DNA of 60,005 nucleotides from Sphingobacteriaceae bacterium (GTDB lineage Bacteria > Bacteroidota > Bacteroidia > Sphingobacteriales > Sphingobacteriaceae): contig CANHRG010000009.1 of the NCBI GenBank assembly GCA_947463785.1, positions 1 through 60,005 of the forward strand, written 5' to 3'. Numbering within the stretch: position 1 is the stretch's first letter; every line of letters begins with the position of its first letter. The notes below the pieces were generated by a model. That model was not told the origin of the DNA. It did no database searches and saw nothing but the letters and a program-made list of their open reading frames with translations. This document shows, in pieces, positions 1-60,005 of this stretch. Position numbers and translations under genes: made by a program.

Positions 1-110
1 AATCTCATTTACTATGCATGCATAAAAAATAATTTAGAATGCTTCTAAGTCTAATCGGCTTGATGGCTTGTTTTTTCGCCACTTTATTCACAATAATTTC
101 AAAAAATATT

Positions 111-139
111 TTCTGAAATGAAAAAAGAAACTACATTTG
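111..139 (+). promoter_or_regulatory. Promoter of tRNA-Phe
   Basis: A Bacteroidota-type -7 box, TACATTTG, lies at 132-139 and is followed directly by CAGTCC. A degenerate -33 box (TTCTG, 111-115) lies upstream. The tRNA starts 18 bases after the -7 box. The stretch TTTGCAGTCC is shared exactly with the rpsT and rpsU promoters in this window. Confidence 0.7.
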
Positions 140-157
140 CAGTCCTCAAAGGGAGCT

Positions 158-233
158 GGTACCATAGCTCAGTTGGTAGAGCAAAGGACTGAAAATCCTT
201 GTGTCGCTGGTTCGATTCCAGCTGGTACCACCA
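158..233 (+). tRNA. tRNA-Phe (anticodon GAA)
   Basis: The full cloverleaf can be folded by eye. The acceptor stem pairs GGTACCA with TGGTACC, the anticodon loop CTGAAAA carries GAA, and the T arm pairs GCTGG with CCAGC around TTCGATT. The discriminator A at 230 is followed by an encoded CCA (231-233). The tRNA-Thr and tRNA-Tyr genes at the right end of the window do not encode CCA. The gene is monocistronic, with its own promoter upstream and a terminator immediately downstream. It borders an accessory block, which fits the common use of tRNA genes as integration sites, although no duplicated tRNA 3' end is visible in the window. Confidence 0.97.
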
Positions 234-236
234 GAA

Positions 237-266
237 AGAGATCTTAGCAATAAGGTCTCTTTTTTT
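237..266 (+). terminator. Terminator of tRNA-Phe
   Basis: A hairpin pairs AGAGATCTTA (237-246) with TAAGGTCTCT (251-260), with one mismatch, around the loop GCAA. A run of T follows (260-266). It starts four bases after the encoded CCA. Confidence 0.85.
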
Positions 267-364
267 GTTTCTGAGGGTGTTTTTACGAAGGTTTTAAGCC
301 TGTTTTTAGACTGGTCTTAGGTTTTGTGCGAACGATTAAAGTTAAGTTATTTTTTCTTGATTTT

Positions 365-526
365 TCAAACTTTTGGCGCATCTACTGACTCATCTACTGG
401 CGCATGAGTCAAATCGAGTTTGCCTTCTTGTGTGAAGCTGTAATAGCCTTCAGGAGAGACTATCAAATGATCCAGTAATTCAATGTCTAATAGTGCTGCT
501 GCCTCTTTGATATTTTGTTTTAAATT
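365..526 (-). pseudogene. 3' remnant of a RadC-family gene
   Basis: On the minus strand, 53 codons stay open from an in-frame TAG (527-529) down to a TGA (365-367). The reading contains LLDIELLDHLIVS followed by EGYYSF and an EG-K ending. This matches the C-terminal end of RadC proteins; the intact RadC at 35980 has LLDLQVLDHLIFT and GYLSF in the same place. The catalytic HxHPSG part and everything before it are missing, so this is a scar of a second radC. RadC paralogues of this type are often carried by integrative elements in Bacteroidota, which agrees with the neighbouring tRNA. It accounts for most of the otherwise gene-free stretch 267-563. Confidence 0.75.
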
Positions 527-563
527 CTAGTTGATTTTACATCAAAAAGGCACTTCGGTTGTA

Positions 564-1433
564 TTACTTTAAACCTGATTGATTAAACACATTCTCTTGC
601 TCTTGTTTGTATTTTTTTAACAAGGATCCGATATTCCTGTAATAGTTGTTGCCAATACCTCTGTAAGTTGGATGGTAAATAACCGTAAAGCATGTCATAC
701 CAGAAAAGGCAATCTTTGCGCCAGTATTTGCGTTTAAATCCAGACTTTCCATCCGAATGCTCTCGAAATTTATCCCACTTATTTCAGACCAAGACTTGAT
801 GTAATCATTGCTAAAGCTATAAAATACAACAAGTTCAGGTTTGTGTGTTGAAATCAAAGTCTTCAATTGCTGGACTCGGATTTCTGCTAGCTGTTGTTTG
901 TAGGTCTCACGCGACTTTAAATATTCTATATCTGTCCATTTTGAATAGTTAAATGCAGTTATCCCGGGTGATGGTAATGGAAAAAGTTCTATTAAACAAT
1001 TTTCTGAGTCATGTCTCCCGAGTTCATCAGACTGATAGCATTTTATATCTTTCAAATTCAACTCATTCTCGCCCTTATAGCATAGTAATAACTTGATTAG
1101 ACCTCCCCATGTCTTCTGATATGTACTTTTGTCTCCTTTAAAGAATCTATCAAATGTTGAGTCACCGGCTCCTCTTATTAATGAGTGGAATTGATAATTA
1201 TCTAAGAGTGTAGGTTTTCCTGCGTTTTTCCAAATGTCTAACCTTGAAATTATTTCTTCAATGCTATTCCCACCACCCTCTTCCATGCCTATGAACCAAT
1301 ATTTGCCCTTTAAATTACCGTAACCATAGAAGGTTTTCATGTATTCCTCTAACAAAGCCCTGTCAATTTTCATAGCTAATTTATCAATACACTTTGGTGA
1401 AGTGTATTGAAGATACACCTTCTGTTTTATCAA
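564..1433 (-). CDS. Hypothetical protein, possible uracil-DNA-glycosylase-like fold
   Basis: A 289-residue protein that I do not recognise with certainty. It has no signal peptide or membrane segment. Four short motifs occur in an order that recalls the uracil-DNA glycosylase-like fold: a hydrophobic strand ending in FIGMEEGGG (about residue 48), LFPLPSP (about 150), a strand LVVFYSFSN (about 201), and HPTYRG near the C-terminus (about 254). This is an inference from motif spacing only. An internal start at residue 22 (position 1370) is as plausible as the first Met. The gene points back towards the radC remnant and is divergent from the 1637-3256 operon, with a 203-base region between them that holds a palindrome. 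Base composition is AT-rich, as in the rest of the accessory block. Confidence 0.6.
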   Translation of the reverse strand: MIKQKVYLQYTSPKCIDKLAMKIDRALLEEYMKTFYGYGNLKGKYWFIGMEEGGGNSIEEIISRLDIWKNAGKPTLLDNYQFHSLIRGAGDSTFDRFFKGDKSTYQKTWGGLIKLLLCYKGENELNLKDIKCYQSDELGRHDSENCLIELFPLPSPGITAFNYSKWTDIEYLKSRETYKQQLAEIRVQQLKTLISTHKPELVVFYSFSNDYIKSWSEISGINFESIRMESLDLNANTGAKIAFSGMTCFTVIYHPTYRGIGNNYYRNIGSLLKKYKQEQENVFNQSGLK

Positions 1434-1550
1434 ACAAAAAAACGATTGTAAGTGATGTTTAATGAGACACCGGCGGTAATGTGAGAATTAAAGCAAAACT
1501 GGGTTACTAATCCTATTTAAAAATTACCCTTAAAAATTTTAAAAGCTGTA

Positions 1551-1574
1551 AAAGTGAACAAAATTGATCACTTT
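1551..1574. promoter_or_regulatory. Imperfect palindrome, possible operator
   Basis: The half sites AAAGTGAACAAA and ATTGATCACTTT form a 24-base imperfect palindrome in which 10 of 12 positions pair. It lies between the divergent genes at 564-1433 and 1637-2701, about 63 bases before the latter. The size and symmetry suit a dimeric regulator. No regulator is encoded next to it, so the binder is unknown. The rest of the 1434-1636 intergenic region shows nothing I can assign. Confidence 0.35.
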
Positions 1575-1636
1575 GATATGACAAATAGTTATATTAGCTT
1601 ATGATTGGTTGATAACACATCATTCAACAAAACAAA

Positions 1637-2701
1637 ATGGGTTATTTTCTAACCGAGAACATGGTAATGGATCTCCAGAACTTCTGGTTTAAATCCAATC
1701 ATCCTCAAACTAATCCCAAGGGCTATTCAAGTTTACCTGATGTAGAATTGGTAAATTTTGATCTATCCAAATTGAACAGTAGAAAAAAGGACTTAATAGA
1801 GTTACTAGGAATAATCTATAATTACCAAATTTTTCAACCTGATTATTTTAAAAGTGATAAAGAGGACTTCAATGCATTTTATAAATACCTTAAAAGGGAT
1901 TTGATTGGTTCATACCCTTTCAAAGAATTCACAACTCAAGCTTTTGATACATTACCTGATGAAGACTTTAGCAAATGGTTGAAAAATGTCCTGGATACAA
2001 CGAATAATAGGGTTAAATGGACATCTGTTTTGATAGATTACTCTAGATCTGAAGAGAAAGAAACCATACTCAAGCACAAATACCATAGATTTTTACTACT
2101 GGCTGAAATTTGCCACCATTTGGATAAGATTCAAGTAAGGGATTATCAGCAAGCCAAGATCAAAATTGATTTAAAAGGAAAACTAATGGGTGAATTAGAT
2201 GCACTAGTTTATGGCCATAAACACAGCCTTTCAGCCTATTTAGGGCAGCATATTCTGAGAAACTTCCCTTTCAAAGATTACCTTAATTTTCACTCAGAGT
2301 CATGGTTAATCAATAAAAAAGGTGTATATGAGCATTATACCCCAATGTCGTTTTTTAGAGATCTTATTTGGGTTAAGTACATCGATCGGCTAGACCAAAA
2401 ATTATTATTTGATTATGAAGACAGTAATTACAGGGCTTATACCATCGAAGAGTGGCTTTCAATTTTATGGAACAGATACAGAACCATTTTTATTTCTAGG
2501 ATTGAAGATAAAAATTTGAATAAAAAACAAAAATCCAGAAGAGAACCGGATGCTTACTGCAAACTAGGTATAAAGGTGAATAATTTAGAGCTGTGGGAAG
2601 AACTGCATAAAATTGAGCATTTGATAACTTTACATCATACACACAATGAAACTAGCCGTAATTGGAAGCAGATCATTAACAAACAGAGAATTAGTAATTA
2701 A
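1637..2701 (+). CDS. Hypothetical protein, accessory operon gene 1
   Basis: A 354-residue soluble protein, with no recognisable domain, signal peptide or transmembrane helix. It is rich in aromatic residues and lysine. Visible features are a HxH-type cluster (ICHHLDKI, about residue 158), YGHKHSLSAYLGQH (about 193-206), a YTPMSFFRDLIW block (about 238) and a LHHTHNE stretch near the C-terminus. The many histidines could bind metal, but no known catalytic signature is evident. Alternative starts exist at Met 9 and Met 11. Its last 56 bases overlap the start of the SLOG gene at 2646 in another frame, which implies a common transcript and perhaps coupled translation. It belongs to the AT-rich accessory block next to tRNA-Phe. 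Confidence 0.75.
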   Translation: MGYFLTENMVMDLQNFWFKSNHPQTNPKGYSSLPDVELVNFDLSKLNSRKKDLIELLGIIYNYQIFQPDYFKSDKEDFNAFYKYLKRDLIGSYPFKEFTTQAFDTLPDEDFSKWLKNVLDTTNNRVKWTSVLIDYSRSEEKETILKHKYHRFLLLAEICHHLDKIQVRDYQQAKIKIDLKGKLMGELDALVYGHKHSLSAYLGQHILRNFPFKDYLNFHSESWLINKKGVYEHYTPMSFFRDLIWVKYIDRLDQKLLFDYEDSNYRAYTIEEWLSILWNRYRTIFISRIEDKNLNKKQKSRREPDAYCKLGIKVNNLELWEELHKIEHLITLHHTHNETSRNWKQIINKQRISN

Positions 2702-2987
2702 AAAGCTTGATGAGTTGAAGGATGAAGTAGAATTACTGGTATCTGGAGGTGCTAAGGGAGCTGATTTACTGGCACAAAAATGGGCTGAAGAGAATAATAT
2801 AGCCACGAAAATATTTAAACCTGAATGGGGAAAGTATGGTAAGTCGGCTGGAATCTTAAGAAACAAGAAGATCATCGAATCATGTGACTACTGCATAGCA
2901 TTTTGGGATGGTATTTCAAGGGGAACCAAAAGTTCGATTGATTTTTGTGTAAAAATGAATAAACCCTATCTTATAGTTAATCAATAA
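2646..2987 (+). CDS. SLOG-fold protein, DUF2493/YspA-like
   Basis: A compact single-domain Rossmann-like protein of 113 residues. The N-terminal strand and glycine turn read MKLAVIGSRS. The nucleotide-binding GGAKGAD lies at about residues 34-40, EWGKYGKSAGILRN at about 60-73, and FWDGISRGTKSSI at about 87-99. These match the DUF2493 branch of the SLOG superfamily. Members of that superfamily bind nucleotides or nucleotide-derived ligands, and several occur in phage-defence operons. The gene starts inside the previous gene (56-base overlap) and is followed after 5 bases by the cysteine-rich gene, so all three are probably one operon. The ligand and role here cannot be read from sequence. Confidence 0.88.
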   Translation: MKLAVIGSRSLTNRELVIKKLDELKDEVELLVSGGAKGADLLAQKWAEENNIATKIFKPEWGKYGKSAGILRNKKIIESCDYCIAFWDGISRGTKSSIDFCVKMNKPYLIVNQ

Positions 2988-2992
2988 ATTAA

Positions 2993-3256
2993 ATGTCAAA
3001 ATGTATCTATTGTGGATATGGCCAAAATGCAGGATCATACTGCGCCAAGAGTCCCATTTCGAAATGTGTAGTTATTAATGAGGGTAGATGTAGTTATTGT
3101 GGACATGGTCAGAATGCAGGCTCATATTGTGCCAAGAGTCCAATATCTAAATGCGTAGTTCCTAAAGCTGGGAAATGTAGTTATTGCGGTGGTTCTACTG
3201 TAGGATCCTATTGCGCCAAGAGTCCAAGTGGAAAGTGTATTGCTACCCCGTATTAG
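2993..3256 (+). CDS. Triple-repeat 12-cysteine protein (zinc-ribbon-like modules)
   Basis: An 87-residue protein made almost entirely of three repeats with a 29-residue period. Each repeat carries four cysteines: C4, C7, C17, C25; then C33, C36, C46, C54; then C62, C65, C74, C82. The core reads CxYCG, NAGSYCAKSP, KC. The spacing CxxC-x8/9-C-x7-C suggests one zinc site per repeat. Single-copy modules resembling this occur as small C-terminal or stand-alone zinc-ribbon-like pieces in bacterial accessory genes, as far as I recall. It follows the SLOG gene by 5 bases and is the last gene of the operon. A nucleic-acid or protein-binding role is a guess. Confidence 0.8.
   Translation: MSKCIYCGYGQNAGSYCAKSPISKCVVINEGRCSYCGHGQNAGSYCAKSPISKCVVPKAGKCSYCGGSTVGSYCAKSPSGKCIATPY
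3002..3256 (+). repeat. Three in-frame tandem repeats (87-base period)
   Basis: The units begin at 3002, 3089 and 3176, and the third is slightly shorter. They are well conserved at the DNA level (for example GCCAAGAGTCC in all three), which points to recent duplication within the gene. Confidence 0.85.
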
Positions 3257-3397
3257 GGCACTTAAATTAGTTAGAGGTGAACTCTTGTTGATATAACGTT
3301 TGAGATTAGATACTCTAATAAGTTAGTTCTTAGGGGATGCTCCATTTAATAGTAGGTGATGAGTTGAAAATGGTGGTCATTAGTATGGCACTGTTCT

Positions 3398-4771
3398 TTG
3401 GAAGACGTGCCTCAGGGTACTGCCATTACCAACATGGTACCAACAGTTGGCGGAGGAGCGGTCATAACCTATACGATTGCCCCATCTTTACCATCAGGAA
3501 TTACCATTAATGCTACAACAGGTATTGTATCGGGTACCTTAACCAGTACCCAAACAGGCTCACAAACCTACTCGGTAACAGCTACAAATACCGGTGGTTC
3601 TGCAACGGCCACCATTACCTTAGTATTTAACAGTGCACCAACCGACATTGCTCTAAGTTCAAGCAGCATCGCCGAGAACAATGCGGCGAATGCTACGATA
3701 GGTACCTTAAGCAGTACCGATCCGGATACCGGCGATACGCATACCTACACGCTAGTAAGTGGTGCAGGCAGCACAGATAACGCTGCATTTAACATTAGCG
3801 GCAACAATTTGCGAGCCACTGCAGCCTTAGACTTTGAGACCAAATCGAGCTACAGCATCCGCATCAGAACTACTGATGCAGGTGGACTAACTTTCGATAA
3901 AGTGTTTACGGTGAGTGTAACGAATGTAAACGAAACACCGACTAACATTACTTCAAGCCAGACAGCCATTTTTGAAGGCAATGCTACAGGCGCTACGGTA
4001 GGTAATTTAAGCTCAACCGATCCGGATGCCGGCGATACGCATAACTATACCTTGGTTAGTGGTGCAGGTAGTACAGACAATGCCTCATTCAGCATCTCTG
4101 GTAATCAGTTAAAAGCAGCGGCAGTACTCAACTTCAAGACCAAGAATAGCTATAGCATCCGCATTAGAACTACTGATGCAGGTGGCTTAAGCTTCGAGAA
4201 GGTGTTTAGCATCACGGTACTGGAATCGCCATTTGCTACAGGAACTGGAAATTTACCAGGCAGTCAACAAATTACAGCAGCCAGCAACGATGTAACCATT
4301 AGTAAGGGATACAGTTCTAACCTGGATGTTACTGGTAAAGACCTGGTAAGTTACAGATGGAGCCCAGCCATTGGTTTGAGCGCTACCAACATTGCCAACC
4401 CAATTGCCAGTCCGAGTGAAACCACCCGTTATACCGTAACGGTAACCAACAACCTAGGCTTAAGCACGGTGGTATACGTAACGGTAAATGTAATTGAAGA
4501 TTACAACCTTACGCCAAACAATGTGATAACACCAAATGGCGATGGAGTAAACGACACCTGGGTGATAGGCAACTTGAACACCTACCCAGACAACACCGTA
4601 CAGCTATTTGACAAAGCAGGCCGCATGTTGTATCAGGTAAAAGGTTACCAGAACGACTGGGCGGGTATGCTGAATGGAAACCTGTTGCAAGAGGGTGCAT
4701 ATTACTATGTGATCCGTATAGGCAATAAAGGCTTCATCAAGAAGGGATTCATCAACATCATTAGAGAATGA
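3398..4771 (+). pseudogene. 5'-truncated T9SS-targeted adhesin (Ig/cadherin-like repeats, type B CTD)
   Basis: The reading frame is open from 3368 but has no ATG and no signal peptide; the first possible start is a TTG at 3398. The protein begins in the middle of an Ig-like module (residues about 5-78). Two 100-residue cadherin-like repeats follow (81-180 and 181-277, each with STDPD-GDTH and GAGSTDNA). Next comes a linker domain, and then a gliding-motility-associated type B C-terminal domain (about 370-457, with ITPNGDGVNDTW and LFDKAGR). Intact members are long, Sec-exported and handed to the type IX secretion system through this domain. Here the N-terminal part is lost exactly where the AT-rich accessory block ends, so it is probably a remnant. 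The codon use is visibly more GC-rich than that of the block. Its stop overlaps an ATG of the PorP gene. Confidence 0.8.
3638..4237 (+). repeat. Two cadherin-like repeats of 300 bases
   Basis: Codons 81-180 and 181-280 of the truncated adhesin are direct repeats, with long identical stretches around TAGCATCCGCAT and ACTACTGATGCAGGTGG. This is a typical extracellular stalk repeat. Confidence 0.85.
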
Positions 4772-4809
4772 TAAACACACTAAATCAAAAGGCTAAAAAC
4801 AGTACATAC

Positions 4810-5706
4810 ATGAAAAGATACCTAATTGCAGCAGTTTTTCTACTTATTTGTAAGCAAAGTTCTGCGCAGATTAACCCATTTGATGCACTCTATTTTCAAA
4901 ATGCTTATTTGGCTAATTCGGCTATGGCGGGCAGTCAAGAAGGTTCCCGTATTAATTTGGGTTATAGAAACCAATGGAGTAGTGTTCCGGGTTCGCCCAG
5001 AATGCAGTACGTTAGTTATGAAACGAAACAAAATAAGATTGGTTGGGGCCTTTCAATTATTAATAACCGTGAAGGTATGGTTACTGACAATAAATTTTTA
5101 GGAACCTTCGCCATACATTTGCCTTTAAATAACCCCAACAATCAGATCCACCTGGGTTTAAATGTTAGTGCTCAGAAATTACAGTACAATTTGGCCGGTC
5201 TGGAAGGTAATGCTGCTGATCAGGCATTGGCACGTTTTAATGACAGAGGGCTAATTTTTGATGGTGATTTCGGTATGGGTTTTAGTACTGAGCGTTTGAC
5301 TTTAGAATTTGCTTCTTATAACCTTTTTGAACAATTATTGAAGGAGCAAACCAATGCTTCGATTAGCAATACTGCTGATTTTAATTTATTCTTCCTTGCT
5401 GCTAGTTACCGTATTCCGATGGAAAATTGGGGCTTAACCACCAAGCTTGCTTACCGTGGTGTAAAAAACTACACCAATTTAGTAGACCTTGCCATGGAGT
5501 TTAGAACCAGAAATGAAAAACTGGCTTTCACTGGTATTTACCATTCGAATAAGAGTGCCTCATTCGGTTTGAGCTATTTACACCAAGGAAAATACGAGTT
5601 TGTAGGTTTTTACAATACCACACAGAATCCAATAAGTACAGTGGCCAACGGAACCTTTGAAATCGGACTTAAGACTTTGTTGAACCGTAAGGCAAGTAAG
5701 AATTAA
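4810..5706 (+). CDS. PorP/SprF family type IX secretion membrane protein
   Basis: The protein is about 298 residues. It begins with a signal peptide (basic MKRY, hydrophobic core, cleavage after SSAQ near residue 20), then INPFDALYFQNAYLANSAMAGSQEG, the characteristic start of PorP/SprF proteins. The rest has the alternating pattern of an outer-membrane beta-barrel. Family members work with individual T9SS type B substrates, helping their secretion or surface attachment, and are usually encoded directly downstream, as here. I start at 4810 because it opens the signal peptide. An in-frame ATG at 4768 overlaps the adhesin stop codon and would add 14 residues before it. The gene looks intact although its partner is truncated. 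A strong terminator follows. Confidence 0.9.
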   Translation: MKRYLIAAVFLLICKQSSAQINPFDALYFQNAYLANSAMAGSQEGSRINLGYRNQWSSVPGSPRMQYVSYETKQNKIGWGLSIINNREGMVTDNKFLGTFAIHLPLNNPNNQIHLGLNVSAQKLQYNLAGLEGNAADQALARFNDRGLIFDGDFGMGFSTERLTLEFASYNLFEQLLKEQTNASISNTADFNLFFLAASYRIPMENWGLTTKLAYRGVKNYTNLVDLAMEFRTRNEKLAFTGIYHSNKSASFGLSYLHQGKYEFVGFYNTTQNPISTVANGTFEIGLKTLLNRKASKN

Positions 5707-5725
5707 TACCATAACTATTGGTTTA

Positions 5726-5764
5726 AAAAACGTCGATTACTTTTAGTAAGTAATCGACGTTTTT
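5726..5764 (+). terminator. Rho-independent terminator after porP-like gene
   Basis: A perfect 12-base stem pairs CGTCGATTACTT (5731-5742) with AAGTAATCGACG (5748-5759), with A runs before and T runs after. Confidence 0.92.
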
Positions 5765-5822
5765 GTTTGTACCGTTTGTAGGATAAAATGATGTATTTCG
5801 CACCATTTCTAAATGTATAGTG

Positions 5823-5830
5823 TAGTTTTG
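5823..5830 (+). promoter_or_regulatory. -7 box of the pabA/trpG promoter
   Basis: TAGTTTTG matches TAnnTTTG and lies 21 bases before the ATG at 5852. No clear -33 TTTG is seen. Confidence 0.6.
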
Positions 5831-5851
5831 CAGTAATTTCCAAGTGCTGTC

Positions 5852-6421
5852 ATGAATATCCTTCTTCTCGATAACTACGATTCCTTTACGTATAACCTTG
5901 TTCATGCGGTTGAAAAGCTAAGTCACAATCGGGTTGCCGTTTATCGTAATGACGAGATTTCTCTTGAGGAAATTCAAAAATTTGATAAGATCATTCTTTC
6001 ACCAGGCCCGGGTATTCCATCGGAAGCGGGTTTATTACTACCAGTCATTCAAGAATATGCGCCCACTAAGTCTATACTTGGGGTGTGTTTGGGTCATCAG
6101 GCTATTGGGGAAGCTTTTGGAGCGAAACTTGTTAATCTGGATACCGTTCATCATGGAGTGGCTCATCCAATCACGTTGACTGATCACCAATCGCGGTTGT
6201 TTGAAGGTTTGCCCGAAACTTTTGAGGTTGGCAGGTATCACAGTTGGACTTTGGCTGATGAAGATTTCCCTACCGACTTGCAAGTTACTGCCAGAGATAG
6301 CCGGGGTTGCATTATGGCTTTGCAACATGTAAATTACGCCGTTCAGGGCGTACAGTTTCATCCTGAAAGTATACTTACTCCTTTCGGTGAAAAAATTATC
6401 AAGAACTGGTTGAAGAGCTAA
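5852..6421 (+). CDS. Anthranilate/aminodeoxychorismate synthase glutamine amidotransferase subunit
   Basis: A class I glutamine amidotransferase of 189 residues, the usual length for TrpG/PabA. It starts with LLLDNYDSFTYNL and has the oxyanion motif SPGPG (about residues 50-54), the nucleophile Cys in GVCLGHQ (about 79) and the His-Glu pair in HPES (about 170). It supplies ammonia from glutamine to a chorismate-using partner, giving anthranilate (tryptophan) or aminodeoxychorismate (folate). No TrpE or PabB partner is in the window, so the two roles cannot be separated; such stand-alone genes often serve both. It is a single gene with its own promoter, convergent with tdk across 2 bases. Confidence 0.92.
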   Translation: MNILLLDNYDSFTYNLVHAVEKLSHNRVAVYRNDEISLEEIQKFDKIILSPGPGIPSEAGLLLPVIQEYAPTKSILGVCLGHQAIGEAFGAKLVNLDTVHHGVAHPITLTDHQSRLFEGLPETFEVGRYHSWTLADEDFPTDLQVTARDSRGCIMALQHVNYAVQGVQFHPESILTPFGEKIIKNWLKS

Positions 6422-6423
6422 AT

Positions 6424-7002
6424 TTAATTTCCGTTAGTGAAACAATCGCGGCAGCGAGGTTCGTAGCTGTCTTTCTCCCCCAATAAAATGGTATTCTCAT
6501 TAGCCACGGTTCGGTAAGAGTGGTTGGCCGGTGCACCACATTGCAGGCAGATGGCATGTACTTTGGTTACATCTTCTGCAATGGCCATTAAAGCTGGCAT
6601 AGGCCCAAAAGGGATACCCTGAAAATCCATATCTAAACCCGCAACAATGACTCGAATTCCGCGATTGGCCAATTGGGTGCAAACTTCAGGCAATTCATCG
6701 TCAAAAAATTGTGCTTCATCTATACCTACCACTTGGGTATTGGTGCCCAAGAGTAAAATAGCTGATGAATTTTCTACAGGTGTAGAGGGTATGGAGTTTG
6801 AATCGTGAGAAACAACCGCAGTTTCGTCATAGCGCACATCCGTTTTGGGTTTGAAAATCTCTACGTTAAGTTGTGCAATTTTTGCTCTTTTTAAACGTCT
6901 AATCAATTCTTCTGTTTTACCAGAAAACATCGAACCACAAATTACTTCGATACTCCCTCCGGGTTCCTGCTTGCGTTTAAATTTGTGTTCGTTATAGAGC
7001 AT
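6424..7002 (-). CDS. tdk: Thymidine kinase (type II)
   Basis: A 192-residue salvage kinase that phosphorylates thymidine with ATP. It has the Walker A loop GSMFSGKT (about residues 23-30), the Walker B-like [10 protein letters not shown] (about 91-100) with the catalytic Glu in DEAQ, the lasso region QGIPFGP, and a structural zinc site formed by CLQC and CRDC near the C-terminus. The length and motif order are typical of the small tetrameric bacterial type. It lies on the minus strand, convergent with pabA/trpG and divergent from the gene at 7094. Confidence 0.96.
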
Positions 7003-7054
7003 GATGGTGCTTGTGTAGATTTTTGATTGCCCGGCTAATATCAGAATTTAATGC

Positions 7055-7062
7055 TATTTTTG
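7055..7062 (+). promoter_or_regulatory. -7 box upstream of the 7094 gene
   Basis: TATTTTTG matches TAnnTTTG and ends 31 bases before the ATG at 7094. Confidence 0.5.
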
Positions 7063-7093
7063 AAAGGATGAGCGCAATTTAAAGCAATTTTAA

Positions 7094-7786
7094 ATGGACA
7101 GGAAAGCGATACTTCAACGAATAGGTGAGATCATTGCCGATTTGAACGAACAATACCAACAGCTGGAACAACACCCCGATCAATTTGGGCAGTTGGAAAT
7201 GGAACTTTTTGCTGCTAATGCCAAATTTTTGGCAGATCATACGCTGATATTGCAAAAGCTAGATGCGGAGCTACCTGCTGTAGAAACACCCATGGAAACC
7301 GAAAAAGTTGTGGTAGGTGTTTTGGATGATTTACCTGAATTAGACGAGGAAACTAGCGAATTGATAGATTCGGTGCCTGTTCAGCCAGCAGTAACTCCAG
7401 CTCCTCCTCCTCAATTGCCTGCTGAACCCATTGTTACGCAGTCTGAACCAATCCCAACTCCGACTCAGCCGGAAGTAAAGCCTACACTCAATGATTTAAT
7501 GGGTGGAAGAAACGAGCAGAATTTGGCCGCTAAATTTAGCCAGGAACCCATTGCTGATCTAAAAAGTAGCATTAGTCTGAATGACAAATTAGTGTTTATT
7601 AAAGACTTGTTTAGTGGTTATAGTTTGGCTTATCAGGAAGCACTTGATACGCTTAACAAACTGGAAGATTTTGCTGCTGCTGATCAGTACTTGCAAAGCA
7701 ATTATGTAGAACAGCATAAATGGGCAGAAAAGCAGGCTACTGCCGATCGTTTCTATGTCTTGTTAGGCCGTCGTTTTGCTAAATAA
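7094..7786 (+). CDS. Conserved hypothetical protein, helical ends with Pro-rich linker
   Basis: A 230-residue protein in three parts. The N-terminal helical segment (1-65) is rich in Gln, Leu and Glu. A long acidic then Pro-rich linker follows (about 66-135; VTPAPPPQLP, EPIPTPTQPE). The compact helical C-terminal domain (about 155-230) contains ISLNDKLVFIKDLFSG, YQEALDTLNKL and WAEKQATADRFYVLLGRRF. The last part looks like a conserved domain of Bacteroidota proteins of unknown function. No signal peptide or membrane segment is visible, so it is probably cytoplasmic. Its end overlaps the end of rodA by 8 bases on the opposite strand. I assign no function. Confidence 0.8.
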   Translation: MDRKAILQRIGEIIADLNEQYQQLEQHPDQFGQLEMELFAANAKFLADHTLILQKLDAELPAVETPMETEKVVVGVLDDLPELDEETSELIDSVPVQPAVTPAPPPQLPAEPIVTQSEPIPTPTQPEVKPTLNDLMGGRNEQNLAAKFSQEPIADLKSSISLNDKLVFIKDLFSGYSLAYQEALDTLNKLEDFAAADQYLQSNYVEQHKWAEKQATADRFYVLLGRRFAK

Positions 7787-9044
7787 TACCCATTCTGTTC
7801 GCATCTAAACGAAGCAGGATAAACAGCAATACCGTAAAGCCCCATAGAGAAGAGCCACCGTAGCTGATAAATGGCAGGGGTATGCCAATTACGGGCACCA
7901 AGCCCATAGTCATCCCTAAATTTAAGGCAAAATGGCAGAACAGAATGGAGGCAACCCCATAGCCATAAACTCGAGAAAAAGTGGACCGCTGTCTTTCGGC
8001 AATGAAAATAATTCTGAGTAATAAAAACAAGTACAATCCAACCACCACGATACTTCCAATAAATCCCCATTCTTCGCCCACAGTACAAAAGATAAAGTCA
8101 GTACTCTGTTCGGGTACAAAATCGTATTTCGTTTGGGTTCCCTGTAAAAATCCTTTTCCAAATATTCGACCAGAACCAATGGCGATTTTAGATTGATTTA
8201 CATTGTACCCTTCGCCACGTAAATCTTCAACTTTACCCAATAATACATCAATTCGGTTCCGGTGATGGGGTTTTAGGATGTTATTATAGGTAAAATCTAC
8301 TGAAAAAATGAATAGAATAGATCCTATGGTACTTAATATAATGGGACGTATCCATTGCTTCCTGTTTCGTAGCTGGGTGAGGATTAATCCAATTAGGAGT
8401 ACTATTCCGGAAATTAAGATGAGTTTACTTAAAAGTAAGGAAAGAATAAACAGCACGATACCCAGAAAGCCAAAAATCAGAAAGTAACCCGATAGACCTT
8501 CTCTGTATAATACAAAAATGAGGGAGGCAAAGGTTAAGGCAGATCCGACATCTGGTTGCATTAAAATAAGCACTACGGGTATTCCTATAATGGCACCGGC
8601 CTGAAGTGTGGTTTTCCAGCTTTTGTTTTTAATGGTAGAAGTAGATAAGTATTGTGCCAGTACCAAACAGGTAGAAAATTTGGCAAACTCGGAGGGCTGT
8701 AATCTAAAACTACCTATCGGGATCCAGGCCTGATTACCGCCTACATTTCGCCCGATAACCAAAACGAGCATCAACAAAAACAGACTGACGAGGTAAAAAA
8801 GCGGACTGAAGGTGCTGAAGATTTTGACATCCAGCAGTAAAATGAAGGTGCCAAGCAGACAAGCGGTAATGATAAAGATGAGTTGTTTGCCGTAATTGGT
8901 ACCCAAATCAAAGGCATTTGCTTTTTCCGGATCGTAAACTGCAGCATAAATATTGATCCAGCCAATAAGGCATAAAGCCAAAAAGATATACAGGCTTACA
9001 CGGTCTACGTTAAAGAAAATATTTCTGGGTCTTACGTTCGACAT
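7779..9044 (-). CDS. rodA: Rod shape-determining peptidoglycan polymerase RodA
   Basis: A SEDS-family polytopic membrane protein of 421 residues, with about ten hydrophobic segments. It polymerises lipid II into glycan strands together with a class B PBP. Family marks are QPDVGSAL (about residues 163-170, carrying the catalytic Asp), the large periplasmic loop ending in QGTQTKYDFVPEQSTDFIF and GEEWGF, and PFISYGGSS near the C-terminus. It is the last gene of the mreBCD-mrdA-rodA operon, 8 bases after the PBP2 gene, as expected for an elongasome pair. Confidence 0.95.
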   Translation of the reverse strand: MSNVRPRNIFFNVDRVSLYIFLALCLIGWINIYAAVYDPEKANAFDLGTNYGKQLIFIITACLLGTFILLLDVKIFSTFSPLFYLVSLFLLMLVLVIGRNVGGNQAWIPIGSFRLQPSEFAKFSTCLVLAQYLSTSTIKNKSWKTTLQAGAIIGIPVVLILMQPDVGSALTFASLIFVLYREGLSGYFLIFGFLGIVLFILSLLLSKLILISGIVLLIGLILTQLRNRKQWIRPIILSTIGSILFIFSVDFTYNNILKPHHRNRIDVLLGKVEDLRGEGYNVNQSKIAIGSGRIFGKGFLQGTQTKYDFVPEQSTDFIFCTVGEEWGFIGSIVVVGLYLFLLLRIIFIAERQRSTFSRVYGYGVASILFCHFALNLGMTMGLVPVIGIPLPFISYGGSSLWGFTVLLFILLRLDANRMGII

Positions 9045-9052
9045 GTGCTAGA

Positions 9053-10945
9053 TCAAGGTTTAACTGTTGTTTTTATTTTTCCCGAATCAACTTTGCCTGT
9101 TGGTTTAGGCTGAAGTTTCTGTTTCACGGCAGGCAATAAGCTTGCTTGGGTAATTCGGGTTTTATAGGCTGGGGGGCGGCTAATAGAGTCTTTAAGGTAT
9201 TTTTCGACCAGTAAACTCGCAATAGGTGCCGACCAGGTTGCTCCAAATCCAGAATTTTCTACCACTACTGCGATGGCAATTTTCGGATTCACTCTTGGCG
9301 CAAAAGCCACAAACACGGAGTGATCTGCTCCATGTGGATTTTGTACAGTCCCTGTTTTTCCACACATTTCAATATCGGGTATTTTAGAGTAAACGGCTGT
9401 TCCACCGGGTTGATTCACCACCCGGCTCATCCCTTCAATCACGGCGTCAAAATATTTCCGATCAATACCCACATTGTTTCGTTTGGTATATTCAGGTTTG
9501 ATGATTTTTTTGGTGCCAATGGCTTTAATCAAGTGTGGGTTGTAATAATATCCCCGATTGGCAACTATTGCCATTACATTGGCCATTTGCAGTGGTGTAA
9601 TGCCTAATTCTCCCTGACCGATAGAGAGCGAAATATTGAACCCAGAACTCCAGGTTTCGCCACCCCAGCGTTTGGTGTAGTAATCGGCAGTAGGCAATAA
9701 ACCTTTGCGTTCATTCGGTAAATCGATATTAAGTTTAGAGCCGATGCCGAATTGGGCTACAGCTTCCTGCCAACGTTGATAGGCCTTTACGGTTTTCATG
9801 CCCGCATGATCGATCATTTTGTTGAAAGTATAGCCGTAATAGGTATTGCAAGAGTATTGGATGGATTGCGTAAGGTTCATCGGTCCGTGAACGTGGGTAC
9901 AACCCATCACCCTGTTACCGTAGCGGTAGCCTCCACCGCATACATAAGTGGTTGAATTAGTAATCAGTCCAAATTGCTGAGCAACTAAAGCGTTAATTAC
10001 CTTAAAAATAGATCCCGGAGGATATTCTGCCTGGATAGGGCGAATAAACATGGGTTTATACGGGTTGTTTAGCAATTTCATGTAGTTGTTGCCGCGTTGT
10101 CGGCCAACCATCAAATTTGGATCGTAGCTTGGGCTGCTTACAAAAGCTAAAATCTCACCGCTAGACGGTTCAATGGCTACAATACTTCCAATTTTATTTC
10201 TCATGAGTTCTTCACCCAATCGTTGTAATTCTAGATCGAGTGAAGACTGTAAGCCTTCACCGGAAACGGCCAGGGTATCGTATTTGCCATCTGCAAAATG
10301 GCCCTTCGGACGGCTAAAGGCATCGACCATGAGGTTTTGTACGCCGCGTTGGCCACGTAATAGATCTTCGTACGATCGCTCTACGCCACTAATTCCGATA
10401 TAATCTCCTTTGGAGTAAAAGCCATTCGATTTTTCGATGATTTTATCATTCACTTCGCCGATATAGCCCAAAAATTGTGCAGCTAAACTATCCGGATAAT
10501 ACCGTACAGTACGGTTTTGTGCATAAAAGCCCGGAAATTGGTAAAGTTTTTCCTGAAAAGCAGCGAAAACCCTAGCCGATAATTGTTTCTCAAATACCGA
10601 TGCCCTGTAAATACTTTGATTTCTGGCTTTTTTGAATTGTTTATCGAATCGAGCTTTCGTGATTTCCAATAATCGACAGAATTCGAGTGTGTCAAAGGGT
10701 TTTACCTCACGTGGAATTACCATTAAATCGTACACGGGTTCATTCTGCACCAAAATCTTGTTGTTTCTGTCCAAGATTACACCTCTAGCGGGATAAATGG
10801 TTATTCTGCGTAATACGTTGTTATTGGCCGAAAGCAGATACTTGTCATTGATTACCTGTAAATAAAACAATCGAACGATAATAATGATCGCTGCGGCAAT
10901 GAAAATTCCCTGAATAACGTATCTCCGTGCAAAGAAAGGATTCAT
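9053..10945 (-). CDS. mrdA: Penicillin-binding protein 2 (elongasome transpeptidase)
   Basis: A class B PBP of 630 residues. It has one N-terminal membrane anchor (about 10-30), a dimerisation domain beginning at ARGVILDRN (about 53), and a transpeptidase domain with the three catalytic motifs: SIFK (312-315), SCN (365-367) and KTG (530-532). It cross-links peptidoglycan during lateral-wall growth as the partner of RodA. Its start codon overlaps the last base of mreD. Two cysteines flank the region between the first two motifs (CGGGYRYG and MGCTHVHG) and could form a disulfide in the periplasm. A short Lys/Pro-rich tail follows the transpeptidase domain. Confidence 0.95.
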   Translation of the reverse strand: MNPFFARRYVIQGIFIAAAIIIIVRLFYLQVINDKYLLSANNNVLRRITIYPARGVILDRNNKILVQNEPVYDLMVIPREVKPFDTLEFCRLLEITKARFDKQFKKARNQSIYRASVFEKQLSARVFAAFQEKLYQFPGFYAQNRTVRYYPDSLAAQFLGYIGEVNDKIIEKSNGFYSKGDYIGISGVERSYEDLLRGQRGVQNLMVDAFSRPKGHFADGKYDTLAVSGEGLQSSLDLELQRLGEELMRNKIGSIVAIEPSSGEILAFVSSPSYDPNLMVGRQRGNNYMKLLNNPYKPMFIRPIQAEYPPGSIFKVINALVAQQFGLITNSTTYVCGGGYRYGNRVMGCTHVHGPMNLTQSIQYSCNTYYGYTFNKMIDHAGMKTVKAYQRWQEAVAQFGIGSKLNIDLPNERKGLLPTADYYTKRWGGETWSSGFNISLSIGQGELGITPLQMANVMAIVANRGYYYNPHLIKAIGTKKIIKPEYTKRNNVGIDRKYFDAVIEGMSRVVNQPGGTAVYSKIPDIEMCGKTGTVQNPHGADHSVFVAFAPRVNPKIAIAVVVENSGFGATWSAPIASLLVEKYLKDSISRPPAYKTRITQASLLPAVKQKLQPKPTGKVDSGKIKTTVKP

Positions 10946-11457
10946 TAACGCGATTTTTTACGATAAAAAATGAATTGGCTGAGAACTACCAGAAATAAAG
11001 TAAAAATCGTACTTAACAAGGTACTTAAAAGCGCTTCACCAAAGCCCGATAATCTGAAAATCTCGAATAAAAATAAGGCAAAATGATGAACAAAAATAAG
11101 GGTGAAGCTGTAAATCAAAAACCAGCGAAAGCCCATTTCACTCATTCCGGGTTCTGGTTCAGTTTCGCGATCTTCGGTTGATACCGTCAGGCTAATAAAG
11201 ATGATCCTTGTCCAAGCCATAACTGTACAGGCCAATGCATGCAGGCCTAGCGTATCGTAAAAGGCATCAATTGTTAGTCCCATACAGAAAGCAGCCAGGT
11301 AAACTAACCAATTTGGTGTTTTAAAGGGTAAGACCAAGATGAAGAGGACATACAAAAATGGCGTAGACAAATTATAATAGCCCATGTTTTTCAGTAGAAA
11401 AATCTGAACAAATGCCAGCAGGATAAACCGAAGTAGGTGAATAGGTATCCTTTCCAT
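10945..11457 (-). CDS. mreD: Rod shape-determining protein MreD
   Basis: A small integral membrane protein of 170 residues with about five hydrophobic segments, typical of MreD in length and topology. It bridges MreC and the cytoplasmic elongasome. Sequence similarity in this family is weak, so the assignment rests mainly on position: exactly between mreC (sharing one base) and mrdA (sharing one base). The segment VYLAAFCMGLTIDAFYDTLG (about 51-70) resembles the conserved core of Bacteroidota MreD proteins. Confidence 0.9.
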   Translation of the reverse strand: MERIPIHLLRFILLAFVQIFLLKNMGYYNLSTPFLYVLFILVLPFKTPNWLVYLAAFCMGLTIDAFYDTLGLHALACTVMAWTRIIFISLTVSTEDRETEPEPGMSEMGFRWFLIYSFTLIFVHHFALFLFEIFRLSGFGEALLSTLLSTIFTLFLVVLSQFIFYRKKSR

Positions 11458-12287
11458 TATTCTGTTTTATTACTTGATTCTAATTTACGCTGCTCAGCCT
11501 CTGCGTTGTTGGTTACCACGTACACATAACTCAATGCTGCAAAATTGGTAGCCAATTCAACCTTGATGTTCAAGAAACTGTCGCCGCCTTTTAAGCCGGT
11601 TTCTACCACTTTCCCGATCGGAATTCCGGCAGGGAATAGAGAATAGCCAGAGGTGATTACATTTTCACCTTTTTTCACCTTTATGTGATTTGGAATGTCT
11701 TGTAAAATGGCATATTTAGCATCGAAATTGCCATTTCCCCAAACCAAGGAGCCAAAGGCATTCGTTTTACTGAGGGTGGCACTAATTCTGGTGTCGCTGT
11801 GAAGTAAGGATTGAATAGTTGCAAAGGTTGGAGATACATTGAGTACAATGCCTACAACACCATTTGGGTCAATTACACCCATGCCCTTGCGTATACCATC
11901 TTTGTAACCGCGGTTTATGGTGATGTAATTGTTTTTCTGACGAATGGAATTATTGATCACTTTGGCAGTGATGTAGGAGTATTGCTTACGGCCAAGCGTA
12001 TCTGTAACTGTAGTGACCGTTGTTTTAAGACTGTCTGTTTGAGGAATCAGATTTCTCAAGCGCATATTTTCAGCGGCCAAGCTATCGTTAATATCCCTCA
12101 GGCGGAGATAATCTTTTACATTATTGATTTTTTGGTATTGTTTACCAATCCACTCATTAGATGAGTTCCAGGTACTAGCTCTTTGGTAAGAATTATTACT
12201 AATCAATAAACCAAAAGAGATGAGAAAGAAAATGATAAACAGGATGACTGCGTTGTACTTGCTGATGAAAATCCAGAGATTACGCAT
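11457..12287 (-). CDS. mreC: Rod shape-determining protein MreC
   Basis: A 276-residue bitopic protein with one N-terminal membrane helix (about residues 11-29) and a short coiled region (KDYLRLRDINDSLAAENMRL, about 57-76). A periplasmic beta-domain follows, with the family signature AKVINNS, INRGYKDGIRKGMGVI and GVVGIV. It connects MreB and MreD inside with PBP2 outside. It is the second gene of the mreBCD set, 74 bases after mreB. Confidence 0.95.
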   Translation of the reverse strand: MRNLWIFISKYNAVILFIIFFLISFGLLISNNSYQRASTWNSSNEWIGKQYQKINNVKDYLRLRDINDSLAAENMRLRNLIPQTDSLKTTVTTVTDTLGRKQYSYITAKVINNSIRQKNNYITINRGYKDGIRKGMGVIDPNGVVGIVLNVSPTFATIQSLLHSDTRISATLSKTNAFGSLVWGNGNFDAKYAILQDIPNHIKVKKGENVITSGYSLFPAGIPIGKVVETGLKGGDSFLNIKVELATNFAALSYVYVVTNNAEAEQRKLESSNKTE

Positions 12288-12361
12288 GATTCAGGTCATC
12301 AGTTTCACTTTACCAATCGGGAATCTGATTTTTGAATCTCCCGACTGATAAAGCAAACTTG

Positions 12362-13384
12362 CTATTGCATTAAGAATTTAAAGTTTTCGATGTTTTTAAG
12401 CGCAATCCCGGTTCCACGAACTACCGCACGAAGTGGATCTTCTGCAACATGCACCGGTAATTTGGTTTTGGATGAGATACGTTTATCCAAGCCACGCAGT
12501 AAGGCACCACCTCCGGTTAAATAAATACCGGTTTGGTAAATATCTGCAGATAATTCTGGTGGAGTAATCTCTAAAGCTTTCAAAATCGCTTCTTCAATTT
12601 TTGAGATAGATTTATCTAAACAGTGTGCGATTTCAGTATACGAAACGGTGATCTGCATCGGTACACCAGTCATCAAATCTCTACCTTGTACAGCTAAATC
12701 TGGTGGTGGATCTTGCAATTCAGGCAATGCCGAACCCACTTCAATTTTAATTTTTTCGGCAGTACGCTCACCAATCATGATGTTGTGCTGACGACGAATG
12801 TATTGAACGATGTCACTATCGAAGTTATCACCCGCCACACGAATAGATTGATCGCAAACAATACCAGAAAGGGCAATTACGGCAATTTCAGTGGTACCCC
12901 CACCGATATCGATAATCATGTTACCCATCGGTTCTTCCACATCAATTCCAATACCTACTGCAGCAGCCATGGGTTCGTGAATGAGGTATACTTCTTTAGC
13001 GCCGGCAATTTCTGCGGAGTCGCGAACGGCTCTTTTCTCTACCTCGGTAATACCAGAAGGAATACAAATCACCATTCGCAGCGAAGGGAAGAACCAACCT
13101 TTACCGTTGTTCAGCATCTTGATCATGCCACGAATCATGTGTTCGGCAGCGTTAAAATCAGCAATTACACCATCTTTTAACGGACGAACAGTTTGTATGT
13201 TTTCGTGGGTTTTACCTTCCATTTGCATGGCTTGTTTGCCAATAGCAATTAATTTATTGGTTTGACGGTCAAACGCAACAATAGAAGGCTCATCGACCAC
13301 TACTTTGTCATTGTGAATGATCAAGGTATTGGCAGTTCCCAAATCGATGGCAATTTCTTGCGTGAACCAGTTGAATAATCCCAT
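12362..13384 (-). CDS. mreB: Actin-like shape-determining protein MreB
   Basis: A 340-residue bacterial actin. The nucleotide-binding loops are visible: IDLGTANTLI (about 13-22, phosphate 1), IDIGGGTTEIAVI (about 159-171, phosphate 2) and LTGGGALLRG (adenosine region, about 290). It forms membrane-bound filaments that orient cell-wall synthesis. The N-terminal MGLFNWFTQE is probably an amphipathic membrane contact, as known in the family. It lies 50 bases downstream of purH on the same strand. A -7-like box TAACTTTA (minus strand, 13407-13414) may give it its own promoter. Confidence 0.97.
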   Translation of the reverse strand: MGLFNWFTQEIAIDLGTANTLIIHNDKVVVDEPSIVAFDRQTNKLIAIGKQAMQMEGKTHENIQTVRPLKDGVIADFNAAEHMIRGMIKMLNNGKGWFFPSLRMVICIPSGITEVEKRAVRDSAEIAGAKEVYLIHEPMAAAVGIGIDVEEPMGNMIIDIGGGTTEIAVIALSGIVCDQSIRVAGDNFDSDIVQYIRRQHNIMIGERTAEKIKIEVGSALPELQDPPPDLAVQGRDLMTGVPMQITVSYTEIAHCLDKSISKIEEAILKALEITPPELSADIYQTGIYLTGGGALLRGLDKRISSKTKLPVHVAEDPLRAVVRGTGIALKNIENFKFLMQ

Positions 13385-13434
13385 TCTGTCTAAATATTAA
13401 TTCCTGTAAAGTTATATTTTTTTATTCTTTTTTC

Positions 13435-14961
13435 TTAGTGTTTAAAATGTCTGACGCCGGTAGTAACCATGCAGATTTTTTTCTCATTGGCCATATCTAT
13501 AGAATCCTGGTCCTTAATTGATCCGCCGGGTTGTAAAACTGCACCAATCCCGGCATCAGCGGCTATTTCAACGCAATCCGGGAAAGGGAAAAAGGCATCT
13601 GAAGCCATTACTGCTCCCTGCAAGCTAAAACCAAACGTTTTGGCTTTTAAAATGGCTTGTTTGAGTGCATCTACTCTTGATGTTTGACCTACACCACTAG
13701 CCAGTAAAGTCTGATTCTTAGCCAACACAATGGTGTTCGATTTGGTGTGTTTTACCAATTTATTTGCAAAATGAAGGTCTTCTAATTCAGACTGACTTGG
13801 TTTGAGCTGGGTAACAGCGGTCATCTGAGCAGGTCCTTCAATTTGTAAATCTTTGTCTTGTTCAATAACGCCATTCAATAGTGTTTTGAACTGCTTTTTA
13901 GGCAAATCAATCGATTTTCTTTTCAGTACTATGCGGTTCTTTTTGCTTTGTAAGATCTCTAATGCTTTAGCATCATAATCTGGAGCGATTAGCACTTCGA
14001 AGAACAATTTATTGATCTCATCTGCAGTGACTGCATCCATTTTACCATTGCAAATAAGCACCCCGCCAAAGGCCGAAACCGGATCGCAGGCCAAGGCGGC
14101 TGCCCAGGCTTCAGTTAAATTAGCTTTGCTGGCTACCCCGCAAGCATTGGTATGTTTGAGTATGGCAAAGGTTGGCGCTTCAAACTCGTCAATTAAAGCA
14201 ACAGCAGCATCCACATCTACCAAGTTGTTATAAGAAAGTTCTTTGCCATTCAGCTGTTCAAATAAGGCATCTAAATCGCCATAGAAAACACCTTTTTGGT
14301 GCGGGTTTTCGCCATAGCGTAACACCTTTGCTTTGTCCTCACTTAGTTTTAATACTTCCAAGGGCTCTTCTTGGTTGAAGTAGTGGAAAATGGCGGTATC
14401 GTAATTTGAGGAAACGTGAAACGCCTTTTTTGCAAATGCTTTACGATGATTTAAATGAGTGGCACCTTGATGTTCTTTTAGTATATCGGTTAATACCGGA
14501 TAGTCATCTTTAGAGGAGATGATTACCACATCCTTAAAGTTTTTTGCACCTGCTCGAATCAGTGAAATTCCACCAATGTCTATCTTTTCAATAATTTCTG
14601 CTTCGGATGCTCCAGATTTCAGCGTTTCTTCAAACGGATAAAGGTCTACAATGACCAAATCGAATTCAGGAATTTCAAATTCGGTTAACTGCGTTTGGTC
14701 TTCTTTCAAATCCCTGCGGGCTAAAATGCCGCCAAATACTTTTGGATGCAGGGTTTTAACTCTTCCGCCCAAAATGGAAGGGTAGCTGGTCAGATCCTCA
14801 ACTGCATGAACATCAAACCCCAGATCACGAATAAATTTTTCGGTACCCCCGGTAGAGTAAAATTGAACGCCATCTTCCTGCAGCTGTCTGATTAATGGCT
14901 CCAAGCCATCTTTGTAATAAACTGAAATTAAGGCGTTTTTGATCTTAATGGGCTGACTCAT
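13435..14961 (-). CDS. purH: Bifunctional AICAR transformylase/IMP cyclohydrolase
   Basis: A 508-residue bifunctional enzyme for the last two steps of IMP synthesis. The N-terminal IMP cyclohydrolase (methylglyoxal-synthase-like fold, about 1-190) contains YKDGLEPL, STGGTEKFIRDLG, GGRVKTLHPKVFGGILARR and GGISLIRAGAKN. The C-terminal formyltransferase domain has LRYGENPHQKG and KHTNACGVA (Lys-His of the active site, about 265). The formyl donor is 10-formyl-tetrahydrofolate. It is followed by mreB, and purN lies 58 bases upstream on the same strand, so consecutive purine steps are neighbours. Confidence 0.97.
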   Translation of the reverse strand: MSQPIKIKNALISVYYKDGLEPLIRQLQEDGVQFYSTGGTEKFIRDLGFDVHAVEDLTSYPSILGGRVKTLHPKVFGGILARRDLKEDQTQLTEFEIPEFDLVIVDLYPFEETLKSGASEAEIIEKIDIGGISLIRAGAKNFKDVVIISSKDDYPVLTDILKEHQGATHLNHRKAFAKKAFHVSSNYDTAIFHYFNQEEPLEVLKLSEDKAKVLRYGENPHQKGVFYGDLDALFEQLNGKELSYNNLVDVDAAVALIDEFEAPTFAILKHTNACGVASKANLTEAWAAALACDPVSAFGGVLICNGKMDAVTADEINKLFFEVLIAPDYDAKALEILQSKKNRIVLKRKSIDLPKKQFKTLLNGVIEQDKDLQIEGPAQMTAVTQLKPSQSELEDLHFANKLVKHTKSNTIVLAKNQTLLASGVGQTSRVDALKQAILKAKTFGFSLQGAVMASDAFFPFPDCVEIAADAGIGAVLQPGGSIKDQDSIDMANEKKICMVTTGVRHFKH

Positions 14962-15019
14962 TGGGGGAAAATATTGAGTCGCTAAGATAGTTTTTTAAGG
15001 CCAGTTTTGGAAGCCCGGA

Positions 15020-15601
15020 TTAAGCAGATTTTATTTTTTTAAGCAATTGCTCGATGATTTTTGGATAGTACTGGTGTTCCAATTGTTGACCTTTAAATTT
15101 GATCATCTCTAGGTCGTCGCCTTTTTCAATTTTAAATCGAGCCTGATAAATGATTTCTCCGGCATCGAAGTGCTCATCGGCATAGTGAATGGTGATTCCT
15201 GATTCTTCATCACCATTTGCAAGAATGAGTTTATGAATTTTATCGCCATACATACCTTTGCCACCATAATTGGGTAGCAAAGCAGGATGAATGTTTACGA
15301 TTCTACGTGGAAATGCTTGAATGAGGTTTTCTGGAACTAACCACAAGAATCCAGCAAGCACAATGAAATCTATTTTGAGGTTTTTCAACAAATCAATCAC
15401 ATCTTCAGTTTGATAAAACTCGTGTTTATCGAAAATATGGGTTGGAACCTCGAAATTATCGGCACGTTGCAAAACGTATGCATCCGGATTATTAGTCAGG
15501 ATAAGCGCCACCTCTGCATCGGTATGCTTCTTGAAATGCTCCAAGATTTTTTGGGCATTAGAGCCCGAGCCTGAAGCGAATATGGCAATGCGTTTTTTCA
15601 A
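15020..15601 (-). CDS. purN: Phosphoribosylglycinamide formyltransferase PurN
   Basis: A 193-residue GAR transformylase using 10-formyl-tetrahydrofolate. It has the N-terminal phosphate-binding loop ASGSGSNAQ, the catalytic triad region (Asn and His in NIHPALLP, about 102-109; Asp in HFDAGEI, about 143) and the GMYGDKIHKLIL helix. The start codon is TTG at 15601. I accept it because the protein begins with the family's MKKRIAIFASG and because a perfect -7 box (TATCTTTG, minus strand, 15624-15631) lies 22 bases upstream. purH follows after 58 bases. Confidence 0.95.
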   Translation of the reverse strand: MKKRIAIFASGSGSNAQKILEHFKKHTDAEVALILTNNPDAYVLQRADNFEVPTHIFDKHEFYQTEDVIDLLKNLKIDFIVLAGFLWLVPENLIQAFPRRIVNIHPALLPNYGGKGMYGDKIHKLILANGDEESGITIHYADEHFDAGEIIYQARFKIEKGDDLEMIKFKGQQLEHQYYPKIIEQLLKKIKSA

Positions 15602-15623
15602 AGCGTTCTAATATTTCCGGGTC

Positions 15624-15631
15624 CAAAGATA
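15624..15631 (-). promoter_or_regulatory. -7 box of the purN promoter
   Basis: TATCTTTG on the minus strand matches TAnnTTTG, 22 bases upstream of the TTG start, and supports that unusual start codon. Confidence 0.6.
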
Positions 15632-15658
15632 TCTTTTTGTCATAATTGCGTCAATATA

Positions 15659-15690
15659 AAAATAGCCGATTGAAAAGAACCGGCTATTTT
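15659..15690. terminator. Terminator after hppD
   Basis: The stem pairs AAAATAGCCG (15659-15668) with CGGCTATTTT (15681-15690). On the minus strand it is followed by a T-rich run, so it would end the hmgA-hppD transcript. It also insulates purN. Confidence 0.75.
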
Positions 15691-15709
15691 AAAAAATGCG
15701 TATAACTAC

Positions 15710-16834
15710 TTACAAGTTACCTCGGGCAGCTTGTTCGCGTTCTAAAGCTTCAAAAAGGGCTTTAAAGTTACCAGCGCCAAAAGATTTTGCTCCTTTTCTT
15801 TGAATAATTTCGTAGAATAGTGTAGGGCGGTCTTCTACCGGTTTGGTAAAAATTTGCAATAAATAACCCTCATCATCGCGGTCAACCAGAATACCTAATT
15901 TTTTAAGTGGCTCGATATCCTCATCAATGTGACCCACACGATTTAGCAAATCGTCGTAATACGTAGCAGGAACTTGCAAAAATTCTACACCGCGGTCGCG
16001 AAGGGCGGTTACTGTTTTCACAATATCGCTGGTAGCAATGGCCACGTGTTGCACACCTTCATCGTGGTAAAAATCCAAGTATTCTTCCACTTGTGATTTC
16101 TTTTTTCCTTCCGCGGGTTCGTTGATCGGAAACTTCACGTATCCATTACCATTACTCATTACCTTACTCATTAATGCCGAATATTCGGTAGAAATCTGCT
16201 TATCGTCAAATGTCAAAATGTTTTTGAAGCCCATTACGTCTTCGTAAAACTTCACCCATTTATTCATCTGGTTCCAGCCCACATTACCCACGCAATGGTC
16301 TACATAAAGCAATCCGGTAGGTTCTGGGTTGTAATTACTTTCCCATTTCTGATACCCAGGCATGAATGGTCCGCTATAGTTTTTGCGTTCAATGAAGAGA
16401 TGCACAGTTTCGCCATAGGTATAAATTCCGCTGCGGCGGATCTCACCAAATTCATCGCTCATCGTTTCGGGTTCCATAAAAGGCTTTGCACCTCTTTTGG
16501 TGGTTTCGTCAAAGGCTTTGTAGGCATCATCTACCCAAAGCGCTAAGATTTTCACCCCGTCGCCGTGTTTTTTTACATGCTCAGAAACCGGATGATCTGG
16601 ATGAAGGGCAGTGGTGAGTACCAGACGCATTTTATTTTGTACCAACACATAGGAAGCCCGATCTTTCACCCCGGTTTCAGGTCCGGCGTAAGCTAGGCTT
16701 TGAAAGCCGAAAGCGGTTTTATAATAGTGGGCTGCTTGTTTGGCATTACCTACATACATTTCCACATAATCGGTACCGTTAAGCGGTAAAAAATCTGTGG
16801 TTTGTGTTTGTGGACTTAGGGTTTGTGTTTCCAT
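15710..16834 (-). CDS. hppD: 4-hydroxyphenylpyruvate dioxygenase
   Basis: A 374-residue non-haem iron enzyme that converts 4-hydroxyphenylpyruvate to homogentisate. It consists of two vicinal-oxygen-chelate halves. The C-terminal half provides the iron ligands: His in YVDHCVGNV (about 178), His in GVQHVAIATSD (about 260) and Glu in FYEIIQRKG (about 341). The tail GAGNFKALFEALEREQAARG is the lid helix typical of HPPD. It lies 5 bases downstream of hmgA in one operon, so the producer and the consumer of homogentisate are co-expressed. Confidence 0.96.
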   Translation of the reverse strand: METQTLSPQTQTTDFLPLNGTDYVEMYVGNAKQAAHYYKTAFGFQSLAYAGPETGVKDRASYVLVQNKMRLVLTTALHPDHPVSEHVKKHGDGVKILALWVDDAYKAFDETTKRGAKPFMEPETMSDEFGEIRRSGIYTYGETVHLFIERKNYSGPFMPGYQKWESNYNPEPTGLLYVDHCVGNVGWNQMNKWVKFYEDVMGFKNILTFDDKQISTEYSALMSKVMSNGNGYVKFPINEPAEGKKKSQVEEYLDFYHDEGVQHVAIATSDIVKTVTALRDRGVEFLQVPATYYDDLLNRVGHIDEDIEPLKKLGILVDRDDEGYLLQIFTKPVEDRPTLFYEIIQRKGAKSFGAGNFKALFEALEREQAARGNL

Positions 16835-16839
16835 AGTAA

Positions 16840-18006
16840 TTATTCAATATTGTGTTGCCAGCTTTTGTGGTAACTCTCGTCTTCAATGTTTACTGCATCT
16901 TCGGTAAGCATCAAGGGCTTAAATGGATCAATCATTACGGCTAACTCTTCGGTTTTTTCTTTACCAATCGATTTTTCTACCGTACCCGGATGTGGTCCGT
17001 GCGGGATGCCGCCCGGATGCAAAGTAATTTGTCCTTTAACCACACTTTTACGGCTCATGAAATCGCCATCAACATAATACAATACCTCATCGCTATCTAC
17101 ATTGCTGTGGTTATACGGTGCTGGTATGGCTTGAGGATGGTAATCGTATTTACGAGGAACGAACGAGCAGATCACAAAATTGTGCCCCTCAAAAGTTTGG
17201 TGTACTGGAGGTGGCTGATGCACACGACCTGTAATGGGTTCGAAATTATGGATAGAGAAAGCCCATGGGTAATGGAAGCCATCCCAACCAATAAAATCGA
17301 AAGGATGCGTTCCATAAACGTATGGATAAATTAAGCCTTGTTTCTTGATCAATACTTTAAAATTTCCTTCCTCATCAAAGGTTTCTAAATCGCTTGGTCG
17401 TTTGATATCGCGTTCGCAAAATGGAGAATGTTCCATCAATTGCCCCCATTCGTTGCGGTAACGTTTTGGTGTGCGAATTGGGCTAAAACTTTCTACAATG
17501 AATAAACGGTTCTTTTCTGTGTCGAACTCCATTTGATAGATGGTGCCTCTTGGAACCACCAAATAATCGCCGTATTCAAATTTGATTTTACCAAAGCCGG
17601 TTTTGAGCGTACCTGTCCCTTCGTGAATAAAAATTACTTCATCCGCCTGACTGTTTTTATAGAAATAATCAGTCATCGATTTACGTGGAGCAGCTAGCGA
17701 GATGTGAAGATCGCTGTTTACCAAAACTGGTTTTCTGCTTTTCAGATAGTCGTCTTCCGGTTTAATATTAAAACCGATCAAACTGGTGTGTCTTAAGTGC
17801 TTTTCTCTAGCAATTTTTGGCTCCACAGAATAAGGTTCACCCAATTCTTTGACGATGGTGGGTGGATGAGTGTGGTATACCAATGAATATAGGCTTGAGA
17901 AACCTTCGGTTGAAACCAATTCCTCGGCATACAATTCTCCGTTTGGTTTGCGGAAAACGGTATGTCTTTTTTGTGGAATTTGTCCTAAACTATGGTAAAT
18001 AGGCAT
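16840..18006 (-). CDS. hmgA: Homogentisate 1,2-dioxygenase
   Basis: A 388-residue cupin-type iron dioxygenase that opens the ring of homogentisate to maleylacetoacetate. It is shorter than the roughly 430-residue proteobacterial and animal enzymes. Visible marks are the N-terminal YHSLGQIPQKRHTVFRKPNG, the cupin strands EVIFIHEGTGTL and YGDYLVVPRGTIYQ, and the iron-site region HPGGIPHGPHPG (about 339-350). It is the first gene of the hmgA-hppD unit and is divergent from the FAH-family gene at 18154, with a 147-base promoter region between them. Confidence 0.93.
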   Translation of the reverse strand: MPIYHSLGQIPQKRHTVFRKPNGELYAEELVSTEGFSSLYSLVYHTHPPTIVKELGEPYSVEPKIAREKHLRHTSLIGFNIKPEDDYLKSRKPVLVNSDLHISLAAPRKSMTDYFYKNSQADEVIFIHEGTGTLKTGFGKIKFEYGDYLVVPRGTIYQMEFDTEKNRLFIVESFSPIRTPKRYRNEWGQLMEHSPFCERDIKRPSDLETFDEEGNFKVLIKKQGLIYPYVYGTHPFDFIGWDGFHYPWAFSIHNFEPITGRVHQPPPVHQTFEGHNFVICSFVPRKYDYHPQAIPAPYNHSNVDSDEVLYYVDGDFMSRKSVVKGQITLHPGGIPHGPHPGTVEKSIGKEKTEELAVMIDPFKPLMLTEDAVNIEDESYHKSWQHNIE

Positions 18007-18119
18007 ATTTTTTAAAGATAATTGGTTAGAAAATCCGAGTTAAAATTAAATATAAATCGGGACTTTGAAGGCTTATCAAATTAAAAAATCACGGTACCAC
18101 TTATGCGCCATATTTTTTT

Positions 18120-18127
18120 TAGTTTTG
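18120..18127 (+). promoter_or_regulatory. -7 box of the FAH-family gene
   Basis: TAGTTTTG matches TAnnTTTG and lies 26 bases before the ATG at 18154, in the divergent region shared with hmgA. Confidence 0.55.
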
Positions 18128-18153
18128 GACTCTACCAAAGCAATACTTGATCT

Positions 18154-19152
18154 ATGAAGTTAGTGTCGTATAAAACCGAAAACAGAGAGCATTTAGGCGT
18201 TTTTATAAACGGTCATATTTATAATCTGAACTCATGCGATAAGCTGATTCCTGATTCGATGAATGAGTTCTTGTGGGGAGGGGCCGAGTTGATGGATCGT
18301 GCCAAAAAGGTTGATGAAGAAATTAAAACGGGGAAGCGAGAAGCTAAGGAAGAAATCTTTTTTGAATTAGTAGCTCCTGTGCCTCATCCTACCTCTTGTA
18401 GAGACGGTTATGCCTTCCGCCAGCATGTGGCTGCGGCTCGGCGAAATCGTAAAGTAGACATGATTCCTGAATTTGATCAATACCCCATCTTCTATTTTAC
18501 CAACCACAACGCCATTCAAGGTCCTGGTGAAATTGAATGCATGCCCGATCATTTTGAAAAACTTGATTTTGAGTTAGAGGCGGCGGTAGTAATCGGTAAA
18601 AAAGGTCGTAACATTACTGCAGCAGAGGCTGATGAGTACATTGCCGGTTACATGATTATGAACGATATGAGTGCCCGTACTTTACAGATGGAAGAAATGC
18701 TACTGAATTTGGGTCCGGCTAAAGGGAAAGATTTCTCAACCGTTATTGGTCCCTGGTTGGTAACGCCTGATGAATTAGAAGCTTATAAAATTCCAGCTAA
18801 ACCAGGTCATACTGGTGCTAACTACGATTTGAAAATGAAATGTTGGGTAAATGGCGTAGAAGTTTCAACGGGCTCAATGGGTGATATGGACTGGACATTT
18901 GCTGAAATTATTGAGCGTTGTGCCTATGGCGCAGATATTTTACCTGGTGATGTTATTGGTTCTGGAACGGTAGGTACAGGTTGTTTCTTGGAATTAAATG
19001 GCACGGGCTTACTAAACGATCCGAATTATAAAGTGCAGTGGTTGCAGCCGGGTGATGTGGTGGAAATGGAAATTACCGGATTGGGTCGATTGAGTAATAC
19101 GATTCGTAAAGTAGATACTGATTGGTCTATTTTGAAACTAAAAAAGAAATAA
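18154..19152 (+). CDS. Fumarylacetoacetate hydrolase family protein (probable fumarylacetoacetase)
   Basis: A 332-residue FAH-fold hydrolase. It has the core KLDFELEAAVVIGKKG (metal-binding acidic residues, about 140-155), GYMIMNDMSAR, GKDFSTVIGPWLVTPDEL and the C-terminal GDVIGSGTVGTGC. Enzymes of this fold cleave fumarylacetoacetate or related beta-diketo acids. The adjacent hmgA and hppD make fumarylacetoacetase the likely activity, which would finish tyrosine breakdown to fumarate and acetoacetate. A maleylacetoacetate isomerase is not seen in the window. It is shorter than the two-domain eukaryotic FAH. The flavin reductase gene follows after 7 bases. Confidence 0.88.
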   Translation: MKLVSYKTENREHLGVFINGHIYNLNSCDKLIPDSMNEFLWGGAELMDRAKKVDEEIKTGKREAKEEIFFELVAPVPHPTSCRDGYAFRQHVAAARRNRKVDMIPEFDQYPIFYFTNHNAIQGPGEIECMPDHFEKLDFELEAAVVIGKKGRNITAAEADEYIAGYMIMNDMSARTLQMEEMLLNLGPAKGKDFSTVIGPWLVTPDELEAYKIPAKPGHTGANYDLKMKCWVNGVEVSTGSMGDMDWTFAEIIERCAYGADILPGDVIGSGTVGTGCFLELNGTGLLNDPNYKVQWLQPGDVVEMEITGLGRLSNTIRKVDTDWSILKLKKK

Positions 19153-19159
19153 CAGCGGA

Positions 19160-20047
19160 ATGCTTACCTTAAACACTGCCGATCTCAAACCAGCCGAACT
19201 GCAAAATTACTTGCAGTACGCCATTGCGCCGCGTCCAATCTGTTTTGCATCAACGGTTGACAAGGCCGGCAATGTGAACTTGAGTCCGTATAGCTTTTTC
19301 AATTTATTCAGTTCTAACCCTCCAATATGTGTTTTTTCCCCGGCTCGTCGGGTTCGCGATAATACCACCAAGCATACCCTAGAGAATATTCTGGAAGTGC
19401 CCGAGTGTGTAATCAACATCGTAAATTACGATATGGTTCAGCAAACTTCACTGGCTAGTACCGAATATCCAAAAGGTGTAAACGAGTTTGTTAAGGCAGG
19501 ATTTACCGAGCTAAAATCCGAATTGGTTCGCCCGCCAAGGGTAGCTGAAGCGCCTGTTCAATTGGAATGTATAGTTAATCAGGTAATCCCTTTAGGAGAT
19601 GGTCCTGGAGCAGGAAACCTGGTGTTGGCTGAGGTTAAACTGATTCATATTCAAGAAGAAATTTTAGATGATCAAGGCAAAATTGACCAAGCTAAGATCG
19701 ATTTGGTAGCTCGTTTAGGAGGCGATTGGTATTGCCGTGTTCAGGAAGAGAATCTGTTTCGTGTAGCTAAGCCAATTGCTCAATTGGGTATGGGAATGGA
19801 TGCTTTGCCCCCGGCTATCCGAAATTCAAACATTCTTACTGCCAATAATATTGCCGCCCTGGCTAATGAGGAGAATATGCCTTCTTCAGAAGCTATCGAA
19901 GCAATTCAGCTTGTTCCTGAAGTGAAAGAGGTACTCGATGCAACATTAGGCGATTCTCAAACCAGATCACTACAACTGGAGCAGTTGGCTAAGCAGTATT
20001 TAGACCAGGGAGATGTAATTACCGCTTGGAAAATTTTATTAATCTAG
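19160..20047 (+). CDS. Flavin reductase family protein (FMN-binding split barrel)
   Basis: A 295-residue protein. Residues about 15-200 form a flavin-reductase-like split barrel: APRPICFASTVDKAGNVNLSPYSFFN and CVFSPARRVRDNTTKHTLENI, with FMN phosphate contacts around SPYSF and RDNTTKHT. A helical C-terminal extension of about 85 residues follows (IRNSNILTANNIAALANEE onward). It lies 7 bases after the FAH-family gene, so it is part of the aromatic catabolism unit, but no flavin-dependent step is known in the homogentisate route. Its substrate is therefore open. It ends with a 4-base convergent overlap with the SDR gene. Confidence 0.88.
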   Translation: MLTLNTADLKPAELQNYLQYAIAPRPICFASTVDKAGNVNLSPYSFFNLFSSNPPICVFSPARRVRDNTTKHTLENILEVPECVINIVNYDMVQQTSLASTEYPKGVNEFVKAGFTELKSELVRPPRVAEAPVQLECIVNQVIPLGDGPGAGNLVLAEVKLIHIQEEILDDQGKIDQAKIDLVARLGGDWYCRVQEENLFRVAKPIAQLGMGMDALPPAIRNSNILTANNIAALANEENMPSSEAIEAIQLVPEVKEVLDATLGDSQTRSLQLEQLAKQYLDQGDVITAWKILLI

Positions 20048-20748
20048 GGAGTTGTTACAGCCACGGGTAATACTTTCCCGTTAAAAAATTGATGTCCGGT
20101 TAGGGCAAAATCAGCAATGTATTTACCCATCTCAAAAGCCATAACAGGCGATTCATAGCCCGGAAAGGCTTTTTCGAGCATTTCAGTCTGTGCTGAGCCC
20201 AAAGCCAGGCAATTCACTTTAATTTTCCGATCAGCTAACTCTAAAGCCAAACATTCTGTAAGCGTATGCAAGGCTGCTTTACTGGCTGAGTAGGCAGAAA
20301 GTCCGGGAAATTTTACGCTACCCTGAAAACCTCCCATACTGCCAATATTAAGGATGTGGGCAGGAGAGTTCATCTCGGGGAGTAAACCTTGAATCATACG
20401 CACATGACTCAAGAAATTGCTTTGCAGCATGTCTACAAAATCCAGTTCATTAGTTTGCTCAAAGGCTTTTACCTCTAGAGCGCCGGCATTGTTAATGAGT
20501 ACATCGATTTTGCCAAAATTTTGTTGGATAAAGGGAACCAATCCGTTCTGGATATCGTCATTTACCAAATCAAATTGTACCGGATAAAGTTGGCAGTCGG
20601 GATTTAGACCTTTTGCAATTTCGAGTAAACGCTTAAGCTTGTCGGCAGAACGAGCCAAAGCCAATACTTTGTTTTCAGTCTTTAAAATGAGATCGAGTAC
20701 GGCCTCAAAGCCTACGCCACTGCTGGCTCCGGTTATGATGATGTTCAT
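20044..20748 (-). CDS. Short-chain dehydrogenase/reductase, phhA operon
   Basis: A classical SDR of 234 residues. It has the cofactor loop TGASSGVG (about 6-13), NNAG (about 87-90), the catalytic Ser in LNIGSMGG and YSASK (about 154-158). The Arg in ALARSADKL after the second strand favours NADP(H). Its start codon overlaps the end of phhA by 4 bases, so the two are translationally coupled. Phenylalanine hydroxylase consumes tetrahydropterin, and dihydropteridine/sepiapterin-type reductases belong to the SDR family. Recycling or synthesis of the pterin cofactor is therefore a reasonable inference, not shown by the sequence alone. Confidence 0.9.
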   Translation of the reverse strand: MNIIITGASSGVGFEAVLDLILKTENKVLALARSADKLKRLLEIAKGLNPDCQLYPVQFDLVNDDIQNGLVPFIQQNFGKIDVLINNAGALEVKAFEQTNELDFVDMLQSNFLSHVRMIQGLLPEMNSPAHILNIGSMGGFQGSVKFPGLSAYSASKAALHTLTECLALELADRKIKVNCLALGSAQTEMLEKAFPGYESPVMAFEMGKYIADFALTGHQFFNGKVLPVAVTTP

Positions 20749-22523
20749 GTCTTCTGTAATTGGCCAACCGGATACTTAATCAGGTAAAAACCATCGTTAA
20801 TTAATTTGGTGAATTCGGGTTCGCTAGCAGCTTTCAGCTCTAAGTAAATGCTGATCTCTTTTGCCAATTCAGGTAAAGCTTGCTCGTGCTCTAAAATTTC
20901 AAGGATCTCCATGGCACATAACCAATCTTCGCGATGGTCTGTTCTCAAGGCTTTCCAGATCTCTTTCAATTGTGTAGTGTCGCCTCCTTTTTCCCGGCAA
21001 TCCCGAACGTTTTGGAATAAGGTTTGATAATTCTTGGTTTTAGTATCGTATTCCGGATGATAAGTACCGGTTTTAGACACCAAGGCAATTTCTTCAAAAG
21101 CATCTTTGTCTGCTGCACCATTAAATACAGATGTGATCTTTTCGCCGACGGCCATGTCGTAAATTCCCCAGCTTGGCTCAAAATAAATTCTACCGTCAGC
21201 ATCTTTCACGGTGCAATCGCTAAATGTAACTAAGAGGAGTTTATCCTCCCGATGAAGCCAGCTTTCTACTTTTCCAGAAACCGTAATGCCACTTTCAAAA
21301 TGAAGTTGAGCATGCTTATTTTTTTCAATACCCGTTGCAGTCAGATCCGCATCGCTAAAGTTTTCTAAAGCTTTTTGGCTGTGTTTTAATTTGCCTACCG
21401 GCGATGAAAAACCGTGCTGATGGTAATTTTTACCATGGCCAGGCAGTTCTTTCTGGTTAAACGCCAAGGCACTTGGTCCGGTAGTTTTGATAAATGTTGT
21501 TTGGTTTTGTGGATCAAAGCCCACATCGGTAAACACCCCACTAACTTGCAAGCCCGAACTGTAAACCACTGTACATGGATTTTTGCATTCTATTGCTTTC
21601 AAAACACTCTCGGTTTCACCTTTGCGGAAAGACATCGTATCTGCAAACTGCTCCAAGACATCAATCAGATTTTGGAAGGTTGGCGTTACAAATAACTGAG
21701 GTTGTGGCTTCGTAATATCGTAGGAGTAATTTACCGCATCAATGGTGTAGGGTAGCTTTTTAACCTCCGGTTTCATGCACGATGAACTTTCACCAATAGA
21801 TGAAAGTAATCCGGCGCCGTAAATTTTCGGATCGTCCAAACTGCCAATTAATCCGTATTCAACCGTCCACCAATGCAAACGACTCAATAAGGCCATTTCA
21901 GAAGGTTCACCTAAATTTTCTTGACAATAGGCCACTTTTTTCTCCGCTTTACTAATTTCGGCCGGATCTGCATCTGGCATTTCCTTTAATATGGACAAGT
22001 GACGGATGGCTTCGTACAATTCAAAATCCCGATAGGAAAAAATAGCTTTTGCCCCAATTGAACCAAAATAACTCAGGTATTGGTTGTAATCGGTATCGCC
22101 AATAATGGGTGCATGCCCAGCTGATTCGTGAATAATATCAGGAGCCGGGGTGTATTCAATGTGGTTTAGCTGACGGATATCTGCTGCTATCACCAAAACC
22201 CGGTAGGCCTGGTATTCCATAAAAGCTACCGGAGGGATAAATCCATCTACCGTAACTGCTCCCCAGCCAATTTTACCCAGGGCATCATTCATTTCTTGTA
22301 AAGACGGGATCTTCTCGATTGTGAGACCGGCTTTTTCTAAACCCGGGATATAGGGATAGTAGGCAGCATCTTTTAAATAACTGTAATTCTGACGCATTAC
22401 ATAGCGCCAAACGGCATGATCTACGGGTGTATAATGTTCGTAGTGTTGCTCTACAATAAACTGTTTTAAATGCTTAGGTAGATTGGCAACTTGCGGATTA
22501 TTAAAGTCGTTAAAGTCGCTCAT
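20745..22523 (-). CDS. phhA: Phenylalanine 4-hydroxylase-type aromatic amino acid hydroxylase, long form
   Basis: A 592-residue protein. The N-terminal half (about 25-290) is the pterin-dependent hydroxylase fold with the iron ligands H132 and H137 in HESAGH and E222 in HWWTVEYGLIG. It converts phenylalanine to tyrosine with tetrahydropterin and oxygen. Unlike the compact bacterial enzymes of about 260-300 residues, it carries a C-terminal region of some 300 residues (beta-rich about 300-450, helical to the end) that I cannot assign. The ACT regulatory domain of animal enzymes is not recognisable. The first gene of a two-gene unit with the SDR, it feeds the hppD-hmgA pathway encoded just upstream in the window. 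Confidence 0.9.
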   Translation of the reverse strand: MSDFNDFNNPQVANLPKHLKQFIVEQHYEHYTPVDHAVWRYVMRQNYSYLKDAAYYPYIPGLEKAGLTIEKIPSLQEMNDALGKIGWGAVTVDGFIPPVAFMEYQAYRVLVIAADIRQLNHIEYTPAPDIIHESAGHAPIIGDTDYNQYLSYFGSIGAKAIFSYRDFELYEAIRHLSILKEMPDADPAEISKAEKKVAYCQENLGEPSEMALLSRLHWWTVEYGLIGSLDDPKIYGAGLLSSIGESSSCMKPEVKKLPYTIDAVNYSYDITKPQPQLFVTPTFQNLIDVLEQFADTMSFRKGETESVLKAIECKNPCTVVYSSGLQVSGVFTDVGFDPQNQTTFIKTTGPSALAFNQKELPGHGKNYHQHGFSSPVGKLKHSQKALENFSDADLTATGIEKNKHAQLHFESGITVSGKVESWLHREDKLLLVTFSDCTVKDADGRIYFEPSWGIYDMAVGEKITSVFNGAADKDAFEEIALVSKTGTYHPEYDTKTKNYQTLFQNVRDCREKGGDTTQLKEIWKALRTDHREDWLCAMEILEILEHEQALPELAKEISIYLELKAASEPEFTKLINDGFYLIKYPVGQLQKT

Positions 22524-22591
22524 TGAAGCTATTTTTTGATGGTACTAAATTACACTTCGATGCCCAAATCCACAACAAAAACGCCGGGTAT

Positions 22592-23068
22592 TTATTTCGT
22601 TTTCTTCCCGAAACTGAAGTTTTTCTGCGTGAAATAGCTAAAAATGGCGATGAAAACCGTAGTGATAAATTTGGATACGGTAGGATAGAAATTCAAAAGT
22701 TCAACCATGAATTTAATTAAGACATAGTTGAGTAAAATATTGATACTTACAATCATTCCATACCTGAACAATTGAATACGACCTCTCAGGGTAGATTCTG
22801 TAAAAACCAAGTATTTGTTGAGTAAAAAACCCATCGGAAACGTAATGCACAGTTCCAGAAGTAGTGCGGCAATTGGTCCACTTACAAAGACGAAGGGTAG
22901 GTGAAATCCTTGTTTTCTGAGAATGAAATTGTAAACGATAAAGTAGACCACCACGCCCATTCCTGCTGTGGTACTTCCGGTTACTAAGTACCTGAATGTA
23001 GATTGAGGTATCCATCTGGAGAACGGATAATGAAAAAAATCGATGAAGGCCAGGGCTGCTTTTCGCAT
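22592..23068 (-). CDS. GtrA family membrane protein
   Basis: A 158-residue protein with four hydrophobic segments (about 25-50, 58-84, 98-118 and 126-145), typical of GtrA. The start FRYLVTGSTTAGMGVVVYF and the C-terminal KFITTVFIAIFSYFTQKNFSFGK are family hallmarks. GtrA-type proteins are thought to move polyprenyl-phosphate-linked sugars across the inner membrane. It lies 4 bases downstream of the sulfatase-fold phosphotransferase gene in the same operon, suggesting a shared envelope-decoration task. Confidence 0.9.
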   Translation of the reverse strand: MRKAALAFIDFFHYPFSRWIPQSTFRYLVTGSTTAGMGVVVYFIVYNFILRKQGFHLPFVFVSGPIAALLLELCITFPMGFLLNKYLVFTESTLRGRIQLFRYGMIVSINILLNYVLIKFMVELLNFYPTVSKFITTVFIAIFSYFTQKNFSFGKKTK

Positions 23069-23072
23069 GGGA

Positions 23073-24992
23073 TTAGTTTGCGGTCAATTGATTGTTGATC
23101 ATCCGGTTATTGTACTGTTGAATGAATGCTTTTAAGCGTTTTTCCATTTCTAATTGTGCGGGCAATTTGCCAAGCAAATTGTGTTGTAATAATCGATCTT
23201 TCTTAAAGGCATAAAGTCCACTCGATTTTTGACCATCACTAAACAACACATAATCTTTCCAGTACAAACGGTACGAACCTTCGTTATTGTTCAGTGCAAA
23301 ATTATTATTCTGCTGATCAAAAGCATCAAAACCATACGAAAAATAGGGCTTATCGTAATTCAGGTAGTTTAACACCGTGGGCATGATATCGATCTGTTGA
23401 ACGGTTTTATCCAGTTTGCCTTTTAGATTTCCTCCGGGATAATAAAATAAAATTGGTATTGAGTAATACCCGACGGCATTTTGATACTCGGTGAAATGGG
23501 AAACCGTTGCATGATCTGCGGTTAGTACAAAGAGCGTATGCTTAAACCAAGGCATTTTAGAAGCAGTTTGAAAAAACTTTTTAATAGCCATATCGGTATA
23601 GCCAATAGATTCTTGAACTTCCAGTGGTCCTTTAGGAAATTTTCCGGTATACTGCTCAGGCACTTTAAACGGATGGTGTGATGAGGTAGAAAAGAAAGCG
23701 CTAAAAAACGGTTGTTTAAAAGTATTTAGGCTTTTGGCCATGTACTGCATAAAGGGCTCATCCCAAATTCCCCACATGCCGTCGAAATCTGCATCGTTAT
23801 TGTACTCGGTTTTGCCGTAATAATGATCAATTCCTGCGAGTTTGGTATACGCGGAAAAGCCCATCGAACCATTGGGCGCACCGTGGAAAAAGGCGGTATA
23901 ATATCCTTTTTCCTTCAATAATTTGGGTAGAGCATTGGTGCGGTTGCTGGAATAGGGTGTTAATACAAATGGTTCGTTGATGGATGGAATCCCCGATAAG
24001 ATAGATGGTAAGGCGTCAATGGATTTACGACCATTGGCCAAGGTATACTTGAAAGTTAAACTTTGATCAACCAGCGAATCAATAAATGGAGTATAGCCTT
24101 TGTACTTTCCATTGTCCAATTCTCGATTCAATGCGCCAATATGTTCCTTCCCAAGACTTTCTACAATCAGAAAAACTACGTTTAAAGGTTTAAAAGGACC
24201 GCTATTGGCCGGATGGATGGGCGTATAGATTGTTTCCAGTTCCTGCTCTTCAAAATAGTTGACTTGTTCTAAGGTGCTAATGCGTAGCGTTCGGATAATG
24301 CAAAATGGCGTATTGAGTACAATGCTTGTCTCCTCGGGCTGTTCAACAAATTCGCCGGCATTGCTCAAGGTGATTGGACGAGTGCTGTGGCGCCATCCAC
24401 CCCGAACGCCCACCACGGTTAAACCGGCAAATAATACCATCAGAGCTAGATCTCTCAGTAATAAAACCCACTTAAAATCTTGCTTTTTGACTTTGATCCA
24501 ATCGTAAAGTTTAATCAATCCCCAAATGAGTAGCAGGTAAATAACTAGCAAGTACCAGTAATCTGTTAAGAAATCTAGGGCTAGTTTAAATTTGTTCTGC
24601 TCATTGCTAAACTGACTAAAAACGGTGGCGGTTGTTCGTTTTAGGGTAAATCGGTAATAGGCAAAATCTATAAAATTGAGCATCAAGCCCAGGCTGTTCG
24701 TAAGTATAAATATCCATTTGCAAAACAACTGGTAGCCATCGCGGTAGCGGAAGGGTGATGGTATAATTTGTAAAAGGATAAAAACAATATTGAGGTACAG
24801 CAGCGCAGCTACATCAAATTGTAAGCCGCCAAACATCATCACCAAAAATCTGGACAAACCGATAGGCGCAAACAAATCGTGATTAAGCGCAAAGAATGCA
24901 ATCCGGCAGATGGAAAATAAGGCCATCATGAATAAAAAACGGATGATAGCTGCTGTATAAACGTTTGTTTGTAGGGGTTTAGTAAAGCCCAT
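23073..24992 (-). CDS. LTA synthase-like membrane phosphotransferase/sulfatase-fold protein
   Basis: A 639-residue protein with five hydrophobic segments in the first 210 residues and a large periplasmic alkaline-phosphatase-superfamily domain (about 275-600). Visible motifs are VVFLIVESLGKEH (metal-binding Glu), NGRKSIDALPSILSG (probable catalytic Ser where LtaS has Thr, about 320), FFSTSSHHPF and LFVLTADHAT (Asp-His metal ligands). Gram-negative relatives move phosphoglycerol or phosphoethanolamine onto envelope glycans. Lipoteichoic acid itself is not expected here. It is first in a two-gene operon with GtrA, with a -7 box TATATTTG on the minus strand at 25012-25019. Confidence 0.88.
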   Translation of the reverse strand: MGFTKPLQTNVYTAAIIRFLFMMALFSICRIAFFALNHDLFAPIGLSRFLVMMFGGLQFDVAALLYLNIVFILLQIIPSPFRYRDGYQLFCKWIFILTNSLGLMLNFIDFAYYRFTLKRTTATVFSQFSNEQNKFKLALDFLTDYWYLLVIYLLLIWGLIKLYDWIKVKKQDFKWVLLLRDLALMVLFAGLTVVGVRGGWRHSTRPITLSNAGEFVEQPEETSIVLNTPFCIIRTLRISTLEQVNYFEEQELETIYTPIHPANSGPFKPLNVVFLIVESLGKEHIGALNRELDNGKYKGYTPFIDSLVDQSLTFKYTLANGRKSIDALPSILSGIPSINEPFVLTPYSSNRTNALPKLLKEKGYYTAFFHGAPNGSMGFSAYTKLAGIDHYYGKTEYNNDADFDGMWGIWDEPFMQYMAKSLNTFKQPFFSAFFSTSSHHPFKVPEQYTGKFPKGPLEVQESIGYTDMAIKKFFQTASKMPWFKHTLFVLTADHATVSHFTEYQNAVGYYSIPILFYYPGGNLKGKLDKTVQQIDIMPTVLNYLNYDKPYFSYGFDAFDQQNNNFALNNNEGSYRLYWKDYVLFSDGQKSSGLYAFKKDRLLQHNLLGKLPAQLEMEKRLKAFIQQYNNRMINNQLTAN

Positions 24993-25011
24993 CTGGTTTA
25001 GGAATTGGATA

Positions 25012-25019
25012 CAAATATA
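25012..25019 (-). promoter_or_regulatory. -7 box of the LTA synthase-like operon
   Basis: TATATTTG on the minus strand lies 19 bases before the start codon at 24992. Confidence 0.55.
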
Positions 25020-25043
25020 GCTTAAATCTGTCCTTAGTAGGGT

Positions 25044-25772
25044 TTAGGAAACCGAATTTAATTTAACAAGCATGGCAATGCCGATGGCTAAAAGCAATAA
25101 CAGAACTAGTTTTTTAAAGCTTTCCTGAGAGATTCGGTGTAGTAGTTGCTTGCCTAAATAAGAGCCAAGAAAAGACGCTATGAACAATAGTGGAATGTAG
25201 ACGAGGTAGCTGGTTTCAAAAAAACCATTCTGAAAATAGATCAGCATTCTGCTTAAATCTACACCAAAATCAATGGCTGCAGATGTACCTACAAAAGCAC
25301 TTTTGCCCAAGTCGAAGGCTACTAAACTCATTCCTCTAATTGCACCGCCGGTGCCCATAAAGCCTGCTAGAAAACCAGCAACTCCGCCACTGATGATGGC
25401 ATTCGTATTGGATGCTTTCAGTTTGAGATGCGGGTATAGCAGAAAGAGCATGCTAAAAATGATGAGAAATATGGCCAAGCCCCATTCGATGTATTCAAAC
25501 GCGTAAATGCCGGTCAAGTAAGCGCCAATTATCGTTAAAATCAAGCTCGGAATTCCGTAGAGTAGAAATAATCTCCGGTCGATGTGCTTCCAAAACAACC
25601 AAACCTTAGACGTATTGCTAAATACATGCAGGATGGAAGTGAGCGATAGTACCAAACTTGCCGAATAGAAGAATTCTGCCAGTGGTACAAAAATCACCGA
25701 GGAACCAAAGCCCGCCAGCGTACCTAAGATTTCACAAATGAGTGCAAACAGAAAAAATAGAGCCGTTTGCAT
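25044..25772 (-). CDS. TSUP (TauE/SafE) family membrane transporter
   Basis: A 242-residue protein with about eight hydrophobic segments. It contains the paired family motif: GFGSSVIFVPL in the first half and GGVAGFLAGFMGTGGAIRG in the second. TSUP proteins export or import small sulfur-containing or organic anions; the substrate cannot be told from sequence. It lies 8 bases after glyS on the minus strand, so it is probably co-transcribed without an evident functional link. Confidence 0.9.
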   Translation of the reverse strand: MQTALFFLFALICEILGTLAGFGSSVIFVPLAEFFYSASLVLSLTSILHVFSNTSKVWLFWKHIDRRLFLLYGIPSLILTIIGAYLTGIYAFEYIEWGLAIFLIIFSMLFLLYPHLKLKASNTNAIISGGVAGFLAGFMGTGGAIRGMSLVAFDLGKSAFVGTSAAIDFGVDLSRMLIYFQNGFFETSYLVYIPLLFIASFLGSYLGKQLLHRISQESFKKLVLLLLLAIGIAMLVKLNSVS

Positions 25773-25780
25773 CAGGATTT

Positions 25781-27241
25781 TTAATTAAGCAGGTTTTTCC
25801 AGCTTACCAAATCGCCAATAATTTTTTCAAGATCGTTTGCCGAAACACGTTCTTGTTCCATGCTGTCGCGATGGCGAATGGTTACGGTATTGTCCTCTAA
25901 ACTTTGGTGATCGATGGTGATGCAGAAGGGTGTACCAATCGCATCCTGACGACGGTAACGCTTTCCAATAGAGTCTTTTTCGTCGTAATGCAGGTAATAA
26001 TCCAGTTTCAAGCGATCCATAATTTCACGTGCTTTTTCTGGCAAGCCGTCTTTCTTTGTTAATGGCAAAATGGCTGCTTTTACCGGAGCCAAAGCCGGGT
26101 GGATGTGAAGCACGGTGCGGCTGTCTTGTTTTTCGTCGGTGCTAAGGTCTTGTTCCTCAAAAGCGCTGCACAAAGTCAATAAGAACAAACGATCTAAACC
26201 AATGGACGTCTCAATCACGTATGGCACGTAATTCTGATTCATCTCGGTATCGAAATACTGCATTTTTTTACCCGAGAATTCTTGGTGTTGGCTCAAGTCG
26301 AAATCGGTCCGACTGTGAATTCCTTCCACTTCTTTGAATCCGAATGGGAATTCAAACTCAATATCTACTGCTGCGTTGGCATAATGTGCCAGTTTGGTAT
26401 GGTCGTGGTAGCGGTATTTTTCGGCAGGAATACCCATGGCTTTGTGCCATTTCAATCGAGCTTCTTTCCAATAGGTATACCATTGCATTTCGGTACCTGG
26501 TTTTACGAAGAATTGCATTTCCATTTGTTCAAACTCCCGCATACGCATGATGAACTGACGTGCGATCACCTCATTACGGAAAGCCTTACCAATTTGGGCA
26601 ATCCCGAAAGGAATTTTCATTCTGCCGCTCTTCTGTACATTCAAGAAGTTTACAAAAATACCTTGGGCAGTCTCCGGACGCAGGTAAACTTCATCCGAGC
26701 CTTCGGCCATGGCGCCCATTCGCGTAGCAAACATCAGGTTGAACTGGCGAACATCAGTCCAGTTACGTGTGCCCGATACCGGACAAACTATCTCATGTTT
26801 TTCAATTATATCTTTTAATGCTGCAAGGTTATCAGCCTCTAATGCAGCATCCATTTCCTGTTGTAAGGCTTCGGCTTTATCTGTTTTGCCATCCTTCTGA
26901 TAGCGAGCAATTTTGTCTTCGATGAGCTGATCGGCACGGTAGCGTTTTTTAGAATCTTTGTTATCGATCATCGGATCGTTAAACCCGTCTACGTGGCCGG
27001 AGGCTTTCCAAACTTTGGGATGCATGAAAATAGCAGAATCAATACCTACAATGTTTTCGTGCATTTGCACCATGCTTTTCCACCAATAGGTTTTTAGGTT
27101 ATTTTTTAGTTCTGCACCCAATTGCCCATAGTCGTATACGGCACTTAATCCGTCGTAAATCTCGCTAGATGGGAATACAAAGCCATACTCTTTGGCATGG
27201 GAAATCACTTGTTTGAAAAGTTCGTCTTTACTCTTGCTCAT
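25781..27241 (-). CDS. glyS: Glycyl-tRNA synthetase (alpha2 type)
   Basis: A class II synthetase of 486 residues from the Met at 27241. It is the dimeric single-chain type, not the alpha-beta type of many Gram-negatives. The order is an N-terminal catalytic part (FPSSEIYDG, CPVSGTRNWTDVRQFNLMF, motif 2 IGKAFRNEV, motif 3 region IETSIGLDRLFL), then the anticodon-binding domain from VLHIHPALAPVKAAILPL to the end. A 16-residue upstream in-frame extension exists, but it would overlap a strong -7 box (TATCTTTG, minus, 27249-27256), so it is rejected. TSUP follows after 8 bases. Confidence 0.96.
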   Translation of the reverse strand: MSKSKDELFKQVISHAKEYGFVFPSSEIYDGLSAVYDYGQLGAELKNNLKTYWWKSMVQMHENIVGIDSAIFMHPKVWKASGHVDGFNDPMIDNKDSKKRYRADQLIEDKIARYQKDGKTDKAEALQQEMDAALEADNLAALKDIIEKHEIVCPVSGTRNWTDVRQFNLMFATRMGAMAEGSDEVYLRPETAQGIFVNFLNVQKSGRMKIPFGIAQIGKAFRNEVIARQFIMRMREFEQMEMQFFVKPGTEMQWYTYWKEARLKWHKAMGIPAEKYRYHDHTKLAHYANAAVDIEFEFPFGFKEVEGIHSRTDFDLSQHQEFSGKKMQYFDTEMNQNYVPYVIETSIGLDRLFLLTLCSAFEEQDLSTDEKQDSRTVLHIHPALAPVKAAILPLTKKDGLPEKAREIMDRLKLDYYLHYDEKDSIGKRYRRQDAIGTPFCITIDHQSLEDNTVTIRHRDSMEQERVSANDLEKIIGDLVSWKNLLN

Positions 27242-27248
27242 GGTTTTG

Positions 27249-27256
27249 CAAAGATA
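27249..27256 (-). promoter_or_regulatory. -7 box very close to glyS start
   Basis: TATCTTTG on the minus strand ends 7 bases before the glyS ATG (27241), which would leave almost no 5' leader. The same arrangement is seen for the truncated globin gene. Confidence 0.5.
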
Positions 27257-27319
27257 AACCGATTTTTGAATTAGCTGTAATGTAATCAATGCTCTGCTTA
27301 GGTTTTTGCCGAAATCCTT

Positions 27320-27327
27320 TAACTTTG
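27320..27327 (+). promoter_or_regulatory. -7 box of gldA-like gene
   Basis: TAACTTTG matches TAnnTTTG, 20 bases before the TTG start at 27348. Confidence 0.55.
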
Positions 27328-27347
27328 GAATTCAATAACAAGTAGAA

Positions 27348-28052
27348 TTGATTAGCGTCGAAAACCTTTCAAAAAGCTACGGGCAACAACAAGCTGTAGA
27401 TCAACTTTCATTCAATGCCTCACCGGGCAAGGTGGTGGGTTTTTTGGGCCCAAATGGGGCTGGAAAATCTACTACGATGAAAATGCTGACAGGTTTTTTG
27501 CTTCCGGATTGGGGCACAGCTAGTATCTGTGGCTACGATACGGTTAAACAAGACATGGAAGCGAAAAGGTGTCTGGGGTATCTGCCGGAGCACAACCCTC
27601 TTTATTTGGATCTGTACGTGAAAGAAGCCCTGGCTTTTATGGCTGATGTGTATCGCATAGAAAATAAAAACTCACGAATTGCCCAAGTAATTGAGCAAAC
27701 CGGATTGGGCGATGAGCAACACAAACGTATTGGCTCCCTTTCTAAAGGTTACCGTCAACGGCTTGGTTTGGCTCAGGCCATTATCCACGATCCGCAAGTA
27801 CTTATTTTAGATGAGCCTACTTCCGGTTTGGATCCTAACCAAATCATCGATATCCGCCATCTTATCCAAGAATTGGGCAAAACCAAAACTGTTTTGCTTT
27901 CTACGCATATTATGCAAGAGGCAGAAGCCATTTGTGAGCAATTGGTGATCATTTCAAAGGGGCGACTCAAGGCAAATCAATCGAAAGCAGATCTGCTTAA
28001 AAGTAATCAAGGAAAGAGCCTGGAGCAGATCTTTACTCAACTTACAAGCTGA
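27348..28052 (+). CDS. gldA: ABC transporter ATPase, GldA-like
   Basis: A 234-residue ABC ATPase with Walker A GPNGAGKST (about 34-42), the signature LSKGYRQRLGLA (about 129-140), Walker B VLILDEPTSGLD (about 151-162), and the H-loop in LLSTHIMQEAE. The phrase YLPEHNPLYLDLYVKE after the Q-loop is characteristic of GldA, the ATPase of the GldAFG gliding-associated transporter. It is shorter than the usual GldA (about 300 residues), lacking the extra C-terminal region. The start is TTG and gives the family N-terminus ISVENLSKSYG. The matching membrane component GldFG lies 2.2 kb downstream, separated by three barrel genes. Confidence 0.85.
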   Translation: MISVENLSKSYGQQQAVDQLSFNASPGKVVGFLGPNGAGKSTTMKMLTGFLLPDWGTASICGYDTVKQDMEAKRCLGYLPEHNPLYLDLYVKEALAFMADVYRIENKNSRIAQVIEQTGLGDEQHKRIGSLSKGYRQRLGLAQAIIHDPQVLILDEPTSGLDPNQIIDIRHLIQELGKTKTVLLSTHIMQEAEAICEQLVIISKGRLKANQSKADLLKSNQGKSLEQIFTQLTS

Positions 28053-28147
28053 TCAATTAGCTTAAACATTTACTCAGGGGTCGTGTTAATACAACATAAG
28101 ATAGCCTTAGTCGGCTGTTTGATTATGTTTCACTAAAACACACACCT

Positions 28148-28735
28148 ATGAAAACTATTTGTTTATGCTTTTTCTTTTTTATGGGCACATGTGCCTCAAT
28201 CCATGCTCAGATAACCACACCGCGAACCTCAGCTAATGTTGGGGATGCGCCAATTCGGCAGGGAAGATGGTTGGTAGGGGGTAGTATCGGATCTACTGGG
28301 TATAATTTTTCTACCGAAACGTTCCAGTTTAATGTAGATCCTAAATTGGGTTATTTTTTTAGAGATAATATTGCCATTGGTGGTCAAGGGACTATCGGGC
28401 TTAGCTTTTATAAAGGAGGCTCTACCGTGAGTTACGGATTAGCACCGTTCATCCGTTATTACTTTCCTGAAACGGCTACCAGAACCGGCAGATGGTTTGG
28501 TGAAGGTAGTTTAGGTATTAACGGTAGCCATAAAAAAAATAGCGAAGAAGATCTTCCGGTTTCACTGATGTTGGGTTTAAGAGGAGGTTACGCACACTTT
28601 ATTGCTCGAAATGTGGCCATAGAAGGTACCTTGGGTTATACGTTCACCAGAGCAGATATTTCTTCATCCAGCGGCGACTCGGGCTTAGGCTTGGCTTTTG
28701 GCTTCCAAATTTATTTACCAGGAAAAATGAAATAG
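28148..28735 (+). CDS. Small outer-membrane beta-barrel protein 1
   Basis: A 195-residue protein with a signal peptide (MKTICLCFFFFMGTCASIHAQ, cleavage near residue 21). It has repeated amphipathic strands, each with Gly and aromatic residues (WLVGGSIGSTGYNF, YFFRDNIAIGGQG, YGLAPFIRYYFP) and ends on a strand with a terminal aromatic region (LAFGFQIYLPGKMK). It resembles the OmpW/OprF-like eight-strand barrels annotated in Bacteroidota as outer membrane beta-barrel proteins. It is the first of three consecutive barrel genes that look like distant paralogues. Function unknown. Confidence 0.82.
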   Translation: MKTICLCFFFFMGTCASIHAQITTPRTSANVGDAPIRQGRWLVGGSIGSTGYNFSTETFQFNVDPKLGYFFRDNIAIGGQGTIGLSFYKGGSTVSYGLAPFIRYYFPETATRTGRWFGEGSLGINGSHKKNSEEDLPVSLMLGLRGGYAHFIARNVAIEGTLGYTFTRADISSSSGDSGLGLAFGFQIYLPGKMK

Positions 28736-28887
28736 ACTTTTTTAAATCTTAAAATTAAAATTTCAATAAAAGCAGACTTTTTCAACGATTGTTAATAAGT
28801 ACCAAGCAATAACTATTAATTATAAATAGTCATGCTGGGTAATTTTATGTTGTTAATTCAACCAATTATTAACCAAAAAAACAAAAC

Positions 28888-29346
28888 ATGAAAAAGTTTT
28901 TGCTTTCTACTTTCGTATTCGCAGTAATGGCTTTCGCTGCCTCTGCACAAACTCAAAAAGGAACGATGTTACTTGGTGGTGGTGCTGGCTTTAGTTCTAG
29001 CGATGGTACAACCACTTGGAATATCAGTCCAAGCTTAGGCACATTTGTTAAAGACAATTTTGCCATGGGCGCCTTTTTGGGCATTAGCGATAATGGTGGG
29101 GGTAGTGTAACTAATTTGGGAGCTTACTTAAAACCATATTTCGGTAAACAAGAAAATGGTAAGATGTTTGCTAAGGCCATGTTAGGTTCTATGGACTCTG
29201 AATTCACTTGGGGTGGCTCGTTAGGTTACGCTGCCTTCTTGAACAAATCAGTTGCCCTGGAATTTGGTGCCAATTACGACAAGATGGGAGATATGCCTGG
29301 TGTATTTGGCCTTGGTGTAGGTTTCCAGATCCACTTTAAAAAGTAA
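28888..29346 (+). CDS. Small outer-membrane beta-barrel protein 2
   Basis: A 152-residue protein with a clear signal peptide (MKKFLLSTFVFAVMAFAASAQ). The mature part is eight short Gly-rich strands ending in LGVGFQIHFKK, with the penultimate aromatic pattern expected of outer-membrane barrels. It shares the layout GxxLLGGGAGFSS, SPSLGTFVKDNFAMGAFLG and LGAYLKPYF with its neighbours. The gene is preceded by about 150 bases of AT-rich intergenic DNA and is followed by a strong terminator, so it seems to be transcribed on its own. Confidence 0.82.
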   Translation: MKKFLLSTFVFAVMAFAASAQTQKGTMLLGGGAGFSSSDGTTTWNISPSLGTFVKDNFAMGAFLGISDNGGGSVTNLGAYLKPYFGKQENGKMFAKAMLGSMDSEFTWGGSLGYAAFLNKSVALEFGANYDKMGDMPGVFGLGVGFQIHFKK

Positions 29347-29365
29347 TCATAGAAAGTTATCAAAC

Positions 29366-29397
29366 AAAAAGCCTTCCAGCAATCTGGAAGGCTTTTT
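29366..29397. terminator. Terminator after barrel protein 2
   Basis: A perfect 14-base stem pairs AAAAAGCCTTCCAG (29366-29379) with CTGGAAGGCTTTTT (29384-29397) around CAAT, working on both strands. Confidence 0.92.
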
Positions 29398-29487
29398 GTT
29401 TGTTCGGCCTATACAATAAGTCGTAGCCAAAGTCGTTTAAGGTGATAATTGATTAAACAACTAAATTATCAACCAAAAAAAATGATT

Positions 29488-30165
29488 ATGAAAAAAGTAG
29501 TACTTAGTGCGGTGATTTTAACCGCTGTGCTGATGTCGGCTACGGCACAAACTAAAAAGGCAATGCCTTTGAAAACCGCTCAAATGAGTTCTATGGACAT
29601 GAGTTCGCCTACTGCTAAAGGCAAATGGCTATTAGGTCCGGCGTTGAGTATTAGTTCTGATAGCGATGATGACGGAACTACTACTACAAAAGATACTAAT
29701 ATGGGCTTTCAGTCTGAAATTGGTTATTTTATTGCCGACGATTTATCTCTTGGTTTAAGCGTAGCATTTGGAATGGAAAAAAGTAAAGTTGATGGAGTGG
29801 ATGATGGTAAAGCGTCTATACTTTATGTCCTACCAACTGCACGTTATTACGTGCCCATCGCCTCCAAATTTAAATTTTTAGGAAAACTTCAAGTACCTGT
29901 CGGATCGATTAAGTCTACTCTTCAAAATGGTAATGAGGTGGATGTAAAGTCAACCCACTTCGGGGTGCAGGTTATACCGGCATTTGCTTTTTTCCCGAGT
30001 AATAAAATTAGTATTGAGATGACCATAGGTAGCCTCTATTTTGATTCATCGAAAACGGGCGATTATAAAAGGAATTCATTTGGTTTAGATTTATTTAATG
30101 ATAACGATCACACGGCGGTAATTAATAGCCCCAATTTAGGCGTTAAATGGTATTTAGGTAAATAA
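29488..30165 (+). CDS. Small outer-membrane beta-barrel protein 3
   Basis: About 225 residues from the Met that opens the signal peptide (MKKVVLSAVILTAVLMSATAQ). A slightly earlier ATG at 29482 adds two residues and cannot be excluded. After a short Met/Lys-rich spacer come barrel strands: GKWLLGPALSISS, GYFIADDLSLGLSVAFGM, LYVLPTARYYVPI and a final LGVKWYLGK. An acidic loop (SDSDDDGTTTTKD) may face outwards. It is the third of the barrel group between gldA and gldFG, with a terminator behind it. Function unknown. Confidence 0.82.
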   Translation: MKKVVLSAVILTAVLMSATAQTKKAMPLKTAQMSSMDMSSPTAKGKWLLGPALSISSDSDDDGTTTTKDTNMGFQSEIGYFIADDLSLGLSVAFGMEKSKVDGVDDGKASILYVLPTARYYVPIASKFKFLGKLQVPVGSIKSTLQNGNEVDVKSTHFGVQVIPAFAFFPSNKISIEMTIGSLYFDSSKTGDYKRNSFGLDLFNDNDHTAVINSPNLGVKWYLGK

Positions 30166-30186
30166 GCCGTATCCCGACTAAAATTT

Positions 30187-30217
30187 AGGCCTTTCCATTT
30201 TTGGAGAGGCCTTTTTG
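30187..30217 (+). terminator. Terminator after barrel protein 3
   Basis: The stem pairs AGGCCTTTCCA (30187-30197) with TGGAGAGGCCT (30202-30212), with one G-T pair, followed by a T run. Confidence 0.88.
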
Positions 30218-30256
30218 TTGTAAATAAATAGTTATTTTCGGAACAAAATTACCTCC

Positions 30257-32653
30257 GTGTTTGCTTTATTTCGAAAAGAATTAGCCGCTTTTTTTAGTTC
30301 GCAAATTGCCTATTTGGTAGTGGCGGTGTATCTGGTGCTTACGGGTATTTTTCTTTGGATTTTACCCGATTCGAGCATTTTAAGTTCCGGCTATGCCAGT
30401 CTGGAGCCACTGTTCAGGCTCAGTCCTTACCTTTTTTTGCTCCTTATTCCGGCAATATGCATGCGTTCCATTGCCGAGGAGCTCAAAGATGGAACGCTAG
30501 AATTATTAATTACCCGTCCAATAGGCTTGGTAAAAATTATAGGCGCTAAATATTTAGCAGCCTTAAGCATGGTTTGGCTAAGCATTCTGCCCACTTTATT
30601 CTATTGCTTTACCATTTATCAATTGGGGCTCCCAAAGGGTAATTTGGATCTAGGCGCTACTTTGGGTTCGTATCTTGGTTTACTCTTGCTGGCTGCCGTA
30701 TTTACTGCAATCGGGATTTTCAGTTCTTCGTTGACTAAAAACCAAGTTATTGCTTTTATTTGGGCTGCCTTACTTTCCTTTTTGTGTTTCGATGGATTTG
30801 ATCTGATCAGCACCTGGCCGGGTTTTTCTTTTGTTGAAGGATTTCTGCCCAATCTGAGTATTCAGCAACATTACCAGTCCCTCAGCAGGGGTGTGCTGGA
30901 TACCCGAGATCTGGTTTTCTTTGCTGATTTGATTCTCTTATTCCTCCTTTTCGCCTTTGCGAAATTCAGTCAAAACGTCTGGTTGAGCCGGAAGCAAAAC
31001 TTGCATTATGCATTGTTTTTGATTTTCTTTCTTACAGTCAATATTGAATCCACGCGTTATTTCCTCCGCTTTGATTTTACGGCCGAAAAAAGATATTCCC
31101 TTTCTCAAACAACCAAGAATTTACTGGGCAATTTGAAGAAGGAAGTCAGGGTGACCTTGTTTTTAACCGGTGATTTGCCTTCAGGTTTTAAACAACTCAG
31201 CAAGGCTACTCAAGATTTAGTACGCGATTTTGATGCCTATGCCAATAATGGAATTGCAATCACCTTAGAAAACCCGATGGAAGGTGGTCAAGCCGATCAA
31301 GAAAAGAGAATGGCCGAGCTGTATGCTCTGGGAATTGAGCCCACAAATTTGAGTGTGAAAACAGAGGATGGACTGACCCAAAAAACCATCTTTCCAGCTG
31401 CATTGGTTGAATATCAAGGTAAAAAGATTGCCCTTTCGTTATTGCAAAATCGGATGGGAGCCACTCCTGAAGAAGTATTGAATAATTCCATTCAGAACCT
31501 GGAATACAGTTTTGCAAGTGCACTGAGTAAATTGAACAGAACGAAAAAGCCGCGTATCGGTTTTACAGAAGGCCATGGTGAATTGAGCGATTTGCAATTA
31601 CAGGATGCCATGAATTCGCTGCAGGATGCCTATGAAGTTGGTCGGGTAGAGCTGAAAAGTATTCAATCTGCAGGATTGGATAAACTAGACTTGTTGATTG
31701 TTCCTAAACCCGATCGGGAATTTACGGAGACTGAAAAGTACAAACTGGATTATTTTATTAGTGGTGGCGGACATGTATTGTGGGCAATTGATCAGGTAAA
31801 TGCAGAGCTGGACAGTTTAAAAGGCAAAGCCGAACAATTGACCTTTGCCAAAAAACTCAACCTGGATGACATGTTGTTCACTTACGGAATCAGAATTAAC
31901 TACGACCTGATTGCCGATATGAATTGTGCACAAATTCCTTTGAACGTGGGCAATATGGGCGGTCAGGATCAAATACAACTAGTGCCTTGGCTTTTTTATC
32001 CCATCATCATGCCGCAGCCCAGCCATCCGTTAGTTAAAAACCTGAACGGTATCCGGATGGAATTTACCAGCTCTATCGACACCATTGCCAGAAAAGGAAT
32101 CCGAAAATCGATTCTTTTAACAAGTTCTCCTTACAGTAAACCAATGCCTGTTCCAGCACTTATCTCGCTTCAAATGGTAGAACAGCAGCCCAATTCGGAA
32201 AGTTTTACTGGAAAAGCGCTTCCCGTTGGTGTGTTTTTGGAAGGTGTTTTTCCTTCAGTATTTAAAAATCGCCCCTTACCTGATGGTATCGACGAAAGTT
32301 TTCGTAAATCGGGTAGTGCTAAACCTGCAAAAATGCTTGTGCTTTCGGATGGCGATTTCCTCAAAAATCAAATAGGTGCCGACGGTTCGGTTTATCCTTT
32401 AGGTTACGATAAATATACCCAACAGGAATACGGAAATAAGGCTTTTTTGCTCAATATAGCAGATTACTTGGCTGGTGATCCAGAGTTAATCAGTCTAAGA
32501 AATAAAGAAATTAAAATCCGATTGTTAGATAAGGCCCGAATTCGTTCCGAAAAACGATTTTGGCAAGCCTTTAACATCCTCTTACCCTTACTATTGTTAG
32601 CAATTTTTGGATTTTTTCAACATTGGTATCGCAAAAGAAGGTATACCAGTTAA
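30257..32653 (+). CDS. gldFG: GldF-GldG fusion, gliding-associated ABC transporter membrane subunit
   Basis: A 798-residue protein starting with GTG. Residues 1-245 are a GldF-like permease with six hydrophobic segments (LFRKELAAFFSSQIAYLVV at the start, IAEELKDGTLELLITRPI, and a sixth segment near 230). A GldG-like part follows: a membrane segment near 258-270, a large extracytoplasmic domain (RFDFTAEKRYSLSQTTK, KRMAELYALGIEPT, FTEGHGELSD, LLIVPKP) and a C-terminal membrane helix (about 773-790). In Flavobacterium johnsoniae GldF and GldG are separate proteins required for gliding together with GldA. Here they form one chain. It pairs with the GldA-like ATPase at 27348. Confidence 0.9.
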   Translation: MFALFRKELAAFFSSQIAYLVVAVYLVLTGIFLWILPDSSILSSGYASLEPLFRLSPYLFLLLIPAICMRSIAEELKDGTLELLITRPIGLVKIIGAKYLAALSMVWLSILPTLFYCFTIYQLGLPKGNLDLGATLGSYLGLLLLAAVFTAIGIFSSSLTKNQVIAFIWAALLSFLCFDGFDLISTWPGFSFVEGFLPNLSIQQHYQSLSRGVLDTRDLVFFADLILLFLLFAFAKFSQNVWLSRKQNLHYALFLIFFLTVNIESTRYFLRFDFTAEKRYSLSQTTKNLLGNLKKEVRVTLFLTGDLPSGFKQLSKATQDLVRDFDAYANNGIAITLENPMEGGQADQEKRMAELYALGIEPTNLSVKTEDGLTQKTIFPAALVEYQGKKIALSLLQNRMGATPEEVLNNSIQNLEYSFASALSKLNRTKKPRIGFTEGHGELSDLQLQDAMNSLQDAYEVGRVELKSIQSAGLDKLDLLIVPKPDREFTETEKYKLDYFISGGGHVLWAIDQVNAELDSLKGKAEQLTFAKKLNLDDMLFTYGIRINYDLIADMNCAQIPLNVGNMGGQDQIQLVPWLFYPIIMPQPSHPLVKNLNGIRMEFTSSIDTIARKGIRKSILLTSSPYSKPMPVPALISLQMVEQQPNSESFTGKALPVGVFLEGVFPSVFKNRPLPDGIDESFRKSGSAKPAKMLVLSDGDFLKNQIGADGSVYPLGYDKYTQQEYGNKAFLLNIADYLAGDPELISLRNKEIKIRLLDKARIRSEKRFWQAFNILLPLLLLAIFGFFQHWYRKRRYTS

Positions 32654-32659
32654 ATTTTC

Positions 32660-32667
32660 TATTTTTG
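32660..32667 (+). promoter_or_regulatory. -7 box of dnaN
   Basis: TATTTTTG, 24 bases before the ATG at 32692, matches TAnnTTTG. Confidence 0.6.
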
Positions 32668-32691
32668 AATTTAATTTAGCGATTGTTAGGT

Positions 32692-33816
32692 ATGAGATTC
32701 ATTGTTTCAACATCAACTTTACTTAAGCAGCTTCAAGCTGTAAATGGTGCTTCCAGCAGCAGTACCGTATTGCCCATTTTGGAGAATTTCCTTTTTGAAA
32801 TCAAAGATGGTCAATTGACGATTTCTGCTACTGATTTGCAAACCAGCATGACCACTTCCTTGGCCGTAGAGTCCAAAGAAGACGGTAAAGTAGCCATACC
32901 ATCTAAAATCCTATTGGAAACGCTGAAAACATTGCCCGATCAGCCAGTGGCGTTTAGTGTGGATACGCAGACTTATGCCATTGAAATTTCTGCTGGCGAT
33001 GGAAAGTACAAATTGAGTGGGGAGAACGGTGAAGATTTTCCGAAAATTCCGATGGTTGAAAATGCTTCATCGGTAATGATGCCTGCTTCGGTATTGGCTG
33101 AAGCCATCAACAAAACCATTTTTGCGGTTAGCAATGACGATTTGCGTCCAGCCATGACCGGTGTTTACTGTCAGTTGAGTCCTCAAAATATCACTTTTGT
33201 AGCTACTGATGCGCACAAATTGGTGCGTTACCGCAGAATGGATACCAAATCAGAAGCTAGTGCAGCCTTTATCTTGCCTAAAAAAGCATTAAATCTCTTA
33301 AAATCATCGCTGCCTACAGAAGATGTGGCCGTTAGTATTGAATATAACAGCACTAGCGCATTTTTCCGTTTTGGAAACATCAACCTTATCTGTCGCTTAA
33401 TTGATGAGCGTTATCCGGATTACGATGCAGTCATTCCGCAAACTAATCCAAATAAATTGACCATAGATCGTGGTTTGTTCTTGAATTCGTTGCGTCGGGT
33501 AGTGATTTTTGCGAATAAAACCACGCATCAGGTTCGCTTAAAAATTAACGGCAGCGAATTAAATATTTCCTCTGAAGATGTTGATTTTTCAAACGAAGCA
33601 CATGAGCGTTTAAGTTGCCAGTATCAAGGAGAAGACATGGAAATCGGCTTTAATGCCAAATTCTTGATTGAAATGTTGAGCAATTTGGAAGGAGATGAGG
33701 TTTCTTTAGAAATGAGTACTCCGAACCGTGCCGGTTTATTGGTTCCACAAACCAACAATGAAAACGAGAATGTGTTGATGTTGGTTATGCCTGTTATGCT
33801 GAACAGCTATGCCTAA
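32692..33816 (+). CDS. dnaN: DNA polymerase III sliding clamp (beta subunit)
   Basis: A 374-residue clamp made of three similar domains of about 120 residues each. It forms a ring dimer that tethers polymerase III to DNA. Recognisable stretches are RFIVSTSTLLKQLQAVNG, LPILENFLFE, VSNDDLRPAMTGVYCQ, ATDAHKLVRY (inter-domain region) and the C-terminal LMLVMPVMLN that forms the partner-binding pocket edge. The start is set at ATG 32692, giving the family N-terminus MRFIVS. A TTG nine bases earlier is less likely. It is not next to dnaA or recF, which is normal for Bacteroidota. A hairpin terminator follows. Confidence 0.97.
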   Translation: MRFIVSTSTLLKQLQAVNGASSSSTVLPILENFLFEIKDGQLTISATDLQTSMTTSLAVESKEDGKVAIPSKILLETLKTLPDQPVAFSVDTQTYAIEISAGDGKYKLSGENGEDFPKIPMVENASSVMMPASVLAEAINKTIFAVSNDDLRPAMTGVYCQLSPQNITFVATDAHKLVRYRRMDTKSEASAAFILPKKALNLLKSSLPTEDVAVSIEYNSTSAFFRFGNINLICRLIDERYPDYDAVIPQTNPNKLTIDRGLFLNSLRRVVIFANKTTHQVRLKINGSELNISSEDVDFSNEAHERLSCQYQGEDMEIGFNAKFLIEMLSNLEGDEVSLEMSTPNRAGLLVPQTNNENENVLMLVMPVMLNSYA

Positions 33817-33876
33817 TTTGGTGACAGGCTGTCTATAGACTACTTCACTACAATTACAGATTTAAGATAGTTTTCT

Positions 33877-33909
33877 AAAAATATCACAGTTAATCCCTGT
33901 GATATTTTT
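33877..33909 (+). terminator. Terminator of dnaN, nested with dedA promoter
   Basis: A perfect 13-base stem pairs AAAAATATCACAG (33877-33889) with CTGTGATATTTTT (33897-33909). The -7 box of the next gene begins at its last base. Confidence 0.9.
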
Positions 33910-33916
33910 ATTTTTG
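33909..33916 (+). promoter_or_regulatory. -7 box of the DedA-family gene
   Basis: TATTTTTG at the foot of the dnaN terminator, 21 bases before the proposed TTG start at 33938. It rules out the GTG at 33899, which lies inside the terminator hairpin. Confidence 0.6.
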
Positions 33917-33937
33917 GACGTTTTTAAAGCCCTGATT

Positions 33938-34582
33938 TTGGAAATCATCTCCTTCATTTTTGATTTTATACTGCATATCGACCAGCATTTGGTAAGTATT
34001 GTTAGTGAATACCAAACCTGGACCTACTTGATCCTGTTTTTGATCATTTTTGCAGAAACTGGTTTCGTAGTAACCCCTTTTCTTCCCGGTGATTCTTTGT
34101 TATTTGCGGCTGGGGCACTTGTTGCCAAGGGCGATACAGGCCTAAATCTGTATTTGCTGGCCTTATTGTTATTGATTGCTGCCGTTTTGGGAAATACGCT
34201 TAATTATTACCTCGGATCTCATTTTGGTAAAAAAGTATTTAAGCCAGAAAATCGAATTTTAAAACTGGAATACTACCAAAAAACACAAGCTTTTTTTGAA
34301 CAACACGGAGCCAAAGCCGTCATATTTTCCAGGTTTTTGCCCATTTTCAGAACCGTAGCACCTTTCGTAGCCGGAGTAGGGCATATGCCACTAAAAAAAT
34401 ATTCACTGTATAATTTTATAGGTGGATTGAGCTGGATTGTGAGCTTCCTCGTTTTGGGCTACTTCTTCGGTAATTTACCAGTGGTTAAGCAACATTTTTC
34501 ATTGGTTGTGCTTGGAATAATTATCGTTTCTCTATTGCCGGCAGTTTATGCTGCGCTAAAGCCAAAGTTTAGTAAATCCTAG
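33938..34582 (+). CDS. DedA family membrane protein
   Basis: About 214 residues when started at the TTG at 33938, which gives MEIISFIFDFILHIDQHL, like other Bacteroidota members. A longer frame from GTG 33899 would begin inside the upstream terminator. It is a polytopic membrane protein with the family motifs FAETGFVVTPFLPGDSLLF (about 40-58) and SRFLPIFRTVAPFVAGVGHM (about 128-147). DedA proteins are linked to undecaprenyl-phosphate or phospholipid recycling and membrane homeostasis. It is convergent with the phospholipase C-like gene, with 1 base between them. Confidence 0.9.
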   Translation: MEIISFIFDFILHIDQHLVSIVSEYQTWTYLILFLIIFAETGFVVTPFLPGDSLLFAAGALVAKGDTGLNLYLLALLLLIAAVLGNTLNYYLGSHFGKKVFKPENRILKLEYYQKTQAFFEQHGAKAVIFSRFLPIFRTVAPFVAGVGHMPLKKYSLYNFIGGLSWIVSFLVLGYFFGNLPVVKQHFSLVVLGIIIVSLLPAVYAALKPKFSKS

Positions 34583-34583
34583 T

Positions 34584-35552
34584 TTATTCATTTTCTGGTC
34601 TGCCCTTGGCTTTCCCTTTCAGGTACTGTTGTTCTTCAGCTGCAATCTTTTTCTTTTCCTCAGCACCTGGCTCTTTTCGAACTAAATGGCTAAGATTAGG
34701 CTGGCCTGCATCTACCCAAGCCGAATACCAAAAACTCCCAATAGTCAAAATTGCAGCACGCATTTGTTTTTCCACCATTCCGTTTAAGGCTCGATGGTAG
34801 GCTTTGGAAAAGGTTTCTGAGTAATTTCGCTCAAGTTTGCCATTACGTTGGCTAAACCCGTATTTCTGATCTTGAGGAAACTGTTTTGTTAACCGGGCCT
34901 CAATTATTAAAACAGAATCTTTGTAGCTGTAACTGTTTTTTACAATTTCCCATGCTTTATGCAAAGGATTTTCAATGTAAACTGCTTTGCCTACTACAAA
35001 ATCGTATTCTGTAGAAAAAAGTTCCGGTAAACGACTTTCCCAGAATCCATGGATGCCGGTTTGTCCGCTCAACTGGCCATTGTAATTTTCGGTAGTGTGT
35101 AAAGGGACATGTGCATCTCCGATATAGTGCCCTAAATCCGCAGAATAATGAACTATTTTAAGTGAATCACGCTCCTTGAAAGCCTTCACCAAAGCGTAAT
35201 AATTTCGTTCTATTACCCAAGGTACTGTCCCGTTGGCCAATAAACTATCTTCGCCAAATTTCGCCACCGCCTCGTTCCATTTTTCCGGAATAGTTTCAAA
35301 AGGCCTGTCGCCGTATCGATCTGCATCTAGGAAGTGACGCGGTGCCTCTAAAGAATCTGAATAACGCCTTTTATCGGGGTCTACAGCATGAGCAGTAAGA
35401 AAATCGATATTTGATTTGTAAAATTTAATCATCCCCCTTGGTAATGTAAAAACAGCTAAATGATTGATTTTTTGATGCGCAAAAAAGCCCCAGGAGCCGC
35501 AAATGAGCAGGTAGCAAAGCAATATTCCACTTCTTAATACCTTTCGATTCAT
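34584..35552 (-). CDS. Zinc-dependent phospholipase C-like/S1-P1-type secreted hydrolase
   Basis: A 322-residue protein with an N-terminal signal or anchor (about 5-22). It is followed immediately by WGFFAHQKIN, in which the mature N-terminal Trp and His are zinc ligands in this superfamily. Further ligand regions are HFLDADRYGD (about 73-82), HYSADLGHYIGDAHVPLHTT (about 135-154) and HGFWESRLPEL (about 168). The family includes phospholipase C and S1/P1 nucleases; Bacteroidota members are uncharacterised, so the substrate is open. The C-terminal 40 residues are charged (Lys/Glu-rich). It lies between dedA and rpsT on the opposite strand. Confidence 0.85.
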   Translation of the reverse strand: MNRKVLRSGILLCYLLICGSWGFFAHQKINHLAVFTLPRGMIKFYKSNIDFLTAHAVDPDKRRYSDSLEAPRHFLDADRYGDRPFETIPEKWNEAVAKFGEDSLLANGTVPWVIERNYYALVKAFKERDSLKIVHYSADLGHYIGDAHVPLHTTENYNGQLSGQTGIHGFWESRLPELFSTEYDFVVGKAVYIENPLHKAWEIVKNSYSYKDSVLIIEARLTKQFPQDQKYGFSQRNGKLERNYSETFSKAYHRALNGMVEKQMRAAILTIGSFWYSAWVDAGQPNLSHLVRKEPGAEEKKKIAAEEQQYLKGKAKGRPENE

Positions 35553-35580
35553 GTTTAAAGCAAGATTAATTTTATAAACG

Positions 35581-35612
35581 TTTGTATTTTAAAAAACATC
35601 AGCCTATATTTG
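35581..35612 (+). promoter_or_regulatory. Promoter of rpsT
   Basis: The -33 box TTTG (35581-35584), 20 bases of spacer and the -7 box TATATTTG (35605-35612) are textbook for this phylum. The next bases, CAGTCCTTAAAAA, repeat those at the rpsU promoter exactly. Confidence 0.85.
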
Positions 35613-35641
35613 CAGTCCTTAAAAAGAACAGCTAAAGAATA

Positions 35642-35896
35642 ATGGCAAATCATAAATCGTCCATCAAGAGAATTAGAGCAAACGCAGCTAAGCGTTTACG
35701 CAATCGCTATCAGGCAAAAACTACCAGAAACGCGATCAAGAAATTACGTGAAACTACTTCTAAAAAAGCAGCTACTCCATTGTTGAGTAAAGTAATTTCT
35801 ATGCTCGATAGATTAGCTAAAAAGAATGTGATTCACAAAAACAAAGCAGCTAACAACAAATCTAAACTGACCAAATTCGTAAACGGTTTAAAATAA
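35642..35896 (+). CDS. rpsT: 30S ribosomal protein S20
   Basis: An 84-residue, strongly basic protein with the S20 start [21 protein letters not shown], a helical-bundle pattern ([14 protein letters not shown]) and a C-terminal [10 protein letters not shown]. It binds 16S rRNA early in small-subunit assembly. It is monocistronic, with a canonical promoter 29 bases upstream and a strong terminator downstream. Confidence 0.97.
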
Positions 35897-35916
35897 GCTT
35901 TGTTATAAATTTATAC

Positions 35917-35955
35917 GAAAAGGTGTTAATTTTTAATTAACACCTTTTCTTTTTT
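35917..35955 (+). terminator. Terminator of rpsT
   Basis: A 15-base perfect stem pairs GAAAAGGTGTTAATT (35917-35931) with AATTAACACCTTTTC (35935-35949), followed by TTTTTT. Confidence 0.92.
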
Positions 35956-35979
35956 TAGTGCTTTTTCGTAGTTTAGAAT

Positions 35980-36678
35980 ATGAACTATGAGGCTGCCAAC
36001 ATCAGTATCAAATCCTGGAAAGAGGAAGACAGACCTCGGGAAAAATTGATGCAGCAAGGTCGGCGTAGTTTAACTGATGCCGAATTGATTGCCATACTTA
36101 TTGGCTCAGGAACCAAACAAGAGTCGGCGGTTGAGTTAAGCAAGCGGATTTTGAGTGCTCAAGCTAACGACCTCAATCAGCTGGGTAAATTAAGCGTTCA
36201 GGAGCTTTCTAAATTTAAAGGCATTGGTGAAGCAAAAGCCATTAGCATCATCGCAGCTTTGGAACTTGGCAGACGTAGAAAAGAGCAGCAGAGTGCTCAA
36301 AAGCCTAAAATTGGGCATAGTAGAGACGCTTTTGAGCTTTTGTATCCTTATTTTTCCGATTTACCACACGAAGAATTCTGGCTTATTTTGCTCAATCGAT
36401 CACATGCAGTGCTGTCTAAGCATTTGATCAGCAAGGGTGGTCAATCGGGCACCATCGCCGATCCGAAAATCATTTTCAATATTGCTTTGTTGCACCATGC
36501 AGCGGCTATTTTACTGGCTCACAATCATCCCTCAGGTAATTTAAAGCCCAGTAAAGCTGATGTAGAACTCACCCAAAAAATCGTATCCGGAGCACAATTG
36601 CTCGATTTACAGGTATTGGATCATTTGATTTTTACCGATCATGGATACCTGAGTTTTGCCGATCAAGGCTTGATTTGA
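35980..36678 (+). CDS. radC: RadC family JAB/MPN-domain protein (intact)
   Basis: A 232-residue protein. It has an N-terminal helical part (WKEEDRPREKLMQQGRRSLTDAELIAILIGSG), a helix-hairpin-helix (LSKFKGIGEAKAISIIAALELGRRR, about 72-96) and a JAB/MPN metalloprotease-like domain with the metal motif AHNHPSG (about 184-190) and the downstream S-x2-D. The biochemical role of RadC is unsettled; a DNA-repair role was questioned. This chromosomal copy is intact, unlike the scar at 365-526. It sits between rpsT and pheT on the same strand. Confidence 0.93.
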   Translation: MNYEAANISIKSWKEEDRPREKLMQQGRRSLTDAELIAILIGSGTKQESAVELSKRILSAQANDLNQLGKLSVQELSKFKGIGEAKAISIIAALELGRRRKEQQSAQKPKIGHSRDAFELLYPYFSDLPHEEFWLILLNRSHAVLSKHLISKGGQSGTIADPKIIFNIALLHHAAAILLAHNHPSGNLKPSKADVELTQKIVSGAQLLDLQVLDHLIFTDHGYLSFADQGLI

Positions 36679-36723
36679 TGGGTTTGAGCCTAAATTTGCA
36701 CTAGGCTAAGCCTGCAAAATTTA

Positions 36724-36731
36724 TATCTTTG
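36724..36731 (+). promoter_or_regulatory. -7 box of pheT
   Basis: TATCTTTG, 21 bases before the ATG at 36753. The upstream TTG at 36729 lies inside the box and is therefore not the start. Confidence 0.6.
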
Positions 36732-36752
36732 CTGTTTACCCGTTTTGCAGTC

Positions 36753-39158
36753 ATGAAGATATCGTACACCTGGTTAAAACAATTCATTGCTACCGATAAA
36801 ACTCCCGATGAAATTTCATTGATCCTGACCGATATTGGTTTGGAAGTAGAGAGTTTGGAAAAAATGTTGGCTGTGCCCGGTGGTTTGGAGGGTTTAGTGA
36901 TTGGTTTGGTGAAAGATTGTACGCCACATCCAAATGCAGACCGACTGAAAATAACCAAAGTAGATGTTGGTACGGGCGAAGAGCTGAAAATTGTTTGCGG
37001 GGCAAATAACGTAGCTGCGGGGCAAAAAGTGGTTGTAGCGTTGGATGGTACCCAAATATATCCAAGCAATGGCGAGCCGTTTACCATAAAGAATTCAAAA
37101 ATCAGAGGTGAGCTTTCTCAAGGAATGATTTGTGCCGAGGATGAGATTGGCTTAGGAACCAATCACGATGGGATTATGGTCTTGGATGCCACTGCTGAGA
37201 TTGGATCATTAGCAAAAGACTATTTTAAATTGGAGGATGATTACGTGTTTGAGATTGGGTTAACCCCAAATCGAGCGGATGCTGCCTCACATTTAGGCGT
37301 AGCCCGCGATTTAGCGGCTTATTTACGCACCAGTTATACCTTGCCCGATGTTTCGGCTTTCAAAAAGGATTCAGAAAAACTCAACATTCCGGTAAGCGTA
37401 GAAGATGTTGTGGCTTGTCCACGTTATACATCGGTATCCATTAGCGGTGTGCGGGTTACAGAATCGCCAGATTGGCTAAAAAATAAATTGAATGTAATTG
37501 GTGTTCGACCAATCAATAATGTAGTAGACGTAACCAATTACGTTTTGCACGAATTAGGGCAACCTTTACATGCTTTTGATGCCGAACAAATTAGGGGAGG
37601 AAAAGTGCTGGTTAAGAAATGTGCTGAGGGCACTTCTTTCACAACCTTGGATGAAGTTGAGCGTAAATTATCAGCTCAAGATTTGATGATTTGCGATGCT
37701 GAAGGCCCAATGTGTTTGGCCGGTGTGTTTGGCGGAATCAAATCCGGAGTAAGTGCAGCTACTAAAACAGTATTTTTAGAAAGCGCCTATTTCAACTCCG
37801 TAAGTGTGCGTAAAACCAGCAAAAGACACGGTTTAAAAACCGATGCCTCTTTCCGTTTTGAGCGTGGAACTGATCCCGAAATGACCCTTTTAGCGCTTAA
37901 AAGAGCTGCTTTATTGATTAAAGAAGTTGCCGGAGGCGAGATATCTTCTGAGGTTGCTGATTTCTATCCTAATCCGGTAGCGCCATTCGAGATCAGCTTG
38001 AGCTATCAACATGTTAACCGTTTAATTGGGAAACAGATTGGGTCTGAAACCATTAAATCGATAATTACTGCACTGCAAATCGAGATTACTAAAGAAACTG
38101 CAGAGGGTCTGGAACTCAACGTGCCGGCATATCGTGTTGATGTTACCCGCGAAGTAGATGTAATTGAGGAAATTTTGCGTATTTACGGCTATAATAATGT
38201 CGAAATCCCGAGCCAAATTCGGGCTTCGTTAAATTATGCGGTAAAACCGGATAAGGAGGCTGTTCAAAATCAAGTAGCCGATTGGTTAAGCGCCAATGGG
38301 TTTCAGGAGATCCTGGCTAACTCATTAACGAGTTCAGCTTATACAACCAATCCGGAGCGTGCCGTTCGCTTGTTAAACCCATTGAGTAGCGATTTGGATA
38401 CGATGCGTCAAACCTTACTTTTTTCAGGTTTGGAGGCTGTGATTTACAATCAAAACCGTAAAAATCCGGATCTGAAATTGTATGAATTTGGGAAAATCTA
38501 TTTCTTGAAAGACCAGGACGGAGGTTACCAGGAGCATCAGCGCTTATCGGTTTTCATGTGTGGCAAGAAACTGAATCCACAATGGAATCATCTCGCCACA
38601 GCGGTAAACTTTTACCAATTGAAAGCGGCGGTAGATGCTGTGGTGAAAAAATTGAATATAGCTAATTTGACAACTAAAGAAAGTGATTTGAATACCTTGG
38701 CTTATGGTTTAGCATATGTTAAAGGAGAAAAGTCATTAGTTCAATTCGGCTCCGTATCGTCTAAGGTTCTAAAACAATTGGACATTGATGGAGATGTTTT
38801 TTATGCTGAATTCGATTGGGATTTGGTGCTGAAAAGTATCAGAAATAACAAAATCACTTACCGGGAGGTGTCTAAATTCCCGGCAGTAAAACGCGATCTT
38901 TCCCTACTTATTGATCGTTCAGTAAGTTTCGAAAAGTTGAAACAAATTAGCTTAAAAACCGAGCGAAGCTTATTAAAAGAAGTAAATGTGTTTGATGTGT
39001 ATCAAGGTGATAAACTACCCGCCGATAAAAAGTCGTATGCTTTAAGCTTTGTTCTGCAGGACGAGGAAAAAACCTTGACTGACAAACAAATTGATGCCAT
39101 CATGCAAAAATTAATGTTAAATTTAGAAAAAGAAGCAGGTGCGGTGGTTCGCAAGTAA
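36753..39158 (+). CDS. pheT: Phenylalanyl-tRNA synthetase beta subunit
   Basis: An 801-residue protein from ATG 36753, which gives the family N-terminus MKISYTWLKQFI. Domain order is the N-terminal part, the EMAP/OB tRNA-binding domain (about 39-150, with HPNADRLKITKVDVG and KIRGELSQGMICAEDE), B3/B4 editing (about 210-390), B5 (about 405-475), the catalytic-like core, and the C-terminal FDX-ACB anticodon-binding domain (SKFPAVKRDLSLLID to the end). It acts as alpha2-beta2 with PheS, whose gene is not in the window. It is followed by the coiled-coil gene and zapA on the same strand. Confidence 0.97.
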   Translation: MKISYTWLKQFIATDKTPDEISLILTDIGLEVESLEKMLAVPGGLEGLVIGLVKDCTPHPNADRLKITKVDVGTGEELKIVCGANNVAAGQKVVVALDGTQIYPSNGEPFTIKNSKIRGELSQGMICAEDEIGLGTNHDGIMVLDATAEIGSLAKDYFKLEDDYVFEIGLTPNRADAASHLGVARDLAAYLRTSYTLPDVSAFKKDSEKLNIPVSVEDVVACPRYTSVSISGVRVTESPDWLKNKLNVIGVRPINNVVDVTNYVLHELGQPLHAFDAEQIRGGKVLVKKCAEGTSFTTLDEVERKLSAQDLMICDAEGPMCLAGVFGGIKSGVSAATKTVFLESAYFNSVSVRKTSKRHGLKTDASFRFERGTDPEMTLLALKRAALLIKEVAGGEISSEVADFYPNPVAPFEISLSYQHVNRLIGKQIGSETIKSIITALQIEITKETAEGLELNVPAYRVDVTREVDVIEEILRIYGYNNVEIPSQIRASLNYAVKPDKEAVQNQVADWLSANGFQEILANSLTSSAYTTNPERAVRLLNPLSSDLDTMRQTLLFSGLEAVIYNQNRKNPDLKLYEFGKIYFLKDQDGGYQEHQRLSVFMCGKKLNPQWNHLATAVNFYQLKAAVDAVVKKLNIANLTTKESDLNTLAYGLAYVKGEKSLVQFGSVSSKVLKQLDIDGDVFYAEFDWDLVLKSIRNNKITYREVSKFPAVKRDLSLLIDRSVSFEKLKQISLKTERSLLKEVNVFDVYQGDKLPADKKSYALSFVLQDEEKTLTDKQIDAIMQKLMLNLEKEAGAVVRK

Positions 39159-39182
39159 AACTGTTTCTGCAACGGATTAAAC

Positions 39183-39473
39183 ATGTCGAGAGTCGCCGAT
39201 CAATTAACACAAGTTCTTGATAAAACAGCCAGGCTTATTGAGCTTTGTGCAGTTTTGCAGGAAGAGAACGACTCCTTAAAACTAGAAAATGAAACTCTTA
39301 AGGTAGCTGTTGAAACGAGCAAAAAGTTGAATCAGGACCTCGAGGAGCGTGTTAAGGCATTGAAGTTGGCTCGTTCATTAGAAGGGGATAACGAAAAAAC
39401 TCTTGACATCAAGCAAAAAATTAGCGAATTTGTAACCGAAATTGACAAGTGTATGGTGTTGCTTAAAAAATAA
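39183..39473 (+). CDS. Conserved coiled-coil protein upstream of zapA
   Basis: A 96-residue protein that is helical and coiled-coil throughout: LIELCAVLQEENDSLKLENETLK (about 18-40) shows clear heptads, and DLEERVKALKLARSLEG follows. No signal peptide or membrane segment is present. It sits 24 bases after pheT and about 20 bases before the likely zapA start. The size and architecture resemble the FtsZ-ring factor ZapB, and the position suggests a partner of ZapA, but no sequence identity to ZapB is claimed. Proteins of this kind between pheT and zapA are, as far as I recall, common in Bacteroidota. Confidence 0.8.
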   Translation: MSRVADQLTQVLDKTARLIELCAVLQEENDSLKLENETLKVAVETSKKLNQDLEERVKALKLARSLEGDNEKTLDIKQKISEFVTEIDKCMVLLKK

Positions 39474-39494
39474 CACCTAGTGAAACAAGCTCAA

Positions 39495-39788
39495 ATGGGA
39501 GAAATCTCCATAAAAATAAATATTGCTGACCGGGTTTATCCATTAAAGATTAACCAGGAAGAGGAGGAAGTGATACGGAGGGCAGCTAAATTGATTAACG
39601 ACAGGATCAAGGAATTTCAGGATGCGTATGCTGTCCGGGATAAACAAGATCTGTTATCCATGAGTGTATTGCATTTCGCCACTGCTACGTTAAAGGCAGA
39701 ATCGAAGGTAAGTACTACGGATACGGAAGTTGCTGAAAAGGTTTTTCAGCTAGATCAATTGCTCACGGAATTTTTTGCTACGAAGTAA
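39495..39788 (+). CDS. zapA: Cell division protein ZapA
   Basis: A 97-residue protein when started at ATG 39495, giving MGEISIKINIADRVYPLKI. A GTG at 39480 would add five residues. It shows the ZapA pattern: an N-terminal beta-hairpin domain, IRRAAKLINDRIKEFQ and a helical dimerisation tail that includes MSVLHFATATLKAE. ZapA binds and bundles FtsZ filaments at the division site. The gene is followed by a structured intergenic RNA and then rny. In Gammaproteobacteria, zapA likewise neighbours the 6S RNA gene. Confidence 0.9.
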   Translation: MGEISIKINIADRVYPLKINQEEEEVIRRAAKLINDRIKEFQDAYAVRDKQDLLSMSVLHFATATLKAESKVSTTDTEVAEKVFQLDQLLTEFFATK

Positions 39789-39805
39789 TTTATAGCATTG
39801 AGCAG

Positions 39806-39896
39806 ATTTTAAGACCGTTTTCGGTTTTTTAAGTTTCACTGAACATGGAATTCCATGGGCAACCCGATACTTGAAAATTGAAAACGGTTTTTTATT
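39806..39896 (+). ncRNA. ssrS: Candidate 6S-like RNA between zapA and rny
   Basis: The 120-base gap holds a rod-like fold. The closing stem pairs ACCGTTTTC (39814-39822) with GAAAACGGT (39880-39888) and can extend outwards to 39811/39891. A second stem pairs TTTTTTAAGT with ACTTGAAAA. A central open region follows, with a possible small hairpin GGG-CAA-CCC (39857-39865) on the 3' side. The apical stem-loop is formed by the 14-base palindrome CATGGAATTCCATG (39844-39857). A T-rich end follows. Closed ends around a central bubble and the place next to zapA are the marks of 6S RNA, which binds RNA polymerase. A -7-like TAGCATTG (39793-39800) precedes it. The ends are approximate. Confidence 0.55.
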
Positions 39897-39908
39897 TTAT
39901 TTAAGATC

Positions 39909-41462
39909 ATGGAAATTATACTATATGTACTAGGAGGCTTGATTGCCGGATTTGGGGGAGGACGCTTCCTGTTGAAGGGGGTTTACAAAAGCGAGGAAAT
40001 TGCGGCACAAAACAAGGCTAAGAAAATTTTGAAGGATGCCGAAGAAAATGCGGAAATCTTACGAAAAAATAAGTTATTAGAAGCTAAAGAGAAGTTTCTG
40101 CAAATGAAATCAGAACATGAGCAGGAAATCAACAATCGGAATAACCAGGCTAATCAACGCGAAAATGCTTTACGCCAAAAAGAGCAATCTGTAAACCAGA
40201 AGCTCGAAAATATGGGTCGTAAAGAGCAGGAACTGGATCAGGTTCGTCAGAACTTAGAGAAACAGATCGATTTGGCTCGTAAGAAACAAGAGGAACTTGA
40301 TCAGTTGAAAAATCAACAGGTAAATAAGCTCGAAACCTTGGCAAACCTATCTGCCGAAGAAGCAAAAAACCAATTGGTAGATGCTTTGCGTGAAGAAGCC
40401 CGCACGCAGGCGATGATGCAAATCAAAGACATTGTGGATGAGGCTAAGATGACTGCGGCTAAGGAAGCTAAAAAAGTAGTTATTCAAACCATTCAACGTA
40501 CTGCAACTGAAAGCGCCATTGAAAATACCGTTTCCATTTTTAACATTGAAAACGATGAGGTAAAAGGTAGAGTAATTGGTAGAGAAGGTAGAAACATCCG
40601 TGCTTTAGAAGCCGCTACCGGTGTAGAAATTATTGTAGACGATACTCCTGAAGCAATCATTTTATCAGGATTTGATCCGGTACGTAGAGAGATTGCTCGT
40701 TTGGCCTTGCACCGCTTGGTAACGGATGGTCGTATTCACCCGGCTCGAATTGAGGAAGTGGTGGCCAAAACGAAGAAGCAAATTGAAGACGAGATTGTGG
40801 AGATTGGAGAGCGTACGGTAATTGATTTGGGTATTCACGGTTTACATCCGGAGTTGATCCGTATGGTCGGTCGTATGCGCTACCGTTCATCTTACGGACA
40901 AAACTTGTTACAACACTCTCGTGAAGTAGCTAATTTCTGCGCCACCATGGCCGCTGAATTAGGGCTGAATGTAAAACTGGCCAAACGTGCAGGTTTGTTA
41001 CACGATATTGGTAAAGTACCAGATGATAATCCGGAATTGCCACACGCTATTTTGGGTATGCAATTGGCCGAGAAATACAAAGAACATCCTGAGGTATGCA
41101 ATGCCATTGGTGCGCACCACGACGAAATTGAGATGACCTCCTTAATTTCACCAATTGTACAAGCTTGCGATGCCATTTCTGGTGCACGTCCAGGAGCTCG
41201 TCGCGAAGTGGTAGAAAGCTATATCAAGCGTTTGAAAGAATTAGAATCTTTAGCCTTGTCATACCCAGGCGTAGAAAAAACCTTTGCTATTCAGGCCGGT
41301 CGTGAGTTAAGGGTTGTGGTAGAAAGCGAACGTGTAACCGATGCCCAGGCTGAAGTGTTGGCTGCCGATATTTCAAACCGTATTCAAACCGAGATGACAT
41401 ATCCTGGTCAAATTAAAGTAACCGTAATTCGCGAAACACGTTCTGTTGCATTTGCAAAATAA
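39909..41462 (+). CDS. rny: Ribonuclease Y
   Basis: A 517-residue endoribonuclease. It has an N-terminal membrane anchor (about 1-22), a long coiled coil (about 30-190), a KH RNA-binding domain (about 205-270; [23 protein letters not shown]) and an HD domain with metal ligands in [11 protein letters not shown] and LLHDIGK (about 333-372). It starts mRNA decay at the membrane. It directly follows the candidate 6S-like RNA and is followed after 8 bases by the Mpo1-like gene. Confidence 0.97.
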
Positions 41463-41470
41463 ATTGACTT

Positions 41471-41977
41471 ATGAAAAAGCAAGTTGAAAAGCGTTTGGTT
41501 GATGTGTATTTTGATAAATATGCTGAAAGCCATCAAGACCACACCAATAAAACTATCCACTGGATTTGTGTTCCAGCCATTGTGTTCAGTCTGTTTGGTT
41601 TAATTTGGGCAATTCCCTTTCCTCAGCTAGAGTTATTAGGCCGTTTTAACGGTTTTGTGAACTGGGCTTCGTTCCTGATTGGCTTTTCAATTTATTATTA
41701 CTACAAATTATCTCCAGTGCTTTCTTACGTGATGCTCTTGGTCATGTTCGCCTTTTCGGCAGGCATTGTAGGCTTAGAAAAGATGAATCTTGAAGCCGGA
41801 TGGCCGGCTATGTGGCAAATTTGCCTGGGTATTTTTGTGCTGGCCTGGATTGGTCAGTTTATCGGGCACAAAATCGAAGGAAAAAAACCCTCTTTCTTCG
41901 ACGATTTGAAGTTTTTGCTCATTGGACCGATCTGGCTGTTACATTTTTTGTTTAAAAAAGCCGGAATCAGGTATTAA
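41471..41977 (+). CDS. DUF962/Mpo1-like membrane protein
   Basis: A 168-residue protein with the family N-terminus LVDVYFDKYAESHQDHTNKTIHWICVP. The spaced His residues (HxxH, then NKxIHW) are thought to bind iron in yeast Mpo1, a 2-hydroxy fatty acid dioxygenase. Four hydrophobic segments follow (about 35-55, 62-82, 86-103 and 115-135). The bacterial function is untested. It is 8 bases after rny and overlaps the convergent glycerophosphodiesterase gene by 4 bases. Confidence 0.85.
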   Translation: MKKQVEKRLVDVYFDKYAESHQDHTNKTIHWICVPAIVFSLFGLIWAIPFPQLELLGRFNGFVNWASFLIGFSIYYYYKLSPVLSYVMLLVMFAFSAGIVGLEKMNLEAGWPAMWQICLGIFVLAWIGQFIGHKIEGKKPSFFDDLKFLLIGPIWLLHFLFKKAGIRY

Positions 41978-42885
41978 TTTATGTTAGGGCTGTTCACCGC
42001 TTCCAAATATAAATTTGGATAATCAGATATAATTCCGTTCACGCCTAGTTTTATCAATTTTTGTATACTGTCTACGTCGTTCACAGTCCACACGATCAGG
42101 CTCATCTTCTTCTTTTTGCATAATGCTACTAACTCTTGGTTTACACTAGGGTATTCAGGGCTTAGAATATGAGGTATAAAGCCGAGTTTGGTTAATTGCC
42201 TATTTAGATCTTTTGCATTAGTTTTTTCCAATAAATAAGCCAGTTTTACCTCAGGGTTTTCTCGATGGATGATTTGTAAAGTTCGAACATCAAATGACTG
42301 AATAATACACCTTTCAAGGATGTTTTTTTCGTTTAAGACTCCCAATAGTAAACTAACAAATTCATCAGGTTTTGGATGAAATACATCATCCCCAGCAGGG
42401 TCACTCTTAGTTTCGATATTGTATTGAATAGGCTTTAACTTGTGAATTTTGATATACGATTCAACAGAATCAATCACTTCGCTTAACCGCGGTTTAGCAG
42501 CTGCGATTTTCTGCTGATTCGGAAATCTGGGATGAGGCTTTAGTCCAACGTCCCATTTTTCAAGCTCGTTATAGTTCATCTTGTAAATGTTAAACTGCAT
42601 TTCAGTTGTTTCGTTCAAAAACATCCCATCAGGGGAAGTAGAAATTTCGTGAGCCATAAAGGGCTCATGAGATAGCACAACCTGTTTATCTTTGGTAATT
42701 ACCACATCCATTTCTAGTGTAGTTACGCCCATTTTTAGAGCTTCAATCATGGCTGTAATGGTGTTTTCAGGATAAAGCCCTCGGCAGCCACGATGTCCTT
42801 GAAAATCAATTTTAGAAGTATTTTTTTGTGAAAACGCTTGAAAACAGCATAAAATTAACATGATTAAACAACTTATTTTTCTCAT
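41974..42885 (-). CDS. Glycerophosphodiester phosphodiesterase family protein
   Basis: About 303 residues from the Met that opens the signal peptide (MRKISCLIMLILCCFQAFSQ). An ATG 9 bases earlier is less likely. It is a TIM-barrel GDPD domain with the catalytic HRG at FQGHRGCRGLYPENT, the metal-binding LEMDVVITKD and the second His in VVLSHEP. The C-terminal LIVWTVNDVDSIQKLIKLGVNGIISDYP is typical. It releases glycerol-3-phosphate from glycerophosphodiesters, and the signal peptide places it in the periplasm or at the surface. It is convergent with the Mpo1-like gene. Confidence 0.93.
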   Translation of the reverse strand: MRKISCLIMLILCCFQAFSQKNTSKIDFQGHRGCRGLYPENTITAMIEALKMGVTTLEMDVVITKDKQVVLSHEPFMAHEISTSPDGMFLNETTEMQFNIYKMNYNELEKWDVGLKPHPRFPNQQKIAAAKPRLSEVIDSVESYIKIHKLKPIQYNIETKSDPAGDDVFHPKPDEFVSLLLGVLNEKNILERCIIQSFDVRTLQIIHRENPEVKLAYLLEKTNAKDLNRQLTKLGFIPHILSPEYPSVNQELVALCKKKKMSLIVWTVNDVDSIQKLIKLGVNGIISDYPNLYLEAVNSPNIN

Positions 42886-43013
42886 ATCACACAAGGCTAC
42901 TGATTTAGTTAGCTGAATTTACTACAATCAAACTACTGAAGCATAGATTGTTGAAATCTTAATTTTCAGTTAACAATTTATTTATCTGAAACGTTGACCT
43001 TAGAAAGAAAAAA

Positions 43014-43121
43014 ATGTTTCCAGCAATTTTATTCAAACTCATTTCATTTCTTTCTGTGGCGCTTTTAATTGGGTTTTGGTTCAGCCCTTACGAAGTGCAA
43101 TTTCAACAGGATGAAGATTAA
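43014..43121 (+). CDS. Possible 35-residue single-pass membrane peptide
   Basis: A short frame begins with ATG 43014 after AAAGAAAAAAA. It encodes a peptide with one hydrophobic stretch (residues about 4-24, FLSVALLIGFWF) and an acidic C-terminus ending QQDED. It lies 23 bases before the LpxH-like gene on the same strand, in an otherwise empty 259-base gap. Membrane micro-proteins of this kind are often missed. There is no homology evidence, so this is a candidate only. Confidence 0.35.
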   Translation: MFPAILFKLISFLSVALLIGFWFSPYEVQFQQDED

Positions 43122-43144
43122 GTCTGTTTTTCAAAGTAGAAACC

Positions 43145-43990
43145 ATGATTAAACGAAATGTAGATGTAGTTGTCATATCGGACGTTCACCTCGGAACATA
43201 CGGTTGTCATTCGAAGGAATTGTTAAACTATCTGAAAAGTATCAATCCGAAGATACTCGTGATGAATGGTGATATTATTGATATCTGGCAATTTAAAAAA
43301 TCATATTGGCCTGAAGGCCATATGAAAGTTATACGTTGTATTTTGAAATTTGTTGCAGAGGGTACACCTGTATACTACCTTACAGGAAATCACGACGAGA
43401 TGCTTCGCAAATTCGCTGATTTTGAAATGGGTAGTTTAAAGATCTGTAATAAACTCGTATTAGACCTAAACGGTCAAAAAGCGTGGATTTTTCACGGTGA
43501 TGTTTTTGACGTAACCATGCAATATTCTAAATGGCTTGCAAAATTAGGTGCCATTGGGTACGACAGCCTCATTCTATTAAACAGTTTTGTAAACTGGTGT
43601 CTTAGTAAAATGAATCGTGAGAAAATGAGCTTCTCCAAAAAGATAAAGGCTAAATTTAAAGACGCGGTAAAATTTATCAATAGCTTTGAACAAACTGCCG
43701 CTGAACTGGCTATTGAGAAAGGTTACGATTTTGTGATTTGCGGACACATTCATCAGCCTGAAATTAGAACAATTCAATCTGAAAAAGGTCAAGTTTCTTA
43801 TCTCAATTCAGGCGATTGGGTAGAAAATTTGACTGCACTTGAATTTGTAGATGGAGTGTGGTCTGTTTATCGTTATGTTCCTTCAGAATTTGCAGAGCAA
43901 ATACCCCAAGATTTATTAGACGAGGAAGATTTAAAAGCTAAACTAGATGTGAATCAGCTGTTACATCAAATGAAATTTCAAGCATCTTGA
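43145..43990 (+). CDS. UDP-2,3-diacylglucosamine pyrophosphatase (LpxH)-like metallophosphoesterase
   Basis: A 281-residue calcineurin-like phosphoesterase with all five metal motifs: SDVHLGT (about 12), MNGDIIDIW (about 39), TGNHDE (about 79), FHGDVFD (about 115) and CGHIHQP (about 198). The QFKKSYWPEGH insert after the second motif is typical of LpxH-like enzymes. These hydrolyse UDP-2,3-diacylglucosamine in lipid A synthesis, but Bacteroidota carry several paralogues with unproven substrates. The glycosyltransferase gene follows after 6 bases, so a joint glycolipid role is plausible. Confidence 0.85.
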   Translation: MIKRNVDVVVISDVHLGTYGCHSKELLNYLKSINPKILVMNGDIIDIWQFKKSYWPEGHMKVIRCILKFVAEGTPVYYLTGNHDEMLRKFADFEMGSLKICNKLVLDLNGQKAWIFHGDVFDVTMQYSKWLAKLGAIGYDSLILLNSFVNWCLSKMNREKMSFSKKIKAKFKDAVKFINSFEQTAAELAIEKGYDFVICGHIHQPEIRTIQSEKGQVSYLNSGDWVENLTALEFVDGVWSVYRYVPSEFAEQIPQDLLDEEDLKAKLDVNQLLHQMKFQAS

Positions 43991-43996
43991 GTTGAT

Positions 43997-45073
43997 ATGA
44001 AAATTCTTTATGCTATTCAAGGAACAGGAAACGGTCATGTAAGTCGTGCGAGAGAGGTATTACCACATCTCAAACAACACGGTAAAGTAGATGTTTTGAT
44101 AAGTGGTACTCAAGCAGATGTGCAACTTGATTCGCCGGTAAAATTTAAACTACACGGTTTTGGTTTCGTTTTTGGACGTCAAGGTGGAGTTGATTATTGG
44201 AAAACCTTCCAAGCTATGCAAACTCGCCGTTTTTTAATTGATATCAAAAATTTTCCAGTTCAGAATTACGATCTGATTGTTAACGATTTTGAGCCTGTAA
44301 CCGCTTGGGCATGTAAACTAAAAGGCTTGAACAGTGTTGCCTTAAGTCATCAATCTGCATTTTTATCGCCCAACACTCCGGTTGTACCTGATCGCTGGGC
44401 TTGGCAAAGGCAAATATTAAAGAACTATGCCCCCACAACGCATCACATCGGATTTCATTTTAAATCGTATGATCAATTTATACATACTCCTGTAATTCGT
44501 TCGGAAATAAGAAAACTGGAACCTATGGACATGGGACACATTACAGTTTACTTGCCTGCCTACGATGATCATTTACTGTTGAACTATTTTACTAAACTAC
44601 CAGATATCAGGTGGGAGGTTTTTTCTAAACATTGTAAAATACCCTACCAAAACGCAAATGTAACTGTATACCCGGTGAACAATAAACAATACAATTTAAG
44701 TCTCAGCCGTGCCCATGGCCTGCTTACTGGTGGTGGATTTGAAGGTCCAGCTGAAGCATTATATTTAGGAAAGAAATTAGCTATGGTGCCGATGCATAAC
44801 CAGTATGAGCAATTGTGCAATGCTGAAGCGGCTAGAAGAATGGGTGTAACAGTGATTGATGAAGTCGATCACAACTTTGTCCAGAACTTACGTTCCTGGC
44901 TTGCAAAATCTACACTACTTAAACCTAGTTATCCAGATCAATCAGGTGAAATTATTGCTGATATGGTTCAAGAATACGCTTATGGTAGTACTAAGCCTAT
45001 TGCTGATTTTTCTCCATCAGCAGCTGAATTATCCCATCAACCATCCCCACACTTGGAACATACGCTTTTTTAA
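43997..45073 (+). CDS. GT28/MurG-like glycosyltransferase
   Basis: A 358-residue GT-B-fold protein. The N-terminal Gly-rich loop reads ILYAIQGTGNGHVSRAREVLPHL, and the C-terminal nucleotide-sugar site contains LLTGGGFEGPAEALYLGKKLAMVPMHNQYEQLCNAEAARRMGV (about 239-282). This is the pattern of MurG-like and UDP-glucosyl/galactosyl lipid transferases. The acceptor is unknown. It is coupled to the LpxH-like gene (6 bases). Its last 26 codons run into the ppx gene on the opposite strand (77-base overlap) and look like unselected extension, so the functional protein may end near residue 332. Confidence 0.85.
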   Translation: MKILYAIQGTGNGHVSRAREVLPHLKQHGKVDVLISGTQADVQLDSPVKFKLHGFGFVFGRQGGVDYWKTFQAMQTRRFLIDIKNFPVQNYDLIVNDFEPVTAWACKLKGLNSVALSHQSAFLSPNTPVVPDRWAWQRQILKNYAPTTHHIGFHFKSYDQFIHTPVIRSEIRKLEPMDMGHITVYLPAYDDHLLLNYFTKLPDIRWEVFSKHCKIPYQNANVTVYPVNNKQYNLSLSRAHGLLTGGGFEGPAEALYLGKKLAMVPMHNQYEQLCNAEAARRMGVTVIDEVDHNFVQNLRSWLAKSTLLKPSYPDQSGEIIADMVQEYAYGSTKPIADFSPSAAELSHQPSPHLEHTLF

Positions 45074-45875
45074 TACCCGCCCATTTAAACAAATTGGTAT
45101 AAATTTCGCATGCCGGTAAAATTACATCTGCACGGTCTGGGCGTAATCCCAAAATATTTATTCTTTGTTCGTAGCTAAAAGAAGCCAGGAAAGCTTGGAG
45201 CTCATTTAATTTTTTAATAGAAAGCGGACTCCCATCTTTGATCTTTGCCATCCGATAGAGTTTATTGATATTTCCGCCGGTGCCAATTGCTGATAAGTCT
45301 TTCAGATTTTTAATCTGTACTTTAATCCAGTTTTTTGCTTCGTCCCAAGTTTCGGGTTTAACTTTTTTATCCAACAATCGAATGGTTCCAATGTCAAATG
45401 AACGGGATGCAATACATTCGCCCGAAGCAAATATGGAAAGTTCGGTACTTCCGCCACCTACATCAATATAAAGGTAATTCTTCTTGGCATCCAGATGGCG
45501 TTCAACATGACTAGCATGAATGATATTTGCTTCGGTTAGTCCGGCAACTATTTGTAGGTCTATATTGCATGTTTTTCTGATTTTTTTAACAATATCAGGA
45601 CCATTTACTGCTTCACGCATGGCAGAGGTCGCACAAGCCATGTAATCATCTACTTGGTAAACATCCATAAGCAGAGCAAAAGAAAACATGGTTTTCTGTA
45701 GCTCATCCGATTTATGATCAGAGATGCGTTGGTTAATAAAGGCATCATCGCCCAACCGTAGCGGAACTCTAAGTAATGTATTTTTTTTAAATGTAATTTG
45801 TCCGTTATTGTTTAAAACATCGGCAATTAGGAGTCGAACTGCATTCGAACCCACATCTATAGCGGCGTATCTCAA
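44997..45875 (-). CDS. ppx: Exopolyphosphatase Ppx/GppA family
   Basis: A 292-residue ASKHA-fold phosphatase. It begins AAIDVGSNAVRLLIADV (phosphate loop 1), with CATSAMREAVNG (about 81-92), the phosphate loop IDVGGGSTELSIF (about 137-149) and AIGTGGNINKLY (about 201). It is the short two-domain form without the C-terminal HD domain of E. coli Ppx. It degrades polyphosphate from the ends. The start overlaps the ppk stop by 4 bases, so synthesis and breakdown enzymes are co-translated. Its 3' end overlaps the glycosyltransferase gene by 77 bases. Confidence 0.94.
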   Translation of the reverse strand: MRYAAIDVGSNAVRLLIADVLNNNGQITFKKNTLLRVPLRLGDDAFINQRISDHKSDELQKTMFSFALLMDVYQVDDYMACATSAMREAVNGPDIVKKIRKTCNIDLQIVAGLTEANIIHASHVERHLDAKKNYLYIDVGGGSTELSIFASGECIASRSFDIGTIRLLDKKVKPETWDEAKNWIKVQIKNLKDLSAIGTGGNINKLYRMAKIKDGSPLSIKKLNELQAFLASFSYEQRINILGLRPDRADVILPACEIYTNLFKWAGIKKAYVPSVGMVDGIIQLLMEKNQQ

Positions 45876-47926
45876 CTGTTTTCCTTTAAGTATTGGTATA
45901 TATCGTATTGCGCCCTAAATTTATTATAAGTTTTTGGTTTTACAGCAGGAGTATTTCCCAAAGAATTGAATTTACGGGCTTTGGTATTGTCTCTTAATTG
46001 AATCTCAAGAATGTCTTTAATCTGGTTTTTGATATCCTCGTCAAAAATCGGAAACCCAACTTCCAAGCGTCTGTCTAAGTTGCGTGACATCAGATCTGCA
46101 GAGCTTAGGTAAATCTGATCATTGCCCTTATTGCAAAAGAGGTATACTCGGGCATGCTCGAGGTAACGGTCAATGATACTGATAACGCTTATGTTTTCGC
46201 TGTAGCCAGCTATTCCAGGCAGAAGCGAACACATTCCACGAATGATAAGTTGAATTTTAACTCCAGCTTTACTTGCTTCATACAGCTTTTCAATCATTTT
46301 CTCATCAGTTAAACTATTCATTTTCATGATGATGTAAGCAGGTTTTTTCTTTTTAGCCTGCTCAATTTCATGATCTATAAGCTTACTTAATTTTTTACGG
46401 GTTTCAGTTGGAGAAACAATAAGGTGTTGGTAATTGCTGTAGAATGTTTTTTTATGTAAGCCTCTGAAAACCCGTTTGAGTTCTCTATTGATCGCTGGAT
46501 TGGAAGTAAATAGGGTGTGATCGCAATACGTTTTGGCTGTTTTTTCGTTAAAATTTCCTGTAGATAGATTAGCGTAAAGTTTTTTCTTTCCCTTTTCCAA
46601 CCGTGTAATTAAGCAAATTTTGGAGTGTACTTTATATTCCCAAATTCCATAGTCTACTTTTACACCTGCCTCTTCTAGTTTTCTGGTCCAGTAAATGTTG
46701 TTTTGTTCATCAAATCTTGCCTTTAATTCTAAAAAACAATGAACTTTTTTGCCGTTTTTAGATGCGTTTATAAGAGCGTTAATTATGTTCGAATTCTCGG
46801 CCAATCGATACAGTGTAATCTCAATTTCTTTGACCTTGGGGTCTATTGCAGCTTCACGTAAAAAATGAATGGTATAATCAAAAGATTGGTATGGGAAATG
46901 AACGATGTAATCTTTTAATGCAATCTGACTGAACAAACTCTTGTTGAGCTCGAGACCAGGAACACTTAATTGAGGTAATTTTTCGTACTCCAGGTCTGGA
47001 CTGCCAATGTTTGGAAAACCAAAAAAGTCTTTAAAATTGTGATAGCGGTTTCCAGGAATTAGACTTTCAGCAGAAAGTTCAAGCTTGGAAACCAAATAAT
47101 TTAACATATCCTCAGGCATCTCTCTGTCGTAAAGTAGACGCATCGGTTTGCCCTTTCTGCGTTTTTGTAAGCTTTTTGTTAACACGTCGATAAACTTTTC
47201 GCTCATATCGTGTTCCATGTCCAGTTCAGCATCACGAGTGATCTGAATGGAGTAGGCTTCAATTCGATCATAATCCAGCGTGAAAAAAACGTCTTCCAGA
47301 CAATAACGGATGATATCGTCAATTAAGATTACAAACTGGAGATTATTGGTTGGCGGTAATACGAGAAAGCGTTTTAAATTAGCAGGTAATTCCACAATGG
47401 CGTATTTTACCTGCTCTTTTCTCCTTTTTTTACTCAGTTTGATTAGGAAATATTCTACCCTGTCTTTCAATTCAGGGAAATGATGATCATGAGTAAGAAT
47501 AATGGGGACGAGGGTAGAAAGTATGTGTTCTTTAAAGTACTGTTTAACAAATTCACCCCTTGAAACGTTGAGTTGTTGTTCGTTGAGAATGAATATTTTA
47601 TGTTCAGCCAGTAGCTTAACAATTTGGTGGTTAAATAAAAAATTAAAACGTTTCTCTTGTTTGATTACAATCCGCTTAATCTGGGCAAGTAATTTTTTTG
47701 GGTTGTAGCCTAATAAAATTTTCAGCTTATCCGTATGATGGGCCAACTTGTTCAGTATAGCTACCCGAACCCGGTAAAATTCATCTAGATTTGAAGAGAA
47801 AATGGCCAAGAAACGGAGTCTTTCAATGAGCGGAACAGTAGGGTTAGCCGCTTCTTGCAATACTCTGTCGTTGAAATACAACCAACTAATTTCCCTATTT
47901 AAAAACGGAATTTTTTTGTGCGACAT
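45872..47926 (-). CDS. ppk1: Polyphosphate kinase 1
   Basis: A 684-residue PPK1. The N-terminal domain begins FLNREISWLYFNDRVLQEA, followed by the head domain. Two phospholipase-D-like catalytic domains follow, with the autophosphorylated His region KVHSKICLITR (about 435) and CDHTLFTSNP (about 470). The second domain contains IIMKMNSLTDEKMIEKLYEA and LSSADLMSRNLDRRLEVGFP (about 603-622). It makes polyphosphate from ATP reversibly. It is the first gene of the ppk-ppx unit, with the lysine-rich protein gene 81 bases upstream on the same strand. Confidence 0.96.
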   Translation of the reverse strand: MSHKKIPFLNREISWLYFNDRVLQEAANPTVPLIERLRFLAIFSSNLDEFYRVRVAILNKLAHHTDKLKILLGYNPKKLLAQIKRIVIKQEKRFNFLFNHQIVKLLAEHKIFILNEQQLNVSRGEFVKQYFKEHILSTLVPIILTHDHHFPELKDRVEYFLIKLSKKRRKEQVKYAIVELPANLKRFLVLPPTNNLQFVILIDDIIRYCLEDVFFTLDYDRIEAYSIQITRDAELDMEHDMSEKFIDVLTKSLQKRRKGKPMRLLYDREMPEDMLNYLVSKLELSAESLIPGNRYHNFKDFFGFPNIGSPDLEYEKLPQLSVPGLELNKSLFSQIALKDYIVHFPYQSFDYTIHFLREAAIDPKVKEIEITLYRLAENSNIINALINASKNGKKVHCFLELKARFDEQNNIYWTRKLEEAGVKVDYGIWEYKVHSKICLITRLEKGKKKLYANLSTGNFNEKTAKTYCDHTLFTSNPAINRELKRVFRGLHKKTFYSNYQHLIVSPTETRKKLSKLIDHEIEQAKKKKPAYIIMKMNSLTDEKMIEKLYEASKAGVKIQLIIRGMCSLLPGIAGYSENISVISIIDRYLEHARVYLFCNKGNDQIYLSSADLMSRNLDRRLEVGFPIFDEDIKNQIKDILEIQLRDNTKARKFNSLGNTPAVKPKTYNKFRAQYDIYQYLKENS

Positions 47927-48007
47927 AAATTCTATTGAGCAATTACATTTTCATTGCTCATCTCGCAATACTAACTATTGCAATGTTAAAAAAACATCAA
48001 TTTAATG

Positions 48008-48397
48008 TTAGTTTTTTCTTCTTGAGGGTCCTGTATTGTTGCTCTTTTTAGAATCTTTTGAATCAGAATTGGTTTTACTAGTTGTCACTACTGAGTTTTT
48101 TGTTTCAATTGGCTTTTTTACCTGTGGCGGAGTCTTAAGCACAGGTTTTTTACTTGTTTTCTTTAGACTAGAAGCTTTAATCAAAGTAGACTTTTTTACA
48201 GGACTTTTAGCAGCAGTTTCTTTACTTTTCTTTTTGATAATGGTTTTAGCTAGTTTATTTGCCGATTTTTCTAGTTTTTTATCAAATAAGTTTGAAGCAA
48301 ATCCCAGTTTATTAAGTACCTGAGTGAATTTTGTAATCAATTGGTTCTTTAATTCTTGCTTTACAGCTTGTTTATTTTTTTCAGTTTGCATGGTCAT
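48008..48397 (-). CDS. Lysine-rich protein with histone-H1-like tail
   Basis: A 129-residue protein of which about a quarter is lysine (around 32 residues), most of the rest being Ser, Thr, Pro and Ala. Residues 1-55 look helical (AVKQELKNQLITKFTQVLNKLG). Residues 56-129 are a disordered basic tail with repeated KK pairs and KSPVKK/PQVKKP motifs like the tails of histone H1-like bacterial proteins. No signal peptide is present. It is immediately upstream of ppk on the same strand, so binding of polyphosphate or DNA is plausible. I recognise no named family. A second start at Met 3 is possible. Confidence 0.75.
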   Translation of the reverse strand: MTMQTEKNKQAVKQELKNQLITKFTQVLNKLGFASNLFDKKLEKSANKLAKTIIKKKSKETAAKSPVKKSTLIKASSLKKTSKKPVLKTPPQVKKPIETKNSVVTTSKTNSDSKDSKKSNNTGPSRRKN

Positions 48398-48565
48398 ATG
48401 TGTTTAGGTTTAGGAGTTTTAGCTGTTCTATCTTTCCTAAAGATACCAATTTGCGTCCATAAAATAGTGTTAATAAATTCTCTAAAAACAATAATTGTGG
48501 ATAATATTCACCTCGAGTTAATATTAACTTAACATTAGACTAACAGTAAGCTAATAGGGCAGGGG

Positions 48566-48573
48566 TAGTTTTG
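48566..48573 (+). promoter_or_regulatory. -7 box of the TonB-dependent receptor gene
   Basis: TAGTTTTG matches TAnnTTTG, 21 bases before the GTG start at 48595. Confidence 0.6.
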
Positions 48574-48594
48574 TAGAAACAAATTTAAACTAAA

Positions 48595-51402
48595 GTGAAA
48601 GCAACTTACTTCAAAACATTCACCTGCCTATTCTTAATCTTCACGCTCATTAGTGCAGTTTCTCATGCTCAAGAAACCGGAAAAATTGCTGGAAAAGTAA
48701 TTGATAAAAAAACTGGTGAAACACTAATTGGCTTAACAGTAAAGGTACAAGGACTCACCCGTGGGGCTGCTACCGATGTGGAAGGCCGTTTCGTGTTGGG
48801 ATCATTACCGCAGGGTAAATACACCTTGATTTTCAACTATATTGGATACCAGACCAAAACCATATCTGATGTAGAAGTTAAAGCTGGAACGGTAACTCCA
48901 TTGAACATTTCCATGGACGAAACAAGTTCACAGACCTTAGCTGAAGTGGTTGTAACTGCTACTTACCGACAAGAATCAATTGGGGCTTTGTATGCACAAC
49001 AAAAGAATGCTGTAAATATGTCAAGCGGCATTTCAACAGAGTTAATACAGCGTTCACCCGACAAGAATACATCCGAAGTATTGAAGAGAGTAAGTGGTGC
49101 TAGTATTCAGAATAATAAATTTGTCGTGATTAGGGGGTTGGCAGATCGATACAATACCAACCAATTAAATAATGCGATTCTTCCATCAAGTGAGCCGGAT
49201 CGTAAAGCTTTCTCATTCGATATTATTCCATCGAATTTGGTTGATAAAATTGTAATCAACAAAACCGCATCACCAGATCTTCCAGGTGATTTTGCAGGTG
49301 GTTCTATTAAGATTTTCACCAAGGATGTACCTGATGAAGGCTTTCTTAATTTTTCGACCGGTTGGGGGTACAATACGATTTCAACTTTTAGAGATTTTAT
49401 TTCTAATTCTAGGGGGAAATACGATTATCTTGCATTTGATGATGGAAAAAGTAAGCTTCCTGCCAATTTCCCAGCTAGTTTTTCACAATACAATCCTCTA
49501 AGTAATCAGGGAAAGGCAAACTTTAGTAAACTGCTTCCTAATAGTTTTGGCGAGAACGTTTATAATGCGCTGCCATCTCAGAATTATCAGTTTTCTTGGG
49601 GAAATCGTTACGATTTAAAAAATGAAGGAAGCTTAGGAGCTATCGTGTCTGTTTCATACCGTAACTCACAAAATCAATTGGATATTCTCAGAAATGATTA
49701 CCAAAACTTGTTTGCAGATATTTATTACAACTACGATGATCAACAATACAGTTTTAATACAAGTTTGGGTTTATTAGCAAATATTACCTATAAAAACGGA
49801 AATAATAAATACAGTTTCAAGAACTTATTCAATCGGGTATTTGAACAAGCCTATACTACTCGATTTGGTTACAATGATAATATTGCTGCTAATCTGCAGG
49901 TTAATAACTCTGAATTAACCCAAAAATCGATATTGAACTCTCAGATTGAAGGAGAGCATCAATTCGGAAAAAAAGATCAAAAATTTAACTGGAACATCAG
50001 TTTTGCCAATATCAATAGAGATCAACCGGATTTAAGAACCATTTACTACCGTGAAATTGCGTTGAATTCCAATCAATTTGAATTGGTTGACCGCAATAGC
50101 CGTCGTTTCTTCTCCGACATGAAAGAGCAAAACTATTCAGGGCAATTAAATTATTCTTTACCAATAAGTTTCTTTGGCAAGAAAAGCACTTTTAAAACAG
50201 GTGCACTCAGCATTATCAAAACGAGAGAATTTAATGCACGAATTTTCAACTACCTGTACAACTCATCAGGCTCTAGTTCATTCGATGCTTACATGTTGAG
50301 TTTACCCAAAGACCAAATATTTGCTCCTGCAAATATCAAAACCAATGGTGGTTTTATTTTAACCGATTTTACCAACAATACAGATTCTTACCAGGCTCAA
50401 ACACTGTTGAGTGCGGGTTATGCCATGCTTGATAATCAACTTTCTGAAAAATCAAGGTTGATTTGGGGTGCCAGATTGGAGCACTATTATCAAAATATTG
50501 ATTACATAGATTTAAGTAGTACAGCCAGAAGTTTTGATCAGGAATTTATAGATGTATTACCTTCTTTGAATTACACCTATGCAATTAACGATAAAAGTAA
50601 CTTACGATTTGCGGTTTCAAGAACAGTTTCTCGCCCCGAATTAAGAGAATTAGCACCTTTTGCATTTTTCGACTTTATCTCTCAAACAAACACTATAGGA
50701 CTGCCTAGCTTGAAACGAGGTCAGATTAATAACTTTGATTTAAAATACGAAACCTACCCTAAAAACGGTGAGACCTTCTCAGTTTCTCTATTCTACAAAG
50801 ATTTTAACGATGCCATTGAACAAACTTTAGATGAAGGAGGTACTCCAGAGCGAAGAATGGTGAATTTTGCCAACGTTCCACAGGCCACCTCGTACGGAGT
50901 TGAACTGGAATTTAGAAAAAGGTTAGATTTCATAAGTAGTTCTAATTTCTTTCAAGATTTAACGGTTTTCTCTAACTTCTCTTACATCAAGTCTGATGTG
51001 AAATTCAACAATTCGGGTATTGCAAACAGACCATTGCAAGGACAATCGCCTTATTTGATTAATTCTGGATTACAATATGCCAATGCTAAAACTGGTTTAG
51101 CGATTACTGCACTCTATAACCGAGTGGGTCAACGCATCGCATTTGTTGGAAACAGTACGGTTCCAAACATTTGGGAAAATGCCAGAGATGTATTGGATTT
51201 GCAGGTTAGCAAAAAAATGTTCAAAGAAAAGATTGAGTTAAAAGCTAATTTCTCTGATATTTTGAACCAACAATCTGTGCTTTACTTCAATATGGATAAG
51301 AATAATGCATATGATCGCCTAAAGGATAAAAATTATGTATCCAACTTATTTGGCTCAAACATTTCATTTACAATCAGCTACGATCTTGGTTTAGGTAAAT
51401 AA
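48595..51402 (+). CDS. TonB-dependent outer-membrane receptor with CarboxypepD_reg-like domain
   Basis: A 935-residue protein starting with GTG. It has a signal peptide (about 1-25, ending VSHAQ), a carboxypeptidase-regulatory-like beta-sandwich (GKIAGKVIDKKTGETLIGLTVKVQG, about 29-110), a plug domain (VVVTATYRQESIGALYAQQ, VSGASIQNNKFVVIRGL), and a C-terminal 22-strand barrel ending on the aromatic strand ISFTISYDLGLGK. The plug contains a conserved RGLADRYN motif, and FAGGSIKIFTKDVP closes it. It takes up an unknown ligand with TonB energy. It is followed after 75 bases by a beta-helix lipoprotein gene. No SusD partner is present. Confidence 0.93.
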   Translation: MKATYFKTFTCLFLIFTLISAVSHAQETGKIAGKVIDKKTGETLIGLTVKVQGLTRGAATDVEGRFVLGSLPQGKYTLIFNYIGYQTKTISDVEVKAGTVTPLNISMDETSSQTLAEVVVTATYRQESIGALYAQQKNAVNMSSGISTELIQRSPDKNTSEVLKRVSGASIQNNKFVVIRGLADRYNTNQLNNAILPSSEPDRKAFSFDIIPSNLVDKIVINKTASPDLPGDFAGGSIKIFTKDVPDEGFLNFSTGWGYNTISTFRDFISNSRGKYDYLAFDDGKSKLPANFPASFSQYNPLSNQGKANFSKLLPNSFGENVYNALPSQNYQFSWGNRYDLKNEGSLGAIVSVSYRNSQNQLDILRNDYQNLFADIYYNYDDQQYSFNTSLGLLANITYKNGNNKYSFKNLFNRVFEQAYTTRFGYNDNIAANLQVNNSELTQKSILNSQIEGEHQFGKKDQKFNWNISFANINRDQPDLRTIYYREIALNSNQFELVDRNSRRFFSDMKEQNYSGQLNYSLPISFFGKKSTFKTGALSIIKTREFNARIFNYLYNSSGSSSFDAYMLSLPKDQIFAPANIKTNGGFILTDFTNNTDSYQAQTLLSAGYAMLDNQLSEKSRLIWGARLEHYYQNIDYIDLSSTARSFDQEFIDVLPSLNYTYAINDKSNLRFAVSRTVSRPELRELAPFAFFDFISQTNTIGLPSLKRGQINNFDLKYETYPKNGETFSVSLFYKDFNDAIEQTLDEGGTPERRMVNFANVPQATSYGVELEFRKRLDFISSSNFFQDLTVFSNFSYIKSDVKFNNSGIANRPLQGQSPYLINSGLQYANAKTGLAITALYNRVGQRIAFVGNSTVPNIWENARDVLDLQVSKKMFKEKIELKANFSDILNQQSVLYFNMDKNNAYDRLKDKNYVSNLFGSNISFTISYDLGLGK

Positions 51403-51454
51403 TCTATTAATAAAAATTTAACATTTGGGTAAAGGCCTGCTAACAAGACCCCTA

Positions 51455-51462
51455 TATTTTTG
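51455..51462 (+). promoter_or_regulatory. -7 box of the beta-helix lipoprotein gene
   Basis: TATTTTTG, 15 bases before the ATG at 51478. It also explains why the TTG at 51460 is not the start. Confidence 0.5.
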
Positions 51463-51477
51463 AAAAAAAAACATATT

Positions 51478-52836
51478 ATGAAACTCAAACATTTATTTAT
51501 CATTTTATTATCAGTGCTGGTTGTTTCTTGTAAAAAAGATGAAGGCACAAAACTAGATCCTAATACCATTACGATTAACGACGGTGGTATGATAACCGGA
51601 ACTTATACTAATGGTCAAAAAGTAGTGGTTAAAAAAGGAACAGTAATCTTGAGAGGTTACACTTATTTTGAATCAGGTTCACAACTTACTATTGAGCCAG
51701 GTACAATTATCAAGTCTGATATTGCTTCAAAAGGTGCTTTGGTGATTGAGAGGGGTGCTAAAATTTTTGCAGAAGGTACCGCTACTGAACCAATCGTATT
51801 TACTTCTGGCAAAGCTGTTGGTGAACGTATGCCTGGTGATTGGGGTGGTATTATTGTATTAGGTAATGCGCCAACCAATCGTTTAACCGAACCAACTATC
51901 GAAGGTGGAGTTGGTAGAAAATATGGTGGTACTGATCCTAATGATAATTCTGGTGTAATTAAATACGTTCGTATTGAATTTGCTGGTATTGCTGAGGCCC
52001 AGGGATCTGAAATCAATGGTTTGACACTAGGTGGCGTGGGTGCTGGTACTACTATCGATTATGTACAAGTTACTTATGGTAACGACGATGCTTACGAATT
52101 TTTTGGCGGTACGGTTAATGCCAAGCACTTAATTGCTTATGCTACAGCAGATGACGATTTTGACTTTGATTTCGGTTATGTTGGTAAAATCCAGTATGGT
52201 TTTTCTTTAAGAAATCCTGAGTTTGTTGACGGTGGTGATGCTGGTAACGGTATTGAGTGCGATAATGATGCTACAGGTACCCTTGCAACTCCAATTACCA
52301 GACCAAACTTATCTAACTTTACCATCTTAGGACCTAACGATGCAGCTAATACTGCGGCAAACCACAACTTTGCATGTCGTTTCAGAAGAGCTACCCAATT
52401 TATCTTAAATAACTCTATCATGTTAGGTCATCCTGATGCAGGCTTATCACTTGAGTCTGATGCTACCTACTCTGCAGTTATTGATGGTTTCTCTCAATTC
52501 AAAAACAATTTAATTTTTGCAAGTTCTAACATCTTTAGAATTTCATCGGTTGCTGTTGCTGGTGCTTCTGCGGCTAATATTCAAACAAAAGCAACTACTG
52601 ACGGTACTGTTGTATTAGCTAATGTGGCTGCTGCAAGTTTAACCAGTCCGTTTACCTTAACGGCCCCTAACGCACTTCCTACAGCTGGTGCTGCTGCTTT
52701 AACCGGTGCAGCATTTACAGGTGTTCAAAATGATGCATTTTTTGATAAAGTAACATTTAAAGGTGCATTTGGTACTACGAATTGGGCCACTGGTTGGACT
52801 AATTTTAATTTCACCAAAGGTGCTAATGGTTATTAA
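51478..52836 (+). CDS. Surface lipoprotein with parallel beta-helix-like repeats
   Basis: 452 residues from ATG 51478. It has a lipoprotein signal, MKLKHLFIILLSVLVVSC, with the lipid-modified Cys followed by KKDEG. The body is a Gly/Asn-rich series of short strands (GTIIKSDIASKGALVIERGAKIFAEG, IVFTSGKAVGERMPGDWGGIIVLG, IKYVRIEFAG) that fits a right-handed beta-helix. Acidic DDDFDFDFG (about 226-234) could bind calcium. Lipoproteins of this type are regularly encoded behind TonB-dependent receptors in Bacteroidota and probably sit on the cell surface as ligand-binding partners. The ligand is unknown. A terminator follows. Confidence 0.85.
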   Translation: MKLKHLFIILLSVLVVSCKKDEGTKLDPNTITINDGGMITGTYTNGQKVVVKKGTVILRGYTYFESGSQLTIEPGTIIKSDIASKGALVIERGAKIFAEGTATEPIVFTSGKAVGERMPGDWGGIIVLGNAPTNRLTEPTIEGGVGRKYGGTDPNDNSGVIKYVRIEFAGIAEAQGSEINGLTLGGVGAGTTIDYVQVTYGNDDAYEFFGGTVNAKHLIAYATADDDFDFDFGYVGKIQYGFSLRNPEFVDGGDAGNGIECDNDATGTLATPITRPNLSNFTILGPNDAANTAANHNFACRFRRATQFILNNSIMLGHPDAGLSLESDATYSAVIDGFSQFKNNLIFASSNIFRISSVAVAGASAANIQTKATTDGTVVLANVAAASLTSPFTLTAPNALPTAGAAALTGAAFTGVQNDAFFDKVTFKGAFGTTNWATGWTNFNFTKGANGY

Positions 52837-52854
52837 TTAAATCCTTACTCTAAC

Positions 52855-52890
52855 AAAAAAGCCTCCCCGGAATTTCGGGGAGGCTTTTTT
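52855..52890. terminator. Bidirectional terminator
   Basis: A perfect 15-base stem pairs AAAAAAGCCTCCCCG (52855-52869) with CGGGGAGGCTTTTTT (52876-52890). It ends the lipoprotein transcript and, on the other strand, the olsF-like transcript, whose stop codon is at 52892. Confidence 0.95.
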
Positions 52891-52891
52891 G

Positions 52892-54634
52892 TTAGCTTAA
52901 TTTTTCGAGCATATCCGGTGGAATGTTTTTCACATTCACCACTAAAAATCCATCCAAACTGTCAGAAAACTGCGGATCGATATTGAAACAGATAATTTTA
53001 CCATTTAGGGCAATGTATTGGCGCAACAGCACCGGGATTTTCATCTTAGTTTCTTCGATATCAGAAATCAAATGATCCAGGTCTTTCAGATTCTCTTTAG
53101 ACTCTAGCAATAATTCAGTGTCTATTTTCTGAATGTCGGCTTTAAATCGATTACGTGGTTTTACGTATTTCGCCATTTCATGATCGAAATGGTTTTTTTC
53201 GATATAATCCACAATAAGTGATTGTGAAAACTTAGAAAAATTGTTGCTTATACTTACCGGCCCAATAAGGTAATTGAATTGCGGATTAGCCATTAGGAAT
53301 TTGGTTATTCCTCGCCAAAGCATAAATAGGGGCAGGGGTTTTTGTTGGTATTCCTTCCTTATCCATGAACGCCCCAATTCCAAACTTTTTTTCAAAACGG
53401 ATTCAAACTGATGGTCAATTTTAAAAAGTTCATCTACATAAAACCCTTTTTTGCCATAACTGTAAAAAATGTCGTCACCTTTACCAATACGGTAGGCCCC
53501 TACAATCATTTCAGCATCTTTATCCCATATAAATAGTTGATGGTAATAAATATCGTAACGGTCTAGGTCGATCGACTTATTGGTGCCTTCGCCAATTTCC
53601 CGGAAGGTAACTTCACGCAGTCGGCCAATCTCTTTCAATAGGTTAGGTATACGGTCGCTCGGGCAGATAAATACTTCGTAATTTTTCTCTTCACACACCT
53701 TCAGATCGTTTATCTGGGATATTTCCTTTTTCAACAGTGTTGCAGGTATTTCCGAGATGATTTTCTCCGGTTTTCTTTGAATTTTGAATAATTTTTTTGG
53801 TAGAAAAAACTTCTTATCACCTTCTAAACCTGCTCCCAAAGCATAAGTTCGTGCCCGTAAATAATTCAATAATTGAACAGGATTGTTCTCGTAAGGAGTG
53901 TCTTCTGGTTTAATAGGTTTGCCGATGCGAAGTTTTAACACATGCCCTTTTTTATTGAACAATTCAGATGGTAATTTGGCGGTTCGCAGGCTGGGATGTA
54001 TCAATCCAAGGAGGTTGAAAAGCAAGCCATTATTGCCGTGGAAATAAACCGGAACAATGGGAGCTTTGGCCTTTACCATCAGTTTGCCCACCACAGGATG
54101 CCATTTTCGATCTGTAATTCCTTGCTGACCCAGTTTAAATGCGGACACCTCACCCGCGGGAAATACGCTGATGGGGGTGCCTTCTTTCAATAAACCCAAA
54201 GCTGTTTTGATTCCGCTAATGCTAGAGCCATGCTCAATATTTTCGAAGGGATTAACGGCAATCAAAAAGTCACTTAAATTGGGAACTTTTTTTAGAATGA
54301 AATTAGACAGCTGTTTGCTGTTGGGGTTCACGAGTAGGGTCAGCTTAATCAAAACCAAACCTTCAATTCCGCCATAGGGGTGATTCGCAATAGCGAGAAA
54401 TGCACCATCTTTGGGTAGATTTTTTAGTTCGCTTTCGTCAAATTCCACCGTAATCCCCAAAAGCTCAAGCAATTTGTCAATAAATGCGATGCCTTTGAGG
54501 TCTTTTACTTGATCAAAAGCCTTATTTACCTCATTGATTTTCATCAATTCCATCAATAAGGAGGCCAGGCCCGGCATTCTGAGCTTATCAATTTTGGTTG
54601 CTTTCGCGAATTCTTCTTTGCTGATGATGCTCAT
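52892..54634 (-). CDS. olsF: Bifunctional aminolipid (ornithine/glycine lipid) acyltransferase, OlsF-like
   Basis: A 580-residue fusion. Residues about 60-275 are a PlsC-like O-acyltransferase domain with ANHPYGGIEG (the NHxxxxD-type site, last position altered), FPAGEVSAF (about 163) and APIVPVYFHG (about 195). Residues about 315-500 are a GNAT-like N-acyltransferase of the OlsB/hemolysin type (IGRLREVTFREIGEGT, DKDAEMIVGAYRIGKG, ELGRSWIRKEYQQKPLPLFMLWRGI). OlsF from Serratia and Flavobacterium has this arrangement and makes ornithine lipid from an amino acid and two acyl groups; relatives make glycine lipids. Which amino acid is used here is unknown. Confidence 0.82.
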   Translation of the reverse strand: MSIISKEEFAKATKIDKLRMPGLASLLMELMKINEVNKAFDQVKDLKGIAFIDKLLELLGITVEFDESELKNLPKDGAFLAIANHPYGGIEGLVLIKLTLLVNPNSKQLSNFILKKVPNLSDFLIAVNPFENIEHGSSISGIKTALGLLKEGTPISVFPAGEVSAFKLGQQGITDRKWHPVVGKLMVKAKAPIVPVYFHGNNGLLFNLLGLIHPSLRTAKLPSELFNKKGHVLKLRIGKPIKPEDTPYENNPVQLLNYLRARTYALGAGLEGDKKFFLPKKLFKIQRKPEKIISEIPATLLKKEISQINDLKVCEEKNYEVFICPSDRIPNLLKEIGRLREVTFREIGEGTNKSIDLDRYDIYYHQLFIWDKDAEMIVGAYRIGKGDDIFYSYGKKGFYVDELFKIDHQFESVLKKSLELGRSWIRKEYQQKPLPLFMLWRGITKFLMANPQFNYLIGPVSISNNFSKFSQSLIVDYIEKNHFDHEMAKYVKPRNRFKADIQKIDTELLLESKENLKDLDHLISDIEETKMKIPVLLRQYIALNGKIICFNIDPQFSDSLDGFLVVNVKNIPPDMLEKLS

Positions 54635-54709
54635 TTGATCTAAATACTAGAGGCAGATAAGTTCAAATTTGTTAAAAATATCTGCTATATTCAGTAAAAA
54701 TATCAAAGA

Positions 54710-55594
54710 ATGTCCAGAAATTACTTTCAGGACTACTTTGGCTTCTCGAAAAAAGAGATCAACGGAATTTTTGTCCTGCTGCTCATTCTTTTCATCCTCA
54801 TCCTAATTCCGTACTGCTATCAGCCTGAAGTCAGAAGTAATCCGGCCGAACTGGCTCAATTCAAGCGTGAAATTGCCGAATTTGAACAGTCTGTTAAGTC
54901 TGACCGTGCTTACAGCTATCGCGATATACCGTTAGCAAAACCAAAATCCAAGTCTCGACCAGCATATTTCGAATTTAATCCGAATGAACTGTCAGCAGCC
55001 GACTGGAAAAAGTTAGGACTCTCTGATAAGCAAATTCTGGTGATTCAAAACTATCAGGCTAAGGGTGGCAAGTTCTACAAAAATGAAGATCTCAAAAAGA
55101 TATATGTAATTAGCTCCGAACAGTACCAACAATTGGAGCCTTATATCCGCATCGATTCTAAAAAATCAATTACTAGCAAGCATGAGATAGCATATTCTAA
55201 AATCATCGTTGATCTTAACCAAACTGATTCTACTGAATTGCAAAATATTCGTGGCATAGGCCCGGCTTTTGCTTCCAGAATAATACGCTATCGCGATCGC
55301 CTGGGTGGGTTTTACAGCCTTGAGCAGCTGAGAGAGGTTTATGGTGTAGATTCAGCAAAGTGCAGTCAATGGAAACTCCAATTGAAGATTACCAAAGAAT
55401 GGAAAAAGATTGCGATCAATACTGCCACTTTCGAAGAATTAAAACGACATCCCTACCTAAACTATAAACAAATTAATGCCATCATCAACTACCGCAAACA
55501 ACATGGACCCTTCCGGGATTTGCGTGATTTAATGCCAATAGCTTTACTAAATGCAGAAATTTTACGTAAACTAGAGCCATATTTATCTTTCTAA
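54710..55594 (+). CDS. Helix-hairpin-helix (ComEA-like) membrane protein
   Basis: A 294-residue protein. One membrane helix lies near the N-terminus (about 18-38). Three or four ComEA-type HhH units follow: [20 protein letters not shown] (about 89-108), [34 protein letters not shown] (about 167-200) and [33 protein letters not shown] (about 238-270). These domains bind DNA without sequence specificity; the family is linked to DNA uptake or repair in other bacteria. The gene end overlaps the apt start by one base. Confidence 0.88.
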
Positions 55595-56121
55595 TGATTG
55601 AAGCTGCTATTAAACAAGTTATTCGCGACGTTCCTGATTTCCCAAAACCCGGTATTCTATTTAAAGACATTACTCCCGTTTTAAAAGACCCCAAATTGTG
55701 TACAGCTATTGTTGAGGCTTTTGCTGAAGCGGTAAAAGAACTCAAAATTGATGCTGTTGCCGGTATTGAAAGTCGTGGATTTTTATTTGGACTGATGTTG
55801 GCCAACCGATTGAATATTCCATTTGTGCCTATTCGTAAAAAAGGAAAACTACCGGCAGAAACCATCAGCGAAACCTATGATTTAGAGTATGGCACCGCTA
55901 CAATTGAAATTCATCGCGATGCTTTCGTCCCGGGCACCAAAGTATTGATACACGATGATTTGTTGGCAACCGGCGGAACGGTAGAGGCTGCAGCTAAACT
56001 CGTAACTCAACTAGGAGGTGAGGTTGCTGGATTCTCGTTTATTATTGCTCTCGGATTTTTGAAAGGTGAAGAAAAATTGACAAACTTTTCGGACAAGCTT
56101 GTTACTTTAGTGAACTACTAA
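55594..56121 (+). CDS. apt: Adenine phosphoribosyltransferase
   Basis: A 175-residue enzyme that converts adenine and PRPP to AMP. It has [18 protein letters not shown] at the N-terminus, the base-binding IESRGFLFG (about 65-73), [10 protein letters not shown] (flexible loop) and the PRPP-binding motif [17 protein letters not shown] (about 119-135). All landmarks and the length are typical. It shares one base with the HhH gene and lies 9 bases before the acyl-CoA dehydrogenase gene. Confidence 0.96.
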
Positions 56122-56130
56122 AGAACTAAC

Positions 56131-57300
56131 ATGTCGTCTACCTCAAACGAATTATCTTCCCTCAATTTTATGCCAACCGAGAACCAGCAAATGGTTGCTC
56201 AAATGGCTCGTGACTTTGCCGAAAAACACATTCGTCCACACGTAATGGAATGGGACGAAACCCAAACCTTTCCTATAGCTACCTTCAAAAACTTGGGTGA
56301 GCTCGGATTGATGGGAGTTTTGGTGCCTGAAGCTTACGGGGGGTCGGGAATGGGCTATTTTGAATACGTGGATGTGATTGTTGAAATTGCAAAAGTATGT
56401 GGTTCTATCGGCCTTTCGGTAGCTGCTCACAACTCGTTATGTACCGGCCATATTTTAAGTTTTGGTACTGAAGAACAAAAGCAAAAGTGGTTGCCTAAAC
56501 TGGCTACCGGCCAGTGGATTGGTGCTTGGGGCTTAACCGAAGCAAATACTGGTTCTGATGCACTTCGTATGAATACTACAGCAGTGTTGGATGGTGATCA
56601 TTACGTGGTAAACGGCGCTAAAAACTGGATTACTCATGGAAAATCTGGAGATGTAGCCGTGGTGATGGTGCGTACAGGTGAAAAGGGTAGTTCCAAAGGA
56701 ATTTCAGCTCTGGTTATTGAGAAAGGAACGCCGGGATTCACATCCGGAAAGAAAGAAAATAAATTAGGCATGCGTGCTTCGGAAACTACCGAGCTCATTT
56801 TTGACAATTGCAGAGTACCCAAAGAGAATTTATTAGGCATAGAGGGCGAAGGTTTCAAGCAAGCCATGAAGATTCTGGACGGTGGTCGAATTTCTATTGC
56901 AGCCTTGTCATTGGGAATAGCAAAAGGTGCTTACGAGGCGGCATGTGCTTATGCCAAAGAGCGTCATCAGTTCGGACAACCCATTGCTAATTTTCAGGGA
57001 ATAAGTTTCAAGTTGGCCGATATGGCAACGCAAATTGAAGCAGCCGAGTTGCTTATTATGCAAGCTTCTGATCTTAAAAACAGGGGAGAGCAGGTAACAA
57101 AAGAATCGGCCATGGCTAAATATTATGCTTCTGAAATTGCCGTTAAAATTGCCAACGAAGCCGTACAGATATTTGGCGGCTATGGATACACCAAAGATTT
57201 TCCGGTTGAAAAATACTACCGTGATGCCAAGCTATGTACTATTGGTGAGGGCACTTCAGAAATTCAAAAATTAGTGATTTCCAGAGAGCTGCTCAAATAG
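56131..57300 (+). CDS. Acyl-CoA dehydrogenase (short-chain type)
   Basis: A 389-residue flavoprotein with all domain landmarks: GLMGVLVPEAYGGSG, the FAD-binding AWGLTEANTGSDA (about 131-143) and NWITHG, GMRASETTELIFDNCRVP (about 211-228), the C-terminal HQFGQPIANFQGI, and the catalytic Glu region KLCTIGEGTSEIQKLVISREL. The position of the Glu (about 376, in IGEGTSEIQ) is that of the butyryl/short-chain class. It oxidises acyl-CoA to enoyl-CoA in beta-oxidation with electron-transfer flavoprotein. Its last 30 bases overlap the HTH gene on the opposite strand. Confidence 0.95.
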   Translation: MSSTSNELSSLNFMPTENQQMVAQMARDFAEKHIRPHVMEWDETQTFPIATFKNLGELGLMGVLVPEAYGGSGMGYFEYVDVIVEIAKVCGSIGLSVAAHNSLCTGHILSFGTEEQKQKWLPKLATGQWIGAWGLTEANTGSDALRMNTTAVLDGDHYVVNGAKNWITHGKSGDVAVVMVRTGEKGSSKGISALVIEKGTPGFTSGKKENKLGMRASETTELIFDNCRVPKENLLGIEGEGFKQAMKILDGGRISIAALSLGIAKGAYEAACAYAKERHQFGQPIANFQGISFKLADMATQIEAAELLIMQASDLKNRGEQVTKESAMAKYYASEIAVKIANEAVQIFGGYGYTKDFPVEKYYRDAKLCTIGEGTSEIQKLVISRELLK

Positions 57301-57552
57301 GCTTGCTTTTTTCCGGACTCTTTTGCCGCTGACTTTTACTGTATTTTTTGGCTTATATCCATAAATAAGCAATTCTTGTAGGCTAATTTGATACAGTTCA
57401 CAAATTTGTTCAAGCCGTTTTAAATTGAGTTGCGTTTCTCCGTTTTCCCAAGCCATGTAGGCGTTTCTGCTAATATTTAAACAATTGGCTACGTATTTTT
57501 GCGAGTACTTATACGAATTTCGTAGTGATCGTAATATGCATCCTAAGCCCAT
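57271..57552 (-). CDS. Small XRE-family HTH protein
   Basis: A 93-residue protein with one helix-turn-helix domain (about 7-64). LRNSYKYSQKYVANCLNISRNAYMAWENGETQLNL matches the XRE/Cro fold, and LEQICELYQISLQELLIYG forms the closing helices. A basic C-terminal tail follows (KVSGKRVRKKASLF). It presumably binds DNA as a repressor of itself or of neighbours. No target or partner is obvious. It overlaps the acyl-CoA dehydrogenase gene by 30 bases. Confidence 0.85.
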   Translation of the reverse strand: MGLGCILRSLRNSYKYSQKYVANCLNISRNAYMAWENGETQLNLKRLEQICELYQISLQELLIYGYKPKNTVKVSGKRVRKKASLFEQLSGNH

Positions 57553-57627
57553 AAAACTGAGAATTAATCGAGTTATAGGACCTTATACGTAATCTGAGCT
57601 CCACGGGTTACAAAAAAATGAAAATAT

Positions 57628-58002
57628 TTACCTGGCTACCCGAATACTAGTCAGTTTGGTCAAAAAGAGATTGCCCATTAATTCTGCACGATATTTTGCT
57701 TCATTGGCAACAGGGCCCTCAAAATGATTGTCTACAATAGCTTTAAATAAACTTACCCAGCGTTCAAAATGGTCTTGATAGATGGGCATATCGCGGTGTT
57801 TTTCAAAAGGCTGTCCGCTGTATCCCGGCTTGTTTAATAGAATAGTGGTCCAGAAAGTATACATCCGGTTAAGGTGACGTGGCCAGTCTTTATCAGCAAT
57901 TCTGCTGGCAAAGATTGGTCCGATCAAGTCATCTGTTTTTACGTGTTGATAGAAATTATCAACCATTAATTCAATGTCAGCTCTGCTCTGGATATCGTTC
58001 AT
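57628..58002 (-). CDS. Group III truncated hemoglobin
   Basis: A 124-residue globin of the two-over-two type. The group III pattern is visible: IELMVDNFYQHVKTDDLIGPIF in the B helix region, MYTFWTTILL in the E region, and the haem-binding proximal His in PIYQDHFERWVSLF (about 78). Group III truncated globins bind oxygen or nitric oxide; their physiological roles are poorly known. It is a single gene with a -7 box TAAATTTG on the minus strand (58010-58017) only 8 bases before the start codon. Confidence 0.92.
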   Translation of the reverse strand: MNDIQSRADIELMVDNFYQHVKTDDLIGPIFASRIADKDWPRHLNRMYTFWTTILLNKPGYSGQPFEKHRDMPIYQDHFERWVSLFKAIVDNHFEGPVANEAKYRAELMGNLFLTKLTSIRVAR

Positions 58003-58009
58003 TCTAGTA

Positions 58010-58017
58010 CAAATTTA
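58010..58017 (-). promoter_or_regulatory. -7 box close to the globin start
   Basis: TAAATTTG on the minus strand ends 7 bases before the ATG at 58002, predicting a leaderless or nearly leaderless message. Confidence 0.45.
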
Positions 58018-58058
58018 GCCATTAACTGGGTGCATTAGGTGGTATATCCGTTTTAATT

Positions 58059-58087
58059 TTTGATTTTCAATAAATTAGTTAAATTTG
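58059..58087 (+). promoter_or_regulatory. Promoter of rpsU
   Basis: The -33 box TTTG is at 58059-58062, followed by a 17-base spacer and the -7 box TAAATTTG (58080-58087). CAGTCCTTAAAAA follows, identical to rpsT. It shows that in-frame codons upstream of 58123 are leader, not coding. Confidence 0.8.
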
Positions 58088-58122
58088 CAGTCCTTAAAAA
58101 ACGAAAGGGGGTATCCAAATTT

Positions 58123-58314
58123 ATGATTATCATAAACATTAAAGACGGCGAATCATTAGATAAAGCGTTAAAACGTTTCAAAAAGAAATTTGAAAAAACA
58201 GGCGTTATGCGTGAGTTACGTAGCCGTCAGGCCTATGAGAAAAAATCTGTAGCCCGTCGTACTGAAATCAAAAAAGCTATTTACAAGCAAGGATTAAACC
58301 GCGAAACGATTTAA
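58123..58314 (+). CDS. rpsU: 30S ribosomal protein S21
   Basis: A 63-residue basic protein beginning MIIINIKDGESLDKALKRFKK, with the S21 core FEKTGVMRELRSRQAYEKKSVAR. The in-frame extension to 58060 overlaps the promoter and is rejected. S21 binds near the anti-Shine-Dalgarno end of 16S rRNA, and in Bacteroidota it takes part in hiding that sequence. It is monocistronic, with a hairpin terminator before xerC. Confidence 0.96.
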   Translation: MIIINIKDGESLDKALKRFKKKFEKTGVMRELRSRQAYEKKSVARRTEIKKAIYKQGLNRETI

Positions 58315-58340
58315 TCGCTTTTCAAAGCATATTTCTCGAA

Positions 58341-58383
58341 AACTATTTGTATATTCAATTCACCGGATATACAAATAGTTTTT
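58341..58383 (+). terminator. Terminator of rpsU
   Basis: A 14-base stem pairs AACTATTTGTATAT (58341-58354) with ATATACAAATAGTT (58367-58380), followed by TTT. The xerC ATG begins two bases later. Confidence 0.8.
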
Positions 58384-58384
58384 G

Positions 58385-59263
58385 ATGTTTATAGACCGTT
58401 TCATCAGCTTTTTACAGTACGAGAAAAGACTCTCTCCACATACAATTACGGCCTACAAAAACGATCTTCAACAATTTTCACAATTCTTAACTGAATTCGA
58501 ACTTCAGTTTGAAGAAATTAGGCATACGCATGTACGTTCATGGATTATGCAACTGATGGACGGAGGTGCAGATGCAAAAACGGTAAACCGAAAAATTTCC
58601 TGTTTACGTTCATTCTTTAAATTTCAACTGAGAGAAGGGCTGTTGGAAAACAACCCCATGACTCAAATTCAGGGCCCTAAAATTGCCAAGCGCTTGCCTG
58701 TTGTGGTTGAAGAGCAAAAGTTATCCGGATTGTTGGATAGTGGAGAGTGTTTTTCTGACGATTTCCCTGGATTTCGAAATCGCCTGGTTTTAGAATTATT
58801 GTTTGGCACGGGCATGCGACTGTCCGAATTGCTTGGTTTAAAAGATTCGGACATTGATCAGTATCAGCAACAAATCAGGGTATTAGGAAAGCGCAACAAG
58901 GAACGTTTGATTCCTTTAACAAAATCTCTGCTCGAGTTGCTTAATCAGTATATCCAACAAAAAAATGAGTTGGGCTTTACGCAAACAGCTAAATTGATAG
59001 TAACAGATAAGGGGCAAGCAGCATATCCTAAACTGATTTACAACATTGTTCAGTCTGCTTTGTCGCTCATTTCAACCCAAGAAAAGAAAAGTCCACACAT
59101 ACTAAGGCATACATTTGCTACCAGTTTATTAAATAGAGGAGCAGACCTGAATGCCATCAAAGAGCTATTGGGGCATGCAAACCTATCTGCAACTCAGGTT
59201 TATACCCATAACTCTGTAGAACGATTAAAGTCTATTTATAAACAAGCCCATCCAAAGGCATAA
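58385..59263 (+). CDS. xerC: Tyrosine recombinase XerC-like
   Basis: About 292 residues from ATG 58385, just after the rpsU terminator. The N-terminal SAM-like DNA-binding domain reads FLQYEKRLSPHTITAYKNDLQQF. The catalytic domain carries the tyrosine-recombinase residues: Arg in GTGMRLSELLGL, Lys in the VLGKRNKERLIPL hairpin, HxxR in PHILRHTFATSLLNRGADL, His in ELLGHANLSATQVYTH, and the nucleophile Tyr in that last motif. It resolves chromosome dimers at dif together with a partner. The hpf gene follows. There is no sign of an integrative element here, so this is the housekeeping enzyme. Confidence 0.93.
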   Translation: MFIDRFISFLQYEKRLSPHTITAYKNDLQQFSQFLTEFELQFEEIRHTHVRSWIMQLMDGGADAKTVNRKISCLRSFFKFQLREGLLENNPMTQIQGPKIAKRLPVVVEEQKLSGLLDSGECFSDDFPGFRNRLVLELLFGTGMRLSELLGLKDSDIDQYQQQIRVLGKRNKERLIPLTKSLLELLNQYIQQKNELGFTQTAKLIVTDKGQAAYPKLIYNIVQSALSLISTQEKKSPHILRHTFATSLLNRGADLNAIKELLGHANLSATQVYTHNSVERLKSIYKQAHPKA

Positions 59264-59264
59264 C

Positions 59265-59272
59265 AAAGGAGG
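59265..59272 (+). promoter_or_regulatory. Strong Shine-Dalgarno of hpf
   Basis: AAAGGAGG sits 4 bases before the ATG at 59277. Such a full anti-SD match is rare among the genes of this window, as is typical for Bacteroidota. Confidence 0.6.
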
Positions 59273-59276
59273 AAAT

Positions 59277-59615
59277 ATGGAAATCAATGTTCAGTCTATT
59301 CATTTTGATGCTGATAGTAAACTTTTGGACTTTATAGAGAAGAAAGTTGGCAAGTTGGATCATTATTTCAAACAAATTATTAGAAGTGATATTTATTTAA
59401 AATTGGAGCATACAGCAGATAATGCCAACAAGGTTTGTGAGATCAAATTGGCCATCCCGGGAAACGATCTTTTTTGTAAAGAAAATGCTACAACTTTTGA
59501 AGCAGCAACCGATTTAGCTATTGAATGCATTAAGCATCAGATTAATAAGCACAAAGAACGCGTCAGAAATCACGATAGTAACCATAAAAATGCCCTTTCT
59601 GACAATAGTCTCTAA
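59277..59615 (+). CDS. hpf: Ribosome hibernation-promoting factor, short form
   Basis: A 112-residue protein with the HPF/RaiA fold. MEINVQSIHFDADSKLLDFIEKKVGKLDHYF is followed by a second half with CEIKLAIPGNDLFCKENATTFEAATDLAIECIKHQINKHKER. The C-terminal domain of long HPF is absent. It binds the decoding centre of resting ribosomes. It lies 13 bases after xerC, with a strong Shine-Dalgarno sequence, and a terminator follows. Confidence 0.93.
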   Translation: MEINVQSIHFDADSKLLDFIEKKVGKLDHYFKQIIRSDIYLKLEHTADNANKVCEIKLAIPGNDLFCKENATTFEAATDLAIECIKHQINKHKERVRNHDSNHKNALSDNSL

Positions 59616-59622
59616 TTAAAAA

Positions 59623-59648
59623 ACCGAATCTAATTCGGTGCTTTTTTT
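59623..59648 (+). terminator. Terminator after hpf
   Basis: The stem pairs ACCGAAT (59623-59629) with ATTCGGT (59633-59639) around CTA, followed by GC and seven T. Confidence 0.75.
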
Positions 59649-59699
59649 GGGGATGATTTAGTTGGTAAAAATGCCAGCGAATTTTTTTTCAGAAAAAAT

Positions 59700-59729
59700 T
59701 TTGTTCGACTCTTAATTTGTGTAGATTTG
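59700..59729 (+). promoter_or_regulatory. Promoter of the tRNA-Thr/tRNA-Tyr unit
   Basis: The -33 box TTTG (59700-59703), 18 bases of spacer and the -7 box TAGATTTG (59722-59729) are present. CAATCC follows, one base different from the CAGTCC of the other stable-RNA promoters. The leader of about 85 bases before tRNA-Thr can form a small hairpin (CTTTTGC with GCAAAAG). Confidence 0.85.
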
Positions 59730-59819
59730 CAATCCCTTTTGCAAGGCCATGTTATGCGCTTTTTAATAGCAAAAGAGGAAGTTCTTTAAAGGTTTATAAG
59801 GCTTTTTAAGAAAATTTAA

Positions 59820-59892
<73 letters not shown>

Positions 59893-59906
59893 CTTTTAAA
59901 AGTTTT

Positions 59907-59987
59907 GGGGGGATTCCAGAGCGGTCAAATGGGACGGACTGTAAATCCGTTACTTCGGTTTCGAAGGTTCGAATCCTTCTCCCCCCA
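59907..59987 (+). tRNA. tRNA-Tyr (anticodon GTA)
   Basis: A class II tRNA with a long variable arm. The acceptor stem pairs GGGGGGA with TCCCCCC, the anticodon stem ACGGA/TCCGT encloses CTGTAAA with GTA, and the T arm GAAGG/CCTTC encloses TTCGAAT. The discriminator A is at 59987. CCA is not encoded. It lies 14 bases after tRNA-Thr in the same transcript, which may continue beyond the window. Confidence 0.97.
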
Positions 59988-60005
59988 CTTTTAAATAAGC
60001 GGAAG

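Follow-up and report, generated by a model that had tools for sequence, protein, structure and literature searches.

A YAcAr-family SLOG gene and two orphan genes on one strand at a variable site beside tRNA-Phe in a Sphingobacteriaceae bacterium

Introduction

The Thoeris system consists of ThsA, a SIR2-SLOG protein, and ThsB, a TIR protein. SLOG domains sense or process ligands of the ADPR type (PMC9503650; PMC7824862), and homologues of the SLOG-fold protein DprA serve as the antitoxins of shosTA, syrTA, and rqlHI, with protection against phages given by a pair of DprA and PRTase (PMC9122126).

Here, we describe three genes around a small SLOG protein in a window of 60,005 nucleotides, the window being the whole stretch of DNA that was analysed (contig CANHRG010000009.1 of a Sphingobacteriaceae bacterium, positions 1 to 60,005). 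The three genes are:

1637–2701, + strand: gene 1, a 354-aa orphan protein, candidate effector (ORF list, codon statistics)
2646–2987, + strand: gene 2, a 113-aa YAcAr-family SLOG protein (PF10686, phrog_289, fold model)
2993–3256, + strand: gene 3, an 87-aa protein with three 4-Cys units, predicted zinc binder (ORF list, repeat analysis)

With ShosTA, PsyrTA, and RqlHI, the trio shares the pairing of a DprA/SLOG-fold protein with a larger one in a tightly packed operon, the model of gene 2 matching ShosA with a Z score of 12.8. It differs from them in that gene 1 reveals no PRTase or helicase match and in that a third, Cys-rich gene is present; moreover, ShosA has about 300 aa, whereas the SLOG protein of the trio is a stand-alone domain of 113 aa. 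The likeness to Thoeris lies in the SLOG fold of the ligand-sensing domain of ThsA (Z 12.0), but none of the three proteins carries a SIR2, TIR, or macro domain (Pfam, PADLOC). To the YAcAr (YspA, cpYpsA-related) SLOG family (PF10686/DUF2493), gene 2 is similar along the profile and in all strongly conserved positions; while the partners of this family elsewhere are NAD-metabolite, SIR2, AAA+, or WYL genes, those found here are orphans.

Results

The layout that had been proposed in a sequence-only reading of this DNA, namely three genes on the forward strand with an overlap of 56 bases and a gap of 5 bases, was reproduced from the open reading frames: genes 1 and 2 share positions 2646–2701, and genes 2 and 3 are separated by positions 2988–2992. 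The start codon of the SLOG gene is set by homology (MKLAVIGSR), and the 56-bp overlap is therefore genuine. The frame of gene 1 is not a product of chance, since 354 stop-free codons would be expected with a probability of about 1e-13 at its own base composition and since it has the top codon score among its six frames, by a small margin. Overlapping same-strand genes and the 5-bp gap suggest that all three are located on one transcript. Upstream of the trio, a single match to the Bacteroidota promoter pattern was detected at 1572–1600, a pattern that is not enriched in the window (29 matches vs. 34 expected by chance), and a search for an intrinsic terminator 3' of gene 3 found none.

Gene 2 is a full-length YAcAr-family SLOG protein, which covers the PF10686 profile from position 1 to 66 of 66 with 57.3 bits at a cut-off of 28.2 (Pfam; E 1.4e-15) and matches phrog_289 with an E value of 5e-30 (PHROGs). 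Its model, based on an alignment of 28 sequences, reached a pLDDT of 96.6, and the top fold matches were solved SLOG structures, namely a molybdenum cofactor carrier (Z 13.8), YpsA (13.5), and DprA (13.1), with ShosA, ThsA, and LOG (10.5) as further SLOG matches; the alignments to YpsA, DprA, and ThsA span 110–112 residues. The SLOG identity assigned before thus stands on a score over the gathering threshold, on the fold, and on the retained GSR and SGGAKGAD loops. Among 90 SLOG relatives, 26 positions are at least 90% conserved; gene 2 retains every one of them, including G7, S8, R9, S33–A36, G38, D40, and AFWDG, and therefore looks functional. The best PADLOC matches, ShosA and PsyrA, are both weak and confined to the SLOG part that these proteins have in common; for the ShosA profile, the E value is 4.4e-4 over residues 3–54 only, and the fold similarity to ShosA is common to all SLOG proteins. 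Relatives of gene 2 are encoded by at least 330 phage records, 17 plasmid records, and 11 IMG/VR contigs, with at least 553 candidate stretches in GTDB contigs.

The product of gene 3 is built of three 4-Cys units within 87 residues, two of them reading CxxC-x9-C-x7-C and one CxxC-x8-C-x7-C; across the three units, 15 columns are invariant. This confirms the triplication with 12 cysteines noticed earlier. Units 1 and 2 show 78% DNA identity, with 10 synonymous and 6 non-synonymous codon differences, a synonymous excess that argues for a selected protein and not a chance frame. The four thiols in each unit suggest that one zinc ion is bound per unit. Compared with known zinc-ribbon families, the best Pfam E values of the 4-Cys unit were 0.4–0.9, all under the gathering scores, and no relatives or family were found in Pfam, NCBIfam, PHROGs, PADLOC, phage collections, and sampled genomes; in IMG/VR, a scan with a degenerate nucleotide pattern of the 4-Cys unit gave no match. 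HMMER matches with E values of about 0.002–0.01 in several genomes were dismissed as chance, as they lacked the four-Cys spacing or crossed stops.

For gene 1, no convincing match was obtained in Pfam, NCBIfam, PHROGs, PADLOC, and PDB. Relatives were detected neither in phages, plasmids, IMG/VR (two scans), and GTDB contigs (peptide-pattern search), the reach of the peptide patterns being close relatives only, nor by HMMER in 150 related, 395 phylum-wide, and 350 order-wide genomes, which are overlapping samples of the phylum. A TPR protein in genome G010 at 28% and fragments crossing stops turned out on inspection to be chance matches, and a match to pP_pnuc_2 (E 0.036, residues 160–222), with a faintly nuclease-like GELDALV stretch, was under the cut-off. 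The single-sequence structure model had a pLDDT of 33 and offered no usable fold; about 15 of the 354 residues are His, as counted by eye. Membership in a known housekeeping family, which the sequence-only reading had named as a finding that would refute its proposal, can be rejected because the gene is absent from the congeners; a family match is lacking in the databases named above as well. Across all three proteins, PRTase matches were missing at E values up to 1 (Pfam, PADLOC, NCBIfam).

The surroundings of the trio display the following features:

158–233, + strand: tRNA-Phe (GAA), which probably anchors the variable site (ARAGORN; island of G003 between tRNA-Phe copies)
374–526, - strand: radC 3'-end remnant, the homology to G004 stopping at 526 (93% identity of window 1–526 to L136)
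564–1433, - strand: orphan ORF of 289 aa, divergent from the trio and located within the same insert (ORF list; no family match)
3337–3377, - strand: 41 bp that repeat the 3' end of a 96-aa ORF and mark where the insert ends on the right (97–98% identity)
3398–4771, + strand: T9SS adhesin (CHU_C, cadherin) truncated on its N-terminal side, forming the right flank (Pfam CHU_C and Cadherin; intact in G004)

Positions 1–526 of the window correspond to the radC/tRNA-Phe region of congener G004 (L136, G004:C68), in which radC is intact. Both the tRNA neighbour and the radC scar claimed earlier are real, with a tRNA-Phe called by ARAGORN and the C-terminal end of RadC encoded at about 374–526, and so is the AT-richness, with a GC content of 34% across 527–3337 vs. 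40% across 5850–60005. The insert is absent from five congeners, as seen in part by direct comparison; together with the low GC content and the rearranged tRNA-side locus, this agrees with the accessory character that had been proposed. On another contig of G004 (L137), the adhesin is a complete ORF of 1932 aa beside PorP and pabA; the N-terminal part that the adhesin of the window lacks was found nowhere else in the genome studied here.

The 96-aa ORF whose end is repeated in the 41-bp copy lies in full on contig C4 of the same genome and is also present in G004. On C4, this ORF adjoins a second, 3'-truncated copy of radC (G000:C4:98168-98632, L156), sharing about 100 bp of radC with the window remnant, and three genes that flank radC in G004. 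Congener G003 carries an island of about 9 kb between two tRNA-Phe copies (L139, G003:C1:796000-809500), in which integrase-like, methylase-like, and helicase-like genes were seen by eye. As a tRNA-Phe is located near pabA in G005 too, the two flanks of the window are plausible natural neighbours. Based on this congener comparison, with its truncated flanks, relocated radC, and G003 island, this is a turnover site, a variable locus at tRNA-Phe that has been rearranged repeatedly and in which the trio is accessory cargo of horizontal origin.

Two further observations concern the insert. The 96-aa ORF (L147, G000:C4) ends in NEWIPYHHFQLITYY, and its 41-bp copy may have been left by the event that gave rise to the right edge through rearrangement. 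The ORF at 564–1433 has no family match in Pfam, NCBIfam, PHROGs, and PADLOC, and its stretches KYWFIGMEEGG and VIYHPTYRG are, by eye, faintly like motifs A and B of uracil-DNA glycosylases.

For the question of recurrence, 91 SLOG neighbourhoods (11 viral and 80 from GTDB contigs) were fetched, with flanks of about 6 kb where these could be had, and all open frames of the fetched loci were searched by phmmer at full sensitivity. SLOG relatives came up, but no relative of gene 1 or gene 3 was present in any of the 91, and the trio is therefore a singleton so far. The proposal of an undescribed operon is not supported as far as a recurring system is concerned, the partners being absent from these neighbourhoods and from every collection searched; within these searches, the three genes never co-occur elsewhere, which is one of the two findings that the sequence-only reading had named as refuting it. 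Other YAcAr SLOG genes are located beside NAMPT, NADAR, and macro genes in phage-type contigs (L010–L014), beside SIR2 in L030 and, by similarity, in L034, beside AAA+ ATPase and WYL genes in L034, and beside an AAA+ gene in L026 and L039, with TerD in L026 as well; none of the neighbours resembles gene 1.

In several unrelated bacteria (L026, L034, L039, L041), genes for an AAA+ ATPase, a helix-turn-helix/WYL-type regulator, and a YAcAr SLOG protein occur together, as judged by Pfam domains for L026 (AAA), L034 (AAA, WYL), and L039 (AAA) and by similarity for the remainder. As a candidate for a recurring system, this group is more convincing than the trio of the window.

Discussion

The known part of this locus is the SLOG family in a variable site beside a tRNA gene; the unexplained part is the two orphan genes. 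As the reading that we favour, at a probability of about 0.4, the trio would be a cassette gained by horizontal transfer, with the SLOG protein as the sensor of a nucleotide ligand that keeps an orphan effector in check or sets it off, as is reported for the DprA-like antitoxins of ShosTA-type systems. Genes 1 and 2, overlapping as they do, may be translationally linked; the SLOG protein would use its conserved GSR and SGGAKGAD loops to bind single-stranded DNA or a ligand of the nucleotide type, and it would hold or trigger the gene 1 product, forming a two-part sensor-effector or toxin-antitoxin-like unit, with the 12-Cys protein as a putative zinc-binding accessory factor or a passenger. 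The intact SLOG positions, the fold matches, ShosA and PsyrA as the best PADLOC matches, the close packing of the genes on one strand, and the absence of the insert from congeners speak for this reading, while the lack of both partners in all 91 other SLOG neighbourhoods, a gene 1 that has neither a family match nor a confident model, the weak PADLOC matches, and the different neighbours of other YAcAr SLOG proteins speak against it. The trio is not ShosTA, since gene 1 has no PRTase match, and by analogy it may work like a ShosTA-type system. That it represents a new small defence system, composed of a stand-alone YAcAr SLOG sensor, an unseen effector family, and a triple 4-Cys zinc protein, we regard as improbable.

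Almost as likely as the sensor-effector cassette is a pile of unrelated accessory genes in a turnover site, in which a phage-type SLOG gene, an orphan, and a repeat gene share a transcript by chance or convenience and have no joint function. The singleton arrangement would be expected from this, as would two truncated genes as flanks, a second, divergent orphan ORF in the insert, and the relocation of radC and its neighbours on C4, but the overlap, the short gap, the single strand, and the intact frames exceed what loose stacking needs. Rather unlikely is a counter-defence or NAD-metabolite module of a phage or satellite, with a SLOG protein that degrades or senses immune signals of the ADP-ribose type and small host-takeover genes as its neighbours. 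It is consistent with the many phage records encoding a gene 2 relative, with the NAMPT, NADAR, and macro genes downstream in the closest viral SLOG loci, and with the proposal by Iyer et al. that cADPR-type signals are targets of viral SLOG domains (PMC9503650); on the other hand, the insert carries no phage structural or replication genes, and phage relatives of genes 1 and 3 are lacking. An artefact of annotation or assembly, meaning chance frames or a chimeric contig, comes to mind because the window begins at a contig end and both edges of the insert are truncated genes, yet it is very improbable in view of the open frame of gene 1, the conservation of the SLOG protein, the synonymous excess in the Cys repeats, and the tRNA-Phe near pabA in G005.

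If the trio is not one unit, it is another case in which orphan cargo lies next to a tRNA gene. If the three genes do act as one unit, gene 1 would represent a new effector family for SLOG-controlled conflict systems, and the trio would provide a function for the stand-alone YAcAr SLOG proteins, which are present in hundreds of phage genomes.
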